DNA of 64,000 bases. It comes from Nitrospira sp. ND1 (GTDB lineage: Bacteria > Nitrospirota > Nitrospiria > Nitrospirales > Nitrospiraceae). The translations under genes and the position numbers were made by a program. Every line of letters starts with the position of its first letter. The stretch's first letter is position 1. The stretch is from positions 1,883,089-1,947,088 of the forward strand of contig NZ_FWEX01000006.1 of assembly GCF_900170025.1 (NCBI RefSeq). The letters are read 5' to 3'. Of the stretch, positions 1 to 64,000 are shown one piece after another. The notes below the pieces were generated by a model that had not been told where the DNA came from, made no database searches, and was given only the letters and a program-made list of their open reading frames with translations.

Positions 1-1886
<1,886 letters not shown>

Positions 1887-1897
1887 TCAGCTCCTAG

Positions 1898-2020
1898 CAG
1901 GATGCTGACAATGTCCGCCGGCGGCGTGCTCGCATCGTGCAGGCCCTCCACGTACCGCAAGGGTACGCCTCGGCCCTCCACTCACTGCGGCCTTGCCGGA
2001 CAGCCACGTTGAGCATCCTG
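1898..2020 (+). repeat. Dispersed palindromic repeat A, copy 1
   Basis: A 123-bp intergenic element between gyrB and dnaN. Its ends are a perfect 9-bp inverted repeat, CAGGATGCT (1898-1906) and AGCATCCTG (2012-2020). A central hairpin GTACCGCAAGGGTAC lies at 1952-1966, followed by the family word CTGCGGCCTTGCCGGACAG. It shares these words with the copies near 11.5, 29.0, 33.6 and 41.4 kb. No transposase is present. Confidence 0.8.
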
Positions 2021-2039
2021 TAAAAAGGCATTCCTATTG

Positions 2040-3170
2040 CTAAATTTTGATCGGCATCACGACGCATTTGAATCCGGGACTCTCGGCTTCCTGAATCAGG
2101 CAGGGGCTCAAGGCCGTGTCCATTTGCAACGAGACCGATTCTCCATCCATGACGCTCAATGCATCTAAAAGGTAACGAGCATTGAATCCTGTATTGAGCG
2201 CCTCACCCTCATATCGGGCCACCAGTTCTTCCGTGGCTTCTCCATAATCCGGATTGCTCGAAAACAGAGTCATGCCGCCGGGAGCAAAGGACACCTTCAC
2301 GGCATTGGCCTTGTCTTTCGACAACACCGAGACCCGTCGCAACGCGCTCTCCAGCAGCCCGCGATTGACCACAATGCGCTTGCCGCTCTCTTTCGGGACC
2401 ACCTGCTGGTAATTGGGGTAATTCCCCTCCATGAGGCGGGAGGTGAGGAGGAGGCCGCTCTTGCGGAAGATCATGAGATTCTTGGTGAACCCGATCAAGG
2501 GCTCTTCGTCGCCCCCCTCTTCCAGCAGCCGCCGCATTTCCTGCGCCGCCTTCTTCGGGATGATCGCTTTGATATCCTGGGCCGGCTGCTTCGCATTCGG
2601 GGTACCAACTTCGCGCTCCGCTACGGCCAGGCGATGGCCGTCGGTGCCGACCAGTCGCAGGAGCGTGGTTTTCTTTTCAGTTGTCGTCAAGCTCACGAGC
2701 AGGCCGTTCAGGATGTATCGCGCATCATTGTCGCCCGCGGCAAACAGCGTCTTGCGAATCAATTCCAACAGACCCGCCCCGGCCAGCGGCGTCAGCCCCT
2801 CGCGTTCGATGGAGGGCAACGCCGGATAATCGCCGCTCGGGAGACCAACCACCTTGAATTGACTCTTCCCGGCCTGGATCGTCGTCCAATTGTTGTCGCC
2901 GGACGTGAGTTCGATTTCACCGCTCGGCAACTCCTTGATGATCTCGTACAGCTTGCGGGCGGAAATCGTCACGCCGCCCGCTTCGAGGACCGTCGCTTTG
3001 TAGAGGCCCCGCATCCCGATCTCCAGGTCGGTGGCGACAATTTCAGCGCCGTCGTGCTTCGCTTCCAGTAAAATGTTCGAGAGGATGGGCATGGTGTTTC
3101 GTTTTTCAACGACACCCTGCACCCGCTGCAATCCCGTCAACAATTCCTCTCGTCCGATGCGTACCTTCAT
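2040..3170 (-). CDS. dnaN: DNA polymerase III beta subunit (sliding clamp)
   Basis: Ring-shaped processivity clamp of the replicative polymerase. The 376-aa product has the usual family length (about 366-380). It shows the conserved start MKVRIGREELLTGLQ, the VEKRNTMPILSN segment, the ILNGLLV and TDGHRLA motifs, and the C-terminal MPIKI that forms the partner-binding pocket edge. It lies 22 bp downstream of dnaA on the same strand and is probably co-transcribed with it. Nothing unusual is visible in the protein. Confidence 0.97.
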   Translation of the reverse strand: MKVRIGREELLTGLQRVQGVVEKRNTMPILSNILLEAKHDGAEIVATDLEIGMRGLYKATVLEAGGVTISARKLYEIIKELPSGEIELTSGDNNWTTIQAGKSQFKVVGLPSGDYPALPSIEREGLTPLAGAGLLELIRKTLFAAGDNDARYILNGLLVSLTTTEKKTTLLRLVGTDGHRLAVAEREVGTPNAKQPAQDIKAIIPKKAAQEMRRLLEEGGDEEPLIGFTKNLMIFRKSGLLLTSRLMEGNYPNYQQVVPKESGKRIVVNRGLLESALRRVSVLSKDKANAVKVSFAPGGMTLFSSNPDYGEATEELVARYEGEALNTGFNARYLLDALSVMDGESVSLQMDTALSPCLIQEAESPGFKCVVMPIKI

Positions 3171-3192
3171 GGTCGGTCTCCCTCAGCGGGCC

Positions 3193-4533
3193 TTACGCCC
3201 TCAAGATCTGTTCTTTCAGGCCTTCCAGCGTCGTGTGCAGGGTGCTGTCGGCTTCCTTGGCCTTCGTGATCTGCCGGCAGGCGTGAATAATCGTCGTATG
3301 GTCCTTACCCCCGAACTGGCGGCCGATTTCAGGAAATGAGGCGTCGGTGAGCTCCCGGCAGAGATACATGGCGATCTGGCGCGGGTGCACCAACGTTTTG
3401 CTCCGACGGCGCGATTTCAAATCGGCAATCTTCAAATGATACTTCGACCCCACTGCCTCTTGAATATCTTCGATGGAGACAATCTTCTTTTTGTCCCCGA
3501 TGAGATCGCGCAAGACGTTCTTAGCCATGTCGAGCGTGATCGTTTGCCCCGTCAGCGAGGAATAGGCCCCGACCCGCACGAGCGAGCCTTCCAGCTCACG
3601 AATGTTGTTCTTCATCGTGGTGGCCAGGAAGTGAATCACATCCTCGGGCAGCGCAATGCGTTCGTCCTCGGATTTCTTGCGCAAGATGGCGATGCGGGTC
3701 TCCACGTCCGGCGGCTGCAGGTCGGCAATGAGCCCCCATTCGAACCGCGAACGGAGCCGCTCTTCGATGTCCGGCATGTCCTTCGGAAAGCGGTCACTCG
3801 ACAGGACGATCTGTTTATGGGCTTCATAGAGGGTATTGAACGTATGAAAGAACTCTTCCTGCGTCCGCTCTTTGCCCGCCAGAAATTGAATGTCGTCGAT
3901 CATCAACATATCGACGTTGCGATACCGCTTACGCAGGTCGATCATCTTGTCATAACGAATAGAATTGATGACTTCGTTCGTAAACTGCTCGGTCGTCAGG
4001 TAGGCGATGCGGAGGTCGCTCCGCTCGGCCAGGTAGTTGCCGATCGCATTCAGCAAGTGGGTCTTGCCCAATCCCACACCACCATAGAGAAACAGGGGGT
4101 TGTAGGCTTTGGCCGGTTGTTCGGCCACGGCCATACAGGCCGCGTGGGCGAACTGGTTTCCTGCCCCGACCACGAAACTCTTGAAGGTATATTTGGGATT
4201 CAATTGCACGCCGCGTTTTGATCGAGACGCAACGAATCCACGCCCGGCCGTATCCGCCGGCCCACTCTCCTGTTGAGCGGGCGAAGAGGAGGGAGCCTGC
4301 TTGTGATTGACGACAAAGGACACGTCCAAGTGGCCGCCCCCTTGCGCAACGGAAACCGCTTCCGCCAGGAGATCGCGGTAATGCTCTCCTAACCACTCGC
4401 CGAAAAACTTGTTCGGGACTGCAAGATACGCCGTCGTCTCTTCAATCCGGTCGAGTACAACAGGAGTGAACCAGGTTTCAAAGACCTGCTTCGGAACCTT
4501 TTCCTGAATGTACACCAGGGCGTCATTCCACAT
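3193..4533 (-). CDS. dnaA: Chromosomal replication initiator DnaA
   Basis: AAA+ ATPase that binds DnaA boxes and melts oriC. The 446-aa protein has domain I (DnaB and partner contact) at about 1-80 and a short linker rich in Ser/Pro/Gln at about 80-105. The AAA+ core has Walker A GGVGLGKT at 151-158 and Walker [10 protein letters not shown] at about 209-217. The C-terminal DNA-binding domain has the signature [15 protein letters not shown]. The ATG is at 4531-4533. The upstream 356 bp hold DnaA boxes, so the gene is probably autoregulated. Confidence 0.98.
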
Positions 4534-4889
4534 CTAATTAGTCCTATAAACTCAATATCTTATGAATGTTCACAGCCTTATACACAGGTGTGGATAAATA
4601 CATAGGAAGCCCTGGTTTTATTGATCGCTCAATGAGAAGACGCGCGCGCTTCTTGTGGACATCTGAGAGACCGGCCGACTGTTCATCTTTTCCGTGCACA
4701 CGTACCCTCACCTTATCCCTGAACGCCCCCTGCCTTATACACCATCTCATCAACATGGGCTAGGCTCTTCGATCGTCAACGCCCACGGACCTCTTCGCAT
4801 TCATCCACAGAACCCACATAGCCTACTCCTACTCCGACGGCTCCGGTTCTTCTCTTTATTAGGAAGATAACTAAGAGAAGAGAGCCGGA
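4534..4889. other. Candidate oriC, part 1, and dnaA promoter region
   Basis: A gene-free 356-bp stretch upstream of dnaA. Matches to the DnaA box consensus TTATNCACA are TTATACACA at 4578-4586 and, on the other strand, TGTGGATAA at 4589-4597. These two sit 2 bp apart in opposite orientation. Weaker matches are TTATACACC at 4735-4743 and TCATCCACA at 4801-4809. The first 60 bp next to dnaA are A+T-rich. Position and boxes support an origin element and a DnaA-controlled promoter. The unwinding element itself is not certain. Confidence 0.7.
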
Positions 4890-5162
4890 TCACAGCACAA
4901 TGGTTGAATCATGCTCCGCAATCAAGCCGACTAGCTCTCGATAGGAGATGATTTTTCCGGAAGCGGCGGTTGCCGCACTGCCTGATGCAGATGGAAGCAC
5001 GTAAATCGGTCCGGGGAACGCCGGTGAAGACCCCACCGCCTCTTCCAGGAGGACCAACGAGCAGACGCCTGACGACACATCCGTCGATGCGGAAGGCAAC
5101 AGGGATTGAGCCGGATCAGAAATCGGTCGTCGGAGTAGATACAACGTTTTACGGGCAGACAT
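4890..5162 (-). CDS. DsrH/TusB-like small protein
   Basis: A 90-aa protein resembling the DsrH/TusB subunit of sulfur-relay complexes. It begins MSARKTLYLLRRPISDPAQS, has a VCSLVLLEEAVG strand-helix, and ends with a short ALIAEHD-type tail typical of the family. It is the third gene of a minus-strand trio with DsrF- and DsrE-like genes, 15 bp after the DsrF-like gene. In sulfur oxidisers the DsrEFH hexamer transfers persulfide sulfur. Here no other dsr or tus gene is nearby, so the substrate is unknown. Assignment is by motif and context. Confidence 0.72.
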   Translation of the reverse strand: MSARKTLYLLRRPISDPAQSLLPSASTDVSSGVCSLVLLEEAVGSSPAFPGPIYVLPSASGSAATAASGKIISYRELVGLIAEHDSTIVL

Positions 5163-5177
5163 GAGATTCCATAGAAG

Positions 5178-5555
5178 TTAAAAGACCAATACCCGGTCGG
5201 CTGCGGCCATGGCCTGCCGGGCCGATTCAGAAGAACCGACAGTGACTGCGAATCCCTCTTGAAGCTCGGGAGCCGGGCCGGATGGAAACACCAGGAGAAA
5301 CGGAATCTGGAGATGCTCGAAGGAGGGAAGATACTTTTCGAGAATCTCGATATCGACGATATCATCCGTCTCTTCCGCCAGCAGCTGAACGGCCTGTCCC
5401 ATGAGAATCACCGTAATCGGGTTCTCTCCGGCAGCCAATCCCAATGCGATGCGCAAGGCCTCGACCGGACGAGCAGACGTTCGCGGGTCTTCACGAATAA
5501 TCAGCACGATGGATGTAGTGGCCGCCACAGTCGTTCCTTCAGACAATCGTCTCAT
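5178..5555 (-). CDS. DsrF/TusC-like protein
   Basis: A 125-aa protein with the DsrE-fold: a beta strand TTSIVLIIREDP, then RIALGLAAGENPITVILMGQAV and a C-terminal RQAMAAADRVLVF. This fits DsrF/TusC. The start at 5553-5555 overlaps the stop of the DsrE-like gene as ATGA, so the two are translationally coupled. With the flanking DsrE- and DsrH-like genes it probably forms a heteromeric sulfur-carrier complex. No clear catalytic cysteine is seen, consistent with a structural subunit. Confidence 0.72.
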   Translation of the reverse strand: MRRLSEGTTVAATTSIVLIIREDPRTSARPVEALRIALGLAAGENPITVILMGQAVQLLAEETDDIVDIEILEKYLPSFEHLQIPFLLVFPSGPAPELQEGFAVTVGSSESARQAMAAADRVLVF

Positions 5556-5872
5556 GTAAAAGCCAGAAACCGGTCGCAGCCGTTCACAATATTCGACAGC
5601 ACGACCAGGCCGCAGAGAGAAATGCGGGAATCGAGAGCATCGGTCGAGACTCCATGCTGCTGGCATCCATAGGCGCAGACAAACAATTTTATACCTCGGC
5701 CAACGAGTTCGGTATAACGAGGGTCACGAAGATTCTTCACTCCCTCATCGATGAAATATAGATAGAGATCAGCACCTTCGGTCAGCGCCTCAGAAGCGAG
5801 CTGAGCCACCGTCTCGACGCTGGGGTGTGAGGGGGGTGTGGATAACAGGATGCCGAACTTCTTGGCGCTCAT
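5552..5872 (-). CDS. DsrE/TusD-like sulfur carrier protein
   Basis: A 106-aa DsrE-family protein: N-terminal strand FGILLSTPPSHPS, helix VETVAQLASEAL, then ADLYLYFIDEGV, and the cysteine-bearing loop FVCAYGCQQHGVS. That loop sits where DsrE/TusD carries its persulfide cysteine, so this is the likely active subunit of the trio. It is the first gene of the operon and starts just downstream of a DnaA-box cluster. One DnaA box (5837-5845) lies inside its first codons. Which sulfur acceptor it serves cannot be told from this window. Confidence 0.75.
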   Translation of the reverse strand: MSAKKFGILLSTPPSHPSVETVAQLASEALTEGADLYLYFIDEGVKNLRDPRYTELVGRGIKLFVCAYGCQQHGVSTDALDSRISLCGLVVLSNIVNGCDRFLAFT

Positions 5873-5990
5873 AGGAATTTTGTCTGTGGATAATCTTTAA
5901 GAGTGATTAAGAATCAATAACTTATAGATGTAAAATAGAATGCGGAGCGTACGAATTCTCGGAGGGAAAGTCAACTAGAAAAAGGGCTCT
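5837..5990. other. Candidate oriC, part 2 (DnaA boxes plus A+T-rich stretch)
   Basis: Two perfect DnaA boxes in the same orientation, TGTGGATAA at 5837-5845 (inside the DsrE-like 5' end) and at 5885-5893. They are followed by a markedly A+T-rich run from 5891 to about 5942, which could be a DNA-unwinding element. Together with part 1 next to dnaA this would make a bipartite origin enclosing the dsr trio. The same gap must hold the promoter of the dsr operon. hisS ends at 5994. Confidence 0.65.
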
Positions 5991-5993
5991 GAA

Positions 5994-7250
5994 TTACCTG
6001 TTGACGAGCCTGGTGCGGAGGGCGGTGGCGAGGTCTGAAATCGGGATGTCTTCCTGGGCTTTTGTCTGCATATTCCGGAGGGTGGCGACACCTTTCGTCA
6101 CTTCATCGTCACCAAGGAGGATCGTATAGAGAGCATTGAGGCGATCGGCCTGACGCAAGTGGGCCTTGAGTGACGCCGCACGGAAATCCATGTCAGCCGG
6201 CACTCCGGTTCGACGGAGTTCATCGAGCAGCGTAAATCCGACACCGACAGCCTGAGTGCCAAAAGCAGCGACATAGACCCGAGGAATGGCCGGCACGACC
6301 ACTGTCTCCGGTAACATCAGTGCAATCCGTTCCAGCCCGACGGCGAATCCGACCGCCGGCACGGCGGCTCCACCAAGCTGTTCGACGAGACCGTCATAGC
6401 GTCCACCGGCACCGACGGCATTCTGCGCACCCAAATGGGAGCAGGTAACCTCGAATGCGGTGAGACAGTAATAGTCCAGGCCACGGACGAGCCGAGTGTT
6501 CATGTGAAACGGGATACCCACCGATTGCAGGCCGGTCGTCACGCGCTCGAAATGGTCCCGCGCTGCGGGTGACAAGGAATCGGCCAGGCAGGGAGCATCC
6601 TCGGTAGCCGATCGGCATTCCGGAACTTTACAGTCGAGAACACGTAACGGATTCGTCTCGATCCGGCGCTGGCAATTCCCGCAGAGGCGACTTTCCACAC
6701 CGTTCAGAAACGCTACCAGGAGCGGTTTGTACCGGGCCCGGTCCTCCGCATACCCTAGATTGTTGATTTCCAGGGTCAATCCCGGCAGCGTGAGGTCGGA
6801 CAAGAGTCGCCACAGCAGCGACATGACTTCGACATCGGCCCGCGGGTCGGCCACACCGAACGATTCCACCCCGAACTGATGAAATTGCCGCAAACGCCCG
6901 GCCTGGGGACGCTCGTGGCGGAACATCGGCCCGGCGTAACAATATTTTTGCGGCCGCGGATCGGCGGCCCGGTTGTGCTCGATGAATGCCCGGACTGTCC
7001 CGGCCGTCCCTTCCGGGCGCAGGGTCAGGGACGATCCGTCGCGATCGGCGAAGGTGTACATTTCCTTCTCGACGATATCGGTCGAGGCGCCGATGCTGCG
7101 CGCGAACAAGGTCGTGGTCTCGAAAATCGGGACGCGGATCTCTTGAAAGCCGTAACGGAGGGCCCACTGTCTGGCGGTATCTTCGATGAATCGCCAGCGA
7201 GGGGACTCCTCAGGCAGGAGATCTTTCACACCCTTAATCGCTTTAATCAT
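5994..7250 (-). CDS. hisS: Histidyl-tRNA synthetase
   Basis: Class II aminoacyl-tRNA synthetase that charges tRNA-His. The chosen ATG (7248-7250, MIKAIKGVKDLLPEE) gives 418 aa, the usual size. An in-frame extension upstream has no family similarity. Motif 2 region FRHERPQAGRLRQFHQFG, the histidine-specific LVRGLDYYCLTAFE, and motif 3 GFAVGLERI are all present. The C-terminal anticodon-binding domain starts at about residue 320. It stands alone on the minus strand, divergent from the ThyX-family gene. Confidence 0.96.
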   Translation of the reverse strand: MIKAIKGVKDLLPEESPRWRFIEDTARQWALRYGFQEIRVPIFETTTLFARSIGASTDIVEKEMYTFADRDGSSLTLRPEGTAGTVRAFIEHNRAADPRPQKYCYAGPMFRHERPQAGRLRQFHQFGVESFGVADPRADVEVMSLLWRLLSDLTLPGLTLEINNLGYAEDRARYKPLLVAFLNGVESRLCGNCQRRIETNPLRVLDCKVPECRSATEDAPCLADSLSPAARDHFERVTTGLQSVGIPFHMNTRLVRGLDYYCLTAFEVTCSHLGAQNAVGAGGRYDGLVEQLGGAAVPAVGFAVGLERIALMLPETVVVPAIPRVYVAAFGTQAVGVGFTLLDELRRTGVPADMDFRAASLKAHLRQADRLNALYTILLGDDEVTKGVATLRNMQTKAQEDIPISDLATALRTRLVNR

Positions 7251-7333
7251 GGCTCTGTTATTGGGTCTCCCGGGAGTTCGAGCGGGACTATAGCGGCGGT
7301 CCAGCGGGCAAGTCAACGCGGCAAGCTCCGTAT

Positions 7334-7374
7334 CTCGTGAAGCGTCATCCGTATCTCGCTCTGGGCTTCACGAG
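7334..7374. repeat. Perfect inverted repeat in the hisS/thyX-like divergent gap
   Basis: CTCGTGAAG at 7334-7342 and CTTCACGAG at 7366-7374 form a perfect 9-bp inverted repeat with a 23-base spacer, in the 252-bp gap between two divergent genes. It may be an operator or a short dispersed palindrome. There is no second copy clear enough to decide. Confidence 0.5.
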
Positions 7375-7502
7375 CGAGAAGAGACGAGAGACGACCGTGT
7401 TGCGCCGGCCTTTCTGCGAGAGTATAGTGCCCACCTTGTAAACACGGGCGTCCACAAGTACTCTGCTCAATCACAAGCCGCTGGACTCGCTTCTCTAAGA
7501 CT

Positions 7503-8984
7503 ATGACTACTCAAGGCCGCCGTGTGATCGCCCTGGCTCCGATGCCGCCGGAAAAATCCGCCTATGCCCTCGCGCGGTATAGCCGGTCCCCGGACTCCAT
7601 CGAAGAGAGCATCAAATGGGTCCACGGCCATTCCTCTGAAAAATTCTGGGAACAGTTTTATTTCGACTACGGCCATGGTTCGATCGCGGACCTGGGCCAT
7701 GTGATCATTTGCTTCGAACAGATCTCCGAGCTGGCCGCCATCCGCCTGGAGGATGAACCCGTGTGGGACGGACAGGCCAAGTCGAGCCGGTATCAGAACT
7801 TTGCGTCGACCAGCTGGTTCGTACCGGATACCATTCGCGGGCAGGAGACCGAAGCGACGTATCTCGGCATTCTCCGAAGTCTCGCGACGGTCTACCGTGC
7901 CCTCCATGACCCCTTGAGCCAGTTTCTCACCGAACGGGAGCCTCGACCCGAGCACATGACCCCCGCAGCCTATCAACGGGCGATCACCGCGCGGGCATTC
8001 GATGTGACCCGATATCTGCTACCGCTGGCGGCGCAGACGAACGTCGGCCAGGTCGTCAGCATTCGCACCCTCGAAAAGCAGATTACCCGCCTGTTGTCGT
8101 CTCAGCTGCCGGAACTTCGCCTGCTGGGAGAAGAGCTGCAGGAAGCCTGTCGGAAAGCGCCGGTCAATCTCTGGGGCGAACTGTCCGGACAGGCGGCAGG
8201 CTTGGGCGAACCCATGGCGCCGACCCTCGCGCGGTATGCCAAACCGAATGTGTATCAGGCAGAGGTCTACAGCGACCTGGCCCGGTATGCGAAGGAAGCG
8301 CTGAAGGGCACCGGGTTGGATCAACCGACCGCCTGGGGCGCCGCGGAACCGGTGGACTTGATCGAGCCGCACCATCCGCTCGACGAAGTCGTCGCCACGC
8401 TGCTCTATCGCGCCTCGCAAGCCCCCTATCGAAAGATCCTCGCGGTCGTGCGGGACTGGACGGAGAAACAGAAGCAGGACACCATCGAAATCGCCTTTCA
8501 GAAACGCGGGCCGCATGACGAATTGATCAAGGAGTTCCGCAGCGGGTATGCCTTTGTGTTCGATGTGATGATGGACATCGGCGGGTGGCGCGACATGCAC
8601 CGGCACCGGCGCTGCCAGCAGGTGCAGCAGAACTTCACCACGGTGCACGGGTTCGAGACACCGCCCATTCTGGCGGAAGCGGGGCTCGACCACGAATACC
8701 GCAAAGCCATGGGGCATGTAAAATCCGATATCGAACAACTCCGGAAATCGAGCCAGGAAGCGGCCATGTATGCCATCCCGTTCGGATTTTCCGTGCGCTG
8801 CCTCTTCAAGATGGACTATGCGGAAGCGGAATACATTGCGAAATTGCGTTCCGGGGTGAAGGGGCACTGGTCCTATCGCACCATCGCCTGGCTCATGAAA
8901 CAGAAACTGACCGAACGATATCCCATTCTCGGCGCGCGCATGCAGGCGACTCCGCCGGATGTGCAGGACGCGCTGACGCGCTGA
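7503..8984 (+). CDS. Double-length ThyX-family (FAD-dependent thymidylate synthase-like) protein
   Basis: A 493-aa protein of the ThyX superfamily, about twice the length of classical ThyX (about 220-250 aa). The N-terminal half has FDYGHGSIADLGHV and a degenerate signature, AKSSRYQNF. The C-terminal half repeats the fold with RDMHRHRRCQQVQQNF near residues 362-377, which carries the RHR of the ThyX motif RHRxxSxNExS, but the serine is replaced. Either half may have lost activity. Classical ThyX makes dTMP using methylene-THF and FADH2. Whether this protein does is not shown. It is followed 19 bp later by a TPR gene. Confidence 0.8.
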   Translation: MTTQGRRVIALAPMPPEKSAYALARYSRSPDSIEESIKWVHGHSSEKFWEQFYFDYGHGSIADLGHVIICFEQISELAAIRLEDEPVWDGQAKSSRYQNFASTSWFVPDTIRGQETEATYLGILRSLATVYRALHDPLSQFLTEREPRPEHMTPAAYQRAITARAFDVTRYLLPLAAQTNVGQVVSIRTLEKQITRLLSSQLPELRLLGEELQEACRKAPVNLWGELSGQAAGLGEPMAPTLARYAKPNVYQAEVYSDLARYAKEALKGTGLDQPTAWGAAEPVDLIEPHHPLDEVVATLLYRASQAPYRKILAVVRDWTEKQKQDTIEIAFQKRGPHDELIKEFRSGYAFVFDVMMDIGGWRDMHRHRRCQQVQQNFTTVHGFETPPILAEAGLDHEYRKAMGHVKSDIEQLRKSSQEAAMYAIPFGFSVRCLFKMDYAEAEYIAKLRSGVKGHWSYRTIAWLMKQKLTERYPILGARMQATPPDVQDALTR

Positions 8985-9003
8985 GCGGCGCGCCGCTTTC
9001 ATC

Positions 9004-10041
9004 ATGAGCACGCACCAAGACAGAATCGAAACGGCCCTCCTGGCAGACGACTGGGACCGGGTCGGGTATGAGGCGTCGGAATGGGCCCGCGCGCTGGAGA
9101 CCGCCGGTGAAAAAGATCCTCGCCCGTACTTCGCCTTGAACGTCACCCACCTGATTCGCGGGGAATTCGCCGACGCCTGGCGGGTGTATGCCCGCGCGCT
9201 GCAGGAGACGGACGACATCGAGCGCGTCCGGGAGTGGGTGCACTCCATCGCGGATCGGCACGCCGGCAATGCTCAGACGCATCTGGTGCAGGGATTGTTT
9301 CTGGCGCAGTCCGGCCAGTCGGAACAGTCGATGGCGTCCTACAAAGAGGCCGCGAAGCTGGCTCCGCAATCGCCCTATCCCCATTATTTTCTGGCCCAGA
9401 TTCACGAGCGGGCGGCGCATTTGGAGATGGCGATCAAGGAATATCGCGAGGCGGTCAAGCTCGCTCCGACATTTGCGCCGGCGCGCACGAACCTCGGCGT
9501 GGCCTACCAGGAGCAGGGGCGGCTTGAAATGGCCATTCCCCAATATCGCGAAGTGATCAAGCTGAATCCCCACGACGCGCTGGCCCATGCCAATCTCGGC
9601 TGTGCGCTTGCGGAGCAGGGCAAATTCGAACCGGCGCTGCAAGCCTACAAAGAAGCTCTACGGCTCAATCCGCGAGATGCGGAAATCCATTTCGCCCTCG
9701 GCGGAGTTTATGAGACCAAGGGGCGGACCGATCTTGCCCTCAAGGAATACCGCGAAGCGACGCAGCTCAATCCGGAACTCGCCTCGGCCCATACCGCGCT
9801 TGGTTGGCTGTTGATGGAGCAATCGAGAGCATCGGAGGCCATGGAGGCCTTCAGCAAAGCCGTGAAGGCCAACCCGGAGGAGGCCCAGGCCCTCTACGGC
9901 ATCGGGAGGATTTACGCCGCCAAGGGCAAGCGGGAAAGTGCCGCCGAAAACTTCTCCAAAGCCATCCGCTTCGAAAAAGATCCCACCAAAAAAAACGCCA
10001 TCATGAACGCCCTCTTCGCCAGCGGCCAGACAGGGGATTGA
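9004..10041 (+). CDS. Tetratricopeptide-repeat protein
   Basis: A 345-aa soluble protein made of tandem 34-residue TPR units from about residue 85 to 335, with repeated signatures such as AHANLGCALAEQGKFEPAL and HFALGGVYETKGRTDLALKEY. There is no signal peptide or membrane segment. TPR arrays mediate protein-protein contacts. The partner is unknown. It is close behind the ThyX-like gene (19 bp) and probably co-transcribed. An 11-bp inverted repeat follows its stop. Confidence 0.85.
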   Translation: MSTHQDRIETALLADDWDRVGYEASEWARALETAGEKDPRPYFALNVTHLIRGEFADAWRVYARALQETDDIERVREWVHSIADRHAGNAQTHLVQGLFLAQSGQSEQSMASYKEAAKLAPQSPYPHYFLAQIHERAAHLEMAIKEYREAVKLAPTFAPARTNLGVAYQEQGRLEMAIPQYREVIKLNPHDALAHANLGCALAEQGKFEPALQAYKEALRLNPRDAEIHFALGGVYETKGRTDLALKEYREATQLNPELASAHTALGWLLMEQSRASEAMEAFSKAVKANPEEAQALYGIGRIYAAKGKRESAAENFSKAIRFEKDPTKKNAIMNALFASGQTGD

Positions 10042-10051
10042 GCAGCCGAGG

Positions 10052-10123
10052 GATGTGCTTCCTTGCTCGCGGATCGCGCGCCCTTGGAAGGACCTCGATC
10101 GACGCGCGGAGGGGAAGCACATC
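10052..10123. repeat. Long-looped inverted repeat after the TPR gene
   Basis: GATGTGCTTCC (10052-10062) and GGAAGCACATC (10113-10123) are perfect 11-bp complements separated by 50 bases, which themselves contain CGCGGATCGCGCG. No T-run follows, so a classic intrinsic terminator is not supported. It may be a processing hairpin or a remnant of a mobile palindrome. Confidence 0.45.
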
Positions 10124-10188
10124 ATCTCAGCTCCTCTGGAGAGGTTATGTGGACGGTTGTTGCCCAAACCCTGGACCGCTAACAGTTC

Positions 10189-10989
10189 ATGGCTATCCAC
10201 GAATCAAGGCGACATGTCATAGCGGTAGAAACACCTTCGGGTGCTTACAAGATCTTTGCACTCGGGTACAACAAAAGGGACGGCAGTTTGTTCATAGATC
10301 TGCCGTACCTGAAGTGTGATGGTTTAGTCGGTGCCGCCACTGGAATTCGTAATGAAGCAGGTGGTCTTTCTGATCGCGACTTCATTCCTTTTGGAACTAC
10401 CAAATATGGCATCAAGTTTTCCTACCATCCAGATGGGCGTACCCATTTCTCCCAAGACGGAAAGATACGCACGAATCTTTCACATAATGGTATGGCACTC
10501 TCTAAGAAAACGGGTCCCATTTGCACCATTATTGCACATCGCTTATGCGAGTTTACCCGTGTAAGCCAGCAAGATCTGCGAAAAGATTCCACCAAGAAGG
10601 GGATCTGCGCATTGATCTCATCTGTTGAGTTGCCCGGAGCAGTTTTCACGGTTTTCTTGAAATCTGAGAATGATCTGAAGTCGTCACCCTCCACGGGTGT
10701 AGGTTCTCCAGTCGGGGAGATGACAACGCCAACTGAGACCATCGCTCTCCCAGCCATTGCGATCGGACAGCCCTTGATGGACAGATGTCATGATAGGGTC
10801 CTGATAGTTGCATATCGACCGCTTAGTGTAGCCTCGATAGTCCCTGAATCATACTTGCTCTTCCAAGGTCCATACGTAGAAACTCAAGATGAGGCTATCC
10901 CTAAAGGCAAACTTGTCACCCAATCAGTTGTCTATCCAGCTTGCCTAGCCGGTGATCTTATCCGATCGATTTCATCGATCGATCTCTAA
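10189..10989 (+). CDS. Hypothetical protein, orphan on A+T-richer DNA
   Basis: A 266-aa protein that I do not recognise. There is no signal peptide, membrane segment or known motif. It is rich in beta-type segments (KYGIKFSYHPDGRTHFSQDG, VFTVFLKSEN, RVLIVAYRP). The start ATG is at 10189. Base composition is visibly lower in G+C than both neighbours, and codon use includes many A/T-ending codons, suggesting acquisition by transfer. It is followed by 590 bp without a sound gene. The function cannot be inferred. Confidence 0.6.
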   Translation: MAIHESRRHVIAVETPSGAYKIFALGYNKRDGSLFIDLPYLKCDGLVGAATGIRNEAGGLSDRDFIPFGTTKYGIKFSYHPDGRTHFSQDGKIRTNLSHNGMALSKKTGPICTIIAHRLCEFTRVSQQDLRKDSTKKGICALISSVELPGAVFTVFLKSENDLKSSPSTGVGSPVGEMTTPTETIALPAIAIGQPLMDRCHDRVLIVAYRPLSVASIVPESYLLFQGPYVETQDEAIPKGKLVTQSVVYPACLAGDLIRSISSIDL

Positions 10990-11458
10990 GCGACAAATCA
11001 AATTAAGAACTTGCGGATGCGGTGTAGGTAGCGGAAGGAGCTACAGAGCGCTTTATTTATGGGAGACGGTTCACGAGCGACGAGTTTTTTGGCTCACGGA
11101 TGGCGCCTTGAAGGAGGGGCTTCTGCATGACCCGATTTCCAGAGGCTGTGAGTATCCGTCGCGTCTGGTCCGCTTGACCCCTCGGGAGGCATCGGCTAGG
11201 GTCCATTGCGGCCGAGCATCGGCGCAGTTTGAATTTCGAGGTCATTTCTTACCTCGAACAGATGACTCCCAGCACCCCCATCGATGCTGAGTCCTTGCTT
11301 GCCAGGGCGCGGGCGGTCCGCCGTATCCCCAAAGGCGTTCGACTCAACGATCGCCTACTCCGTGATTTCAGAGTGGGATTCTGAAGGCCTTTCCAACAGT
11401 CGTCATCTCTCCATTGCCTTTTGCCGACCTGACAGGAATGTCACAGATCAGCACCACT
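10990..11458. other. Intergenic region with decayed sequence
   Basis: No intact gene is supported. The segment 11097-11175 is a degenerate copy of the 3' end of the small gene at 11581-11850 (separate entry). The rest, including 11280-11458, shows no recognisable coding or RNA signal. Confidence 0.5.
11057..11245 (-). pseudogene. Degenerate partial duplicate of the 11581-11850 gene
   Basis: Read on the minus strand, this stretch encodes DQTRRILTASGNRVMQKPLL followed by QGAIREP. This aligns with DQIRTELQASGDPMTQMTVL followed by QGAIREL at the C-terminus of the intact gene 400 bp away. DNA similarity is clear over about 11097-11175, for example GGATGGCGCC in both. The 5' half is not homologous and there is no good ribosome site, so this looks like a decayed tandem duplicate. 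Confidence 0.65.
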
Positions 11459-11579
11459 CGGCTGCTCAAAATTTTCTCCAGCCAGGCCGCAGGGAGTTCG
11501 GACGCCGAGGCGTACTGTTCCTGTACGTCGAGGTGGACGGACGACTGAGAACGAAGCTGGAGGGAATTTTCAGCAGCCG
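11459..11579 (-). repeat. Dispersed palindromic repeat A, copy 2
   Basis: A 121-bp element in reverse orientation. The ends CGGCTGCTCAAAATT and AATTTTCAGCAGCCG are inverted with one mismatch. A central GTAC...GTAC hairpin is at 11512-11526, and the reverse complement of the family word CTGCGGCCTGGCTGGA is present. It abuts the stop codon of the minus-strand small gene at 11581. Confidence 0.75.
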
Positions 11580-11580
11580 G

Positions 11581-11850
11581 TTACAGTTCCCGGATGGCGC
11601 CCTGGAGGACGGTCATCTGGGTCATGGGATCTCCGGAGGCTTGAAGCTCCGTGCGGATCTGGTCTTTGAGGTAACTGGTGTACCCGATTTTGTCGAGGAG
11701 GAGGTCGAGGAAACGCTCGGAGGACAGCAGGGTCTGAGCCTTCAGCTCTTCGATGGTCTCGTCGCTCACCGGCACATAACTGCTGCCGATGTGGAAGATG
11801 ATGTTGTAGTGGCGATCTCGCCCGAGCCGTTCAAACCGTAGTCCCTTCAC
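11581..11850 (-). CDS. Small conserved-looking hypothetical protein
   Basis: An 89-aa protein from a GTG start at 11848-11850, preceded on the minus strand by AGGAAGGA about 7 bases away. The sequence is hydrophilic with a helical C-terminal half (ETIEELKAQTLLSSERFLDL, then DQIRTELQAS). No domain is recognised. A decayed copy of its 3' end lies at 11097-11175, which suggests a past tandem duplication. The stop codon touches repeat A copy 2. Confidence 0.65.
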   Translation of the reverse strand: MKGLRFERLGRDRHYNIIFHIGSSYVPVSDETIEELKAQTLLSSERFLDLLLDKIGYTSYLKDQIRTELQASGDPMTQMTVLQGAIREL

Positions 11851-11966
11851 GTGCCGTCCTTCCTCTTACAGGCCAACGGGGGCACATTGTAGACAATCAC
11901 CGGTGAGAAGACAAGGTCGGCTGCCCGGCCCGCGGGCTCACCAGCCGCGGGTTCCCGGTCTGCCGG

Positions 11967-12308
11967 TCAGGACTTGGCGCTCTTCTTGCCGAAATATTCG
12001 CGCCGGCTGACGGCGACATCGGAGACGAACATGACACCCGAATGTCGCTCGAACAGCGGCCGGAGCCCGGCCAGCAGCGGTTCCACCTTTTCCTCCGGCA
12101 CCACCGCCATAATCATGACCAGGCTCTCCTGCTCGCTGAACATGAAATGGGCTTCACGCAGGCCATGATGGCCCTTCCCCGAGATATTGCCGATGATGGT
12201 GTAGCCGGTCGCCTCCACTTTGTCCAATAACTCGGTGACAAAGGGCCGGTGCTCACCCGACACGATGACGCGAATTTCTTTCATGGGATGCAACGTGAGT
12301 GCGGCCAT
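11967..12308 (-). CDS. PII-like regulator of the DabA/DabB cluster
   Basis: A 113-aa protein with a GlnB/PII-like ferredoxin fold: strand EIRVIVSGEHRPFVTELLD, a G-rich turn GNISGKGHHGLREAH in T-loop position, and strands ESLVMIMAVV and SGVMFVSDVAV. It lacks the classical PII uridylylation motif, as in PII-like proteins linked to carbon transport. The start at 12306-12308 has AAGGAG 7 bases upstream. It lies 51 bp after dabA on the same strand and probably senses a nucleotide or bicarbonate to control the transporter. The ligand is inference. Confidence 0.82.
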   Translation of the reverse strand: MAALTLHPMKEIRVIVSGEHRPFVTELLDKVEATGYTIIGNISGKGHHGLREAHFMFSEQESLVMIMAVVPEEKVEPLLAGLRPLFERHSGVMFVSDVAVSRREYFGKKSAKS

Positions 12309-12359
12309 GTCTCCACTCCTTTGAAAAGAGGTCTCTTCCGAGGTGATGCCGGTTGCAAT

Positions 12360-15300
12360 CTATGTGTCACTGGGATTCCTCACGCGGCGCCAGACACCCG
12401 AGGGCATGTAGCGGTACCAGATGCCGTCCTCAGGGTCCAGCGCAGCCAGGTGCACCCACTCGTTGTGATAGAAATGTTGCAGCACTTCGTGCCGCGCAAT
12501 GAGTTTCTCGATCCGCGGGCGCGAGGTTTCCACCAGCGTCAGGAGGCGCATGGGTTCATGATAGGGCAGGTCGTCGTTCATGACGGTTTGCCGGGCCAGC
12601 CCGAGCCGGAGATCGCTCCAGGGGCCCGACATGATGCCGATGCGGCCGACGACGTTGTGATAGATCTTGCTTCCGCTTCCATAGACCTCGTTGTCCACGG
12701 CCGAGAAATAATGCTCCATGTTGATCCACTGGGCGACCACTTGGGGCGCGGTCAGCAGCACTTCCAGCCAGCGGTCCGTCGGATCTTCCCGATAGTCGTA
12801 CGAGTGAAGGAAGACGCGCCCGGCCAGGTTCAATCCCTTGGTCAGCTCCCGGCGGCCGATGATGAAAGTTGTGTTGCCGGACAGGCCCCATTCCGGCCGC
12901 ACCTGGCTCCAGTCCGCGCTCCGTCCGGCTACATGCGCCGAGGCCTGGTTGAGAGGCAGGACAGTCCTCACATCGGGGAACCGGCTGCAGCGCTCCTGGC
13001 TGGTCAACTGCGCGGCTTCGCGTAAATCGTCGTACAGTCGGGCCACGTCCTTGCGGTGGGTCGGCGGCGCATCTTCGAGATCGAACAGGTGCACCTCGTC
13101 CGTCGTGGTATCGACCTGCCCGGCGAGGAAGTGGGTGTCTGACGGGATTTCGATGCCGCGTTTCGCCAGCCGTTCCCGCACCGGCGGACGATTGGCCATC
13201 GCCGCCAGCACGCGCGCGTTTGGTTTGCCTTCGTTTCCGCCGCAGGCGCCGCAGTCCAGCGCCGACTCGAACGGGTTGTTCTCGGTGGTGCTGCCATGGG
13301 CGCAGAAGAGCACGAGGCGGGCGAAATTTCTCACCAGGCCCATCATGCGCAGGGCGGTTTCCACGGTCAGAACCTGTTCTTCGAGCGTGAAGCCGGTCCG
13401 CGTGATCCGTTCTTTCTGGCGGGAGGCCGCGCGGCGATTGATCCGGTAGTGCCGTTGGAGTTCTTCGAGGAAGGTGGTGAGTTGGTCGGCGGAGAGATCG
13501 ACCGATTTGGCCGCGTCGCTGAGGAACGGTTCCACCGGCGCATCGTCGTCCAGCGCGCGTCGCCGCAGGGCCTCGACGAATTCGGCATCAACCTGCGATC
13601 CATGCAGGCCGAGCCGGTCGCGCAGCGCTTTCCAGATCAAGGCCCGTTGTTCGGAGACCATCATTTCCTCGGTTTCGGCCGGCGCCAGTTTGTCCACCGT
13701 AAGAATCGTGGCGATGGGGGGGACAAATAACCGCCGCACCCAATTGGTCAATCGTTTGTAGAGGGCGGGCCACATCGTCTTGCCCATCATGGGCAGCGCG
13801 TAGAACCAGCCCAGCGACTCCACCATGACATAGGGGGTGACGACGTTCTCCTTGAGATCGTGCAGCAGCGTATGTCCCGCGTGGACCAGTTTCGCGCGCG
13901 ACTGGTGTTTGGACACGTAGTGATCCAGATAGCTGCGGGGGATCTCCCGCACCTCGTTTTTCGCGCGCATGATGACCGGGAACTGCTCGGTCTCGTGTTC
14001 TTTGCCCCAGGCCCGATACCGGATGAAGACCGCGAAGAAACCGGCAAACCCATAGGTGTCGTTCGCGCCGGTGGATTCCAGGTGGCGGCGGAACGGCTCG
14101 GAGCGCACATCGATGCAAAAGACCGATTGGGAATGGGGCCGCACCGGCGGATGGTGCTCGGCGGAGACCGGTTGGGGTTTGACCGGCGCGCGCAGCAACA
14201 TGCCGAAGAGGTGATCCTGATACCCGGCCTCGAAGGCCTTGAGCCACACCGGACCATGCGCGGATTCCGGAAAGGCGTCGATCCAATCCAGCAAGGTGCG
14301 AAGGGCCGTCAGCGGACCGTCCATCAGCAGGGCCGGAACGATCTCGAGCGCTTGGGCCAGCGTGAGCAGGCGTCGCGCCATGAGCCGCTGGGCCGCCCGT
14401 TCGCGGCGCGGTCCGAATTCGATCTGATCGTGATGGGTGAGTGGCTCCCATTCAGGGGCGAGGGCCGGCGTGCCCTGCTGACGGTGTCTCGTGTCGGCAT
14501 GCAGCCGGGCGACACGGTCGGCCATGGAGGCGGGAAGTCGTCCGGCGGCCCATTCCTTGTGCATGAAGTACGCATGCGACTGCTGCGCCATGTAGGCCAT
14601 CACCGCGGGATAGTCCCCGTCGATGCCCAATTCTTCCCGGCAGACTTTCTGGACCAGTTCGCGCACATACCACAAGCGCACGGCGAGAAACTTCACCAGC
14701 CCGACGGGGTAGGCCTGCTGCCAGGCATAGCCGGTTTCTTCCGCGCGCCATTTGATGAAGCCGGCCCAACCCGGGAGGGCTGCAAGTTGGAGCGACAGGT
14801 AGTCCTGCCGGAATGTCACGGGGATTGCCAGCGCGTCCAGGCAGTCCAATACGGCGTCTTCGGGATGTTCCGGCAGCGCCGCAATTTTCCGGCGGCTGTC
14901 CGCAATGCCGCACGTTGTCCATTCTTTCCCGGCCACTTGCTTCCAGGCGGCGTAGAGGCCCTGATCCCGACCCGGCATCGGCCAGGTGGCGTGGCCTTCG
15001 TCCAGAAACGCTTCGCACCATTTGATTAGTTCGCTGTTGATCAGTTCGACGATCCGGGTGCCCAGTGTCTGGTCGCACCAGTTGGAGAGGGTGAGATGAT
15101 GTCCGAGAGCATCCGAATCCGCACGGACCGTGGCGGCCATCCGTTCCGCCACCGTTGGTGTGGAGAACGAGCCCAGTCGTTCGGCCAGTGCCTCGACCTG
15201 CTCCTCGTTCGGCTCACGTTCCATCAATCGATCGAGTGGTTCGTCGGTCGCGGTAGAGAGACCATGGGTCAGGCAGGCTCGCAACACTTCTCGATGGGCA

Positions 15301-15629
15301 ATGCGGCAGGGGCCGAGATCGACTTCCTGCTCGAGCGCGAGGGCCGCCAGGGCCTCGTCGATATGGCGGACCAGAATCCTGCCTGATTTCAGATAGCGCC
15401 GATACACGTCACCGGGGAGATACCCGTTGCCGCCCAGGAATTGGTGGCCACGTCGGACCGTTTCGGTGAACGGGAGATACTCCAGGCTGTGGAGCGGATT
15501 GTGATGGACGAAGGTTCGCATCGGCCAATACTGCGCGATGACTTCGCTGGCGAGACGGATCGTGCCTCGCAGTTCCATGCGGCGGGCTTCGAGGTCTGCC
15601 GGGTCGTCGGCGCGGATCACCGGATCCAT
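12360..15629 (-). CDS. dabA: DabA/MpsB-type inorganic carbon transporter subunit (DUF2309), long form
   Basis: Beta-carbonic-anhydrase-like subunit that, with DabB, drives uptake of CO2/bicarbonate. The ATG at 15627-15629 with AGGAGG upstream gives 1089 aa and overlaps the preceding gene by 13 bp. The zinc/active-site set known from Halothiobacillus DabA (Cys351, Asp353, His524, Cys539) matches C505 and D507 (CIDVRSE), H778 (CAHGS) and C793 (DCGAC). The His-Cys spacing of 15 is identical. It is about 250 residues longer than that homologue, with additions before C505 and between D507 and H778. Conserved N-terminal PMRTFVHHNPLHSLE is present. Confidence 0.93.
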   Translation of the reverse strand: MDPVIRADDPADLEARRMELRGTIRLASEVIAQYWPMRTFVHHNPLHSLEYLPFTETVRRGHQFLGGNGYLPGDVYRRYLKSGRILVRHIDEALAALALEQEVDLGPCRIAHREVLRACLTHGLSTATDEPLDRLMEREPNEEQVEALAERLGSFSTPTVAERMAATVRADSDALGHHLTLSNWCDQTLGTRIVELINSELIKWCEAFLDEGHATWPMPGRDQGLYAAWKQVAGKEWTTCGIADSRRKIAALPEHPEDAVLDCLDALAIPVTFRQDYLSLQLAALPGWAGFIKWRAEETGYAWQQAYPVGLVKFLAVRLWYVRELVQKVCREELGIDGDYPAVMAYMAQQSHAYFMHKEWAAGRLPASMADRVARLHADTRHRQQGTPALAPEWEPLTHHDQIEFGPRRERAAQRLMARRLLTLAQALEIVPALLMDGPLTALRTLLDWIDAFPESAHGPVWLKAFEAGYQDHLFGMLLRAPVKPQPVSAEHHPPVRPHSQSVFCIDVRSEPFRRHLESTGANDTYGFAGFFAVFIRYRAWGKEHETEQFPVIMRAKNEVREIPRSYLDHYVSKHQSRAKLVHAGHTLLHDLKENVVTPYVMVESLGWFYALPMMGKTMWPALYKRLTNWVRRLFVPPIATILTVDKLAPAETEEMMVSEQRALIWKALRDRLGLHGSQVDAEFVEALRRRALDDDAPVEPFLSDAAKSVDLSADQLTTFLEELQRHYRINRRAASRQKERITRTGFTLEEQVLTVETALRMMGLVRNFARLVLFCAHGSTTENNPFESALDCGACGGNEGKPNARVLAAMANRPPVRERLAKRGIEIPSDTHFLAGQVDTTTDEVHLFDLEDAPPTHRKDVARLYDDLREAAQLTSQERCSRFPDVRTVLPLNQASAHVAGRSADWSQVRPEWGLSGNTTFIIGRRELTKGLNLAGRVFLHSYDYREDPTDRWLEVLLTAPQVVAQWINMEHYFSAVDNEVYGSGSKIYHNVVGRIGIMSGPWSDLRLGLARQTVMNDDLPYHEPMRLLTLVETSRPRIEKLIARHEVLQHFYHNEWVHLAALDPEDGIWYRYMPSGVWRRVRNPSDT

Positions 15630-16924
15630 GTCCCCTCCTGCATGGCGACAGTGGCCGGGGGTGTCGGTATGTACGAGTCGAAAAAGCGCGAGGGGGCCGT
15701 ACCGAGGGCCAGCAGCAACAACAGCAGCAACACCAACGAGGCGAACTCCGTCTGGCGCAAGTCGTCGTATCGCATATCCATGCGTTGCCGGCCGAAGATG
15801 AGTTGTTGCAGGAAATCGGTGTAATACCAGGAGGCTGTGAGCCAGACGATCATGACGACGGCAAAGGGCCCGGAGGGTGTAAACGTGGGCAGGAGCAACA
15901 TGCCCAGGAACCCGGAAAACACGCCGAAAGGCGGCATGCCCAGCGCGGCGAGCGCCAGGAGCGCCAAGAGGGTACTGAAGCGCGGCATGGGATAGGCGAG
16001 CCCGCCGAGTGCGCGGAGATCGATATCGCCATACCGGGCCCGGATGGCATACCAGGCCAGCAGCAGTCCGCTGGCCGCGAGCCCCGCGGCGCTGAGATAG
16101 ACCGTGGCTTGCATGGGGGCGGTGCCGGTGTCGGCGACATACCACCAGAGCAGGCCGAAAAACGCGAGGGCGGCGTAGGAAAGCCGCGGCAGCGGGCGCG
16201 CCTGAATCAGCGCCCGGAGCGAACCGTACACGGCGCCCGCCAATGCCAGAATCGCCACGGTGTGGAGGGTCGTGCCGGTCAGGTTCGGGAGCAGCATCAG
16301 CAGGGTATGGAATCCGACGGTCGGCAGCAGGAAGACGAGGAACGCAGGGAGATTGCCCGGTAATCCGGTCAAGGTCGCAATGAATCCGCTGTGAACGGGC
16401 AGGAGCGGCAGCAGTGTGGCACAGGTGACCAACAGAGCCACCGTCGAGGCCGGTGTCGGGAGCAACAGGGCCAGCGCAGCCGACATCATGCTCAGTCCGT
16501 AGGCCGACAGTCCCCGCCAGGTCTCCGGCGTGGCGCCGGATTGATACCGATACAGGAGGATGCAGAGCAAGCCGGGCAGTATCAAGAGCATGACGTCGTG
16601 CGCCGGCGCTTGAGCGGTGAGGATGCCAAGCCCAAGTCCCAGCAGCACCAGCGTCGTCGTCCAGGCCGAAGTATTGTCGCGGTGTAACGGTTGGCCGAGG
16701 AGCGAAAGAAACGCCGTCAGCGGGAGCAGGCAGAGAAAAGGCACACCGGCCAGCGTGTCGCCCAGCGCCCAGGGCGTCCCGATGACGACGAGCATACTAG
16801 CGACCGTCGTCAGGAGGGCTGAGGTCTTCATTCGCTGGAACGACGTGCGGAGGAGCAGGCTGAGCGCCGCGCCGAGGAAGGGAACGGCCATGAGCAGCCA
16901 CGGTGTCATCCAGGTCTTGATCAT
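15617..16924 (-). CDS. NuoM/MrpD-like membrane protein of the dab operon
   Basis: A 435-aa polytopic protein (about 13 hydrophobic segments) of the complex-I antiporter-like family. It shows LPLLPVHSGFIATLTGLPGN, GMPPFGVFSGFLGMLLL, and a C-terminal Trp/Tyr-rich WYYTDFLQQLIFGRQ. The start has GGAGG 7 bases upstream. It lies 55 bp after dabB and overlaps dabA by 13 bp. Two-gene DAB operons have only one such subunit, so this would be an added proton- or sodium-translocating module. It is shorter and more diverged than NuoM. The exact role is inference. Confidence 0.85.
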   Translation of the reverse strand: MIKTWMTPWLLMAVPFLGAALSLLLRTSFQRMKTSALLTTVASMLVVIGTPWALGDTLAGVPFLCLLPLTAFLSLLGQPLHRDNTSAWTTTLVLLGLGLGILTAQAPAHDVMLLILPGLLCILLYRYQSGATPETWRGLSAYGLSMMSAALALLLPTPASTVALLVTCATLLPLLPVHSGFIATLTGLPGNLPAFLVFLLPTVGFHTLLMLLPNLTGTTLHTVAILALAGAVYGSLRALIQARPLPRLSYAALAFFGLLWWYVADTGTAPMQATVYLSAAGLAASGLLLAWYAIRARYGDIDLRALGGLAYPMPRFSTLLALLALAALGMPPFGVFSGFLGMLLLPTFTPSGPFAVVMIVWLTASWYYTDFLQQLIFGRQRMDMRYDDLRQTEFASLVLLLLLLLALGTAPSRFFDSYIPTPPATVAMQEGTWIR

Positions 16925-16979
16925 GGCAGGCCTCCGACAGCCTGGGCCGCGCCGTTGTTCGTGTGGCTGCGTTGCATGG

Positions 16980-18674
16980 TCACGACAGCCGCTTTTCCAG
17001 GTGATGGGCGACGAGCGTCACGATCCGGCCGAACTTGAGATACAGCTGATCCAGGTAGAGGCGGTTCATGAACAGGACATAGAGACGGACGAGGAAGACG
17101 TCGATCCAACCGGGAATTTTGACCGTGCGCCCATGCGCATGCGCATAGAGATAGACCCAGCTGAGGATCGTCAGCACTGTCGTGCCGACCACCAGACTGT
17201 CGAAGAGCCGGCCCGGCAGCGCCGCGGCCTTGAAATACGACGCCACCACCTCCGGATTCGGATACAGAAAATGCGTAAAGCTCTCCACCGCAAAGAGGTA
17301 TGTGAAGACGACGATGACGAGCGTGACCAGCATGGCGGCGGACACCTTCCAGGAGGCTACGGCGCGAATACGTGTCAGGGAGAGAATCGCCTGCGAGGAG
17401 GTAACCCAGATGAAGAACAGGAAAATCACCGTGCCTTGTGAATCGATCAGCGGAATGCGCAAGACACCGTGCGTGACGAGCAGGATCACGAGCGGCAAGA
17501 GCAGCGTCGTCAGGAATCCGGTGGACCAGGTGAGATTGGAGAATTCGCTTTCCTCCGCCTCGCGGTCGATTGGCGGAAACGAGGGTTCCTGGCGAGCCTT
17601 GTGGATCACATTCCCGCAATTCAGGAACACCGTGCCCTTGAACAGACCGTGGGCGATCAGATGGAACACGGCGAGGGAAAACGCGCCCAGCCCGCATTCC
17701 ATGATCATATAGCCCATCTGGCCGATCGTCGAAAAGCCGAGCGTCTTCTTGATGTCGTTCTGCGTCAACATCATGGTGGCTCCCAGAATCGCCGTGAGCA
17801 TGCCGATGACGAACACCACATGCAGGGTGGTCGGGCTCAGACCGTAGAGCGGGGCCAGACGATTCAGCAGGAATCCCCCGGCGTTGATGATGCCCGCGTG
17901 CAGCAGTGCGTGGATGGGCGTCGGCGCGTAGAGGGAGCGCGGCAGCCAGGTGTGGATCGGAAATTGTGCCGACTTGCCCATGGCGCCGACGAAAATCAGT
18001 AGGGTCACCGCCGTCGCGCCGTTCATCTCCCAGCCGAGGTCCGGCCAAAGGGACAGGGTGACGGGCGTGTCCGCGGCGCGGGCAAACAATGTCTGGAACT
18101 CGAATGTGCCGTACAGCGAATAGGCCAGGACGATACCGGCCAGAAACGCCGCATCGCTGAGCCGCAACATCGTAAACGTGTTCGTCGCGCCGGACAGTGT
18201 GGCGGCATGCCCGTGGTTGTGTGCAAGCAGAAACAGCAGCCACGAGAGGATCTGCCAGAAGACAAATAACATGACCAGGTTGGCGCTGGACACCATGCAG
18301 AGGAGCACCGCGGTCGTGATACCGAGCATCCCGAGATACCGGCGATATCCGCGATCCTGATACATGTAACCCATGGAATAGCGGTAGATGAGCATGGTCA
18401 CGCCGGTGATGAGAACCATCATGACCGCGCTGAGCCGGTCGATATAGAACCCGATGGGGAAGGCAAGATTGGCGACGGAGGCCGTATCGTAGAACTGGAT
18501 GGTGACCGGATCTCCGGAGGTGACCGCAACCAGGGCGATGAGGGACCCGAGAAATGCCGCCGCGACGGGGAGCAGCCCGGCTCTGGCATTCTGGTCCTGC
18601 TCCGCACGGTCGCCGGTCATCACGATGAAGGCCGTCAACAACGGCAACAGCGGGACGAGCGCGAGAAACGACAT
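16980..18674 (-). CDS. dabB: DabB/MpsA-type NuoL-like subunit
   Basis: Membrane subunit of the DAB/Mps system, homologous to NuoL/MrpA and thought to couple cation flow to DabA. It is 564 aa from the ATG at 18672-18674 (MSFLALVPLLPLLTAF). The proton_antipo_M domain includes GAMGKSAQFPIHTWLPRSLY, then PTPIHALLHAGIINAGGFLL, and GFSTIGQMGYMIMECGLGAF. A longer upstream extension to 18788 would cross a terminator hairpin and is rejected. It is the first gene of the minus-strand operon dabB - NuoM-like - dabA - PII-like, controlled by a structured leader. Confidence 0.92.
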   Translation of the reverse strand: MSFLALVPLLPLLTAFIVMTGDRAEQDQNARAGLLPVAAAFLGSLIALVAVTSGDPVTIQFYDTASVANLAFPIGFYIDRLSAVMMVLITGVTMLIYRYSMGYMYQDRGYRRYLGMLGITTAVLLCMVSSANLVMLFVFWQILSWLLFLLAHNHGHAATLSGATNTFTMLRLSDAAFLAGIVLAYSLYGTFEFQTLFARAADTPVTLSLWPDLGWEMNGATAVTLLIFVGAMGKSAQFPIHTWLPRSLYAPTPIHALLHAGIINAGGFLLNRLAPLYGLSPTTLHVVFVIGMLTAILGATMMLTQNDIKKTLGFSTIGQMGYMIMECGLGAFSLAVFHLIAHGLFKGTVFLNCGNVIHKARQEPSFPPIDREAEESEFSNLTWSTGFLTTLLLPLVILLVTHGVLRIPLIDSQGTVIFLFFIWVTSSQAILSLTRIRAVASWKVSAAMLVTLVIVVFTYLFAVESFTHFLYPNPEVVASYFKAAALPGRLFDSLVVGTTVLTILSWVYLYAHAHGRTVKIPGWIDVFLVRLYVLFMNRLYLDQLYLKFGRIVTLVAHHLEKRLS

Positions 18675-18694
18675 GCCGACCCCATGGCACTCAT

Positions 18695-18747
18695 GAAAAG
18701 AAAAAGGCCAGCCGACGGTCCTTGAAACAAGGAACCAACGACTGGCC
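18695..18747 (-). terminator. Strong intrinsic terminator in the dabB leader
   Basis: On the minus strand, arms GGCCAG...CTGGCC (18742-18747 and 18706-18711) enclose nearly continuous pairing including CCTTG-TTT-CAAGG. They are followed by a T-rich tail (TTTTTCTTTTC, 18705-18695), only 21 bp before the dabB start codon. A terminator in front of the operon it should transcribe points to attenuation. Confidence 0.75.
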
Positions 18748-18935
18748 TGCACTGTCCCCGGCTTTTCCCTGAAGGGAAACACCGGCAAGACCCTACTGCC
18801 TGTCTCATCACATCCATGTGGTGGGTCCGGGCCACGCGCGATTCACGGCCTCTCGGCGGCACCACCGGAAAACTACGGTAGATGTAGCCGCGCGCCTTTG
18901 TAATTGCAAGTAAAAAGTCGGCGCCGCAGGGCTTG
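18748..18935 (-). promoter_or_regulatory. Structured dabB leader, candidate riboregulator
   Basis: Upstream of the terminator the minus-strand leader has a hairpin, CCGG-x2-TTTCCCT-TC-AGGGAAA-x2-CCGG (18758-18785), and further G+C-rich complementary stretches (CCGGTGGTGCCGCC, GACCCACCACATGG). I could not match it to a known riboswitch class. It could sense a metabolite or ion linked to carbon uptake. Confidence 0.5.
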
Positions 18936-19003
18936 CTGGCAAGACCGATGGGCCTGGTCGCCGGCGTCGTGCCGGACCGTTTGCCGACAGCGGTTGAAGG
19001 GGG

Positions 19004-19033
19004 TTGGAGTCTGCACATGGCGGTGACTATAAT
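19004..19033 (+). promoter_or_regulatory. Candidate sigma-70 promoter for the DUF2294 gene
   Basis: TTGGAG (19004-19009), an 18-bp spacer, and a perfect TATAAT (19028-19033). The predicted start of transcription, near 19040, lies between two possible start codons and favours the GTG at 19080. Confidence 0.5.
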
Positions 19034-19079
19034 CGGCCGCGCGTTGTCTCGATCAACCATTCAGAAGGATCTATTGCCT

Positions 19080-19442
19080 GTGGCGAGCAAGGGAGAGAAG
19101 GAAGCCGCTGTCCGGACGGCCATCATCAAGTTCGAGCAGGAATTTCTGGGCCGCGGCCCGGATGAGGTTCGCGTCTTCATTGTGCGGGACATGCTTGTCG
19201 TGCGGTTGAAGGGGGTGCTGACACCCGCAGAACGCCAGCTGGCCAAAACGGCCGAAGGTATCGATATGGTGAAACGACTTCGGCAGAACCTCATCGCGCA
19301 AGGTCGGGAACGGCTCTGCGAACAAGTGATGGATCTGATCGGTGCGAAAGTGACGGCGCTGTTTACCGACATCGACACCGTGGTCGGGGAGCGCATTTTT
19401 GTCTTCACGTTGGAATCGGACATCGAAGCCAATTTCCGGTAA
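19080..19442 (+). CDS. mpsC: DUF2294/MpsC family protein
   Basis: A 120-aa protein of the family named MpsC (PF10057, formerly DUF2294), linked to the Mps membrane-potential/carbon system. Diagnostic segments are KFEQEFLGRGPDEVRVFIV, LVVRLKGVLTPAERQLAKT and VVGERIFVFTLESD. The GTG at 19080 has AAGGA 10 bases upstream and gives the usual family length. An in-frame ATG at 19017 would add 21 residues but lies upstream of a TATAAT. It reads divergently from dabB (MpsA-like) and dabA (MpsB-like), so all three Mps components are together here. Confidence 0.85.
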   Translation: MASKGEKEAAVRTAIIKFEQEFLGRGPDEVRVFIVRDMLVVRLKGVLTPAERQLAKTAEGIDMVKRLRQNLIAQGRERLCEQVMDLIGAKVTALFTDIDTVVGERIFVFTLESDIEANFR

Positions 19443-19463
19443 CCCTCAGGATCACGAAGCAGG

Positions 19464-20939
19464 ATGACAGTCCATAGTCTCGAAACCCTCACGTTCGATA
19501 ACAGTTACGCGCGTCTGCCGGAGGTCTTCTACGCCAAGGTGAGCCCGACGCCGTTCTCGGCCGCGCCGTTTCTCATCAGCGCGAACCGGGCCGCGATGGA
19601 GTTGCTCGATCTCGACCCGGCGGAAGCGGCGCGACCGGAGTTCGCCGGGGTGTTCGGCGGGAGCCTGCTGATTCCCGGCATGGAACCGCTGGCCATGCTC
19701 TACTCCGGCCATCAGTTCGGTGTCTATGTGCCGCAACTCGGCGATGGCCGGGCGATCCTTCTGGGGGAAGTGACGAACGGCCGCGGGGAACGCTGGGATC
19801 TGCACCTCAAAGGCGCGGGCATGACGCCCTTCTCGCGCGACGGGGATGGGCGTTCGGTGCTCCGTTCAGCCATCCGTGAATATCTCTGTTGCGAGGCGAT
19901 GCATGGACTCGGCATCCCGACGACGCGTGCGCTGTGCCTGGTCGGCAGCGACGACAAGGTCTATCGCGAACAGATCGAAACCGGGGCGACGATCGTCCGG
20001 ATGGCGCCGTCGCATGTGCGCTTCGGCACGTTCGAAATTTTCTACTACCGGAAGCAGCACGAGCATCTGCAGCGGCTGGCCGATTACACCATCGAGATGC
20101 ATTTCCCTGAACTTGCGCAGGCAGTCGACAAGTATACCCGTTTTTTTGCCGAGGTGGTCCAGCGCACGGCGAAACTGATCGCGCACTGGCAAGCGGTCGG
20201 CTGGTCGCATGGCGTGCTCAATACCGACAATATGTCGATCCTGGGCCTCACGCTGGACTATGGCCCATACGGTTTCATGGATGACTACGACCCCGGCTTC
20301 ATCTGCAACCACTCGGACTATAACGGGCGCTATGCCTTCAACCAGCAGCCCTACATCGGACTCTGGAACCTGAGTTGCCTGGCGCAAACCCTGCTGCCGT
20401 TTGCGCCCAAGGAAGAGCTGAAAGCCGCGCTCGATGGTTACCAGACCAGCGTGGATCGGCACTATCACAACCACATGCGTGCCAAATTGGGGTTGGTGGA
20501 GGACCGCGCGGAAGATGAGGCCCTGCTGCAAGAACTGAAATCGCTCATGGTCGGCAGCCGGGTCGATTACACGATCTTCTGGCGTGAATTGAGCATGTTT
20601 TCATCCGACGCGGGCGCGAAGAACGAACGGCTGCGGGAACATTTCCTGAATCCGGAGCGGTTCGATACCTGGGCCGTTCAGTATCGCGAACGGCTGCAGA
20701 GCGAGCAGAGTCGCGACGAAGAGCGACGGATTCGTATGGATCGGGTGAATCCCAAATACGTCCTGCGCAACTATCTCGCCCAAGGGGCCATCGAGAAGGC
20801 TCAGCAGAAAGACTATTCCGAGGTTGAACGGTTACTGGCGCTGCTGCAACAGCCCTATACTGAGCAACCCGGCATGAATTCCTACGCCGCCGCGCCCCCG
20901 AACTGGGGTAAACACCTCAGCGTCAGCTGCTCGTCGTAG
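19464..20939 (+). CDS. selO: Protein adenylyltransferase SelO (YdiU), cysteine form
   Basis: Pseudokinase-fold enzyme that transfers AMP to Ser/Thr/Tyr residues of target proteins, important in redox stress. The 491-aa length matches the family (E. coli about 480). Conserved segments are LYSGHQFGVYVPQLGDGRA, KGAGMTPFSRDGDGRSVLRS, TTRALCLVGSD and HGVLNTDNMSILGLTLDYGP. The C-terminus SVSCSS has Cys at the antepenultimate-plus position where animal SelO has selenocysteine. It starts 21 bp after the DUF2294 gene and may be co-transcribed. Confidence 0.95.
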   Translation: MTVHSLETLTFDNSYARLPEVFYAKVSPTPFSAAPFLISANRAAMELLDLDPAEAARPEFAGVFGGSLLIPGMEPLAMLYSGHQFGVYVPQLGDGRAILLGEVTNGRGERWDLHLKGAGMTPFSRDGDGRSVLRSAIREYLCCEAMHGLGIPTTRALCLVGSDDKVYREQIETGATIVRMAPSHVRFGTFEIFYYRKQHEHLQRLADYTIEMHFPELAQAVDKYTRFFAEVVQRTAKLIAHWQAVGWSHGVLNTDNMSILGLTLDYGPYGFMDDYDPGFICNHSDYNGRYAFNQQPYIGLWNLSCLAQTLLPFAPKEELKAALDGYQTSVDRHYHNHMRAKLGLVEDRAEDEALLQELKSLMVGSRVDYTIFWRELSMFSSDAGAKNERLREHFLNPERFDTWAVQYRERLQSEQSRDEERRIRMDRVNPKYVLRNYLAQGAIEKAQQKDYSEVERLLALLQQPYTEQPGMNSYAAAPPNWGKHLSVSCSS

Positions 20940-21188
20940 CATCACCACGTCATCGAGCAAAGACCTAGCCTCTTGTACTTATCTGAATAGATACATCTCG
21001 TATCGAGGAAGATACTCTTTCCCTCATCGCTGGCTGAGCATCGCGCGCACCAGTAATCCTTTATTAGTTCATCCTCTAGCCCTGGAGAGTTGTGGTTCAG
21101 CGGAGCTTAGATGCAGGCATAGCTTTTGCTGGATCGACCAGTGGGTGCTACATCCATGAGTCCAGCCACAGGGATGTGAGGGGCTCTT

Positions 21189-24100
21189 ATGGCAGGGGAT
21201 CGGGAAGAATCAAAAATTCCCATCACAACAGTCGTCGGACTGGCCATGGCCTTAGCTACGCTCTGGCTGGTGCGTGAGCCTCTTCTCAGCTCACGCCCTG
21301 AGGTTGAACCAGCCATAGGCCGGGAAGCGGAACTGATTCAAGCGCGACTCTGGCAGGATCCAATAGAGGCGGCAGAATCTCATCAGCAAAGCGACCGTAC
21401 CGAACAGCCACGCCACAACCACAGTTTCTCCAGTATTCATTTTGAGAGCAGGGAAGACCCCGGGGTGCATATCGGGGTTCTCATCATCATTACCGAGGGA
21501 AGTCCATATGCCGAGAACCATGAGAAGCGGTTGCGCGACCGCTATGCAGCACTCTCCGCTCTCGGTGTGGCGTGCCTTGTGCCGGCCGACGAAGAGCACA
21601 TCGGGTACTTCGAGGTTGGGCAGAGCCTCGTTCCGTTCGAGTGGTATAAGGCGAGAAAGACTAGACAATGTCATCAGGACAAGGATCACAAGCAGCACTA
21701 CGATCGGGTTCTCCTAGTCTGGGCGACGGATGACAGTCTGGGAGAGAGGCCGTTGAATAGACTGAATGAAATTTCAGGGTTGCTTGCGAGCCAGTATTGG
21801 GCCGATGTCTGTGGAGGGCGGCATTCTGTAGAGTGTATGGCCAAGCTCGAGTTTAAGATTATCGGCCCACCTAGCTCCAGCATGCTCAGGGTTATGCTAC
21901 AGAACGCACGAGATCAGGCTGCGCCTAAATGGTGGCCGAACATAGGATCTCTTGAGGGCCCTACGTCGTTCAAGATCGCCCTTTATTCACCTTGGGCCAC
22001 AGCCTCTCCTGAACTTCTTTTGCAAGGGATTGATTCGAATGGGCAAGCCAATACCCATAGGTGCGAAGGGGGTCAATCGTGCAGGAAAAATTTGGCCGCC
22101 CAACTGGCTAATGCAGGTGTTGTCCTCGAGCATACCGTCGAGGGCGATGAAGAGATGTCTCTCGCCTTGGTGGGAGAACTTGGAAGGCGACAGGTCAAAA
22201 TAGGCGAAGATCCCATTGCACTTATCGGAGAATGGGACACGTTCTATGGCCGAGCGCTTCCAATTGTTTTCAGAGCGGCAGCTTGTGTGGTTGCTAGTGA
22301 GAATATTACCGATGAACTAAATAAAGTCGAGAGTATGGACGAGGGGGCAGAAAGGAATCGGCGTGACGCTGTCCTCTATAAACGGTTTAGGGAGTGCCAA
22401 TCTATCTCTCGGGCCATTCGTTCCCAGATAGAACACCCAGAACGTTGGGATGCGCTTGAGATGAGGATCTCCCGCTATTCCTATCTCCGCGGCCTCGATG
22501 GCCTGACACCAGGAGCCAGTAAGAAAAGCGGGGAGGCAGAGAACGATAAAAAAAGCGGCCGATCGAACTCGAATGACAAGAAGCATCAAGATAAGACGTT
22601 TGAAGGCCTCGAACGCCCGGATGGGGAGAGCCAGCTGGATTATCTGCGCAGGTTAGTTGCAAGAATGAAGCAGGATGCTGACGAGGCCAGCGGGTCCATT
22701 GGGAAGCCGCCGAAGGCGATCGGGGTGCTCGGCAGCGACGTGTATGACACCTTGCTCATTCTGAGGGCTGTTCGAGAAGAATTTCCCAACGCGATTTTTT
22801 TTACAACTGATTTGGATGCGCGGTTTTTTCAGGAGCGTGAATCAAAGTGGGCGCGCAACCTCGTTGTCGCGTCACCCTTTGGTCTGAATCTCCATAGTGG
22901 AATCCAGCATGATATCCCCCCTTTCCGGAACAGTTATCAGACCTCAGGTTTTTTTACGATGCTTCGAGCCTTGGGCCACATCAGGTCTGTGCGGTCGTCG
23001 ACACCATCGACAATGGTGTGTCCGGAAACTGGTTTTGAGAGTATGGAGTTACTATTTGACCGATACGAAATCGATTTGAGTCCGAAACCGTTCTCCGCGC
23101 TGCTTTGTCCACGACTATTCGAGGTCGGGCGCCATGGTCCAGTCGACCTCTCTGCTGACCGAGGAGCCGTCCCGTCGCGGGTGGGAGAAATAGAAATGAT
23201 TCAGCCCCCGCGTGAACTGTTTCCTCTGGGGATGAGACCCTGGTGGAAATTTTTGAACGCGGATTATCGCCTTCGATTCCGTCACACTGTGTTCTGGCTC
23301 CTGGTGGCGGTGCTAGTGAGTCTTGTCGTGTTCACTCAACTGCCTGGGAAAATGTGGAATTGGGCGAAGGGCGATGTCGCTGAAAGAGTCAAATGGCATT
23401 GGAGGGTCGTTGCGCTGACAATAATAGCCAGTGTCGGAGCTTTCACGGTCGTGGGAGGAGTGGATCGGCTGATACGGGTGATTCTGGAGGATAGATGGGA
23501 GGGTGAGCCGTTCAGCATTTCCGACGGGGTGAGCACCTGGCCAAGCATCATCATCCGCTCTCTCGTGATTGCATGGTGTCTTGGATGTTTGGTCAGAGCC
23601 TACTATGCGCTTCGATCCAGTCAGAGTGAATTGAAAGAAGAATTTGCGCTCCCTTCCTATAGACCCAAAGGCAGCCTACGTGAACAGGTATGGGTGCTTC
23701 TTAGGTCCATAATTTGGATTAAGTCGGTACCGCAACCAACCGATGGTAGTGCGAGCATCGCTCGAATATGGCACGATTACTCACGGGCCGCTCTCTATAG
23801 AAACCGAGTCGTCCGATCTCTGAGCTTACTCGTAATTTATCTATTTCTCATTTTCATCATTTTGGCTGTCATTGCATCGCCTGGTCCGCCATCCAGCCCC
23901 TGCCGAGGAATTACTAACTGCAAAATAGTGGCTGGTGTGACGTGGGCGGCAGTTTTATCGATGGTCTTCTTAAACATGTTTGTGTTCGATGCCGTGTTGC
24001 TGAGCCAGAGCTTCATAACACGACTCAAGACGACATCCATACGGTGGCCGGATAAGACGCTTGCTAAATTTCATTCCCGGTTCGAGTTAGATCGTCGGTA

Positions 24101-24536
24101 TCTTCCAGGTTTGATTATGGTGAGGTGCATTGCGGATCAAACTCACGCGGTGCATAAACTCGTATTTTGCCCCTTCATCGCCTTGTTCTTTATGATATTG
24201 TCTCGGAATCGGCTTTTCGACAATTGGGATTTTCCTCTCGCGCTGATTATGATTTGGCTCATCTATGCTGGTCTGGCGGCCGGTAGTACGATCATTCTAA
24301 GATCGAGAGCCAGACAAGCTCGTGACCTTGCCATTGGATATTTTCGTGAGCACCTGCTTGCTGTAACAGGAATGGGGACGCAACAAAAGGTTTGTGCAGA
24401 TCAGCTGCGCCTGGCACTAGAGGACATCGAGCACGTTCAGAAAGGGGCCTACACGCCATTGGTTCTCAATCCGGTATTTAGTGCCAGCATCCTCGCGGTG
24501 ATTTCCTTCCTTCAATATTGGTATCTTGGCCAGTAA
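21189..24536 (+). CDS. Large membrane protein of unknown function (1115 aa)
   Basis: Not recognised. It has one N-terminal membrane segment (about residues 11-29). A soluble region of about 650 residues then shows two Rossmann-like stretches: one around residues 85-240 (VHIGVLIIITEGSPYAENHE, VLLVWATDDS) and one around 510-580 (KAIGVLGSDVYDTLLILRAV, NAIFFTTDLDARFF, ASPFGLNL). A charged low-complexity linker sits near 440-475. The C-terminus has seven or eight hydrophobic segments between about 699 and 1113. No Walker, kinase or channel motif is seen. Lower G+C than neighbours suggests transfer. It stands alone. Confidence 0.8.
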   Translation: MAGDREESKIPITTVVGLAMALATLWLVREPLLSSRPEVEPAIGREAELIQARLWQDPIEAAESHQQSDRTEQPRHNHSFSSIHFESREDPGVHIGVLIIITEGSPYAENHEKRLRDRYAALSALGVACLVPADEEHIGYFEVGQSLVPFEWYKARKTRQCHQDKDHKQHYDRVLLVWATDDSLGERPLNRLNEISGLLASQYWADVCGGRHSVECMAKLEFKIIGPPSSSMLRVMLQNARDQAAPKWWPNIGSLEGPTSFKIALYSPWATASPELLLQGIDSNGQANTHRCEGGQSCRKNLAAQLANAGVVLEHTVEGDEEMSLALVGELGRRQVKIGEDPIALIGEWDTFYGRALPIVFRAAACVVASENITDELNKVESMDEGAERNRRDAVLYKRFRECQSISRAIRSQIEHPERWDALEMRISRYSYLRGLDGLTPGASKKSGEAENDKKSGRSNSNDKKHQDKTFEGLERPDGESQLDYLRRLVARMKQDADEASGSIGKPPKAIGVLGSDVYDTLLILRAVREEFPNAIFFTTDLDARFFQERESKWARNLVVASPFGLNLHSGIQHDIPPFRNSYQTSGFFTMLRALGHIRSVRSSTPSTMVCPETGFESMELLFDRYEIDLSPKPFSALLCPRLFEVGRHGPVDLSADRGAVPSRVGEIEMIQPPRELFPLGMRPWWKFLNADYRLRFRHTVFWLLVAVLVSLVVFTQLPGKMWNWAKGDVAERVKWHWRVVALTIIASVGAFTVVGGVDRLIRVILEDRWEGEPFSISDGVSTWPSIIIRSLVIAWCLGCLVRAYYALRSSQSELKEEFALPSYRPKGSLREQVWVLLRSIIWIKSVPQPTDGSASIARIWHDYSRAALYRNRVVRSLSLLVIYLFLIFIILAVIASPGPPSSPCRGITNCKIVAGVTWAAVLSMVFLNMFVFDAVLLSQSFITRLKTTSIRWPDKTLAKFHSRFELDRRYLPGLIMVRCIADQTHAVHKLVFCPFIALFFMILSRNRLFDNWDFPLALIMIWLIYAGLAAGSTIILRSRARQARDLAIGYFREHLLAVTGMGTQQKVCADQLRLALEDIEHVQKGAYTPLVLNPVFSASILAVISFLQYWYLGQ

Positions 24537-24667
24537 TCCTCGGTTCATGTCGCGAACGTCTGCTTGGGCGCTGGTGATCGGGCGCCGGTGCAGGGGCATC
24601 GCTGTTGATTCGGCCGATAGCGGTGCGAGAATATCTACGCAACTCTCGGAATAGGAGAAGCACGTCG

Positions 24668-25381
24668 ATGCGTATGGACACACTCGGCGGCCTCACGGTT
24701 CGTCTGACGGGCGGGACCGACGGGAAAGGCGGCGGCAACGGCCCGCTGGTGGTGCTGCTCCATGGTTTCGGTGCGCCGGGCGACGATCTCGTGCCGCTGA
24801 GCGAATATCTCGATGCGCCCACCGGGACACGCTTTCTCTTTCCTGAAGCGCCGATTTCAATTCCGATGGGCTTCGGCGATTCGCGCGCCTGGTGGATGAT
24901 CGACATGGCCCGTATCCAAGCCGATCGAGCGGCGGGCAAAGTCCGGGACATGTCCGGCGAAATCCCGCGCGGGCTTACCGAAGCGCGCGAGCATATGAAA
25001 GTGCTGCTGGATGAGATACAAAAGAAACTCGGCGCCGATCCCGAGCGCACGGTGTTAGGCGGCTTCTCACAGGGGGCGATGCTGTCCTGTGACGCACTGC
25101 TCCACAGCACTCAGTCCTATGCCGGACTCATCCAGCTCTCCGGGACCCTGGTGGCAAAACAGGAGTGGGCGCCGTTGCTGACGAAACGCAAAGGCCTGCC
25201 GCTGTTTCAGAGCCATGGCACGCAAGACCCGATCCTGCCCTACGCGATGGCTGAACGGCTGCGGGATGAATTTCTGCAGGCCGGTGTGTCGGTCGATTGG
25301 CAGCCGTTTCGGGGCGGCCATGAAATTCCGGAGCCGGTGTTGCGCAAGCTGGGCAGTTTTCTCTTGAAGGCCGTGAGATAG
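24668..25381 (+). CDS. Phospholipase/carboxylesterase-type alpha/beta hydrolase
   Basis: A 237-aa serine hydrolase of the carboxylesterase/acyl-protein thioesterase family. The oxyanion-region motif is VLLHGFGAPGDDLVP. The nucleophile elbow is GGFSQGAM (Ser), the acid is in SHGTQDPILPY, and the His is in GGHEIPEPV. The ATG at 24668 has AGGAG about 10 bases upstream. It precedes a second alpha/beta hydrolase by 7 bp, so the two probably form an operon. The substrate is unknown. There is no signal peptide, so it acts in the cytoplasm. Confidence 0.88.
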   Translation: MRMDTLGGLTVRLTGGTDGKGGGNGPLVVLLHGFGAPGDDLVPLSEYLDAPTGTRFLFPEAPISIPMGFGDSRAWWMIDMARIQADRAAGKVRDMSGEIPRGLTEAREHMKVLLDEIQKKLGADPERTVLGGFSQGAMLSCDALLHSTQSYAGLIQLSGTLVAKQEWAPLLTKRKGLPLFQSHGTQDPILPYAMAERLRDEFLQAGVSVDWQPFRGGHEIPEPVLRKLGSFLLKAVR

Positions 25382-25388
25382 GCTCGGG

Positions 25389-26135
25389 ATGGATCCGTTT
25401 ACACTCACCGGCGCAGACGGCACAACTCTCCGTGGCGATCGTGTCGTCGGCAAGGACCGCCAGCTTCTCTTCATCACCGGGTTTCTCTCCAAACGGTGGG
25501 GCAATAAGAGCAAGGCGCTGGCGCAATGGTGTCAGGAGCGAGGCTGGGGATTCTGCTGTTTTGACTTTCGCGGGTGGGGCGACTCGGGCGGTGTGTGGGG
25601 TGAATATCGCCTGCTGCAATGGCTGGAAGACGCCGAAGCGGTCACGAATCTGTTGGCGGGTGGGCCTCCGGTGACGATCGTCGGTAACTCCCTCGGCGGA
25701 TGGCTGGCCTGGCTGGTTGCGCAGGAGCAACCGGCGGTGGAAGAATTGATTCTCATCGCCCCGGCGTTCAATATGATGGATCTGCGCGCGGCTCAGATTT
25801 CCAATGAGCGGCGTGAGCAGTGGCAGGCCACCGGCTCCATGCCATGGGACGACGAGCCCATGCATCGAGAGGCGCCGATCCCCTGGCACTGGGTCGAAGA
25901 CAGCCAGGCCCTCTGGAGCCGTCGCCTCACCATGCCGCGTCGCGTCAAGACGACCATTCTGCACGGGCTGCAGGATACAGTGATCAAGCCCGACGGCAGC
26001 TGGACCTTCGTGCAGCACCTGCTGTCACAGGATCCTGAATTTCCCATCGACGTCTTATTCAAAACCGGTGATCACCGTCTGAGCAGCCCCGACCATTTGG
26101 AGACGTTCAGGCAGTTGGTGAGCCGATCGCGATAG
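25389..26135 (+). CDS. Alpha/beta hydrolase
   Basis: A 248-aa alpha/beta hydrolase resembling palmitoyl-protein-hydrolase/YqiA-type esterases. It has FDFRGWGDSGG, the nucleophile elbow IVGNSLGGWLAW, the acid in LHGLQDTVIKPDG, and the catalytic His in KTGDHRLSSPDH. It follows the carboxylesterase by 7 bp and precedes a small Cys-rich gene by 10 bp, all on the plus strand. The substrate is not evident. Confidence 0.87.
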   Translation: MDPFTLTGADGTTLRGDRVVGKDRQLLFITGFLSKRWGNKSKALAQWCQERGWGFCCFDFRGWGDSGGVWGEYRLLQWLEDAEAVTNLLAGGPPVTIVGNSLGGWLAWLVAQEQPAVEELILIAPAFNMMDLRAAQISNERREQWQATGSMPWDDEPMHREAPIPWHWVEDSQALWSRRLTMPRRVKTTILHGLQDTVIKPDGSWTFVQHLLSQDPEFPIDVLFKTGDHRLSSPDHLETFRQLVSRSR

Positions 26136-26145
26136 AGGGGCGCCT

Positions 26146-26313
26146 ATGCTGGTCTTGATCCATAAAGAGTGCGGTGGCCCGGCGCTGGACGAATCGCCGG
26201 TCGGCGAAGTGTGCGCGATTCCGGTGAGTCAGTTCCCGTTCACCTGCTTCACCTGCCTGGAAGACATCCTCGATGAATCCGAAGTGCGACTCACCGAAGA
26301 TCTCGGCATCTGA
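26146..26313 (+). CDS. Small cysteine-rich protein
   Basis: A 55-aa protein starting at ATG 26146 with AGAGGGG 5 bases upstream. Four cysteines (C9, C22, C34, C37), the last two as CFTC, suggest a small metal-binding fold. The acidic C-terminus ends EDLGI. It lies 10 bp after the alpha/beta hydrolase and 99 bp before the HugZ-like gene. It is too short for most gene finders, but the ribosome site and operon position support it. The function is unknown. Confidence 0.6.
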   Translation: MLVLIHKECGGPALDESPVGEVCAIPVSQFPFTCFTCLEDILDESEVRLTEDLGI

Positions 26314-26412
26314 CGGACGTTGTGCCGGTCCCGTTCCCCCCGCGCTCAGTGGAAATTCCGGAAGCATCCAGGTAAGGTGTCGTGCAGCTTATTGCACAGA
26401 AAAGAGGCATCC

Positions 26413-27219
26413 TTGTCATCAACGCAGCAACACAATAGCGGGCCGGATTCCGACGGTCCTGAGGTCCCTGAACCGTCCCATGCCGAGCGGGCAAAGACTC
26501 TGGTCTATCTACAGCAGACGGGCGGCCTTTCGACCATCTCGCGTAAACAACCAGGCTGGCCCTTCGGGTCCGTCATGCCCTATGGCCTCGACGACCAGGG
26601 GCAACCGTTGTTTCTCATCAGCACCATGGCGATGCACACGCAGAACCTCCTGGGCGATCCACGCGCCAGTCTGCTGGTGACGCCGCCGGAAAGTAGAACC
26701 GATCCTCTGGGTGCCGCCAGGGTGACGTTGATGGGATCGGTGACGCGTGTGCCGAAGGAGGAGAGTGCGCCGGTTCGCGAACGCTACCTGGCCCGGCATG
26801 CTAACGCCGCCTATTGGGTGGACTTCAACGACTTCGGCTTCTTTCGCATGGCGATCGCAGATATCTATTTCGTCGGCGGGTTTGGCTCGATGGGCTGGGT
26901 CGTTCCGTCCGACTATACGGCCGCTGCGGTGGATCCACTAGCCGATCAGGCATCTGGGCTGATCCGTGAAATGAATGAACAGCAGACAGCCACGCTGTTG
27001 CTCCTGGCCCGGGTGTACGGCAAGCTGGAGGCGCAGCAGGTGACCATGACCGCGCTGGATCGTCTGGGTTTTCATCTGCGCATCAAGACCGCCGAGCGGA
27101 TGCAGGGGGGACGGGTCGCGTTCACCAATCCGGTCCGCACAGCCGCAGAGGTCAGGGCCGGCCTGGCCGACATGGCCGCCCGGGCGAAGGCCGGGGCCGA
27201 ACTCGTGCACTCATTGTAA
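26413..27219 (+). CDS. HugZ-like pyridoxamine-phosphate-oxidase-fold protein (DUF2470)
   Basis: A 268-aa split-barrel protein resembling HugZ haem oxygenases and related flavin/haem proteins. The N-terminal split barrel has GLSTISRKQPGWPFGSVMPY and GDPRASLLVTPP, with ARVTLMGSVTRV. The C-terminal DUF2470-like domain contains VTMTALDRLGFHLRIKTAER and ends in RTAAEVRAGLADMA. The chosen TTG start at 26413 has AAGAGG 5 bases upstream. Earlier in-frame GTG/ATG codons give an unconserved extension. Haem degradation is plausible but not proven. Confidence 0.8.
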   Translation: MSSTQQHNSGPDSDGPEVPEPSHAERAKTLVYLQQTGGLSTISRKQPGWPFGSVMPYGLDDQGQPLFLISTMAMHTQNLLGDPRASLLVTPPESRTDPLGAARVTLMGSVTRVPKEESAPVRERYLARHANAAYWVDFNDFGFFRMAIADIYFVGGFGSMGWVVPSDYTAAAVDPLADQASGLIREMNEQQTATLLLLARVYGKLEAQQVTMTALDRLGFHLRIKTAERMQGGRVAFTNPVRTAAEVRAGLADMAARAKAGAELVHSL

Positions 27220-27276
27220 GCGGCCGCGCAACGTATTCTTCTCAACACAGTACCACACCATCAGATAGGGGAACGC

Positions 27277-28959
27277 ATGGCGACGAACGATAAGCAGGTG
27301 ATTTTTTCTCTGGTCGGTGTCGGCAAGGTCTATCCGCCGAAGAAGCAGGTCCTGCGCGACATCTACCTGGGCTTTTACTACGGCGCCAAGATCGGCGTGC
27401 TGGGTTTGAACGGATCCGGAAAAAGCTCGTTGCTCAAAATCATTGCCGGGACCGATCCCAACTACGTCGGTGAGATCACTCGCTCGAAGGGCTACAGCGT
27501 CGGACTGCTCGAACAGGAACCGCAACTCGACCTCAACAAGACGGTCAAAGAGGTCGTCGAGGAAGGGAAGAAGGAGCTGGTGGCGCTGCTGCACGAGTAC
27601 GAAGCGGTCAGCAACAGTATGGGCGAGGCCGGCCCCGATGAGATGGAAAAGCTCATCGACAAGCAGGCGCAGCTGCAGGAAAAGATCGAGGCAGCGAACG
27701 GCTGGGAGCTGGAAAGCGAACTCGAAATCGCCATGGATGCGCTGCGCTGCCCGCCTGCCGATCAGAAGATCAGTGTGTTGTCCGGCGGTGAAAAACGCCG
27801 CGTGGCCCTCTGTCGCCTCATGATCCAGGAGCCGGACATTCTGCTGCTCGACGAGCCGACCAATCACCTCGATGCGGAATCCGTGCAATGGCTGGAGCAG
27901 CACCTGCAACAGTACAAGGGCACGGTCATCGCGGTGACGCACGACCGCTACTTCCTCGACAACGTGGCGGGGTGGATTCTGGAACTCGACCGCGGCTCCG
28001 GCATTCCCTTCCAAGGCAACTACACGGCGTGGCTCGAACAGAAGCAGGACCGGTTAGAGAAGGAAGAGAAGGCCGAATCCAAGCGCAAGAAAACGCTCGA
28101 ACACGAGTTGGAATGGATTCGCATGTCGCCGAAGGCCCGGCAGTCGAAGGGCAAGGCGCGTCTCAACCGGTATGAGGAATTGGTCAATCAGAAGCAGGAT
28201 CAGCTGGCCGCCGATCTGGAAATCTATATTCCGCCGGGACCTCGGCTCGGGGATCTGGTGGTTGAGGCCAAGGGCATCAGCAAGGCCTTCGGCGACAACG
28301 TCCTCTATGAAAATGTCGAGTTCAGCCTGCCGAAGGGCGGCATCGTCGGCGTCGTCGGTCCCAACGGTGCGGGCAAGACCACCATGTTCCGCATGATTAT
28401 CGGCAAGGAGAAGCCGGACACGGGGACCATTCGCATCGGCGAAACGGTCAAGCTCGGTTACGTGGATCAGGATCGGTCGCTCGATCCCAACAAGACGGTG
28501 TACGAAATCATTTCCGAGGGACAAGACACGATCATGCTGGGCAAGGCCGAAGTGAATGCCCGCGGCTACTGTGCCCGCTTCAATTTCGCCGGCACCGATC
28601 AGCAGAAGAAGGTCAAGGATCTGTCAGGCGGCGAGCGGAACCGCGTGCATCTCGCGCGCATGTTGAAAGAAGGGGCCAACCTCATCATCCTCGACGAACC
28701 GACCAACGACCTGGATGTGAACACGTTGCGCGCGTTGGAAGAGGGGTTGGAGGGATTTGCCGGCTGCGCCGTCATCAGCAGTCACGATCGCTGGTTCTTA
28801 GACCGTGTCGCCACCCATATCATGGCGTTCGAAGGCGACAGCAAAGTGGTGTGGTACGAGGGCAACTACAGCGAATACGAAGCCGATCGTAAGAAACGGC
28901 TCGGCAAAGAAGCCGACCAGCCGCATCGCATACGCTATCGCAAACTGACCAGGAGTTAG
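27277..28959 (+). CDS. ettA: Energy-dependent translational throttle protein EttA (ABC-F)
   Basis: ABC-F ATPase that binds the ribosomal E site and gates the first peptide bond according to ATP/ADP. It is 560 aa (E. coli 555). Domain 1 has GLNGSGKSS, signature [14 protein letters not shown] and Walker [13 protein letters not shown]. The ABC-F linker is helical. Domain 2 has [23 protein letters not shown] and [12 protein letters not shown]. The toothpick arm insertion sits in domain 1. The stop codon (28957-28959) coincides with the first base of repeat A copy 3. Confidence 0.96.
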
Positions 28960-29085
28960 CAGGCTGTTGAAAAATGGCTGCCGGCGGCGTTCTCGCGGCG
29001 CGAAGAGACTCCACGTACCGCAGAGGGTACGCATCGCCTCTCCGCTGGCTGTGGCCTTGCCGGACAGCCTTTTTGAACAGCCTGC
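28959..29085 (+). repeat. Dispersed palindromic repeat A, copy 3
   Basis: A 127-bp element beginning at the last base of the ettA stop. Its ends GCAGGCTGTTGAAAAA and TTTTTGAACAGCCTGC are inverted with one mismatch over 16 bp. The central hairpin GTACCGCAGAGGGTAC is at 29015-29030. It is the best-preserved copy, and its right arm with the T-run could also act as a transcription terminator for ettA. Confidence 0.85.
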
Positions 29086-29217
29086 GACGGCCACTGCGCG
29101 AGTCTATGAGTCTTTGAGAGTCACATGGCTGCTGTATGCTCGTACGGTGTCCGCCCCAAAGCCAGGATTTCTTACTAGAGGCACATCCATTTTCCGCATT
29201 CGGCCGTAGATTCATCC

Positions 29218-30474
29218 ATGAGCATGTTACGGGGACGTACCCTAAGCCGCTGGTTGGCGGTGCTTGCCCTGGCCTCCGCCTCCTGCACGGCCATTGATCC
29301 TCCCCCGGTATCGCCTCCCGAATTTCGCCCCCTTCACACGAGAGCCACGCTGCACTTGGGAGAGAAGGAACTGGCGGATGGCCGGTTCGTCGGGTTGGCC
29401 TTTTCCGGGGGAGGGAGCCGCGCAGCCGTCTTCGGCGCGGCGGTGATGAAAGAACTCGACCGGCTGGGTGTGCTCCAACAGGTCGATGTGCTGTCTGCGG
29501 TATCCGGCGGGGCACTGCCTGCGGCGTCCTATGCGCTGGAGGGCTACCGCGATTTCAGCTTTCAAAACGGTTTCGTGGAGTTGGTGGGCCGCGATTTTCA
29601 GGGAGCCATCCTGGGCCCCTGGTATACCGTTCCCCAGAACGCGATCCGGTATGCCTTGACCGATCGGGTTCCAGCCGAACAGGTCATTCGCGTCCTGGAC
29701 GACCGGCTTTTTCGGGGTGCAACCTTCGCCGATCTCAATCCGTCGCAACCGATTCTTCTGCTGAATGCCACCGATGCCCTCACCGGCGACCCGCTCGTCA
29801 TTTCCGACGAACGGTTCGCTGCGCTGGGTCAGCCCCTCGCTCCCTTCAGCATTGCGCGTGCGACGTATATGTCCGCCGCGTATCCCGGTGTGTTGGAACC
29901 GCTGGCCATTCCTTATGGGCAGGCAGAGGGCGCGCCATCCGGGCAGCCCCCGCTGCTGGCCTATGACGGCGGGGCTGCAGACAATCTCGGGATCCGGACG
30001 CTGATGCAGGTGGTGAACGAGGCGCTATCGGAGCAATCGATGGCCGACCGGTTCCCCCGCGGGTGTCTGGTCGTTTCTATCGATGCGACGGGCCGTCAGC
30101 TCAATGCGCAGCGCAAACCGCTCTCCGCCGCTGCGGCTCTGCTCAGAGGCCATCGGCGCAACGTGCTGGAGCTGGCCGGGATTCCTGTGTCACAGCAGGA
30201 TGCGTCGATGTTCGGGACCTTTCAGGTGGGCATGAACGGACACGGCGGGACCTGCCGCTTCTGGCACATTGCGTTACGCCAGTTGCCGGACAGCGATCCA
30301 TTGGGCGACCGCGTGACCCATATCAAGACCAATCTCGGGCTGTCGGCGGAAGATCAGGCGGCGCTCGCGACCGCAGCGGCCCGGCTCGTGGCGAAGGGCC
30401 GCGAGGAGATGCATCAAGCAGACGGTTGGGCCGGGTTTATGAGTGCTCGGCCCGCACTTCTCACGCATCCATGA
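29218..30474 (+). CDS. Patatin-like phospholipase, lipoprotein
   Basis: A 418-aa predicted lipid acyl hydrolase anchored by a lipobox (ALASASC, Cys23). The patatin domain has the oxyanion hole GGGSR at 64-68, nucleophile Ser96 in SAVSGGAL, and the catalytic Asp in AYDGGAADNLGI. It probably acts in the periplasm or at a membrane face on phospholipids. The next gene starts inside its stop codon (ATGA), so it is coupled to the two SDR genes. Confidence 0.88.
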   Translation: MSMLRGRTLSRWLAVLALASASCTAIDPPPVSPPEFRPLHTRATLHLGEKELADGRFVGLAFSGGGSRAAVFGAAVMKELDRLGVLQQVDVLSAVSGGALPAASYALEGYRDFSFQNGFVELVGRDFQGAILGPWYTVPQNAIRYALTDRVPAEQVIRVLDDRLFRGATFADLNPSQPILLLNATDALTGDPLVISDERFAALGQPLAPFSIARATYMSAAYPGVLEPLAIPYGQAEGAPSGQPPLLAYDGGAADNLGIRTLMQVVNEALSEQSMADRFPRGCLVVSIDATGRQLNAQRKPLSAAAALLRGHRRNVLELAGIPVSQQDASMFGTFQVGMNGHGGTCRFWHIALRQLPDSDPLGDRVTHIKTNLGLSAEDQAALATAAARLVAKGREEMHQADGWAGFMSARPALLTHP

Positions 30475-31145
30475 CGACGCCCGTCAAAACCCGGCGCGTG
30501 TTTGTGACCGGCGCAACCGGTTATCTCGGCGCGCGGCTCATTCCGTTGTTGCTTGAACGGGGTCATCAAGTGACCGCCCTGGCTCGGCCGGAATCAGTCC
30601 GCAAGGTTCCCACCGGATGCCAGATCGTCGTCGGCAATCCGCTGGAGAGCGGGACGTTCGTTGAGCAGGTGCGGGGTGCCGATACCTTCGTGCAATTGGT
30701 GGGTGTGCCGAAACCTGCACCCTGGAAAGGCCCGCAGTTCCGCGCCATTGACGGGCCTTCGGCCATGGCAGCGATCCGTACAGCCCGCGAAGCGGGCGTG
30801 CGACATATGGTCTATGTCAGCGTGGCGCATCCGGCTCCCATCATGCGGGACTATATTGCCGTGCGCAGCGAATGCGAAGCGGCGATCACGGCCGCGGGGT
30901 TGGTCGCGACGATCCTCAGGCCCTGGTATATTCTCGGCCCGGGTCATTGGTGGCCGTTGGCGCTGCAGCCGGTCTATCGGCTGATGGAGCAGCTCCCGGG
31001 AACGAGAGCCGCCGCTCTACGGTTAGGTTTGGTGACAATTCAGGAGATGCTCATCGCGATGACATGGGCGATCGAACAGCCACCGTCCGGTAGTCGGGTG
31101 ATCGAAGTGCCGGAGATCCGGCAGCTCGGCCGGAGTCACGCATGA
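30471..31145 (+). CDS. NAD(P)-binding atypical SDR family protein
   Basis: A 224-aa Rossmann-fold protein (NmrA/complex I NDUFA9-like). The dinucleotide motif is VFVTGATGYLGARLIPLLLE, followed by VRGADTFVQLVGV, and VRHMVYVSVAHPAP in place of the YxxxK site. The start ATG (30471) overlaps the patatin stop as ATGA, and its stop overlaps the next gene in the same way. A longer reading from 30063 lies out of frame inside the patatin gene and is not used. It probably binds a lipid or quinone-like substrate. The activity is unknown. Confidence 0.85.
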   Translation: MTTPVKTRRVFVTGATGYLGARLIPLLLERGHQVTALARPESVRKVPTGCQIVVGNPLESGTFVEQVRGADTFVQLVGVPKPAPWKGPQFRAIDGPSAMAAIRTAREAGVRHMVYVSVAHPAPIMRDYIAVRSECEAAITAAGLVATILRPWYILGPGHWWPLALQPVYRLMEQLPGTRAAALRLGLVTIQEMLIAMTWAIEQPPSGSRVIEVPEIRQLGRSHA

Positions 31146-32026
31146 AACCGACCGTCTTGATTACCGGTGCTGCTGGCCTGATCGGTGGCTATCTCGTCAG
31201 GACCGCCGCTCGTTGGGCTCCGCAGTGGGAGGTGCGCGGAGTCACCAGGGCGGAGGCAGACCTCACCGATTCGGCGCAGGTGCAGGAGCTCTGGCGCCAG
31301 TGCCGCCCCAGCCTCGTGATTCACTGTGCGGCCTTGAGCCGAACCGGCGCCTGCGAGCAGGACCCGGCGCAGGCCCGATGTATCAACGTGGAGGCGACGG
31401 AACGGCTTGCCGGACTGGCACGCGACATCCCCTTTATCTTTCTGTCTACCGATCAGGTGTTCGACGGCGCGAAGGGCTGGTATGTCGAAACGGATGCGGT
31501 GAATCCCCTGAACGTGTATGGGCAGACGAAGGCAGAGGCGGAGCAAATGGTGCTCGAAAACCCAGCCCATTCGGTCGTTCGTATCGCGCTGACAGCAGGC
31601 ACGTCGCCGACCCGTGACCGGAGTTTCGTCGAAGACATGTTGCGAACCGCGGCCAAAGGCGCGAAGCTGACGCTCTTTACAGACGAGTTTCGCTGCCCCA
31701 TTCCGGCTGGAGCATTAGCGCGCGCTCTCTGGGAGTTTGCGGCTCAGCCGCGGGCGGGCCTCTATCACCTGGGGGGGAGCGAACGGTTGTCTCGATGGGA
31801 AATCGGTGAGTTGCTGGCGAGGCGCTATCCGGAACTCCGGCCCTGGATTCAACCCGGGTCAGTCGCTGACTATCACGGCCCGCCGCGTCCTCCGGACCTC
31901 TCAATGCGAAGCGACAAGATGCAGGCGCTGCTGTCGTTCCGCCTGCCCGGTTTTCGTCACTGGCTCAATGGTGACTTCTCGGTCGGCGACGATCCCTGGG
32001 ACGGCTCAGCCTCGGGCGATCGGTAG
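31142..32026 (+). CDS. RmlD-like SDR family oxidoreductase
   Basis: A 294-aa extended SDR resembling dTDP-4-dehydrorhamnose reductase (RmlD). It has TVLITGAAGLIGGYLVRTAA, the active-site stretch FIFLSTDQVFDGAKGWYVET, and NVYGQTKAEAEQMVLEN with the YxxxK pair. It is the last of three coupled genes. No nucleotide-sugar genes are nearby, so the substrate is not certain. It converges with the cytochrome c gene, 1 bp apart. Confidence 0.85.
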   Translation: MKPTVLITGAAGLIGGYLVRTAARWAPQWEVRGVTRAEADLTDSAQVQELWRQCRPSLVIHCAALSRTGACEQDPAQARCINVEATERLAGLARDIPFIFLSTDQVFDGAKGWYVETDAVNPLNVYGQTKAEAEQMVLENPAHSVVRIALTAGTSPTRDRSFVEDMLRTAAKGAKLTLFTDEFRCPIPAGALARALWEFAAQPRAGLYHLGGSERLSRWEIGELLARRYPELRPWIQPGSVADYHGPPRPPDLSMRSDKMQALLSFRLPGFRHWLNGDFSVGDDPWDGSASGDR

Positions 32027-32027
32027 G

Positions 32028-32384
32028 TCAGTGAGGCAAGGTGCGAATGTACGCCAGCACGTTTCGAATGTCGCGTTCGGAGAGAAGGCCTTTCCAGGAC
32101 GGCATGTTCGGTTTGCCCTCATGGATGGTTGCCAGCAGGGCACGGTCGGATTTTTTTCTGGTCGCCGGTGCCGTGAGATTTGCGGGATCGGGCCCCAGTA
32201 GTTTGTATCCATCCCCTTTGCCTTGGACTCCGTGACATCCGGCGCAGTGTTTGATGAAGAGCGTCTTACCCTTTGCAGGGTGAGCCGCTTTCGGGGGAGC
32301 ATTCTCGCCGGCCTCGGATTGCATCGGGAGTGCAACTGCGAAGGCTATCGCGACGATCAGCACTTTGACGAAACCCATGTTCAT
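32028..32384 (-). CDS. Small exported c-type cytochrome
   Basis: A 118-aa mono-haem cytochrome c. The signal peptide runs over about residues 1-25 (VLIVAIAFAVALPMQSEAG). The haem-binding CAGCH is at 47-51, and the likely distal Met is in GKPNMPSW, followed by RDIRNVLAYIRTL. The ATG at 32382-32384 has GGAGGG 6 bases upstream. It would carry electrons in the periplasm, with the donor and acceptor unknown. It is a monocistronic gene convergent with the SDR genes. Confidence 0.92.
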   Translation of the reverse strand: MNMGFVKVLIVAIAFAVALPMQSEAGENAPPKAAHPAKGKTLFIKHCAGCHGVQGKGDGYKLLGPDPANLTAPATRKKSDRALLATIHEGKPNMPSWKGLLSERDIRNVLAYIRTLPH

Positions 32385-32569
32385 AACGGTCCCTCCGGTG
32401 TGATGTGACAGTGCTTGCCGCAGTGCCGATGGTGAATCATACCTGCCTCTGAATCCGAATGCCATTCGACTCCGGCGGCCCTGTCTTGATGGAAGCCGTC
32501 ATAGTACAATTGTCCGATTCTGTGCGGTGCATCCGGTTCGCTTGCGGTTCATGTCCGGTAGCTGATCGC

Positions 32570-33370
32570 ATGACAGCGAGAGATCCCCTGTCCCTCCTCA
32601 TCACCGCCTGGGCTGCGTCCGCAGCCTTGATGGTCCTGCTCTGGTTAGTCGAACGCCGCAGACGTAACGCGTCCATTGCCGATGTGGGATGGTGTTACGG
32701 GTTGGCACTGGTGGTGTGGTGGTACGCAGGCTCCGCCGCGGGAGAACCGGCCAGGCGCTTGCTGGTGGCGTTGATGATCTTTCTCTATGCCGTCCGCCTG
32801 GGCACTCACGTGCTCATCGACCGGGTGTGGCGCAAGCAGGAGGATGGGCGGTATCGGGCTTTGCGCCATCAATGGGGCGCGCACGAGTCCTCGCGCATGT
32901 TCTGGTATTTCCAGCTCCAGGCTGCCGCCATCGCGTTTTTTTCTCTCCCGCCGCTTGTGGTCATGCAGAACCCCCATCCGCCGTTTCATTTTTGGGACCT
33001 GATTGGATTTCTCTGGTGGGCTGCGGCGGTCACGGGTGAGGCCGTGGCCGATTGGCAGCTGGCTGCGTTTCGCAGCAAGCCGTGGAATACCGGTCGTGTG
33101 TGCCGGATCGGTCTGTGGCGCTATTCACGGCATCCCAACTATTTTTTCGAATGGCTGCACTGGTGGAGTTATGTGTGGATGGCGCTGGCGATTCCTACGG
33201 GAGGCTGGGGCCTGACGCTGATCGGTCCCATGGTCATGGGCGTAGCGCTGCTGAAGGTCACCGGCATTCCCTGGACGGAAGCGCAGAGCATGGCAAGCCG
33301 TGGTGAGGAATATGCGGAGTATCAGCGAACGACCAACGCGTTCTTTCCCTGGTTTCCGCGACGGTCTTAA
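32570..33370 (+). CDS. DUF1295 (steroid 5-alpha-reductase-like) membrane protein
   Basis: A 266-aa polytopic membrane protein of the DUF1295 family (fold of steroid 5-alpha reductases and isoprenylcysteine methyltransferases). Diagnostic stretches are SIADVGWCYGLAL, FRSKPWNTGRVCRIGLWRYS, RHPNYFFEWLHWWSYV and the C-terminal EYAEYQRTTNAFFPWFP. The ATG at 32570 is chosen. An upstream in-frame ATG would add a segment not typical of the family. The substrate is unknown. Confidence 0.88.
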   Translation: MTARDPLSLLITAWAASAALMVLLWLVERRRRNASIADVGWCYGLALVVWWYAGSAAGEPARRLLVALMIFLYAVRLGTHVLIDRVWRKQEDGRYRALRHQWGAHESSRMFWYFQLQAAAIAFFSLPPLVVMQNPHPPFHFWDLIGFLWWAAAVTGEAVADWQLAAFRSKPWNTGRVCRIGLWRYSRHPNYFFEWLHWWSYVWMALAIPTGGWGLTLIGPMVMGVALLKVTGIPWTEAQSMASRGEEYAEYQRTTNAFFPWFPRRS

Positions 33371-33377
33371 CCCGTAC

Positions 33378-33536
33378 TATTCATGAATACCTACTCCGGT
33401 GTCCGATCCCTTCGCCCGGCGAGGCTGTTCTCGTTCGGCCTCCTCGACGGACTGCCAGTACGCCTGTGTCGGCCTGACGTGCGAGCCGCCTCGGCGGGCT
33501 TCCGTCTCGAACGCCTCGCGACGGCATGCATGAATA
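33378..33536 (+). repeat. Dispersed repeat B, copy 1
   Basis: A 159-bp element with short inverted ends TATTCATG (33378-33385) and CATGAATA (33529-33536). It shares CGATCCC-TTCGCC, CTGTTCTCG and GGACTGCCAGTACG with the stretch at 41612-41703. It lies 11 bp before repeat A copy 4, so the 33371-33699 gap is almost wholly repeat sequence. No gene is seen here. Confidence 0.6.
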
Positions 33537-33547
33537 ATCCGGGTTAA

Positions 33548-33670
33548 CAGGATGCCGAGAAATTACGCCAGCGGCGTTCTCGCTTCTCGTCGAGGCTCGC
33601 CGTACCACAAGAGTACGATTCGCCTCTTTGATCGCTGCGGCCTTGCTGGACGAACTTTTTGCGCATCCTG
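33548..33670 (+). repeat. Dispersed palindromic repeat A, copy 4
   Basis: A 123-bp element with perfect end repeats CAGGATGC (33548-33555) and GCATCCTG (33663-33670). It has a central hairpin GTACCACAAGAGTAC (33602-33616) and the words GCGGCGTTCTCG and CTGCGGCCTTGCTGGACG. It lies upstream of nothing on the plus strand and at the 3' side of the minus-strand lipoprotein gene. Confidence 0.8.
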
Positions 33671-33699
33671 CGGCTACACAAGGGGATAAATGGCTGCCG

Positions 33700-33924
33700 C
33701 TACGGTTTGTCGGTGAGTTCAGTCAGTCGTGCACGCGCCGTTTTCGCGACGGGGCTGTCTGGGTACTGACGGACGATTTCTTCGTAGAGTTCTTTTGCGT
33801 GCGCTCGATTGGTCTGGCGTTCTTCGAACTGGGCCGTCTCCAGCAGCAGCGCAGCCTGGTCGGGACCGCAGGCGGGCAGGACCAGGAGGAGACTCGGGAT
33901 GATCCAGGCAGCGACTCTGTTCAT
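33700..33924 (-). CDS. Small TPR-like lipoprotein
   Basis: A 74-aa lipoprotein: signal sequence with lipobox VLPAC, then one helical-hairpin unit resembling the tetratricopeptide (ETAQFEERQTNRAHAKELYE, then RQYPDSPVAKTARARLTEL). The ATG at 33922-33924 has AGGA 8 bases upstream. A longer reading to 34179 runs antisense-free but lacks any support and would destroy the signal peptide. It is envelope-located, with the partner unknown. Confidence 0.75.
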   Translation of the reverse strand: MNRVAAWIIPSLLLVLPACGPDQAALLLETAQFEERQTNRAHAKELYEEIVRQYPDSPVAKTARARLTELTDKP

Positions 33925-34039
33925 GCGGCGGTCCTTTCGGTTGACATGTCGCGCAATGTCGTCACGAGATGAGGCCTCTGCGTAGTCTCGCTCAAGACAT
34001 CGGCGGTTGCAAGAAGGCAGTCCTGTTCCGTCATGTCTA

Positions 34040-34351
34040 TTACGCGCGGTCTTCCTCGCGGATGCCGTATCGCGGGGATGTAATGGCCTCGCTGCGGCAG
34101 CGCGGGCAGCGGCTGGGACGGGTGAGTCTGGTTCGATCGCGGAAGACGTACGTGCAATCCTGGCATTCCGACGGTTCAAGCAGGAATGTCCGCGCGGGAT
34201 CGCGAGACAGGGTTTTCACGATGTGCGTCAAATGGTCCTCCACCTGGCGTTCCGGCATGCCGAGGAGCTGAGCCAATTGATGGGAAGATAACAATGTGCC
34301 GGTCAGCAGCTCGATGATTCGCCGTCGCGGTGTCTGTTCGGGGGAGAACAT
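34040..34351 (-). CDS. HTH plus zinc-ribbon transcriptional regulator (COG3357-like)
   Basis: A 103-aa predicted DNA-binding protein. An N-terminal winged-helix segment (RRRIIELLTGTLLSSHQLAQ, then GMPERQVEDHLTHIVKTL) is fused to a C-terminal zinc ribbon with C63-x2-C66 and C82-x2-C85 (CQDC, CPRC). This layout is known mainly from archaea (COG3357). It is upstream of the small lipoprotein gene on the minus strand and divergent from tldD. The target genes are unknown. Confidence 0.82.
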   Translation of the reverse strand: MFSPEQTPRRRIIELLTGTLLSSHQLAQLLGMPERQVEDHLTHIVKTLSRDPARTFLLEPSECQDCTYVFRDRTRLTRPSRCPRCRSEAITSPRYGIREEDRA

Positions 34352-34466
34352 AGGGCGAGCATCATAGGTGAACGGCCTGTCGATGAAAAGGCAGGAATCG
34401 GCCCCCGCGATCTTGTTATACTACGCAAGACTTTCCGGGCTTCCTTCCGCAACGAGAGATGCTGCT

Positions 34467-35930
34467 ATGAGTGGACCGCTGTGGGACGAGTTGGCCGAAT
34501 TGGCGCTGTCTCGTGTGCGCGCGGCCGGGGTCGAGTATGCGGATATTCGTCTGCTCGATACGACGACGCGGACGATCAGCGGTGAAGACCGGCGCATTGC
34601 CCACATACGCGAGAGCACCGATCGTGGGTTCGGCATTCGGGTGCTGCATCGAGGCGCCTGGGGATTTGCGGCCAGCTCCGTCATTTCCCTCGAAGAAATT
34701 CCACGTGTGGCGGACCTCGCCGTAGAAATTGCCAAAGGATCGGCCTCGCTCGCCATCACGAAGGTACATCTGGCGCCTGAGCCCGTGCATCGCGATCGTA
34801 TCGTCACTCCCTGTCGACTGGATCCCTTCGCGGTTCCTCTGGAAGAACAAACGTCGTTGCTGCTGAGCACGATGGATGTCATTCAGCGACACCAGGGCGT
34901 CGTCAGAAGCCACGCCAGTTTCTGGGCCCAACGTGACCGTAAACTCTTTGTCTCTACCGAAGGCTCCCATCTTGAGTTCAGCTTGCTGGCGGTGCAGGGT
35001 GAGTGCAGTGCCACAGCGGTTCAGGATGGACGTTTTGCCACGCGTTCGTTCAACAGCCCGCATTTACGCATGGGGTATGAGTTGATCCGCGACACCGATT
35101 TTGCGAGCGAAGGCGCGCGCATCGCCGAGCAGGCTGTGGAGAAGGTGCGGGCGCCGGTGATCGAGGCCGGGCGATACGATCTGGTGCTCGATCCGGAGCA
35201 TCTGTCGTTGACGATGCATGAGTCCTGTGGACATCCCAGTGAATTGGATCGCGCGCTCGGCTACGAGGCGAATTACGCCGGTACGAGTTTTCTGACACCG
35301 GATAAACGCGGCACCTACCGGTATGGTTCGTCTCACGTGAACCTGGTGGCCGACAACACTGAACCGCACACGTTGGCGGCGACGGGGTACGACGACGATG
35401 GAGTGAGTTGCCAGAAGTGGGACATCGTGCGGGAGGGACTCTTCGTCGGGTACTGCACGAACCGCGAGGTGGCGCCGCGTATCAACGAGGAGCGTTCACG
35501 CGGATCGAACCGGGCCGATAGTTGGGGGAGCGTGCCGATGGTGCGTATTGCGAACATCGGGCTGGAGCCGGGCACGGCGACGCTCGATGAACTCTTGGCC
35601 GATGTGAAGCGGGGCATCTACATCGAAGGTCACGGCTCCTATAGTATCGATCAGCGACGATACAATTTTCAGTTCGGGGGCGATGCGTTCTGGCTGATTG
35701 AGAACGGTCGCCGCACGCACATGGTGCGGGATGTGATCTATCATGGCATTACCCCTGAGTTTTGGGGCCGATGCGACGGCGTCGCCGATCGCAGCCATCG
35801 TCGCCGGTATGGATTCATTACCTGCGGCAAAGGCCAACCGGGCCAATCGGGCTGGATGACCCATGCCGCCTCCCATGCCCGGTTCAGGCGGGTGGATGTC
35901 ATTGCCGGAGAAGCGAAGGCCAACGAATGA
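34467..35930 (+). CDS. tldD: Metalloprotease TldD
   Basis: Zinc metalloprotease subunit of the TldD/TldE complex, which trims peptides (microcin B17 and other unfolded peptides). It is 487 aa from ATG 34467. The zinc motif HESCGH lies in LSLTMHESCGHPSELDRALG, with downstream GSVPMVRIANIGLEPG and YSIDQRRYNFQFGG typical of TldD. An upstream in-frame ATG (34368) adds a segment with no similarity. Its stop overlaps the tldE start as ATGA. Confidence 0.93.
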   Translation: MSGPLWDELAELALSRVRAAGVEYADIRLLDTTTRTISGEDRRIAHIRESTDRGFGIRVLHRGAWGFAASSVISLEEIPRVADLAVEIAKGSASLAITKVHLAPEPVHRDRIVTPCRLDPFAVPLEEQTSLLLSTMDVIQRHQGVVRSHASFWAQRDRKLFVSTEGSHLEFSLLAVQGECSATAVQDGRFATRSFNSPHLRMGYELIRDTDFASEGARIAEQAVEKVRAPVIEAGRYDLVLDPEHLSLTMHESCGHPSELDRALGYEANYAGTSFLTPDKRGTYRYGSSHVNLVADNTEPHTLAATGYDDDGVSCQKWDIVREGLFVGYCTNREVAPRINEERSRGSNRADSWGSVPMVRIANIGLEPGTATLDELLADVKRGIYIEGHGSYSIDQRRYNFQFGGDAFWLIENGRRTHMVRDVIYHGITPEFWGRCDGVADRSHRRRYGFITCGKGQPGQSGWMTHAASHARFRRVDVIAGEAKANE

Positions 35931-37273
35931 CGTCGTCGATCACTCCATCATGGCCGAAGTTGACGGGCCGGCAGGAATTTGAGTTCCTGGCTGAGCTGGT
36001 GATGAGTCACTCGACGGGTGACCACACCTATCTGTCGTTGCGCGATGTCCATGGCGGCACGACTCGCTTCGCGAACAATCAGGTCATTCAGAATGTGAAT
36101 CAGCGGCGCGGCGCCCTGTCGATTACGGTGGCCTTCGGGCGACAACATGGCACGGCCAGCACGACGGATTTTACCGCCGGCGCAGTGCGGGAAACCCTCA
36201 AGCAGGCCGAGTGCATTGCCCGCATCTCTCCCGAAGATCCCGAATATCTTCCTCCCGTCGGGCCACAGACCTATCTATCGCTGCCGACCTCGCGTCCCGA
36301 AACGAGCGCAGCCGGACCGGCACGACGGCTCGACTATGCGCGTGAGGCCATCGGCCAATGCAAGATGGAGAATCTGAACGCGGCCGGAACGGTGTCGTCC
36401 AGCACGGCCATCGTGGGGTTGGCGGCTGACACGGGATTGCGGGCCTACGAGGAACGCACCGAGGCGCGGTTCAGTCTGACGGTGCAGGCCGGCGAGGCCA
36501 CCGGCTGGTCGGCGGCGGCCCATCGATCCATCGATCGTTTGCATGTGCAGGAGCGCACGCTGGCGGCCATCATCAAAGCCAAACGAGGGGCGGACGAACC
36601 GCGGGAATTGCCGCCCGGCCGGTACACGGTCATCCTGGAGCCGGCGGCCGTCGCCGGGCTGCTGAGCTGGATGATCTGGATGTTGGATGCGAAATCCTTC
36701 TACAAGGGGACGAGTCCGTTCAGCAGAAAACTGAACACCCGGATCCTCGACCGTCGACTGTCCCTGTTCAATCAGCCGGCCCATGCCGACCTTCTCGGCC
36801 ACGGATTTACGAGTGAGGGCCTCCCGGTCATCGAATCCAGTTGGATTGAGGCGGGGGTGCTCAACCAGTTGTTGCACGACCGGTTTACCGCGCAGGAACA
36901 TGGGATCGATCCACTGACGACGCTGGAGTCTCCCTACTTATCCGGTGAACGTCCTGTCGGCACAAGGGTGGACGACCTCATCCGCACGACCCAGCGCGGC
37001 ATCCTGGTGACGAATTTCTGGTACATCCGCCCCGTTAATCCGTCCGACCTGACACTCACCGGCATGACGCGGGATGGCACCTTCCTCATTGAAAACGGGG
37101 AGATCACGTCGGCCGTCCGGAACTTCCGGTTTCACGAGAGCCCCCTGCGGGCCTTCAACCAGGTGGAAACCTACACCGCCCCGGTTGAAGCGGTCACGTC
37201 GGAAACCGGGAAGTTCCTGGTGCCTGCCATGCGGATCAACGGCTTTAATTTTTCAAGCGTCACTCGATTCTAA
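35927..37273 (+). CDS. tldE: TldE/PmbA, partner of TldD
   Basis: A 448-aa non-catalytic partner of TldD. It lacks the HExxxH motif, as expected, and keeps the fold: TRFANNQVIQNVNQRRGALS, YTVILEPAAVAGLLSWMIW, LGHGFTSEGLPVIESSW, TNFWYIRPVNPSDLTLTGMT and the ending MRINGFNFSSVTRF. The ATG at 35927 sits inside the tldD stop (ATGA), ensuring equal synthesis of the two subunits. Confidence 0.92.
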   Translation: MTSSITPSWPKLTGRQEFEFLAELVMSHSTGDHTYLSLRDVHGGTTRFANNQVIQNVNQRRGALSITVAFGRQHGTASTTDFTAGAVRETLKQAECIARISPEDPEYLPPVGPQTYLSLPTSRPETSAAGPARRLDYAREAIGQCKMENLNAAGTVSSSTAIVGLAADTGLRAYEERTEARFSLTVQAGEATGWSAAAHRSIDRLHVQERTLAAIIKAKRGADEPRELPPGRYTVILEPAAVAGLLSWMIWMLDAKSFYKGTSPFSRKLNTRILDRRLSLFNQPAHADLLGHGFTSEGLPVIESSWIEAGVLNQLLHDRFTAQEHGIDPLTTLESPYLSGERPVGTRVDDLIRTTQRGILVTNFWYIRPVNPSDLTLTGMTRDGTFLIENGEITSAVRNFRFHESPLRAFNQVETYTAPVEAVTSETGKFLVPAMRINGFNFSSVTRF

Positions 37274-37398
37274 GCCTGGTCGAGGTCACGGGAATCCGGG
37301 GGATCCGGACGGCAAAAAACCTGTTCCGGCCATTGACTCGGACTATTGGAAAGAGTAATGAATGATCGAGTACCGACCGATAAGATGCCGGTGTCCCT

Positions 37399-38106
37399 AT
37401 GAAGCGTAAGCAGCAGCGTTTGGCCGAAAAACCGATTCATCTCCTCACCTTCGCTCCGGACAAGTCCGAGAAGGGCGGCGTGAATCCGTTTGCACCTTCG
37501 CCGTTGCGCGCGACCATCAGCAAAGTCTTCGTGAAATTGGAGGATATGACCGAACGGTTCGAGGATTGGTGCCAGTATGGCCGGTCCGAGGAGCGAGCGG
37601 TGCAACCGTTGGGACAGCGCGTCTCCAAGTGGTTGGGAGCGCCGGTGGCCCGGCATGCCGAGCAGGCGGCCGAGGCTGAAACCGGGCTGGTTCCGGCTCG
37701 ACGCTGGGAAGGCTCGGTCGGGGACGTGATCTTCCGGCTTCGTGACCGGGCGGGCTTTGTGCAACGTGCGTTGACCGCGCAGGCTCGTGAGCTCAAGGAG
37801 TGGGTGATCGAACATACCCGGTCCACCCAGGCAGAAGTCGATCAGTTGCGGGAACAGGTGTCGACGCAACAGGCTCAGGTCGAGGAGCTGACGGCGCAGC
37901 TTCAAGATTTGCGGGCTCTGGTGACCTCCCAGCAGAAGGTCTTGATGTACATGGGCAAGGACATGGAGCTGGCGCAGCCTGCCGAGCTGGAGCTCTCCCT
38001 CGTGCCGTCACGCGCGATTCCATACCGTGACCGTGACAAGAAATCTTCGAGAGACCGACGGGAGGCTTCTACCGAAGCATCCCAGGCTCCCTACCTCAAC
38101 GCCTAA
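37399..38106 (+). CDS. Hypothetical coiled-coil protein
   Basis: A 235-aa protein of unknown function. The N-terminal half is mixed. A long coiled coil runs from about residue 120 to 185 (QAEVDQLREQVSTQQAQVEE and on), followed by a charged tail rich in Arg/Lys/Asp/Ser. There is no signal peptide. It starts at ATG 37399, 125 bp after tldE. A structural or scaffold role is possible. No family is recognised. Confidence 0.75.
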   Translation: MKRKQQRLAEKPIHLLTFAPDKSEKGGVNPFAPSPLRATISKVFVKLEDMTERFEDWCQYGRSEERAVQPLGQRVSKWLGAPVARHAEQAAEAETGLVPARRWEGSVGDVIFRLRDRAGFVQRALTAQARELKEWVIEHTRSTQAEVDQLREQVSTQQAQVEELTAQLQDLRALVTSQQKVLMYMGKDMELAQPAELELSLVPSRAIPYRDRDKKSSRDRREASTEASQAPYLNA

Positions 38107-38322
38107 GATTCGTTTCATGCTTTGGCGGTTCATGGGCCGTCGAGCGCCTCTTGTCGCTTCCTACAGACTTCATGCATCCATCCGTCCCGCGTGATGTGGA
38201 GTGCGGGCTAGCAACTTCTCGACGGGACTGCTAATTTGTGCCGTTCTGTGGGGCGGTGGAGTCGTCGCAGGATGACGGCGTTGTTCGTCTCACACCTGAA
38301 GAAACGAGCAGGAGAGGGGTCC

Positions 38323-39957
38323 ATGGTCAAGGGGGGATATGCGAGGGCGCTGGTTCACGGCTTGATGGTCGTGGGGTTGGCTTTGCCTGGTTCGGGTGGA
38401 GTCGCGCGGGCGGAAGTCACGCTGTTCGAGAATCTCGGCACCCTACATCACGAGATCACTACCACGTCCGACCTCGCTCAAAAATTTTTCGATCAAGGGA
38501 TCCGGCTGGTCTATGCCTTCAATCACGAGGAGGCGATTACGGCCTTCACCGAGGCCTCCCGTCTCGATCCCGATGCGCCCATGCCCTATTGGGGTGTGGC
38601 GTTGAGCCTGGGGCCGAACATCAACGCGGCCATGGATCCCAAGGTAGAGCCCCGTGCCGTGGAGGCGGTTCAGAAGGCCACTGCGCGTCTGTCGCAGGCC
38701 ACCGCCAGGGAGCGAGCCTACGTGGAAGCCCTTGCCGCTCGCTACTTGGCTAAAAAATCGGTCACCCGCAAGGTGAAGGACGAAGCCTATGCCAAAGCGA
38801 TGCGTCAGGTTGCGGGGGAGGCTCCCGATGATGCCGATGCCGCAACCCTGGCGGCTGAAGCCATGATGGTGCTCCGGCCATGGGACTACTGGCGCGCGGA
38901 TGGGCGGCCTCAACCGGGGACGGAGGAGATCGTGGCGATCTTGGAAGCGGCACTGCGGCAGCATCCTGATCATCCGGGTGCCTGTCACTATTACATTCAT
39001 GCGGTCGAAGCCTCGCCCGACCCTCAGCGCGCGCTCGACTGTGCGAAGCGGTTGCCCTCGCTGATGCCGGGTGCCGGACATCTGGTGCATATGCCGGCGC
39101 ATATCTACATGCGGCTGGGGCGTTATCGGGAGGCGTCGGAGCGTAATGCGACCGCCGCGATGGTGGATCATGAGTATTTGTCCCGTCACCCTCTTGAGGG
39201 CAACTACGCATCGGGATACTATGCGCACAACCTCCATTTCCTGAATGCCTCCTTGATGATGGAAGGCCGAAGCGCGGAAGCCCTGCAAGTCGCGCGGGAT
39301 CTCCTGGTGAAGGTTCCGGCTGACGAGATTGCCAAGGAGCCGTCGCTGGAATGGTATGCGCCGACGGTGCTGCTGACCATGGCCCGCTTCGGCCAGTGGG
39401 GCGACCTGATCAGACACCCGCCGCCGTCCAAGAGTCTGCGGCTCACCACAGGTCTCTGGCATTTTTCGCGCGGGTTGGCCTTTGCCGCGACGACGCGATT
39501 CGGAAGCGCTGAGGGGGAATTGTCGAATCTCCGGAAGGCGATGAAGCCCTTCGCTCGAGCCAAGACGGCGGAAGGCAAGATCAGTCGCACGATGTTGAAG
39601 GTGGCCGAACGGATCCTGGTCGGGGAAATGGCCGCGCGGCGCGGGCAATACGAGGCCGGAATTCAGGCCTTGCGCGAGGCGCTGCAGTTGGAGGCGTCGT
39701 TGCCCTACAGCGAGCCGCCGTTCTGGGTTCAGCCGGTTCGCCACAATCTGGGAGCGGTTCTGCTGCTGGCGGAACGTCCGGTCGAGGCTGAAGCCGTGTA
39801 CCGGGAAGACTTGCGCCTCAACCCCGAGAATGGATGGGCGTTGCACGGACTGATGCAGAGCCTGCGGGCTCAGAACAAGGATGCAACCCAGGAAGAAACG
39901 CGGTTTCGTGCCGTATGGGCGCAGGCCGACGTGACATTGACGGGGTCTCGATTTTAG
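38323..39957 (+). CDS. Exported TPR-containing protein
   Basis: A 544-aa protein with a signal peptide (about residues 1-27, ending GVARA). Low-similarity TPR units follow, for example FFDQGIRLVYAFNHEEAITA and DAPMPYWGVALSLGPNINAA at the start. HYYIHAVEASPDPQRALDCA with LVHMPAHIYMRLGRYREASE are histidine-bearing motifs common in this family of uncharacterised bacterial proteins. The start ATG 38323 has AGGAGAGGGG upstream. An earlier in-frame ATG would bury the signal peptide. A periplasmic function is likely but unknown. Confidence 0.85.
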   Translation: MVKGGYARALVHGLMVVGLALPGSGGVARAEVTLFENLGTLHHEITTTSDLAQKFFDQGIRLVYAFNHEEAITAFTEASRLDPDAPMPYWGVALSLGPNINAAMDPKVEPRAVEAVQKATARLSQATARERAYVEALAARYLAKKSVTRKVKDEAYAKAMRQVAGEAPDDADAATLAAEAMMVLRPWDYWRADGRPQPGTEEIVAILEAALRQHPDHPGACHYYIHAVEASPDPQRALDCAKRLPSLMPGAGHLVHMPAHIYMRLGRYREASERNATAAMVDHEYLSRHPLEGNYASGYYAHNLHFLNASLMMEGRSAEALQVARDLLVKVPADEIAKEPSLEWYAPTVLLTMARFGQWGDLIRHPPPSKSLRLTTGLWHFSRGLAFAATTRFGSAEGELSNLRKAMKPFARAKTAEGKISRTMLKVAERILVGEMAARRGQYEAGIQALREALQLEASLPYSEPPFWVQPVRHNLGAVLLLAERPVEAEAVYREDLRLNPENGWALHGLMQSLRAQNKDATQEETRFRAVWAQADVTLTGSRF

Positions 39958-39973
39958 AGTCCCGCGCCGGTTC

Positions 39974-39987
39974 GGGCCCCGGGGCCC
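39974..39987. repeat. G+C-only palindrome between two genes
   Basis: GGGCCCCGGGGCCC is a perfect 14-bp palindrome 16 bp after the TPR gene stop. It could stall transcription, but there is no T-run. Confidence 0.35.
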
Positions 39988-40014
39988 ATCTCTGTGCCAG
40001 ACAAAGGATACGAG

Positions 40015-40836
40015 ATGCTGAAGACGGATTACGTGTTTCATGCCACTGAAGAGGCCCGTGAATTAGAGCGGTTGCAGATGCTGGAGCGGATCTTCGATCC
40101 GGGCACGCAACGACGGATGTTAGCCACCGGACTGACGACCGGGTGGCACTGCCTGGAAGTGGGAGCAGGGGCCGGCTCCATCGTGCGTTGGCTGGAGCAG
40201 CGGGTCGGGCCATCCGGCAAGGTGGTCGCGGTCGATACAAACCCGAGGTTCTTGCGCGGGAGCGGCAGCTCAACCATCGAAATCCTGCAAGGGGATATCT
40301 GTGACATGGAGTTTCCGCCCGCCGCGTTCGATCTGGTGCATGCGCGGTATGTGATGATTCATATCGCGGACTATCAGACGGCGTTTGAGCGGATGTTGCG
40401 GTGCGTCAAACCGGGCGGTTGGGTCGTGATCGAAGAGCCGGATTTTCAAGCGGCTCGCGCCGTGGCCGGACCGGACGAGGCCCGGGCGGCCTTCGGGCGA
40501 GTAAGCGAGGCGATCGAGCGGATGTTCACGTCCCTCGGGATGGACCATGCCTTAGGCGCGAAGTTGCCCGTGTTGTTCCAGCGCCACCACCTGGACCAGG
40601 TGACGGTGGAACACGAGGGGCATTTATCCGCAGGCGGCGACCTGATTCCGCAGATGATGAAATTGTCTGCCGAGCAGCTTCAATCGAAGTATGTGGCGAC
40701 AGGACTAGTGACGGAGTCCGATATGGAGCAGTATGGGAGGCTTGCCGACGATCCGGACTTCTGGGCCATTTATTACGCGACGGTGGCGGTGACCGGCTGG
40801 TGGCAGCCGCAATGCGGCGGGCGAACCCAAGGATAG
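40015..40836 (+). CDS. SAM-dependent methyltransferase
   Basis: A 273-aa class I methyltransferase. The SAM-binding motif I is LEVGAGAGSIVRWL, motif II has VVAVDTNPRFL with the acidic residue, and DLVHARYVMIHI with VKPGGWVVIEEPDF gives the later strands. The ATG at 40015 has AAGGAT 5 bases upstream. It resembles small-molecule or ubiquinone-type methyltransferases. The acceptor is unknown. The next gene starts 2 bp after its stop. Confidence 0.88.
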   Translation: MLKTDYVFHATEEARELERLQMLERIFDPGTQRRMLATGLTTGWHCLEVGAGAGSIVRWLEQRVGPSGKVVAVDTNPRFLRGSGSSTIEILQGDICDMEFPPAAFDLVHARYVMIHIADYQTAFERMLRCVKPGGWVVIEEPDFQAARAVAGPDEARAAFGRVSEAIERMFTSLGMDHALGAKLPVLFQRHHLDQVTVEHEGHLSAGGDLIPQMMKLSAEQLQSKYVATGLVTESDMEQYGRLADDPDFWAIYYATVAVTGWWQPQCGGRTQG

Positions 40837-40838
40837 GC

Positions 40839-41372
40839 ATGCGATACATTGTAGGAGTCATGGGGCCGGCCAAGGCCAGGAAAAAAGATGTCGACAATGC
40901 TCGCGTGCTGGGCGAATTGATTGCGCGACGCGAGTGGGTGGTGCTGACCGGCGGTCGTGACGTCGGCGTGATGGATGCAGCCTGTCAGGGCGCCAAGAAG
41001 GTTCCCGGCAGCCTGACGATCGGGGTGCTGCCTTCGGCTCGTGAACGCGTGTCCAAGTATGTCGATCTGGCCATCATCACCGAAATGGGCAATGCCCGCA
41101 ACAACGTCAACGTCATGTCCAGCAATGTGGTGGTGGTCTGCGGGCTGATGGGGGCCGGCACCGTGTCGGAGGTGGCGCTCGCGCTCAAGGCGGGAAAGCC
41201 GGTGATTCTGGTCGGGGCCACGCCGGCCGAGGAGAAATTTTTCAAGAAACTCGGTGGGCGGCTTATCGCTTCCGTGGACAGTCCGGAAGAAGCCATCGGG
41301 CTCATGATGAAACAGTTCGAACAGCAGCAACCGGATCTGGTCCAGGGGGCGCGCTCCTGGGGCGGGGTCTAG
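40839..41372 (+). CDS. LOG/TIGR00725-like nucleotide-binding protein
   Basis: A 177-aa protein of the SLOG superfamily related to lysine-decarboxylase-like/LOG proteins. It has VGVMGPAKARKKDVDNARVLG, WVVLTGGRDVGVMDAACQGA, TEMGNARNNVNVMSSNVVVV and GAGTVSEVALALKAGKPVIL. It lacks the canonical PGGxGTxxE, having GAGTVSE instead, so it matches the TIGR00725 branch. It is coupled to the methyltransferase gene (2-bp gap). The stop (41370-41372) overlaps repeat A copy 5. Confidence 0.83.
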   Translation: MRYIVGVMGPAKARKKDVDNARVLGELIARREWVVLTGGRDVGVMDAACQGAKKVPGSLTIGVLPSARERVSKYVDLAIITEMGNARNNVNVMSSNVVVVCGLMGAGTVSEVALALKAGKPVILVGATPAEEKFFKKLGGRLIASVDSPEEAIGLMMKQFEQQQPDLVQGARSWGGV

Positions 41373-41600
41373 CAGGCGGCTGAAACAACCTCCCAGCGGG
41401 ACACTGCCGCCTCACTATCTCGGCGGCGTTCACAAACGTGACGCGCTTTATTCCGCGCGTCGTGAACCTCCGAGGCTCAACGTACCGCACGCGGGAAAAA
41501 GAGCCTGTCTCGGCAGGCTGGGGGTGGGTGGATAAGAAGCATGTGGCCTCGCCCCTTCGCATTGCTGCGGCCTGGCTGGACGGACTTTTTGAACAGCTTA
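41371..41600 (+). repeat. Dispersed palindromic repeat A, copy 5 (expanded)
   Basis: About 230 bp. It starts at the preceding gene's stop codon with AGCAGGCGGCTGAAA and ends CTGCGGCCTGGCTGGACGG-ACTTTTTGAACAGCT, as in copy 3. The centre is enlarged by about 100 bp around CGTACCGCACGCGGG, including an imperfect inverted pair near 41432-41464 (ACGTGACGCG and CGCGCGTCGTG). The enlargement looks like an insertion into an A element. Confidence 0.65.
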
Positions 41601-41611
41601 TAAGCGGTTTG

Positions 41612-41703
41612 CGATCCCCTTCGCCACAGAACTGTTCTCGCACATTCCTTCAATGGACTACCAGTACGTTTTGCGTCGGCTTCTAACGCTTCGTCGTGAA
41701 TGC
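41612..41703 (+). repeat. Dispersed repeat B, copy 2
   Basis: A stretch directly after repeat A copy 5 sharing CGATCCCCTTCGCC, CTGTTCTCG, GGACTACCAGTACG and GTCGGC-TTCTAACG with B copy 1. A and B are adjacent at both sites but in opposite order. The remaining 41704-41814 shows no gene or repeat. Confidence 0.55.
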
Positions 41704-41814
41704 AGGACGCCGCCGTGAATCGTGAACCGTATCTGGTTGGGGAGAGAAAAACTTTGGGGGACCTGATTCCGAGGTTTTTTTATGGAGAGGAGCGACGCGT
41801 CACGGGCCCGTTTC

Positions 41815-42300
41815 TCACTGGGGAGGGGGAGAACCGGACAGGGCACCCTGTTCCAACAACACCCCGGAGTTGTCGAAAGGAAGGCGGCCTTCCTTGGTAT
41901 GAAGTACGCCTGTGACGTGGTAAGTGAGTGGCTGATCGCCGGAGAAGGACAGCAACTGTCGGACGACCTGTAAGGTCGAGGTGCTTGTTTCGACTGATGT
42001 GACCGAATCACTCAAGCGTGGCACGACCAATTCCTTGTTGCCTAGGCCTCGGGCCAGCCGGTTTCCATTCAGATCCAGGCGAAAGTCGATGCCGGTGACG
42101 GCAAGATCGAAGTCGTTGGGGTTCCGAATACGAAGATCCACCTGAAGTCGCTGCTCGAAGGCGCTGGCCTCGAGCGGCGTGACGTTGGTCACGAGGACTT
42201 CCGGCGCTTCCCCTTTCATGAACCAGGAGGCGCATCCGGAAAGCGTCAGCACCGCCACCAGTCCCACACGCGAAGCCAGTCGTCTCATCCTGCCCATCAT
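41815..42300 (-). CDS. LEA type 2/WHy-domain lipoprotein
   Basis: A 161-aa lipoprotein (lipobox TLSGC, Cys23) with a WHy/LEA14-type domain: APEVLVTNVTPLEASAFEQR, the invariant RIRNPNDFDLAVTGIDFRLD, and NGNRLARG. Such domains are immunoglobulin-like and linked to desiccation or stress tolerance. It is a single gene on the minus strand, divergent from msrA. Confidence 0.88.
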   Translation of the reverse strand: MMGRMRRLASRVGLVAVLTLSGCASWFMKGEAPEVLVTNVTPLEASAFEQRLQVDLRIRNPNDFDLAVTGIDFRLDLNGNRLARGLGNKELVVPRLSDSVTSVETSTSTLQVVRQLLSFSGDQPLTYHVTGVLHTKEGRLPFDNSGVLLEQGALSGSPPPQ

Positions 42301-42431
42301 ACAGAAACATCCAATCGATTGCGATGCTCGTAGATAAGAGGTATAGCTTTGGCGCTGCGACCGCAGTCGCTCACGTACTTTGGTAAGATGAACAGCGAGG
42401 AGGCGGGTCAGTTGCAGGGAGGACTTATTCT

Positions 42432-43055
42432 ATGAATATCGTGATACGCCGAGGCATGTATACGTGGCTGGTTCTGGCGATGGTGCTGGCAGGTTCACTG
42501 GCTTCGGTCGGGCAGGCCGCGGGTCCTGCCGGTCCGGCGAAAGCGTATTTTGCCGGAGGGTGTTTCTGGTGCATGGAGGAAGTGTTCGAGAAAGTGCCGG
42601 GCGTCATATCGGTGACCAGCGGATATATGGGCGGGCGGGTCGAACACCCCAGCTATGAGCAGGTCTCTGCCGGTGGAACGGGTCATGCCGAGTCGGTGGA
42701 GGTGGTCTACGATCCGGCCAAGGTGAGTTACACCGCCTTGCTTGACGCCTTTTGGCACAATGTGGACCCGGTCACGCCGAACGCACAGTTTTGCGACCAT
42801 GGCAGCCAATACCGGGCCGTGATCTTTTACCAGGGCGACGAGGAGAAGCGCCTGGCGGAGGAGTCGAAAGGCGCCATCGAGCAATCCGGGCGGCTCCCAG
42901 GGAGGATTGTTACGGAACTCACCCTGGCTTCGACGTTTTATCCGGCCGAGGACTATCACCAGGATTTTTATAAGAAGAATCCGGTCCGGTACAAATTCTA
43001 CAAATATAACTGCGGGCGGGCGCAGCGACTGGAAGATCTCTGGGGAGCTCCATGA
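42432..43055 (+). CDS. msrA: Peptide methionine-S-sulfoxide reductase, exported
   Basis: Repairs oxidised methionine (S-sulfoxide). It is 207 aa with a signal peptide (about residues 1-30), so it acts in the periplasm. The catalytic motif is GGCFWCMEE with Cys44 (nucleophile) and Cys47, followed by GVISVTSGYMGG, HAESVEVVYDP and the HYQDFYKKNP-like YHQDFYKKNP. The stop overlaps the next gene (ATGA). The divergent stress-type LEA lipoprotein and this gene suggest an envelope oxidative-stress role. Confidence 0.96.
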   Translation: MNIVIRRGMYTWLVLAMVLAGSLASVGQAAGPAGPAKAYFAGGCFWCMEEVFEKVPGVISVTSGYMGGRVEHPSYEQVSAGGTGHAESVEVVYDPAKVSYTALLDAFWHNVDPVTPNAQFCDHGSQYRAVIFYQGDEEKRLAEESKGAIEQSGRLPGRIVTELTLASTFYPAEDYHQDFYKKNPVRYKFYKYNCGRAQRLEDLWGAP

Positions 43056-43498
43056 CAGGTGAGGGCTCGGAGGAATGGCTCGCGCGGCTGATCCGGGAAT
43101 GTCGGACGATTGCCGTGGTGGGATTGTCGTCGAATCCGGCCCGACCCTCATACCGCGTGGCCGCCTACATGCAGCAGCAGGGCAAGGTAGTGGTTCCGGT
43201 CAATCCGCGCGAGTCGGACCTGTTGGGGGAGCGGGCTTATCCGGCACTCTCCGCTGTGCCCGGTCCGGTCGATATGGTGAATATTTTCCGACGATCTGAA
43301 GAGGCGGGCGCGGTCGTCGATGAAGCCATCCGGATCAAGGCCAAGGCGGTCTGGCTCCAGGAGGGCGTGATCGACGAGGCGGCGGCTGAGCGTGCGCGCC
43401 GGGCCGGGCTGCAGGTGGTGATGGATCGTTGCTGGCTGAAGGAGCATATGCGTTGCGTCAGTGGGGACGGCCCGGATGTCAGGCCGGCGAACGTATGA
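43052..43498 (+). CDS. CoA-binding domain protein (YccU-like)
   Basis: A 148-aa Rossmann-fold CoA-binding protein: TIAVVGLSSNPARPSYRVAA, GKVVVPVNPRE, VDMVNIFRRSEEAGAVVDEA, KAVWLQEGVIDEAAAERAR and MDRCWLKEH. It matches the YccU/succinyl-CoA-ligase-like family. The substrate is unknown. It is translationally coupled to msrA upstream and to a membrane protein downstream by ATGA overlaps. Confidence 0.9.
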   Translation: MTGEGSEEWLARLIRECRTIAVVGLSSNPARPSYRVAAYMQQQGKVVVPVNPRESDLLGERAYPALSAVPGPVDMVNIFRRSEEAGAVVDEAIRIKAKAVWLQEGVIDEAAAERARRAGLQVVMDRCWLKEHMRCVSGDGPDVRPANV

Positions 43499-43935
43499 GC
43501 GTGGATCGTTCCCTGGTCCGCCTGATCCTGGTTATTGTCTGGCTGAACGGGGTGCATACGCTCGACCACATGATTCGGGGAGACTTCCACTGGCCGCTCG
43601 ATGGGCAATCGGTTGGTTTTGTGCTCGTCGTCGCCGCCATCTACCTCGTCATTGGAATGGGAATACGGCTGTCCAACAGAGGGGTTGTCGGGCCCCTGTT
43701 CTGGGCCATCATCGGAGGCGGAGGATTGGTCTTTGGGTGGTTGTCCCACTTCAGTCCCTTCACCGACCAGCCGTTGCACGTGATCTACGGGAGCTATCAC
43801 AATGCCACGGGTGGCGCTCTCGCGGTGTTATGTCTCATGCTGCTTATGGGCGTTGTGCTGACGGCGACGCTCTATTCGATCTACCTGTGGCATCACCAAC
43901 GTCACATCACCGTGTCGCGTCCTGTTTCCCGGTAA
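43495..43935 (+). CDS. Small integral membrane protein
   Basis: A 146-aa protein with four hydrophobic segments (about residues 8-24, 41-56, 68-80, 106-130) and a His-rich end (LWHHQRHITVS). It is not assigned to a family. The ATG at 43495 is inside the stop of the CoA-binding gene. It is the third gene of the msrA operon. Confidence 0.78.
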   Translation: MSVDRSLVRLILVIVWLNGVHTLDHMIRGDFHWPLDGQSVGFVLVVAAIYLVIGMGIRLSNRGVVGPLFWAIIGGGGLVFGWLSHFSPFTDQPLHVIYGSYHNATGGALAVLCLMLLMGVVLTATLYSIYLWHHQRHITVSRPVSR

Positions 43936-44084
43936 CCTCGTTCCCAGATCTTCCATCGATTTCCCTCTGAGCTGATTTGTGTCATTTTCTTGAGCATTCC
44001 GCCCCTCCATGGAATAGTGACGTGACGGTGCGCGGGTCTCTCTTGCACCGGCTTCCCTACCAATCATCCCTGGAGGTCATAGCC

Positions 44085-44471
44085 ATGATGCCCTTGCTCA
44101 CGGTGTGCGGTCGTTTGTTGTTCGTTCTTCCCATGGGGCTCTTCGTCATGGGTTGTACACAGTCGGCCCTGCAGGCGCCTTCTCCGCAGGAAAATCTTGG
44201 CATGGGCATCGTGACGGGAACGCTCGGTGCGCAAATCCCGGCTGCAGCCACGACCGGCGACCAGCCGGGCGGGTCGTTAGTCGGTCAGGTACAAGCCGTG
44301 GAAGGGGGAGCGTATCTGGTCCGCGATGTTCGCGGGCAGGAACATCGTATCCCCCATGATCAAAACACGAGGATCGATCGACCGGCCCATGTGGGCGATC
44401 GCATCCAATCCTGGTTCGATCGGCAGGGCCGAGCCGTGCTCATCAGAAGCCTTGATGAGGAGCCCCGGTAG
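44085..44471 (+). CDS. Small lipoprotein
   Basis: A 128-aa lipoprotein (lipobox FVMGC) with a compact beta-type domain: SLVGQVQAVEGGAYLVRDV, then GQEHRIPHDQNTRIDRPAHV and GDRIQSWFDRQGRAVLIRSL. This resembles the small OB-like domain of periplasmic DUF proteins. The ATG at 44085 has GGAGG 9 bases upstream. The function is unknown. Confidence 0.8.
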   Translation: MMPLLTVCGRLLFVLPMGLFVMGCTQSALQAPSPQENLGMGIVTGTLGAQIPAAATTGDQPGGSLVGQVQAVEGGAYLVRDVRGQEHRIPHDQNTRIDRPAHVGDRIQSWFDRQGRAVLIRSLDEEPR

Positions 44472-44510
44472 GACGAGCCCGGCCCACGCCGCTCGAGTCC
44501 TCGCACGATC

Positions 44511-45128
44511 ATGCAAGAGCCGGAATGGAATTCCCGTTGGGAGCGTGTCGCCCGCGTGCTCTGCCCGTTTGTGGTAGCCGGATGCCTGGTGGTGATGATG
44601 CCTCCGGTGAGCCGGGTCGCAATCGACCCTGCTATGAGCCATATCCCGTTCCCGCGCTCGCCCGAAACCATCGCCGCACTCATTGCCCACTCTGCCGCGC
44701 AATACGGGCTTGACCCGGCCCTCTTGCAAGCCGTGATCAAAGTCGAATCGAATTTCAATTCGGACGCCGTGTCGTCGAAAGGGGCCATCGGGTTGATGCA
44801 GCTCATGCCACTGACCGCGGCGGCGCTCCATGTGCTGGATCCGTTCGATCCGAAGGACAATATCCATGCGGGCGCGGCGCTGCTTCGGCGGCTCCTGAAC
44901 CGGTTCGACGGGGACCTTTCGTTGGCGCTGGCGGCGTACCATATCGGTGAGACGCGAGTCAGGCAGACGCTCGGCACGCCGGCGCTTCCCGCGACGCAGC
45001 TCTATGTCGAACGCGTGCTGGGTCATTACCATCGATTCCGTGCGGAGTCCCATCAAGCGGCTGCACATACCAGGACGAGTGAGTCAGGCGGCGAGGCGTT
45101 CCTGGCTTCCCCTCGGGTGCGTGAATGA
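44511..45128 (+). CDS. Lytic transglycosylase (SLT domain)
   Basis: A 205-aa peptidoglycan lytic transglycosylase. The N-terminal membrane anchor or signal is at about 14-32. The SLT domain at about 55-175 has catalytic Glu79 in QAVIKVESNFNSDAVSSKGA, then IGLMQLMP, NIHAGAALLRRLL and LALAAYHIGE. It cleaves glycan strands in the periplasm. It lies 39 bp after the small lipoprotein gene and may share its transcript. Confidence 0.92.
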   Translation: MQEPEWNSRWERVARVLCPFVVAGCLVVMMPPVSRVAIDPAMSHIPFPRSPETIAALIAHSAAQYGLDPALLQAVIKVESNFNSDAVSSKGAIGLMQLMPLTAAALHVLDPFDPKDNIHAGAALLRRLLNRFDGDLSLALAAYHIGETRVRQTLGTPALPATQLYVERVLGHYHRFRAESHQAAAHTRTSESGGEAFLASPRVRE

Positions 45129-45286
45129 AGCCGGTCTGTGCATTGTAGCTGCCCCGCTGCAGGCATGCGGCGCCGGTTGCATTTTCCGCTAGGAACGGGT
45201 ACGGGATTCTGACTCGCGCAATCGCGGGGAGACGGCCTCCGGCCGCTAAGCCGGTGGAAACCAGACCACGATTTTTGAGGATAGTG

Positions 45287-46441
45287 ATGAAGAAAAGCGA
45301 TCGGACCGCTCGTTTGGCTCAATCGGATATCCGTGCCATGACCCTCGCCTGCGCCAAGGTGAACGGGATCAATATGTCTCAGGGCGTTTGCGATACCCCT
45401 GTTCCTCCGGTCGTGGTGCAGGGCGCGCAACAGGCGATGGCCCAAGGGCACAACATCTATTCACGCTTTGACGGCATTCTGGAATTGCGGCAGGCCATCG
45501 CCGACAAACTCGCTGCGTACAATCGAATCACGGCGGATCCGGACGCCAATATTACCGTGAGTGCCGGCGCCACCGGATCGTTTCAGGCCACCTGCATGGC
45601 GTTGCTGAATCCCGGCGACGAGGTCATTCTCTTTGAGCCCTTCTACGCCTATCACATTCAGGCGATCGTTGCGGTCGAGGCCGTGCCCCGCTGTGTGTCG
45701 ATGCGACCGCCGGACTGGACGGTGGATTTCAAAGGCCTCGAGCAGGCGATCACATCCAGAACCAAGGCCATCGTGGTGAACACTCCGGGAAACCCTTCCG
45801 GAAAAGTCTTCACACGACGGGAGTTGGAACAGATTGCGGAGATTGCCTGTCGCCATGACGTGATGGTGATCACGGATGAGATCTATGAATATTTTGTGTT
45901 CGATGGGCGGGAACACGTGAGTATGGCGTCTCTCCCCGGTATGGCCGACCGAACCATTACCATCGGGGGTTACTCGAAAACGTTCAGTATCACCGGTTGG
46001 CGCATCGGCTACAGCGTGGCGGAGGCCACGTGGGCGAAGGCCATCGGCGCGATGAGTGATGTGTTGTATGTTTGCGCGCCCACCCCGCTGCAGCATGGTG
46101 TCGCCGCCGGGATTCGTGCGCTCGGCCCCTCGTTTTACAGCGACCTGACGAAGGAGCATCAGCAGAAGCGCGATCGGTTCTGCGGCGCGTTAGCCCAAGC
46201 GGGACTGCCCCCTGCCGTGCCGCAGGGTGCCTATTACGTGCTGGCAGATGTGTCCCGGCTTCCAGGAAAGACGAGTCGCGAACGCGCGCTGTATCTGTTG
46301 GATAAGACCGGCGTGGCGGGCGTGCCGGGCGAAGCGTTCTTCGAAGGGCCGGAGGGGAGTCGGTTTATGCGGTTTTGTATGGCGAAGACCGACCAGGATC
46401 TGGAGCGAGCCAGTCAGGCGATCGAACGATTCAGGTCATAA
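45287..46441 (+). CDS. Class I/II PLP-dependent aminotransferase
   Basis: A 384-aa fold-type I aminotransferase related to aspartate/kynurenine transaminases. It has NIYSRFDGILELRQAIADKL, the PLP-phosphate loop SAGATGSF, VNTPGNPSGKVF, ITDEIYEYFVF (Asp and Tyr contacting PLP) and the Schiff-base Lys231 in GGYSKTFSITGWRIGY. The ATG at 45287 has GAGGAT just upstream. The amino donor is not evident. There is no biosynthetic gene beside it. Confidence 0.93.
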   Translation: MKKSDRTARLAQSDIRAMTLACAKVNGINMSQGVCDTPVPPVVVQGAQQAMAQGHNIYSRFDGILELRQAIADKLAAYNRITADPDANITVSAGATGSFQATCMALLNPGDEVILFEPFYAYHIQAIVAVEAVPRCVSMRPPDWTVDFKGLEQAITSRTKAIVVNTPGNPSGKVFTRRELEQIAEIACRHDVMVITDEIYEYFVFDGREHVSMASLPGMADRTITIGGYSKTFSITGWRIGYSVAEATWAKAIGAMSDVLYVCAPTPLQHGVAAGIRALGPSFYSDLTKEHQQKRDRFCGALAQAGLPPAVPQGAYYVLADVSRLPGKTSRERALYLLDKTGVAGVPGEAFFEGPEGSRFMRFCMAKTDQDLERASQAIERFRS

Positions 46442-46445
46442 GCTG

Positions 46446-46490
46446 GCAGGATTCCGGTAAAAGGCCGTCAGCGGCGTTCTCGCACGACAC
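46446..46490 (+). repeat. Fragment of dispersed repeat A
   Basis: GGCAGGATTCCGGTAAAA followed by GCAGCGGCGTTCTCGC-like sequence (GTCAGCGGCGTTCTCGC) matches the left part of family A. The right arm is not found. Confidence 0.5.
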
Positions 46491-46628
46491 TGCCGCCGGT
46501 TAGCCTGGCCCGTTTCAGCGTAACCGCCTCTGCCAGGACACGGTCCTCGTCATCGCCCTCACGTGGTCTTTTTCCCGACCACTCAGCCCGATCAATTTCC
46601 ACACACTGGCGCCCTGTCGGTTGAGACG

Positions 46629-46737
46629 ATCCAGGGTGAGGAATCAGCCCTGGATAGGAGGCGGCCGGGTGAGGCGTGACGTTCCCGCGGGCTCACCCGC
46701 TGGCCTCGAATGGTTGCGCCGCCGGCTGGTGGCGCAA
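46629..46737 (+). ncRNA. Candidate structured RNA: three consecutive perfect hairpins
   Basis: Hairpin 1: ATCCAGGG (46629-46636) and CCCTGGAT (46648-46655). Hairpin 2: CGGGTGAG (46666-46673) and CTCACCCG (46692-46699). Hairpin 3: TTGCGCC (46714-46720) and GGCGCAA (46731-46737). They lie in a 435-bp gene-free gap upstream of a lipoprotein gene. The array could be a small RNA or decayed palindromic repeats. Expression is unknown. Confidence 0.4.
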
Positions 46738-46788
46738 TATGAGACAATTGATGCAACTGCTTGAAATGAGCCACAATTCACATGATGC

Positions 46789-46817
46789 TTGAGACAGGCG
46801 GGTATGCGTGGTAAATA
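46789..46817 (+). promoter_or_regulatory. Candidate sigma-70 promoter for the lipoprotein gene
   Basis: TTGAGA (46789-46794), a 17-bp spacer, and TAAATA (46812-46817). The predicted transcript start is about 50 bp before the ATG at 46877. Confidence 0.45.
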
Positions 46818-46876
46818 AGTAGTTTCGAAGAAACACAAGAAGAAGAGTGCGTACGGAAACACTAGGGATTCACACG

Positions 46877-47362
46877 ATGAAGTTGAACCGTCTGTCGTTC
46901 TTGTCGATCTGCTTCGGTGCGCTGGTGTTGCAGGCCTGTAGTCATGCGCCACGGCCACAGGAGGCTTCCTGGGCGGAGCCTGTGTCGGGGGAAATTTCCC
47001 TCCATCGGTCTGAACATGCGGTCCTTGCAGGCGAATGGGAATATGAGGAAAGCGGGATGGTGGTGCCGTTGAGATTGGATCAATTCGGCAACGGCTCGTA
47101 TGACTTTAAGGATGGACGGTTTCGGACGGATGTCCTCTCCGATCACCGTTGGGCCGGGGCCTGGGCTCAACGGGAAAACGATCGGGAAGGCGGATTCGAG
47201 ATCACCCTGTCGCCAGACTACTCGGAAGGGGAAGGTCGTTGGTGGTACACTCGCATCGAGAGTGATGCCGCGCCGACCAAGGCCGGTGGAACGTTCCACG
47301 TGATGAAGATGCAATCGATCGTCGAGAACCAGCCTGTGCCCGGCGCGCGCGCATCCCAGTAG
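46877..47362 (+). CDS. Lipoprotein of unknown function
   Basis: A 161-aa lipoprotein (lipobox LVLQAC) with a single globular, tryptophan-rich domain: VLAGEWEYEESGMVVPLRLD, FGNGSYDFKDGRF, and GRWWYTRIESD. No family is recognised. A beta-rich, lipocalin-like shape is possible. It converges with the dehydrogenase gene 9 bp away. Confidence 0.78.
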   Translation: MKLNRLSFLSICFGALVLQACSHAPRPQEASWAEPVSGEISLHRSEHAVLAGEWEYEESGMVVPLRLDQFGNGSYDFKDGRFRTDVLSDHRWAGAWAQRENDREGGFEITLSPDYSEGEGRWWYTRIESDAAPTKAGGTFHVMKMQSIVENQPVPGARASQ

Positions 47363-47371
47363 AGACCAGAG

Positions 47372-48241
47372 TCACGTGCCGGCAACGGGGTCCACCCGTT
47401 CATAGAGCGCTGAGTAGTCCACATCTCCCAGCCCCAGGGCAATCGTGTCGCTGAGCAGTGATCGGACGCCCGGAAGTCCGCCGGGAGAGAGCTGGGCGCT
47501 GTCTGCGGCGGCGAGGGTCAACTCCACATCTTTCAGCAGGTGGCGGGTCGAAAAGTTCGGCCTGGCATAGTTGCGTTCCGCCAATCGAGGCAACTTCTTA
47601 TCGAACGTCGGTGCATACAGCGCACTCTTGCGTAACACCGCCATAAAATTCTCCACATCGACCCCGCCACGGCGAATGAGTCCCAGACTGAGGGCGAACG
47701 CTGCCGTTTCTGCGGCAATGAGCTGATTCAGCGCCAGCTTCATCACGGCGGCTTTTCCGACCGGGCCGATCAGGCGCACATCCGAACTGAGGGCCTGCAG
47801 GAGCGGTGCCCATGTGGCATAACGCTCCGGAGTCGCACCGACCATGATCAGCAGGGCGCCCGATTTGGCTTCGGCGATACTTCCCAGCACCGGCGCTTCC
47901 AAGTACTGTCCGCCGAGGCGCTCGATCTCTTCTCCGATCGAGCAGCTTTCCGACGGGCCGATCGTGCCCATTTGAATGATGGTGCGTCCGCCGAGCACCT
48001 GGCTGGTGGAGGGATCGAGCAGCACGGCACGGATGGCCGCCGCGTCTGCCAACAGGAGGATGACCACCTCTGCAGCGGCGATGGCTTCTACCGCAGTCGA
48101 GGCGATGTGAAGACCCTGTTGCCGCAGCGCCAGGGTCTTTTCAGGGGTACGATTATAGGCCGACAGGTGATGACCGGTGGCATGCAGCCGTTCGGCCACC
48201 GCCTGCCCCAGCAACCCTGTGCCTAGCAAGGCCACATTCAT
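47372..48241 (-). CDS. 3-hydroxyisobutyrate dehydrogenase-family NAD(P) oxidoreductase
   Basis: A 289-aa beta-hydroxyacid dehydrogenase. The N-terminal nucleotide-binding motif is MNVALLGTGLLGQAVAERL, then AYNRTPEKT. The substrate signature is AEAKSGALLIMVGA, and the catalytic-Lys region is GPVGKAAVMKLALNQLI. The ATG at 48239-48241 has GGAGG 7 bases upstream. It could reduce succinate semialdehyde, glyoxylate or a similar compound. The substrate is unknown. Confidence 0.9.
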   Translation of the reverse strand: MNVALLGTGLLGQAVAERLHATGHHLSAYNRTPEKTLALRQQGLHIASTAVEAIAAAEVVILLLADAAAIRAVLLDPSTSQVLGGRTIIQMGTIGPSESCSIGEEIERLGGQYLEAPVLGSIAEAKSGALLIMVGATPERYATWAPLLQALSSDVRLIGPVGKAAVMKLALNQLIAAETAAFALSLGLIRRGGVDVENFMAVLRKSALYAPTFDKKLPRLAERNYARPNFSTRHLLKDVELTLAAADSAQLSPGGLPGVRSLLSDTIALGLGDVDYSALYERVDPVAGT

Positions 48242-48304
48242 GGAAAACCTCCATCCTGTATGCGAGACGGTCATCGTACAGAGAAGCGGCCGCGGTTGAA
48301 AGGG

Positions 48305-49123
48305 TCAAGGGAGAGGGGCGCGAAGGTCTCTACTTGCGGCACTGAGTTGAATGAGGTGTGTGCGCGTCGGTGTGGTCAGGTCTGTGCCGATGGCCAAGGT
48401 GCCCTTCACCCTGGGATCGGCGCGGTTGAACGTAAACGGATGGCCTGCGGCCGTGGTGGCGCGCCCTCCGCTTTCTTCGATCAACAGGACGCCGGCGGCG
48501 ATGTCCCACTCATTGCCCCCTTCCAGCGTCACGACTGCATCGGCCTGTCCGGCTGCGACCAGGGCGAGGGCGTAAGCAATCGATCCGATCGGACGGCAAT
48601 GGAGATGGGACTCCAGGGCCTGAAAGCGGCCGACCCGGAGTTCCCATGGATTCACGAGCGCGAGTGGGCGCTCCGGCGGGGTGAACGGAGCCTGGCCGGC
48701 TTCTGCCTGGCGCTCAACGCGGATGCCCTGGCCGCGAATGGCCGAGAAGAATTCACCGGTCGCGGGATTGAAGATGGCTGCAACGGCCGGCATGCCCTGC
48801 TCAACGAGCGCCACTGAGAGGCAGAATTCCGGCAGGCCTCGCACGAATGAGCGCGTTCCATCGATCGGATCGACGATCCAGACCCGTGATCTGGTCAGGC
48901 GATTGTGGTTGTCCTCGGTTTCCTCCGACAACCAGCCGTCCTCCGGAAATGCCGCCGACAAATGGTCTCGAAGGATCTGATTGACCGCCAGGTCGGCAGA
49001 GGTAACGGGTGACTGATCCGGCTTGGTGTAGGTGTCGAATCCGGTGTCCGCCAATCGAAGGGCTTCACGTCCGGCCCGCCTCATGGCCTCCGACAAGATG
49101 CTGAGTTCATGATCCATCGTCAC
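48305..49123 (-). CDS. Inositol-monophosphatase-family phosphatase
   Basis: A 272-aa Mg-dependent phosphatase. The metal-site motifs are WLSEETED (Glu), WIVDPIDGTRSFVRGLPEFC, and the C-terminal GGNEWDIAAGVLLIEESGG. It belongs to the family of inositol monophosphatase, histidinol phosphatase and CysQ (PAP phosphatase). The exact substrate cannot be chosen. The start is GTG 49123 with GGAG 5 bases upstream. The ATG at 49117 is an alternative that loses two residues. Confidence 0.9.
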   Translation of the reverse strand: MTMDHELSILSEAMRRAGREALRLADTGFDTYTKPDQSPVTSADLAVNQILRDHLSAAFPEDGWLSEETEDNHNRLTRSRVWIVDPIDGTRSFVRGLPEFCLSVALVEQGMPAVAAIFNPATGEFFSAIRGQGIRVERQAEAGQAPFTPPERPLALVNPWELRVGRFQALESHLHCRPIGSIAYALALVAAGQADAVVTLEGGNEWDIAAGVLLIEESGGRATTAAGHPFTFNRADPRVKGTLAIGTDLTTPTRTHLIQLSAASRDLRAPLP

Positions 49124-49267
49124 AGGGGCTCCAGGTTCGCAGAGAAGGGTGATGGCTGCATGTCTTCACCGTACCAGGTCTTGGTTCGGGAACAAAGCCC
49201 GGAGTGGCTTGATGCCGCGCCCGGCTCTTGACCCTCCTGCCGGTTCCGCGTACAAGCTGGACTGACC

Positions 49268-50326
49268 ATGAAGTTGAAGCACAAACATTCCCGCAAAGCA
49301 GGGTTGCCGCCCGGCACGTTGGTCCATATCGGCGAAAAAAAGTCCGAGACGGTCACGATCTCGGTGTATGAATACGGCGAGGGACAGTTTCAAGAGCGAA
49401 CGGTGTCGAAACCGGACGAGATCGCGATGACGGGGGAGCCGACGGTCCGATGGGTGGACGTCGGCGGCATCCACAAGATGGAGGTGCTGGAGAGTTTCGG
49501 GAAAATGTTCGGCCTCCATCCCTTGCTGCTGGAAGATATCGCGAATACCGACCAACGTCCGAAACTCGACGACTACGGCTCGTACGGCTATGTGGTGCTC
49601 AAGATGCTGTACGAAGGGGACCGGGAGGGCGATATCAACGTCGAGCAGGTCAGCCTGGTATTCGGTGAGAACTTTCTCCTGTCGTTTCAAGAGAACGGCG
49701 GGGATGTCTTTCAAGGTGTGAAGGAACGGCTGCGGAACGGGAAAGGCCGGTTACGTCATGCCGGCGCGGATTATCTCTTGTACGCCCTGATGGACTCGAT
49801 TGTGGACCGGTATTTCGTCATTCTGGAGACGCTGGGAGAAAGAATTGAAGCGCTCCAGGATCTGTGCGTCACGAACCCCGGTCCGGAGACATTGCGCGAT
49901 ATCCACGGCCTCAAGCGGCAACTGCTGTTTCTGCGTCGCTCCGTCTGGCCGCTCCGGGACGTGATGAACAACCTGTCGCGCTCGGACGGTCAATTTCTGC
50001 AGGGTTCGACGAAGGTGTTTTTCCGCGATGTCTATGACCACATCATTCAGATCGGCGATACGATCGAGACCTTGCGCGAAATGGTGTCGTCCATGATGGA
50101 AGTGTATCTCTCCAGCGTGAGCTATCGCTTGAACGGCGTCATGAAAGTGTTGACGATCATCACGACTATTTTCATGCCGCTCAGCTTTATCGCCAGCATC
50201 TACGGGATGAATTTCGAGCACATGCCGGAATTAAAATCGCCCTGGGGATACCCGGCCGTGCTGGGTGTCATGGCCGCAACCGGGCTGGCCATGCTGTATT
50301 TTTTCAAGCAAAAGAAGTGGCTGTGA
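49268..50326 (+). CDS. corA: Magnesium/cobalt transporter CorA
   Basis: Pentameric divalent-cation channel of the inner membrane. The 352-aa protein has a large cytoplasmic N-terminal domain with HPLLLEDIANTDQRPKLDDY. The long stalk helix carries LKRQLLFLRRSVWPLRDVMN. There are two C-terminal membrane helices separated by the selectivity loop YGMNFEHMPE, and a C-terminal FKQKKWL. It stands alone on the plus strand. Confidence 0.96.
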   Translation: MKLKHKHSRKAGLPPGTLVHIGEKKSETVTISVYEYGEGQFQERTVSKPDEIAMTGEPTVRWVDVGGIHKMEVLESFGKMFGLHPLLLEDIANTDQRPKLDDYGSYGYVVLKMLYEGDREGDINVEQVSLVFGENFLLSFQENGGDVFQGVKERLRNGKGRLRHAGADYLLYALMDSIVDRYFVILETLGERIEALQDLCVTNPGPETLRDIHGLKRQLLFLRRSVWPLRDVMNNLSRSDGQFLQGSTKVFFRDVYDHIIQIGDTIETLREMVSSMMEVYLSSVSYRLNGVMKVLTIITTIFMPLSFIASIYGMNFEHMPELKSPWGYPAVLGVMAATGLAMLYFFKQKKWL

Positions 50327-50346
50327 TGGCGTGTAGAATGGGGCCG

Positions 50347-50736
50347 TCAATCCAAGACTTCGGCGCGATCCACAAAGTAGGCGGTTTCCCCGAAGCAGGT
50401 GGTGGGGATATAGCGGAATTCCTTATAATGGAGGACCACTCGTTTTCCCATCTGCCCGTCGAGTTTCTTGGCCACGGCATCATCCCACACGCTGAAACTC
50501 CATAATACCGGTGCGACGCCGGGCACAGTCGTCATGGCGAGTTCGCCTTCCTGGGTCTTGCAAATCCACCCTTTCCGAGAAAGCTTTTGGAGATAGCCCA
50601 CGCGGTCTCCGTCGGAATAACTCCAGTTGAAGATGATCAGCAGATAAGCGGCCCCGCCGAAAAAGAGCAACGTGAAGAGAAGTTTCGGTCTCCACAGCCA
50701 GGCTACCGGAAACAGAATGGTTTCCCACCACGTCAT
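50347..50736 (-). CDS. Hypothetical protein, membrane-anchored
   Basis: A 129-aa protein with one N-terminal membrane segment (about 17-36, PKLLFTLLFFGGAAYLLIIF). A short periplasmic or cytoplasmic domain follows, with GDRVGYLQKLSRKGWICKTQ, EGELAMTTVP and VVLHYKEFRYIPTTCFGETA. Similar small proteins occur widely but their role is unknown. It lies 21 bp after leuD on the same strand, so it is probably co-transcribed. Confidence 0.78.
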   Translation of the reverse strand: MTWWETILFPVAWLWRPKLLFTLLFFGGAAYLLIIFNWSYSDGDRVGYLQKLSRKGWICKTQEGELAMTTVPGVAPVLWSFSVWDDAVAKKLDGQMGKRVVLHYKEFRYIPTTCFGETAYFVDRAEVLD

Positions 50737-50757
50737 AGGGCGTTCCTTTCCCGACGG

Positions 50758-51378
50758 TTAGCGCACGTCTTGAAACAACCAGGGGGCTTGTGTGCGGCGG
50801 CGCTGTTCGTATTCCGTGATCCGACCGGCATGTTGGAGCGTGAGGCCGATCGCGTCCAATCCTCGATACAGACAATCTTTTCGAAACGGATCGATCTCGA
50901 AATGGTAGGACGCGCCGTCCGGCGTGGTGACTTGCTGTGCCGCCAGATCCACCGTCAGCTGATAGCCTTCGCGGGCCGTCACGCCCTCGAAGAGCGCCTG
51001 GATTTCTGGCCCTGTCAGTATCACCGGGAGAATGCCGTTTTGAAAGCAGTTGTTGTAGAAGATGTCCGCGAAGCTGGGGGCGAGGACGCAACGAAACCCT
51101 TGATCGAGCAGCGCCCAGGGCGCATGTTCGCGTGACGATCCGCAGCCGAAGTTGTCCCGCGCCAGCAGAATCGTGGCGTTGTGATAGCGGGGTTGATTCA
51201 GGAAGAAGGCGGGATCCTGCGAGCCATCCTTCAGCCGCCGCCAATCGTAGAACAGTCCTTCGCGCAGGCCCGTCCGCTTGATGGTCTTCAAGAACTGTTT
51301 TGGAATGATTTGATCGGTATCGACATTGAGCCGGTCCAACGGAGCGACCAGTCCTGTGAGTGTTGTGAATGCGTCCAT
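50758..51378 (-). CDS. leuD: 3-isopropylmalate dehydratase small subunit
   Basis: Swivelling-domain subunit that with LeuC isomerises 2- to 3-isopropylmalate in leucine synthesis. It is 206 aa, the usual size. It has [20 protein letters not shown], then [20 protein letters not shown] and [17 protein letters not shown]. It lies 85 bp after leuC on the minus strand. Confidence 0.96.
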
Positions 51379-51463
51379 ATATGTCCTCGTGTGTCCTCTT
51401 CGGCTTCGTGCCTGACGGGCGCCGACTCAATCGCGCCGCGGTCGGTTCAACATGTGTCCGGGC

Positions 51464-52867
51464 TTACGACCAGTGACGGATATCGACGAAATGTCCTTCG
51501 ACGGCGGCGGCCACGGCCATTGCCGGCGATACTAGGTGAGTCCGTCCGCCGGCTCCCTGACGCCCTTCAAAGTTCCGGTTGCTGGTTGATGCGCATCGTT
51601 CCCCCGGCTGCAGAACATCGGCGTTCATCGCCAGGCACATACTGCAGCCCGCTTCCCGCCATTCGAATCCCGACTCCTTGAAGATACGATCCAGTCCCTC
51701 TTGTTCCGCCTGTTGTTTCACCAGCCCCGACCCCGGAACTACCATGGCATGCACGGTGCTGGCGACTTTTTTCCCCTTGGCGAAGGAGGCGGCCAGGCGG
51801 AGGTCTTCAATCCTGGAATTGGTACAGGATCCGATGAATACCTTGTCGATCTTGATGTCGCGGATCGGCATGCCGGGCAGCAACGCCATGTATTCGAGGG
51901 CCCGTTCCGTCGCCTGGCGGAGTTTGTCGTCCCCCATGGTGCGAGGGTCCGGAACGTTCCCATCCACTCCAGTGACCATCCCCGGGCTGGTGCCCCAGGT
52001 GACTTGCGGGGCGATCGTCTCGGCTCGCAACTCTACGACGGCATCGTATTTCGCGCCGGGATCGGTGGCGAGTTGCCGCCAGGCCGTCACGGCCTGATCC
52101 CAGAGGGCGCCCTTGGGAGCCATCGGGCGGCCTTTGATATAGGCAAAGGTAGTGTCGTCCGGTGCCACCATGCCGGCGCGTGCTCCACCCTCGATCGACA
52201 TGTTGCAGAGGGTCATACGGCCTTCCATGCTGAGCGCGCGAATGGCCGACCCGGTGTACTCAATCACGTACCCGGTTCCGCCGGCCGTGCCGATTTTTCC
52301 GATGATGGCCAGAATGACATCCTTGGCGGAGCAGCGGGGCGACAGTTGCCCGTCGACACGAATTTCCATGGTCTTGGGGCGTTTCTGAACCAGGCATTGC
52401 GTGGCCAGGACATGTTCGACTTCGCTGGTGCCGATGCCGAACGCCAGTGCGCCGAAGGCTCCGTGGGTCGAGGTGTGCGAATCGCCGCATACGATCGTCA
52501 TGCCCGGCAGCGTGAACCCCTGCTCAGGGCCGATGACATGGACCACGCCCTGCCGAATGTCGTTCATGCCGAACATCGTGATGCCGAATGTGTTGCAATT
52601 ATCGTCCAGCGTCTGAATTTGTTTGGCGCTGATCGGGTCGGCGATAGCAACGCGGCGGTCGGTCGTCGGGACGTTATGGTCGGGGACGGCCAGCGCGGCG
52701 CCCGGCCTGCGCGGAGTTCGGCCCGCCACGGCCAACCCTTCGAAGGCCTGCGGTGAGGTCACTTCATGCACTAAGTGGCGGTCGATATAGAGCAATGTGG
52801 TCCCGTCCGGTTCCGCCCGAACCACGTGGTCGTTCCAGATTTTTTCGAATAACGTCTGTGCAGCCAT
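51464..52867 (-). CDS. leuC: 3-isopropylmalate dehydratase large subunit
   Basis: Aconitase-family [4Fe-4S] enzyme of leucine synthesis. It is 467 aa from ATG 52865-52867, with AAGGAG upstream. The cluster ligands lie in [13 protein letters not shown] and GCSMCLAMN. Also present are [20 protein letters not shown] and [11 protein letters not shown] longer in-frame start (52900) adds an unconserved tail. First gene of leuC-leuD-hypothetical. Confidence 0.97.
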
Positions 52868-53027
52868 GGCGATACTCCTTGTAGACCCGCGCCGTCGCAA
52901 GTGATTGAAGGCGCAGGCGCGATGCGTGCCTATTATATATGCGAGCAGGCCTATGGCATCAAGGGCAAAGGGGGGCCGGAAGAAATTGCCTCTTTAGATT
53001 TTAAAACCGAGGACCGATAAGGTTGGC

Positions 53028-53261
53028 ATGGAACAGGAACCGGTCGACGCCGAACGCATCACGATTCCCCGCTGGACGATCAAACGCGATCCCCGGGCGC
53101 TGGGTTGCACGATCTGTGGATCGGCGATCGTGAAAATTACCGCCGAATGGCGGCAGGTTTCGTTCTGTACTTGCCGGTTGATCGAGTATCGTGTGCTGCC
53201 GCGCGCTCCCAAAGCGCTTCCCGCCCCGTCCACGGCGACAGACGTACGGAAAGAACCCTAA
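53028..53261 (+). CDS. Small zinc-ribbon-like protein
   Basis: A 77-aa protein with C27-x2-C30 (GCTICG) and C47-x-C49 (FCTCRLIEY), probably binding zinc. The C-terminal tail is Pro/Ala-rich. The ATG at 53028 has AAGG 6 bases upstream. No signal peptide is present. The role is unknown. Other small Cys4 proteins occur at 26146 and 60142. Confidence 0.68.
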   Translation: MEQEPVDAERITIPRWTIKRDPRALGCTICGSAIVKITAEWRQVSFCTCRLIEYRVLPRAPKALPAPSTATDVRKEP

Positions 53262-53361
53262 TCTCGCTGAGTGTCTGACAATCTTCGATCCCTGCCAGGC
53301 TTGTCTTCGGGCAGGCTCCGGGCATGGGGCCGGAGAGATCATTTCTGAAACGGAGGATCGT

Positions 53362-53913
53362 ATGGCACGATGGCTTGGAGCGTTCGTGGTAGCGGGCTGT
53401 CTGGGTGTGGCCGGTTGGTGTCCGGCCGAGGCGAAGGACCACCCTGTGGCAAAGTCGCTGATGCGAACAGGACTTGCCACTCACGGACACTCTTCACGGA
53501 CCTGTGCGGGCGACGATCTGCCCGGAAATTGGCACCTGGTTGCCTTCGACTCCTCGTATCGGTTCAGAAACCCACAGGCTCCATATCTGTTTCCTCATCA
53601 AGCCTTTCAATACTCGCATCGCGGCGGAGCCAAATCGGCCCACTCGCTCCAGCCCCTCTCCGGCGATCCGGACCAGCTGTTTGAGGCGGTGCCGTTGGAC
53701 ATGACCTATCGAGTTGAAGGAAAAGGCCGCGTCGTGCTCAAGACGAGGGGGCACACTGAGACGGTGGAAACCTGGACCTGCAGGGTCATCACCCAAGATC
53801 CTGAGGCGATGGGAGATGGAACCAGGCTGCAACGCGGTGATCTGGTCATGACCTTGATAGGCAGCAACGGGCAGGGGTTGTTTGTCCGTCATTTAAGAAA
53901 GCGCGCCGCATAA
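53362..53913 (+). CDS. Exported hypothetical protein
   Basis: A 183-aa protein with a signal peptide (about 1-24, ending AEAKD). It has one conserved-looking domain with GNWHLVAFDSSYRFRNPQAP, FQYSHRGGAKS and GDLVMTLIGSNGQGLFVRHL. The ATG at 53362 has GGAGG just upstream. No family is recognised. It is probably periplasmic. Confidence 0.75.
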   Translation: MARWLGAFVVAGCLGVAGWCPAEAKDHPVAKSLMRTGLATHGHSSRTCAGDDLPGNWHLVAFDSSYRFRNPQAPYLFPHQAFQYSHRGGAKSAHSLQPLSGDPDQLFEAVPLDMTYRVEGKGRVVLKTRGHTETVETWTCRVITQDPEAMGDGTRLQRGDLVMTLIGSNGQGLFVRHLRKRAA

Positions 53914-54004
53914 CCTGCTTGGCATGGAGCGAGGAGGCGTGCTACTACCGGCAAGTCAGTCATGCGCCGGGCACAATGCATCGACCTATTCCGCCGAGGA
54001 GGCC

Positions 54005-54478
54005 ATGGACGATCCGAATCAAGTGTGGAGTCAGCCATCGGTCGTCGAATGGTCCCAGCTGCTATTGAACAGTTATCGCCACTGGGTCGGGCGGGACTTG
54101 ATGCTCAGGACCGGCGGGCCCGAGGAGCAGGCCCATGCGTTGTTCATGGCGCCTTTTGTGGTGGTCTCGCACGGTGCGCAGGAGGATCCGATCCTGAATT
54201 ACGGATCGCATCTCGCGCTGACCTTGTGGGAGACGACGTGGGAGCAGCTCCTGCAGACTCCATCCCGCCTGACGGCTGAAGCTGTGAATCGTGCCGAGCG
54301 GGAGTGGATGCTTGAACGGGCTCGCGTGCAGGGGTATGTGGATAATTACCGCGGGGTCAGAATTTCGAACAGCGGACGACGGTTCCTGGTCGAAAGCGCG
54401 ATTGTGTGGAGCGTGATCGACCAAGCCGGGCGTCGTCAGGGACAGGCCGCGACCTTCTCACGCTGGACCTTCCTCTAA
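54005..54478 (+). CDS. MEKHLA domain protein
   Basis: A 157-aa protein consisting of a MEKHLA domain, a PAS-like domain known from plant HD-ZIP III factors, algae and some bacteria. Typical residues are LLNSYRHWVGRDL, LFMAPFVVVSHGAQEDPILN, YGSHLALTLWETTWEQLLQT, PSRLTAEAVNRAEREWML and YRGVRISNSGRRF. A light, redox or ligand sensor role is possible. It overlaps the end of the opposite-strand DUF1653 gene by 21 bp. Confidence 0.9.
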   Translation: MDDPNQVWSQPSVVEWSQLLLNSYRHWVGRDLMLRTGGPEEQAHALFMAPFVVVSHGAQEDPILNYGSHLALTLWETTWEQLLQTPSRLTAEAVNRAEREWMLERARVQGYVDNYRGVRISNSGRRFLVESAIVWSVIDQAGRRQGQAATFSRWTFL

Positions 54479-54676
54479 CCGTCGGAATCGAGGGACGACG
54501 GTCTCGCCGATGGTCACCGATTCGAGAAACATTCCCAGCGGTCTGATCCACAGCCCGCCTGCTCCATAGAGTTGCCGATAGACGACATACTCCTCCTCGG
54601 TCTCGGAATGCCGAGCCACGCCCAGCACCTCATAGTCGTTCCCTTTGTAGTGACGATAGCGACCAGGTTTCATCAT
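54458..54676 (-). CDS. DUF1653 protein
   Basis: A 72-aa protein matching the DUF1653 family: GRYRHYKGNDYEVLGVARHS, ETEEEYVVYRQLYG, LWIRPLGMFLESV. Its function is unknown, but it is widespread. Its 3' end overlaps the MEKHLA gene on the other strand (54458-54478), so the two mRNAs can pair at their ends. Confidence 0.9.
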   Translation of the reverse strand: MMKPGRYRHYKGNDYEVLGVARHSETEEEYVVYRQLYGAGGLWIRPLGMFLESVTIGETVVPRFRRLEEGPA

Positions 54677-54725
54677 AGTGTATCCTTGCGGGTTGATGCC
54701 TGCGGGACAGTCTATCGGACCGGGA

Positions 54726-56135
54726 ATGTCATCACAACTCTCTCACATGCCTGAACGGCGGCACGATGTCGTGGTGATCGGTGGCGGATCGGCCGGCTAT
54801 GCCGCCGCACGGACGGCTCGCGACGCGGGCGCCGATGTGGCCATCGTGGATCAGGGTCCGCTCGGGGGGCTGTGCATCCTGCGGGGTTGCATGCCGACCA
54901 AAACGATTCTGCGGTCGGCTGAAATCATCGCGCTGATGAAGCGCGCGCGCGAGTTCGGGCTGAGTCCGGTCACTGCCCAAGCAGATCTGTCGGCTATCGT
55001 CGATCGCAAGAACCGATTGGTTCAAGAGTTCGCCGACTACCGTATCGCCGCACTGCGAGACCCGCGCTTCACCTTGTATGAGTCCCGCGCCGAGTTTCTC
55101 TCACCCCACGAACTTCGTGCCGGAGATGTTCGGATTCGCGGCGGCGCATTCGTCATTGCCACCGGGTCGAGTGCGGCTGAGGTGGCCATTCCGGGGCTGG
55201 ACGAAGCCGGTTATCTGACCAGCGATGAGATGCTCGATATTCGTCGCCAACCGGCGTCGCTCCTGGTGTTGGGAGGCGGCCTGGTCGCCGTCGAGTTCGC
55301 TCAATTTTTTACCCGAATCGGCACAAAGGTCACCGTACTGCAGCGCAGCACGACCCTGTTGTCCGACATGGATGAAGACATCGGTCAGGCGCTGGCGGCG
55401 GCCTTTCAGGAGGAGGGGATCGAGGTGATCACCGGAGTGTCGTTCCAACGTGTGACCTCAACCCCGTCTGAGAAGACCGTGCATTTTGTGCAGGGCGGGG
55501 CTGTCCACGCGCGATCAGCCGAGATTATTTTTCAAGCCCTCGGTCGTCGCCCCAACTTGACGGCGCTTAATCTGGAGGCAGCCGGAGTAGGGGTGATCGA
55601 CGGCCGGCTGGTGGTCGGCAGGGATATGCGGACTTCTCAGCCGCACATCTTTGCCGTGGGTGACGTCAACGATCTCACTCCCATTGTGCATCTAGCGATT
55701 CAACAAGGCGAAACGGCTGGGTTCAATGCGACGCATCCGAATGAGCCTGCGCGGGTGATCGATCACCGGTTGGATGCCGAAGTCGTGTTCACCGAACCTC
55801 AGATTGCGGTCGCGGGAATGAGTGAACGGCAGTGTCGTGAAGAGGCGATTCCTTATCTGACGGCGTCCTATCCGTTTGCCGACCATGGAAAGGCCATGTG
55901 TCTGGGCGCCGTGCATGGATTTGTGAAGCTGCTCTGTCGCCCGCACGACGGTGCCCTGCTGGGCGCCCAGATTGTGGGGCCGGAGGCGGGGGAACTGATT
56001 CATGAGTTGATTGCGGTGATGTATTTTCATGGCACCGCACAGGACCTGCTGCGCATTCCCCACTATCATCCGACGCTCGCGGAGATCGTGACGTATCCGG
56101 CGGAGTCCATTGTCGAGCAGATGGGTCGAGCATGA
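54726..56135 (+). CDS. Dihydrolipoyl-dehydrogenase/mercuric-reductase-like flavoprotein
   Basis: A 469-aa class I pyridine-nucleotide disulfide oxidoreductase. FAD binding is VVVIGGGSAGYAAARTA. The redox pair is C50 and C55 (GGLCILRGC). The NAD domain has SLLVLGGGLVAVEFAQFF. The second FAD motif is PHIFAVGDVN. The C-terminal dimer region has HYHPTLAEI with the catalytic His. It lacks the N-terminal metal-binding domain and vicinal C-terminal cysteines of mercuric reductase, so it may act on lipoate or another disulfide. Confidence 0.9.
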   Translation: MSSQLSHMPERRHDVVVIGGGSAGYAAARTARDAGADVAIVDQGPLGGLCILRGCMPTKTILRSAEIIALMKRAREFGLSPVTAQADLSAIVDRKNRLVQEFADYRIAALRDPRFTLYESRAEFLSPHELRAGDVRIRGGAFVIATGSSAAEVAIPGLDEAGYLTSDEMLDIRRQPASLLVLGGGLVAVEFAQFFTRIGTKVTVLQRSTTLLSDMDEDIGQALAAAFQEEGIEVITGVSFQRVTSTPSEKTVHFVQGGAVHARSAEIIFQALGRRPNLTALNLEAAGVGVIDGRLVVGRDMRTSQPHIFAVGDVNDLTPIVHLAIQQGETAGFNATHPNEPARVIDHRLDAEVVFTEPQIAVAGMSERQCREEAIPYLTASYPFADHGKAMCLGAVHGFVKLLCRPHDGALLGAQIVGPEAGELIHELIAVMYFHGTAQDLLRIPHYHPTLAEIVTYPAESIVEQMGRA

Positions 56136-56815
56136 AACGAACCGTTGCCGCGGGTGCATCGGCGCTTCTGCTGCTGGTGACTCTGGCCTGCGGGCAGCAG
56201 ACGTGGGATGCTGCGATGCAGGCAGGTGAAACGGCATTGCAGCGAGGGCAGTATGAGCAGGCGGAAAAAATTTTCTCTGCCGCCGTGCATAAGGCAGAAG
56301 AGTTCGGCCTACATGATCGGCGGGTTGCGGTGACCTTGGCCCATTTGGCCCAAGCCTACAGCGCGCAGGGAAAATTCGTCGAGGCTGAACCGGTGTATCT
56401 GGAGGCGCTCAAGATTTACCAGGATGTGCACGGTGAGAACCATCTCGATGTGGCGGCCATGTTGAATAACCTTGGTGTTTTGCATCGAAAGCACGGACAA
56501 TATGCCGATGCGCAGCGCCTCCTGACGCGGGCGCTCTCGATCAAAGAGAAGCTTCTGGGAACGGACCATCCAGAGGTGGCGCTGGCCCTGAGCAATTTGG
56601 CCGCGATGTATCTGGCGCAAGGCGACGGGGAGCAAGCGGGGGCCTTATTTGCGCGGGCCTTGGCGGTGCGGGAGAAGCATTTGGGGCCCGACCATCCGGA
56701 TGTGGCCAAAAATCTTGAGGACTATGCGAGTGCGCTGCGCAAGCTGGGGCGGGTCGGAGAGGCAGAAGGGCTCGAGCGGAGGGCGGGCGCGATTCGGGCA
56801 AAACCGAAATCGTGA
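56132..56815 (+). CDS. TPR lipoprotein
   Basis: A 227-aa lipoprotein (lipobox VTLAC) with four to five 42-residue TPR units of the kinesin-light-chain type (VALALSNLAAMYLAQGDGEQ, then GPDHPDVAKNLEDYASALRK). Its ATG lies in the stop of the flavoprotein gene (ATGA). It mediates protein contacts at the envelope. The partner is unknown. Confidence 0.88.
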   Translation: MKRTVAAGASALLLLVTLACGQQTWDAAMQAGETALQRGQYEQAEKIFSAAVHKAEEFGLHDRRVAVTLAHLAQAYSAQGKFVEAEPVYLEALKIYQDVHGENHLDVAAMLNNLGVLHRKHGQYADAQRLLTRALSIKEKLLGTDHPEVALALSNLAAMYLAQGDGEQAGALFARALAVREKHLGPDHPDVAKNLEDYASALRKLGRVGEAEGLERRAGAIRAKPKS

Positions 56816-56898
56816 TGGCGGGGGCACAGAGTTGAACCGATGGGATGCGCCGGTGTAGCGTACAGATTCGCAAGGGCGCAAGGGCGTGAGGGCGAAGG

Positions 56899-57114
56899 AT
56901 GTCTGATTTACGGACCAATGCATTGATTGCGCGCGGCATGGGTATTGTCTTCATTGCCGGCGGCTTTATGCTTGGTATTTACGGCTTGGAATTTCCCAAC
57001 ACCATGTGGCTTCAAACTGCGTTGGGGCTGCTCGTCACCGGGATGATGGCGCAGGGCTATGCGATGTATTGTTCAATCCGGTGGGTTCGTGAACAGCGTG
57101 ATTCGGAACGGTAG
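56899..57114 (+). CDS. Small membrane protein
   Basis: A 71-aa protein with two hydrophobic helices (about 11-29 and 37-56) and a charged end RWVREQRDSER. No family is recognised. It lies 83 bp after the TPR lipoprotein gene and 28 bp before the next lipoprotein gene. Confidence 0.65.
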   Translation: MSDLRTNALIARGMGIVFIAGGFMLGIYGLEFPNTMWLQTALGLLVTGMMAQGYAMYCSIRWVREQRDSER

Positions 57115-57142
57115 CCAGTTGAGACGCGAGACGAAGCAGGCA

Positions 57143-57589
57143 ATGGTGTGCCCGGGTCGCTGGAGTGCCCTCCTGCTCCTACTGTGTGTCGCAATGTTGT
57201 CCGGTTGCGGCGGGCCTTGGCGTGATCGGTACTTGGACAAGGGGGTGAAGAAGCTCACGCAGGACGATATTGCAGAAAAATTCGGTCCTCCGAGTACGGC
57301 CAAGACACCGGTGCTGGGTGGTGACACCGTCTGGACCTATCGCGTGCCTATGGGGGATCGAGAAGTGCATCCCTGGGATCCCGGTAGCCTGACTGCCGGC
57401 AAGAAAACCAAAGCCCCGCCCTCGCCCTCGCCGTTCGGAAAGAGCCTGGCCGGTAATGACGAACCGTACCGGGAGCCGCTCTATTGTTATCGCTATACGC
57501 TGTCGTTTGATGAGACCAAGTTGCTGAAAGATTGGAAACGGGAAGAATGTGTTCCTCGCACCAGTGAGGATGAGACCGCATCCCAATAA
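57143..57589 (+). CDS. Lipoprotein of unknown function
   Basis: A 148-aa lipoprotein (lipobox AMLSGC). It contains a SmpA/OmlA-like start of a beta-helix unit (LTQDDIAEKFGPPSTAKTPV, GGDTVWTYRV), then a Pro/Lys linker and a final YCYRYTLSFDETKLLKDW. SmpA-type domains act in outer-membrane assembly. This one is a loose match only. The ATG at 57143 is chosen for the signal peptide. Confidence 0.75.
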   Translation: MVCPGRWSALLLLLCVAMLSGCGGPWRDRYLDKGVKKLTQDDIAEKFGPPSTAKTPVLGGDTVWTYRVPMGDREVHPWDPGSLTAGKKTKAPPSPSPFGKSLAGNDEPYREPLYCYRYTLSFDETKLLKDWKREECVPRTSEDETASQ

Positions 57590-57606
57590 GGCGGACACAC
57601 GACATT

Positions 57607-58431
57607 ATGCGCGAACTGTTGCCGGTGATCGGATCGAGCGTCTTCTTCGACCTTCTGAAGTCCATCCTCCTTCTCCTCATTCTGCTCATCGCACGCACGG
57701 TTCTGGTCCGTTGGATCAAAGGCAATCACACGTTGACCATCGACGCGAAGCGACGATGGATCGTGACGGCGCGCAACAGCATGGTGCTGGGGCTCTTTGT
57801 GGGGCTCGTTGTGATCTGGGCCCACGAGTTGGAAGCGTTTGCTGTGTCTCTGGTCGCGCTGGCGGCTACCGTAGTGCTGGCGACAAAGGAATTGATTCTC
57901 TGCTGGAGCGGGGCGGCTTTGCGTGTCGGCGGGGGGGTGTACGGTGTGGGTGATCGTATCCAGCTGGGCACCTATCGAGGCGTTGTCCTGGAATACGACG
58001 TCTTTGCGACGAAGCTGTTGGAAATCGGGCCGGGTCAGACATCGCATCTCTACACCGGTCGCACCGTGGTCTTTCCCAACAGTCTTCTGTTTGGAAATCC
58101 CTTGATCAAAGAGAGCCCGTCGCAGGAATACGGCCTCTACGTTTTGTCGGTTCCGCTTCAGAGCACGGACGATTGGCAAGCCGCTGAGCAAGCTCTGCTC
58201 AATGCCGCAAAAGTCGAGTGCGCCTCCTTCATGGATCAAATGGGCCGACAGATGAAATTGCTGGAACAGCGAAACCTGCTGGAAGCGCCGTCTCCTGAGC
58301 CACGTATTACCATCCAACTCCCTGAGGCAGGACGTATTCATCTGGTGCTCAGGTTTCCGGCCCCCGACCGTGGTCGTTCACGGGTCGAACAAGCCATTCT
58401 CAGGCGCTATCTCATCGCCGTGCGGCCGTAA
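57607..58431 (+). CDS. MscS-type mechanosensitive channel family protein
   Basis: A 274-aa inner-membrane protein of the MscS superfamily. It has three N-terminal hydrophobic segments (about 12-30, 58-74, 80-97), then the pore-proximal GGGVYGVGDRIQLGTYRGVV, LEYDVFATKLLEI and TVVFPNSLLFGNPLIKE, as in the MscS beta domain. It releases solutes on hypo-osmotic shock. It follows the lipoprotein gene by 17 bp. Confidence 0.9.
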   Translation: MRELLPVIGSSVFFDLLKSILLLLILLIARTVLVRWIKGNHTLTIDAKRRWIVTARNSMVLGLFVGLVVIWAHELEAFAVSLVALAATVVLATKELILCWSGAALRVGGGVYGVGDRIQLGTYRGVVLEYDVFATKLLEIGPGQTSHLYTGRTVVFPNSLLFGNPLIKESPSQEYGLYVLSVPLQSTDDWQAAEQALLNAAKVECASFMDQMGRQMKLLEQRNLLEAPSPEPRITIQLPEAGRIHLVLRFPAPDRGRSRVEQAILRRYLIAVRP

Positions 58432-58631
58432 GGTCTTGCGACGATCCTTCCAGTTTCTTGCCGAATTTTGTGAAGCCTCTGCCGCCGGCTTGTCCTGCTT
58501 GGATTCGCGGTCTCGGCAAAAACCGGCAAAACAATTGGCAAACTCGCCCCTTCACGGTATTGATGAGTCCTGCATGACGGCCGGTTCGCCATAGAGCCGG
58601 ACACCATATTTCAACCAAGGGGGAGTTGTTG

Positions 58632-59036
58632 ATGAGAAGGTCAATTGCTGTGTTGGTCGCCGTCGCATTTGTGGGAATGAGTTCGTTCGCCGTGGCCGAT
58701 GATATGGGGCTGGGTAAGATGTCCGAGGGGATGAAGCAGGACATGAGCGGACTGTCAAACGACCTGAACGCTCAGAAGGAAGACTTGGCGAGTGACCTGA
58801 AAGCCAAGAAAGAATCGGTGAAGAGCGAGATGAAGGCGAAGCGGGACGAGGCGAAAGCGAAGAAAAAGCAAGCGAAGGCCGACTTGAAGGCGAAGAAGGA
58901 GCACATGAAGGCCAAGGTCAAGGCCAAGAAAGACGCGGCGCGCGCGAAGGCGGCAGAAGCGAGGAGTGTTGCCGACGATGCGGCTCACGAGGCCGGCGGG
59001 ATGAAGAACGACGTGACGGGGGCGATGCGGAACTAA
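58632..59036 (+). CDS. Exported lysine/alanine-rich coiled-coil protein
   Basis: A 134-aa protein with a signal peptide (about 1-22, ending AVADD). A highly charged Lys/Ala/Glu helix with repeated KAK(K/R) units runs from about residue 50 to 110 (SEMKAKRDEAKAKKKQAKAD). The ATG at 58632 has GGGGGAG 6 bases upstream. It is probably a single long helix or coiled coil in the periplasm. Similar proteins are small and poorly known. A strong terminator follows. Confidence 0.8.
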   Translation: MRRSIAVLVAVAFVGMSSFAVADDMGLGKMSEGMKQDMSGLSNDLNAQKEDLASDLKAKKESVKSEMKAKRDEAKAKKKQAKADLKAKKEHMKAKVKAKKDAARAKAAEARSVADDAAHEAGGMKNDVTGAMRN

Positions 59037-59085
59037 GGTCGGCCGGTTGGCTGAGAGCCGGATAACGCTGATATTCGACAATTGC

Positions 59086-59118
59086 GGCCTGTGATCGGGA
59101 AATGTCCGATCACAGGCC
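59086..59118 (+). terminator. Intrinsic terminator
   Basis: A perfect 13-bp stem, GGCCTGTGATCGG (59086-59098) and CCGATCACAGGCC (59106-59118), with a 7-base loop and a T-rich tail TTGTTGTTCT. It ends the Lys/Ala-rich gene transcript 50 bp after its stop. Confidence 0.8.
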
Positions 59119-59177
59119 TTGTTGTTCTGTATGCTTCAGTTGTTGCGGCGGGTGGGCTCTGCTAGAATCCCCGCCGT

Positions 59178-59951
59178 ATGAAAGTCGCCACCTTCAACGT
59201 CAACTCGCTGCGCAAGCGCCTCCCTATCGTGCTGCAGTGGCTCGAACGCCATCAGCCTGATGTGCTCTGTTTGCAGGAAACAAAAGTTCAGGACAGCGAA
59301 TTTCCTCTGACTGCGCTCGCGACCTCCGGTTATGAGATCACCTTCCGGGGCATGAAAGCTTACAATGGTGTTGCGATTCTCAGCCGCACGAAGCCGGAAG
59401 CAATCTCGTATGGATTCGATGACGGGGGCGAGACGGAAGATGCACGTCTTCTGCGAGTGGTGATTCAGGGCATCCCGATCATCAACACGTATGTTCCGCA
59501 GGGTTTCGAGATCGATTCGCCCAAGTACCAATACAAACTGGGTTGGTACGACCGGTTACGGAAGCATTTCGAAACTCATCTCTCCCCGAAGGAGCCGGCG
59601 ATCTGGTGTGGAGACATGAATGTGGCCCCAAGACCCATTGATGTCCACAGCCCGGAGAAACATCTGAAACATGTCTGCTACCACGAAGACGCGCGCAATG
59701 CCTATGGGAAGACGGTTGCGTGGGGCTTCGAAGATGTGTTCTGCAGACTGTATCCAGATCGCCAGCAGTTCACGTTTTTTGACTACCGTGCACCCAGTGC
59801 CCTTGCCGCCAATAAAGGATGGCGGATCGACCATATTCTGGCAACGCCGCCCTTGGCTCAGAGGTGTCAGCTCGTTGATGTCGATTTAGAGCCACGCCGT
59901 GCGACCGATCCTTCTGATCACACTGTCCTCTGGGCCGAGTTCTCCACCTAG
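59178..59951 (+). CDS. xthA: Exodeoxyribonuclease III
   Basis: Apurinic/apyrimidinic endonuclease and 3'-5' exonuclease of base-excision repair. It is 257 aa (family about 250-270). It has MKVATFNVNSLRKRLP, CLQETKVQDSEFP (catalytic Glu), GDMNVAPRPIDVH (Asp, Asn), GWRIDHILATPP and PSDHTVLWAEF (catalytic Asp-His). It is a single gene between two hairpins. Confidence 0.96.
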   Translation: MKVATFNVNSLRKRLPIVLQWLERHQPDVLCLQETKVQDSEFPLTALATSGYEITFRGMKAYNGVAILSRTKPEAISYGFDDGGETEDARLLRVVIQGIPIINTYVPQGFEIDSPKYQYKLGWYDRLRKHFETHLSPKEPAIWCGDMNVAPRPIDVHSPEKHLKHVCYHEDARNAYGKTVAWGFEDVFCRLYPDRQQFTFFDYRAPSALAANKGWRIDHILATPPLAQRCQLVDVDLEPRRATDPSDHTVLWAEFST

Positions 59952-60003
59952 CAATGCATTGAACAGGCTTGCCGGATCGGTCCTCGCCTCGTTCGGACGT
60001 CGA

Positions 60004-60018
60004 ACCTACTGAGTAGGT
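60004..60018. repeat. Short perfect palindrome after xthA
   Basis: ACCTACT-G-AGTAGGT, a perfect 7-bp inverted repeat. It may be an operator or part of the xthA 3' end structure. Confidence 0.35.
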
Positions 60019-60043
60019 AATCAGTTCTCTCTCTATCTTCATC

Positions 60044-60075
60044 GTCGCTACGGCCGGTTTGAAGGCCGCAGCGAC
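60044..60075 (+). terminator. Candidate terminator hairpin between xthA and the zinc-ribbon gene
   Basis: GTCGCT-A-CGGCC (60044-60055) pairs with GGCCG-C-AGCGAC (60064-60075) with an 8-base loop. There is no long T-run, so it is a weak or Rho-aided terminator that could serve the convergent genes on both sides. Confidence 0.5.
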
Positions 60076-60141
60076 AATTCTACTCGTCCACCACCGCCGC
60101 AGGACCGGGGCGTTTGTCAGGACGGTCCTGCGACTCCCCGA

Positions 60142-60321
60142 TTACTGCAATACTGCGACTGGTTCCAATAACAGTTGTTCAGCGAGCCGAGTTCGACGGT
60201 TTTGTTCAATCAGTGGATCGACAATCGATCCGCAATTAATGCAACGCCACACAAACGTTTCCGGCGAAAAGTCCGGCCTCCACTCATCGACCATTAACCC
60301 TTTGCATCGTCCGCATGTCAT
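60142..60321 (-). CDS. Small zinc-ribbon protein
   Basis: A 59-aa protein with two zinc knuckles, C3-x2-C6 (MTCGRCKG) and C27-x2-C30 (RCINCGS), giving a zinc ribbon. The C-terminal helix is Leu/Arg/Glu-rich. The ATG at 60319-60321 has a full AAGGAGG 8 bases upstream. A GTG at 60330 is a poorer start. Nucleic-acid binding is possible. No function is known. Confidence 0.8.
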   Translation of the reverse strand: MTCGRCKGLMVDEWRPDFSPETFVWRCINCGSIVDPLIEQNRRTRLAEQLLLEPVAVLQ

Positions 60322-60330
60322 GGTTCCCAC

Positions 60331-60903
60331 CTCCTTAGGATTGCGCCCTTATTATCTAAAGGCCGTGCCCATGTGAAAAGAGAGTAGCAACGCGAGATTA
60401 AAGAGGTGTTAGTGAGACGTTAAAACCATTTAATCCTGATTGTGTCGAAATATCAGGGCGTTCACATTTCACGGTTGGACAAATTCGGAGCGAAGGGGAA
60501 GCGTTCTGTACAAAATGAGGTGTGCGATGAGAGTTGTGGCGGCGATGCACGCTCGGAACATGACGAGTCACAGGGTCAATTCGGCGGAGCTGAAATCGGC
60601 AGATCTACGCTGACTGGCCTCTGAAAAGAGAAGGGCTAATCAGTGAATCTGCCTTCCTTCTGGAGCGAACCGTTGAGTTTCTTGACAGAACTCCCCCCAT
60701 CCTTTATCGATTGAACTGACAGCGCCATTCCGCTGCGCCTAGGCCGGTGGTGTACAGACTGTGGGAAGTTGCTGTGATCTGTGTCCGCGGTCGGTTTTGC
60801 CTCAAGGCCATCTGTGGCGAGTATTCAGGTGGAGCCGTGACCGGCGTCCGGCAGAGTATCTTGTATTCGGGAGAGCGGCGCTAACATCCGCCGATCATTC
60901 AGC
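60331..60903. promoter_or_regulatory. 573-bp intergenic region with a promoter for the PilZ gene
   Basis: No sound gene. On the plus strand TTGACA (60682-60687), a 17-bp spacer and TATCGA (60705-60710) make a good sigma-70 promoter about 190 bp before the PilZ start. The rest, including a Ser/Gly-rich 60-codon reading frame at 60442-60624, shows no support. Confidence 0.5.
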
Positions 60904-61404
60904 ATGATCCAACCCCTCACGTGTCCGCAGTGCGGCCAAGACAATGTGTTTCGTTCACGCTGCTCCACGCTGATGGAGCGGTTGCAGTCGCTTGCTTGTA
61001 TTGCCCCGTTCCATTGTCAGTCTTGTAGCTTCCGTTTCCAGGCCTTCCGATTGGGACGCCGTTATCCGGCGCAGATGCTCGATCGGCGAAAACATCTGCG
61101 TATTCCCGTGCGCCTGTTTTTGTCCTTCTCTGGCGGCAAAGTCAGGGGCGAAGGAACCGTCTTGGACATTTCGATGGGCGGGTGCATCATTGAGAGCCAA
61201 GCTCTGGTGCATATGGACGATATCTTTTATCTTCAGATCGCGCTTGAGAACGACCAGACGCCGCTCGAAGTGGCTGCGATGGTCCGGTCTGTGAGTTCCC
61301 GCGGTATTGCGTTCAAATTTCTTCGGTCGGCGCAAGAAAACAAGCGACTTCTTGCGTTTGTGCATGCCAAGACTGAATCTTCCGGAGCAGGTTCCGCCAG
61401 CTAG
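60904..61404 (+). CDS. PilZ domain protein with N-terminal zinc ribbon
   Basis: A 166-aa predicted cyclic-di-GMP receptor. The N-terminal zinc ribbon has C7-x2-C10 (CPQC) and C38-x2-C41 (CQSC). The PilZ domain has the c-di-GMP-binding RRKHLR at 61-66 and DISMGG at 88-93. It probably regulates an output such as motility or polysaccharide, but the partner is not in this window. It is preceded by a long upstream region with a sigma-70 promoter. Confidence 0.9.
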   Translation: MIQPLTCPQCGQDNVFRSRCSTLMERLQSLACIAPFHCQSCSFRFQAFRLGRRYPAQMLDRRKHLRIPVRLFLSFSGGKVRGEGTVLDISMGGCIIESQALVHMDDIFYLQIALENDQTPLEVAAMVRSVSSRGIAFKFLRSAQENKRLLAFVHAKTESSGAGSAS

Positions 61405-61537
61405 CTGTATCAACCTCGCCTATTTCCTCAGGTGCTCCGCTCCAGTTTGCCTAGAGCCGCCCAATCACGTGAAAAGTCTGCTCGGACGTCAGCGAGCAAC
61501 TTGCTACGTGCGAAACAGCGTGCTCTTCAATGTTCTG

Positions 61538-61843
61538 TTAGAGTGGAGTTTCCCAGGCGGAGGCCTGGGGATACTCAGTCGTGAGGCGGTCGTGTTCGAT
61601 GTGATCGAAGGGTTCCACGATCAGGTCTGCTCGGTTCAATGGTTCGGGGCATGCCGGTGAGGAGAGAAAATCGACATAGTCTTGTGCCTTCGCCTCAGTG
61701 GCAAAACGGCAGAGCCCATACTCCGGCATATGAGAAGATGGATGCCAAAAGGCCAGCCCGATGGAGCTGCCTTGAAACACCCCCAAGGCTCGATGCCGGA
61801 CTTGAAAACCGCCCGGAGTATCGGTCGAACGATCGAGCGCCAT
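61538..61843 (-). CDS. Hypothetical protein
   Basis: A 101-aa protein with GFQVRHRALGVFQGSSIGLA, then FWHPSSHMPEYGLCRFATEA, DYVDFLSSPACPEPLNRADL and IVEPFDHIEHDRLTTEY. There is no membrane segment or known family. The ATG at 61841-61843 has GGGAGG 4 bases upstream. A steady amino-acid profile and good ribosome site support a real gene. It is divergent from lemA. Confidence 0.65.
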   Translation of the reverse strand: MALDRSTDTPGGFQVRHRALGVFQGSSIGLAFWHPSSHMPEYGLCRFATEAKAQDYVDFLSSPACPEPLNRADLIVEPFDHIEHDRLTTEYPQASAWETPL

Positions 61844-61925
61844 GCCGCCTCCCGTTGTGTGCTGATCGACTAAGAATGGGCAAGTATAGCAAGGTTATAA
61901 AGGAATCGACATCTCGCGGGTCCCG

Positions 61926-61945
61926 CCGGCGATTGACTTCGCCGG
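61926..61945 (+). promoter_or_regulatory. Hairpin in the lemA 5' region
   Basis: CCGGCGA (61926-61932) and TCGCCGG (61939-61945) form a perfect 7-bp stem about 60 bp before the lemA start. It could influence mRNA stability or translation. Confidence 0.35.
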
Positions 61946-62004
61946 TGAAAGCCTTACGTCCTATGAATGCGTGGTCTGCTACGACCGGCGCGAAGGAGGA
62001 GAGC

Positions 62005-62607
62005 ATGTTCATGTCATTGACGCGTTTGATGGGGGGAGTCGTGCTGCTTGCGGCCGTGCTGGCTCTGCCAGGCTGTGGCTATAACGACTTGCAAGGTCTT
62101 GATGAGGATACCAAGGCGGCTTGGAGTGAAGTGATCAACCAATATCAGCGGCGGGCCGATTTGATTCCGAATCTGGTGAATACGGTGAAGGGATATGCCG
62201 CGCATGAGAAAGAGACGCTGGAAAGCGTCGTGCAGGCGCGTGCCAAGGCTACCAGCGTTCAAGTGACGCCGGAGTTGCTCAAGGACGAGGCCGCCTTTAA
62301 GAAGTTTCAAGAGGCTCAACAGGGTCTCTCGAGTGCGCTGGGGCGGTTGCTTGCCTTGGCCGAGAATTATCCCAACCTCAAGGCGGATCAAGGGTTCCGC
62401 GATCTTCAGAGCCAACTCGAAGGTACTGAGAATCGCATCACCGTGGCACGCAAGCGGTACATCGACAAGGTTGCAGAATTCAACAAGATGGTTCGCTATT
62501 TCCCCACCAATCTCACCGCCAAGTTTCTCCTGCATCTGGAGGAGAAGGCCAATTTCACCGTGGCTGACGAAAAGGCGGTGGCCAAGCCACCCGAAGTAAA
62601 ACTCTAA
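62005..62607 (+). CDS. lemA: LemA family lipoprotein-like protein
   Basis: A 200-aa LemA protein. The N-terminal signal/anchor has LALPGCGYNDLQGL (lipobox-like Cys). The helical domain includes DEDTKAAWSEVINQYQRRAD, LIPNLVNTVKGYAAHEKETL, TENRITVARKRYIDKVAEFN and RYFPTNLTAK. The ATG at 62005 has AAGGAGGAG upstream. It is grouped with two TPM-domain genes, the usual LemA neighbourhood. Confidence 0.94.
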   Translation: MFMSLTRLMGGVVLLAAVLALPGCGYNDLQGLDEDTKAAWSEVINQYQRRADLIPNLVNTVKGYAAHEKETLESVVQARAKATSVQVTPELLKDEAAFKKFQEAQQGLSSALGRLLALAENYPNLKADQGFRDLQSQLEGTENRITVARKRYIDKVAEFNKMVRYFPTNLTAKFLLHLEEKANFTVADEKAVAKPPEVKL

Positions 62608-62638
62608 CGACGGTCTCGTAAGTCAGGGAGCGATTGCA

Positions 62639-63544
62639 ATGCGGCTGATGGGGCGAACGGGGTGGGGGCTCCTCATCGGGTGGCTCTGGCTCACAGGGGT
62701 GGCGAGCCTCCCAGCTGCGGCGCTGGATGTGCCACTCCTCAGCGGCCGTATCGTGGATCAGGCGCATGCCCTGCCGCCTGCCGTCGCAGAGCGACTCTCA
62801 GCCGATCTGGCGGCGCACGAAGCCAACACGTCCAATCAGGTGGCGGTCCTCATCATTCCATCGTTGGAAGGTGAGCCGCTGTTTGATTTTTCCCATCGTG
62901 TCGCGACGGCGTGGAAGTTGGGCCGCAAGGGGACCGACAACGGAGTCCTCCTTCTCGTCTCGATCAAGGATCGAAAAATTCGCATAGAGGTCGGTTACGG
63001 ATTGGAAGGGGTGCTGACGGATGCACGGTCGGCTCAGATTATCCGGAACGAGATTGTACCAAGGTTTCGAGCCGGAGATGTCCCGGCCGGCGTGACGGCC
63101 GGTGTGCAAGCCATCTTGCAAACCATTGAAGGGACCTACCGTGCACCGGAACATCCGACGGCTACTCCTTCTTCGAGCGATGCCTTCGCCACTGCGGCCT
63201 TCGCGGTGATTCTGGGAGTCGTGGTTGGTCTCTTCTTCTCACGCGCTCATCGAGTGCTGGGGCCTGTTGTCGGGGGAGGCCTTTCGTTTCTGGCTGCCCC
63301 ATGGGTGATACCGGCAGTGATGGCCGGGGCCGTGAGCCTGGTTCTGGTCGGCCTGCTGAGTAAGCTGGGGTCAAGCAGCGGATCACGCAGGCGGGGAGAC
63401 GGCAGTGCGTTTGACGGGACCTGGTTCAGCACGCAACAAGGCGGATGGGGGTCCGGTGGTTTCGGGGGGTCGTTCGGAGGATCCGGTGGCTTCTCCGGGG
63501 GCGGAGGCGATTTCGGAGGAGGAGGCGCCAGTGGCGACTGGTAG
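62639..63544 (+). CDS. TPM-domain membrane protein (YgcG-like)
   Basis: A 301-aa protein. The signal peptide is about 1-27. The TPM domain is at about 35-165 (IVDQAHALPPAVAERLSADL, VGYGLEGVLTDARSAQIIRN). Two membrane helices follow (about 181-198 and 203-242), then a Gly/Ser-rich tail (SGGFGGSFGGSGGFSGGGG). TPM domains have been linked to phosphatase activity and photosystem or respiratory-complex assembly. It lies 31 bp after lemA. Confidence 0.9.
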   Translation: MRLMGRTGWGLLIGWLWLTGVASLPAAALDVPLLSGRIVDQAHALPPAVAERLSADLAAHEANTSNQVAVLIIPSLEGEPLFDFSHRVATAWKLGRKGTDNGVLLLVSIKDRKIRIEVGYGLEGVLTDARSAQIIRNEIVPRFRAGDVPAGVTAGVQAILQTIEGTYRAPEHPTATPSSSDAFATAAFAVILGVVVGLFFSRAHRVLGPVVGGGLSFLAAPWVIPAVMAGAVSLVLVGLLSKLGSSSGSRRRGDGSAFDGTWFSTQQGGWGSGGFGGSFGGSGGFSGGGGDFGGGGASGDW

Positions 63545-64000
63545 ACGGCCGACGCTGACAGATGAAGAGCGTGCGCGGGTTGAGGCGGCGGTGGAGGCGG
63601 CCGAGCAACGGACCAGCGCTGAAATTGTGCCGATGATCGTCGGGCGCTCCGGTTTGTATCGTGAGGCGCACCATCGTGCCGGGCTACTGAGTGCGGTACT
63701 CGCCCTGACGGCCCTGCTGACGATCGAAACCACCTGGCTCCCATGGGGGTGGCATGCGGCGAATGCCGTCTGGTTGCTTGGAGTGATCATGCTGGCCTAT
63801 GCCCTCGGTTCCTGGGTCGGGACATGGCCTCCGGTGCTGCGACTCTTCACATCCCGCGAGCGGATGCATCGGAAGGTGCAGTTGCGGGCGAAATTAGCGT
63901 TTGCTCAGCATGGTCTCGCGCAGACTCGTGAGCGAACAGGACTTCTGCTGCTGATCTCCCTACTCGAACGGCAGGTCTCTGTGTTGGCAGACCAATCATT
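63531..64000 (+). CDS. Second TPM-domain protein (YgcG family), 3' end outside window
   Basis: A GTG at 63531 with GGAGGAGG 5 bases upstream, overlapping the previous gene by 14 bp. The first 156 residues show the TPM_2 pattern (RRPTLTDEERARVEAAVEAA, TSAEIVPMIVGRSG), two hydrophobic segments, and RERTGLLLLISLLERQVSVL. The frame is open to the window end. It is the third gene of lemA-TPM-TPM. Confidence 0.8.
   Translation, partial: MATGRRPTLTDEERARVEAAVEAAEQRTSAEIVPMIVGRSGLYREAHHRAGLLSAVLALTALLTIETTWLPWGWHAANAVWLLGVIMLAYALGSWVGTWPPVLRLFTSRERMHRKVQLRAKLAFAQHGLAQTRERTGLLLLISLLERQVSVLADQS

Follow-up and report, generated by a model that had tools for sequence, protein, structure and literature searches.

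A long DAB1-type DabA of Nitrospira sp. ND1 whose extra length forms three blocks and does not strictly follow the third membrane subunit

In the window, i.e., the whole stretch of 64,000 nucleotides from Nitrospira sp. ND1 that was analyzed, a long DabA with a complete zinc site is encoded beside a DabB, a NuoM-like membrane protein and a PII-family protein. The original prediction about this DabA is sound and concerns a protein of a known kind, and extra length of this sort also occurs in some DabAs without the third membrane subunit. The accompanying idea of a docking surface is weakened for the membrane subunit by long forms that occur without it, while for the PII protein co-occurrence suggests it, without independent replication. 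We consider it probable, at roughly 0.8, that these genes encode a DAB1-type, DIC-accumulating complex in which proton flow through DabB would drive hydration at the zinc site, the NuoM-like protein would act as a scaffold and a CPII homologue would tune the activity, with the third of the insert blocks in DabA (I3) as candidate contact.

The genes for DabB, the NuoM-like protein, DabA and PII follow each other in this order on one strand (the minus strand) with close spacing (Table 1). The DabA reading frame begins and ends where it had originally been placed. Its ATG at 15629 is preceded by a purine-rich ribosome-binding sequence and lies inside the end of the NuoM-like gene, which extends through its stop codon to 15617. 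The Pfam DabA family (PF10070) spans residues 25-1059 of the protein (E 1.7e-265), and phmmer aligned it to the solved DabA2 (PDB 9rd0) with an E of 1e-105; the PDB search gave no DabA sequence other than this short DabA2. Two further long DabAs are encoded in the host genome of 4.45 Mb, and, judged by the DabA gene, Nitrospira sp. S2bin.17 is the nearest named relative, with 95% identity. The MpsC gene is divergent from the operon in many other Nitrospirota loci too.

Table 1. Features of the DabA locus and of the DabA protein in the window (residue numbers are those of the window DabA unless DabA2 is named).
Feature	Positions	Strand	Basis
DabA, 1089 aa, DAB1-type long form, zinc carbonic-anhydrase-like subunit	12360..15629	-	Pfam PF10070; phmmer to DabA2
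NuoM-like third membrane subunit, 435 aa	15617..16924	-	NuoM alignment of the C-terminal half; other residues at the proton-path positions
DabB, NuoL-like, predicted proton-conducting subunit	16980..18674	-	Pfam Proton_antipo_M/N; NdhF alignment; start inferred
PII-family protein, CPII homologue	11967..12308	-	Pfam P-II; phmmer to 5d4n
Divergent MpsC (PF10057) gene	18933..19442	+	Pfam
Small ORF, 89 aa, downstream of PII	11581..11850	-	No Pfam match; same place in several relatives
Cys505, zinc ligand (= DabA2 Cys351)	14115..14117	-	Residue check, alignment; role after parts of PMC13144422
His778, zinc ligand (= DabA2 His524)	13296..13298	-	Residue check; role after parts of PMC13144422
Cys793, zinc ligand (= DabA2 Cys539)	13251..13253	-	Residue check; role after parts of PMC13144422
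Glu604, proton-finger glutamate (= DabA2 Glu444)	13818..13820	-	phmmer alignment column; role after parts of PMC13144422
I1 region, residues 101-184, +57 aa vs. short forms	15078..15329	-	Anchor spans, occupancy
I2 region, residues 326-461, anchor span +90 to +100 aa	14247..14654	-	Anchor spans, occupancy
I3 region, residues 608-745, +95 aa	13395..13808	-	Anchor spans; after finger Glu, before His778

The catalytic residues proposed in the original prediction, C505, D507, H778 and C793, were all confirmed when the residues were read directly, with R509 alongside and E604 also present, so that the protein carries the Cys-x-Asp-x-Arg ... His-15-Cys zinc site of the DAC/DAB complex (PF10070). The same site is numbered C351/D353/R355/H524/C539 in DabA2 (in the parts of PMC13144422 available) and C462/D464 in DabA1 of Halothiobacillus neapolitanus (as excerpted from PMC7714395). 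DabA2 is described in sections of the former paper as beta-carbonic-anhydrase-like, with a finger that enters DabB2 and a Glu444 that is needed (PMC13144422); E604, which aligns on Glu444, would be the acidic residue of the corresponding membrane finger. The predicted 15-residue distance between His and Cys is likewise real, both in the window and in all 84 regex-readable DabA ORFs (107 in the set). The five zinc-site residues were kept in 211/211 tree rows, which had been selected for having letters, not given residues, in the zinc-site columns, and E604 was kept in all 54 rows that have both the extra subunit and PII, the window included.

The predicted amounts of extra length, about 150 residues ahead of the site and about 100 between its two halves, also hold, given that Cys351 of DabA2 corresponds to Cys505 (+154) and that the C-to-H span is 273 residues vs. 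173 in DabA2. The length ahead of the site is not, however, one segment. With the anchor residues 45-210-287-318-467-505-604-746-778-793 of the window DabA, the median spans between successive anchors were 108, 79, 29, 49, 31, 98, 47, 32 and 15 in 40 short DabB-DabA loci and 165, 77, 31, 139, 37, 99, 142, 32 and 15 in 75 window-type loci (of 307 ORFs, 275 remained after filtering for gaps and for 700 bases; duplicates with short flanks, namely L212-L241 and four more, were left out afterwards, so that 241 were counted). Because the anchor spans grow there, we assign the extra length to three blocks, I1, I2 and I3, of which the first two lie ahead of the site; the gain at I2 is +90 at the median and +100 in the window protein. 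In short forms, occupancy was 0.27 for I1 and 0.24 for I2. The first zinc Cys and the finger column are 90-103 residues apart in 281/286 ORFs, and I3 is therefore placed after the finger Glu and before the His. The expectation of distinct segments rather than scattered small loops was borne out. No credible Pfam domain was found in I1, I2 or I3 by sequence search, and the best match of I3 among PDB sequences, a cytochrome P450 (E 0.0016), was taken as chance.

The blocks differ in conservation. Among 77 PII-linked long forms, the mean majority frequency was 0.36 for I1, 0.39 for I2 and 0.51 for I3, while the N-terminal core reached 0.63 and the C-terminal core 0.70-0.79. Conservation in these proteins is lowest in I1 and I2. 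It is conceivable, and we hold this tentatively, that the blocks are neutral or stabilizing elaborations of the helical N-terminal domain and of the finger base with no partner-specific role, which is consistent with the low values of I1 and I2 against the N-terminal core and with the presence of I3 where CPII is absent as well. I3 fits this less well, as it is more conserved, near-constant in size within classes and marked by a shared motif of its own, TVDKL...EEM..EQR, which begins at residue 644 of the window DabA.

The window DabA is not unusual. DabA was present in 126 of the 295 genomes of a phylum-wide Nitrospirota sample, and among the Nitrospirota loci read all 14 short rows belong to one family, f20, in which long forms occur too (L073, L078 and L091); all other complete rows hold DabAs of medium or long size. 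The description of this DabA as very long is therefore relative. The order DabB, NuoM-like, DabA, PII was found in Nitrospirota, Nitrospinota and Proteobacteria. A phylum search of Aquificota gave matches in 32/81 genomes; the Aquificota loci read come from a different search. The DAB1-type order is already in print: parts of PMC4633670 give, for H. neapolitanus, a NuoL, a membrane protein, a 1046-aa DUF2309 protein and a PII, and the PII gene at the 3' end of such operons had been noted by 2017 (in a portion of PMC5700660). Among open-licence titles and abstract openings, we found no report of insert blocks in DabA1 or of a DabA1-CPII contact.

The gene at 15617-16924 stands between dabB and dabA, as does the interstitial membrane gene of DAB1-type operons. 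The C-terminal half of its product aligns to residues 226-487 of NuoM (E 1.2e-7), and it is homologous by HMM to the interstitial genes of proteobacterial loci (245-280 aa); many of its homologues are without the N-terminal half. At the positions of NuoM K234, K265, H348 and E407, which we take to be essential residues of the proton path, the family has charged residues or His in 1/113, 0/114, 0/117 and 1/116 proteins, respectively (near-duplicates included). Hence the mid-membrane Lys/His/Glu positions of NuoM are non-polar in nearly all members, which suggests an inactive antiporter half and, because these proton residues are lost, probably a scaffold rather than a pump. The few conserved charges of the NuoM-like subunit are R297, D388 and E393. 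The adjacent NuoL-like DabB, when aligned to NdhF, retains its Lys/His motifs. Given this contrast, DabB is the likely proton path. The PII-family gene lies downstream of the long DabA gene, as in DAB1-type operons, and its product matches PDB 5d4n over residues 1-103 (phmmer, E 1.2e-35). Judged by its sequence, it is a close CPII homologue of the PII fold family, similar to the structures 5d4l-5d4p, 5drk and 5ds7, which are presumably those of CPII of carboxysome loci. In a 2016 paper, CPII was reportedly described as binding nucleotides in a bicarbonate-dependent manner.

Long DabA had been expected to track the NuoM-like gene. Among 211 rows left after thinning at 90% identity, N-extended rows had an extra antiporter unit in 124 cases, none in 29 and were not scorable in 11; for unextended rows, these numbers were 3, 28 and 16. 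The unit was therefore present in 124/153 scored N-extended rows vs. 3/31 unextended ones, and the three unextended rows (L166-L168) take it from the next operon. Given these counts, the extra subunit nearly always comes with an N-extension, whereas the reverse is not the case. Thirteen clear DabB-DabA-PII rows, e.g., that of N. moscoviensis (L153), and eight orphan DabAs of one clade are long without the unit. The remaining eight of the 29 rows were set aside: L194, with a 449-aa ORF of no assigned family in the DabB-DabA gap, and L296, which is second in a DabA tandem and has the extra subunit in its operon, were dropped from 15 rows labelled DabB-DabA-PII, and L059, L060, L126, L090, L255 and L269 were excluded as ambiguous, given unscored large ORFs beside at least L060 and L255. 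(The 26 loci without a NuoM-like gene include near-duplicates and L194.) In two genomes with a long DabA and no NuoM-like gene at the locus (G018 and G216), genome-wide searches gave complex-I-level NuoM matches only, and DabA length is therefore not strictly tied to that gene. Strict tracking of the extra membrane subunit by the N-extension is rejected on these grounds.

Thirteen long DabBs (788-932 aa) were counted as having the unit, as HMMs show that they are DabBs fused to a NuoM-like half rather than merely longer DabBs; their loci are N-extended in 13/13 cases. On a FastTree phylogeny built with the insert columns excluded and long branches flagged, the N-extension needs two changes and the extra subunit 11, some of which are perhaps scoring errors. 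This leaves one independent pair, too few to test, and the association appears to reflect mostly one ancestral event. I3 was not associated with the extra subunit (74, 24, 53 and 33). A docking surface for the NuoM-like subunit formed by I1 and I2, kept by lineages that later lost the subunit, would agree with the co-occurrence of unit and N-extension and with the fused loci. We nevertheless find it doubtful, given the long forms without the unit, the single independent pair and the indifference of I3 to the subunit.

The other proposed partner of the extra length was the PII-like protein. I3 and a linked PII gene occurred together in 81 rows, and 102 rows had neither; I3 stood alone in 18 and PII in 3, and 7 were not scorable. 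The 18 rows with I3 only are the eight orphans, five rows of Campylobacterota/Aquificota, L195, L206, L074, L085 and the first DabA of the L296 tandem. The operon of that tandem does contain PII, and in the window genome the operon that adjoins the orphan DabA carries a CPII-like gene. A genome-wide search gave no CPII match in three Campylobacterota/Aquificota genomes with I3, and none in that of L206; a further Aquificota genome, that of L180, does have one. The ORFs read after two of the DabAs, considered as a hidden PII in Campylobacterota, were not PII: one was hemerythrin-like and one had no Pfam match. In the five Campylobacterota/Aquificota rows, the EEM..EQR part of the I3 motif is altered. 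The rows with PII only (L242, L307 and L308) are short DabAs without I3, and their PII proteins are CPII-like by eye. Among the loci with fused DabBs, the eight with I3 have PII and the five without I3 have none; four of the latter genomes were searched and had no CPII.

With mismatches in both directions and with CPII-free genomes that have I3, a strict tie between I3 and PII is rejected. On the tree, about five insert changes were found, and independent pairs give no significant support: the four that lie on supported branches gave 2.0 in the same direction, 0.7 in the opposite one and 1.3 with no difference, whereas a sign test needs at least six pairs that differ in both features. The labels of the row groups are heuristic; group H joins the five Campylobacterota/Aquificota rows with L195, a proteobacterial row, and with the first of the two L296 tandem DabAs, and group J is defined partly by its finger residue. 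The pattern suggests a link between I3 and PII that has few independent origins and clear exceptions. The proposed docking surface is partly supported: the N-extension commonly accompanies the membrane unit and is also found without it, and I3 commonly accompanies PII with 18 and 3 mismatches, which is compatible with a PII contact.

A Na+- or membrane-potential-driven system of the MpsAB kind, in place of a proton-driven carbonic anhydrase, would be in line with the divergent MpsC-family gene that adjoins the operon and with the sodium use argued for MpsAB (as told in sections of PMC13144422), but is quite improbable in view of the fully retained carbonic-anhydrase-like residue set of the window DabA and of DAB2, which those sections report as sodium-independent and without rescue of a Na+-transport mutant (PMC13144422).

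The DAB1-type complex is the preferred reading, under which the locus is probably a PMF-driven vectorial carbonic anhydrase regulated by CPII. By homology to DAB2, DabB would carry protons inward, Glu604 on the membrane finger of DabA would complete the half-channel, the proton flow would drive CO2 hydration in one direction at the zinc site formed by Cys505, His778 and Cys793, and the bicarbonate would then be trapped. I1 and I2 would enlarge the N-terminal helical domain of DabA. I3, the post-finger block next in sequence to the proton finger and probably near the membrane, would be the candidate contact for CPII, which is encoded in the same operon and whose probable role is to sense bicarbonate and adenylate and to adjust the pump accordingly. 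CPII would be at most a regulator and not essential, because DAB1 works in E. coli without other operon genes: dabAB1 and the interstitial gene alone complement carbonic-anhydrase-free E. coli (as excerpted from PMC7714395). In another study, DabA1/B1 failed to rescue a carbonic-anhydrase mutant (PMC12859837, in the available part of which inclusion of the interstitial gene is not evident). A bolder version, which we regard as unlikely, has I3 as a signalling collar at the finger foot, where bound CPII, as a sensor of bicarbonate and adenylates, would couple proton entry to CO2 hydration or uncouple the two, and the NuoM-like protein as a dead antiporter half retained as a scaffold; if true, it would make the complex a PII-gated, proton-driven carbonic anhydrase.

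Among the closest known systems is DAB1 of H. neapolitanus, which, as far as the available parts of the papers go, is alike in gene order, third membrane gene, PII gene and long DabA (PMC7714395; PMC4633670). It differs in that the Nitrospira third subunit is about 430 aa, whereas that of the proteobacterial loci read has about 245-280 aa, and in that the Nitrospira locus adds the divergent MpsC gene. The Halothiobacillus DAB1-type operon stands with carboxysome genes (in an excerpt of PMC4633670); in contrast to CPII of carboxysome loci, the Nitrospira homologue shares its operon with DabA. DAB2 of H. neapolitanus (PDB 9rd0, 9rd8 and 9rd9) shares the zinc site, the Asp-Arg pair, the finger glutamate and the DabB partner but has two subunits only and, by alignment, is without the three blocks; a word search of its paper for PII gave no occurrence (PMC13144422). 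The MpsAB(C) system of Staphylococcus aureus is named there as a DAC homologue (PMC13144422), and an MpsC-family gene lies near the Nitrospira locus. With NuoM of complex I, the third subunit shares the C-terminal half and differs at the proton-path positions.

According to a published idea, additional membrane genes might allow more ions to be moved (PMC5700660). For this subunit at least, the apparent loss of the proton path speaks against that idea. DAB1-type operons recur across the Nitrospirota, and the division of the extra length into three blocks, together with the tendency of I3 to occur with PII, gives concrete DabA segments to delete.

The DAB1-type operon of the window is flanked by an ORF and a gene that recur in related loci. 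An 89-aa ORF lies 3' of the PII gene and is found at the same position in relatives; a Pfam search with this ORF returned no match. An MpsC-family gene adjoins the operon divergently and is also found in many Nitrospirota loci. The genome of the window encodes in addition an orphan long DabA (L113), which is adjoined by genes for a PAS-histidine kinase, a sigma-54 regulator and a PAPS-reductase-like protein. Together with the DabAs of L295, L057, L124, L034, L045, L103 and L161, it belongs to one clade of long DabAs for which no DabB neighbor was detected.

Coordinates of the features adjoining the operon and of the orphan DabA
Feature	Sequence	Position	Orientation
89-aa ORF	window	11581-11850	
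MpsC-family gene	window	18933-19442	divergent
Orphan long DabA, own genome	L113	6951-10337	

Genome G307, which carries the N. moscoviensis locus L153, had five DabA matches. These include the locus L296, where DabA is doubled in tandem (DabB-NuoM-like-DabA-DabA-PII). One match of G307 to CPII, the PII-family type of carboxysome loci, was scored with one internal stop codon by the search, yet its open frame is 147 aa.

Fusion of DabB with the NuoM-like half was found across several phyla. Fused loci included those with both PII and I3, the insert block between the finger glutamate and His778 (L048, L052, L073, L078, L091, L098, L111, and L180), and those with neither (L185, L186, L193, L197, and L207).

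A separate class of very long DabAs, with an NP-to-Cys spacing of ~490-530, was found in the Pseudomonadota sample (30 rows: L253, L258, L260, L262-L266, L268, L270-L279, L281-L285, L287-L290, L292, and L293). At least three antiporter-like genes are alongside these DabAs, without PII, and the finger-glutamate column is non-acidic in 30 of 30 rows. Loci L209, L210, and L211 have the gene order DabA, NuoM-like (~500 aa), DabB (~700-740 aa), which is shared by medium-length forms of the Nitrospirota (for example, L043 and L053). In this DabA-first group, the finger position is Asp rather than Glu in all 15 tree rows, a residue that itself partly defines the group.
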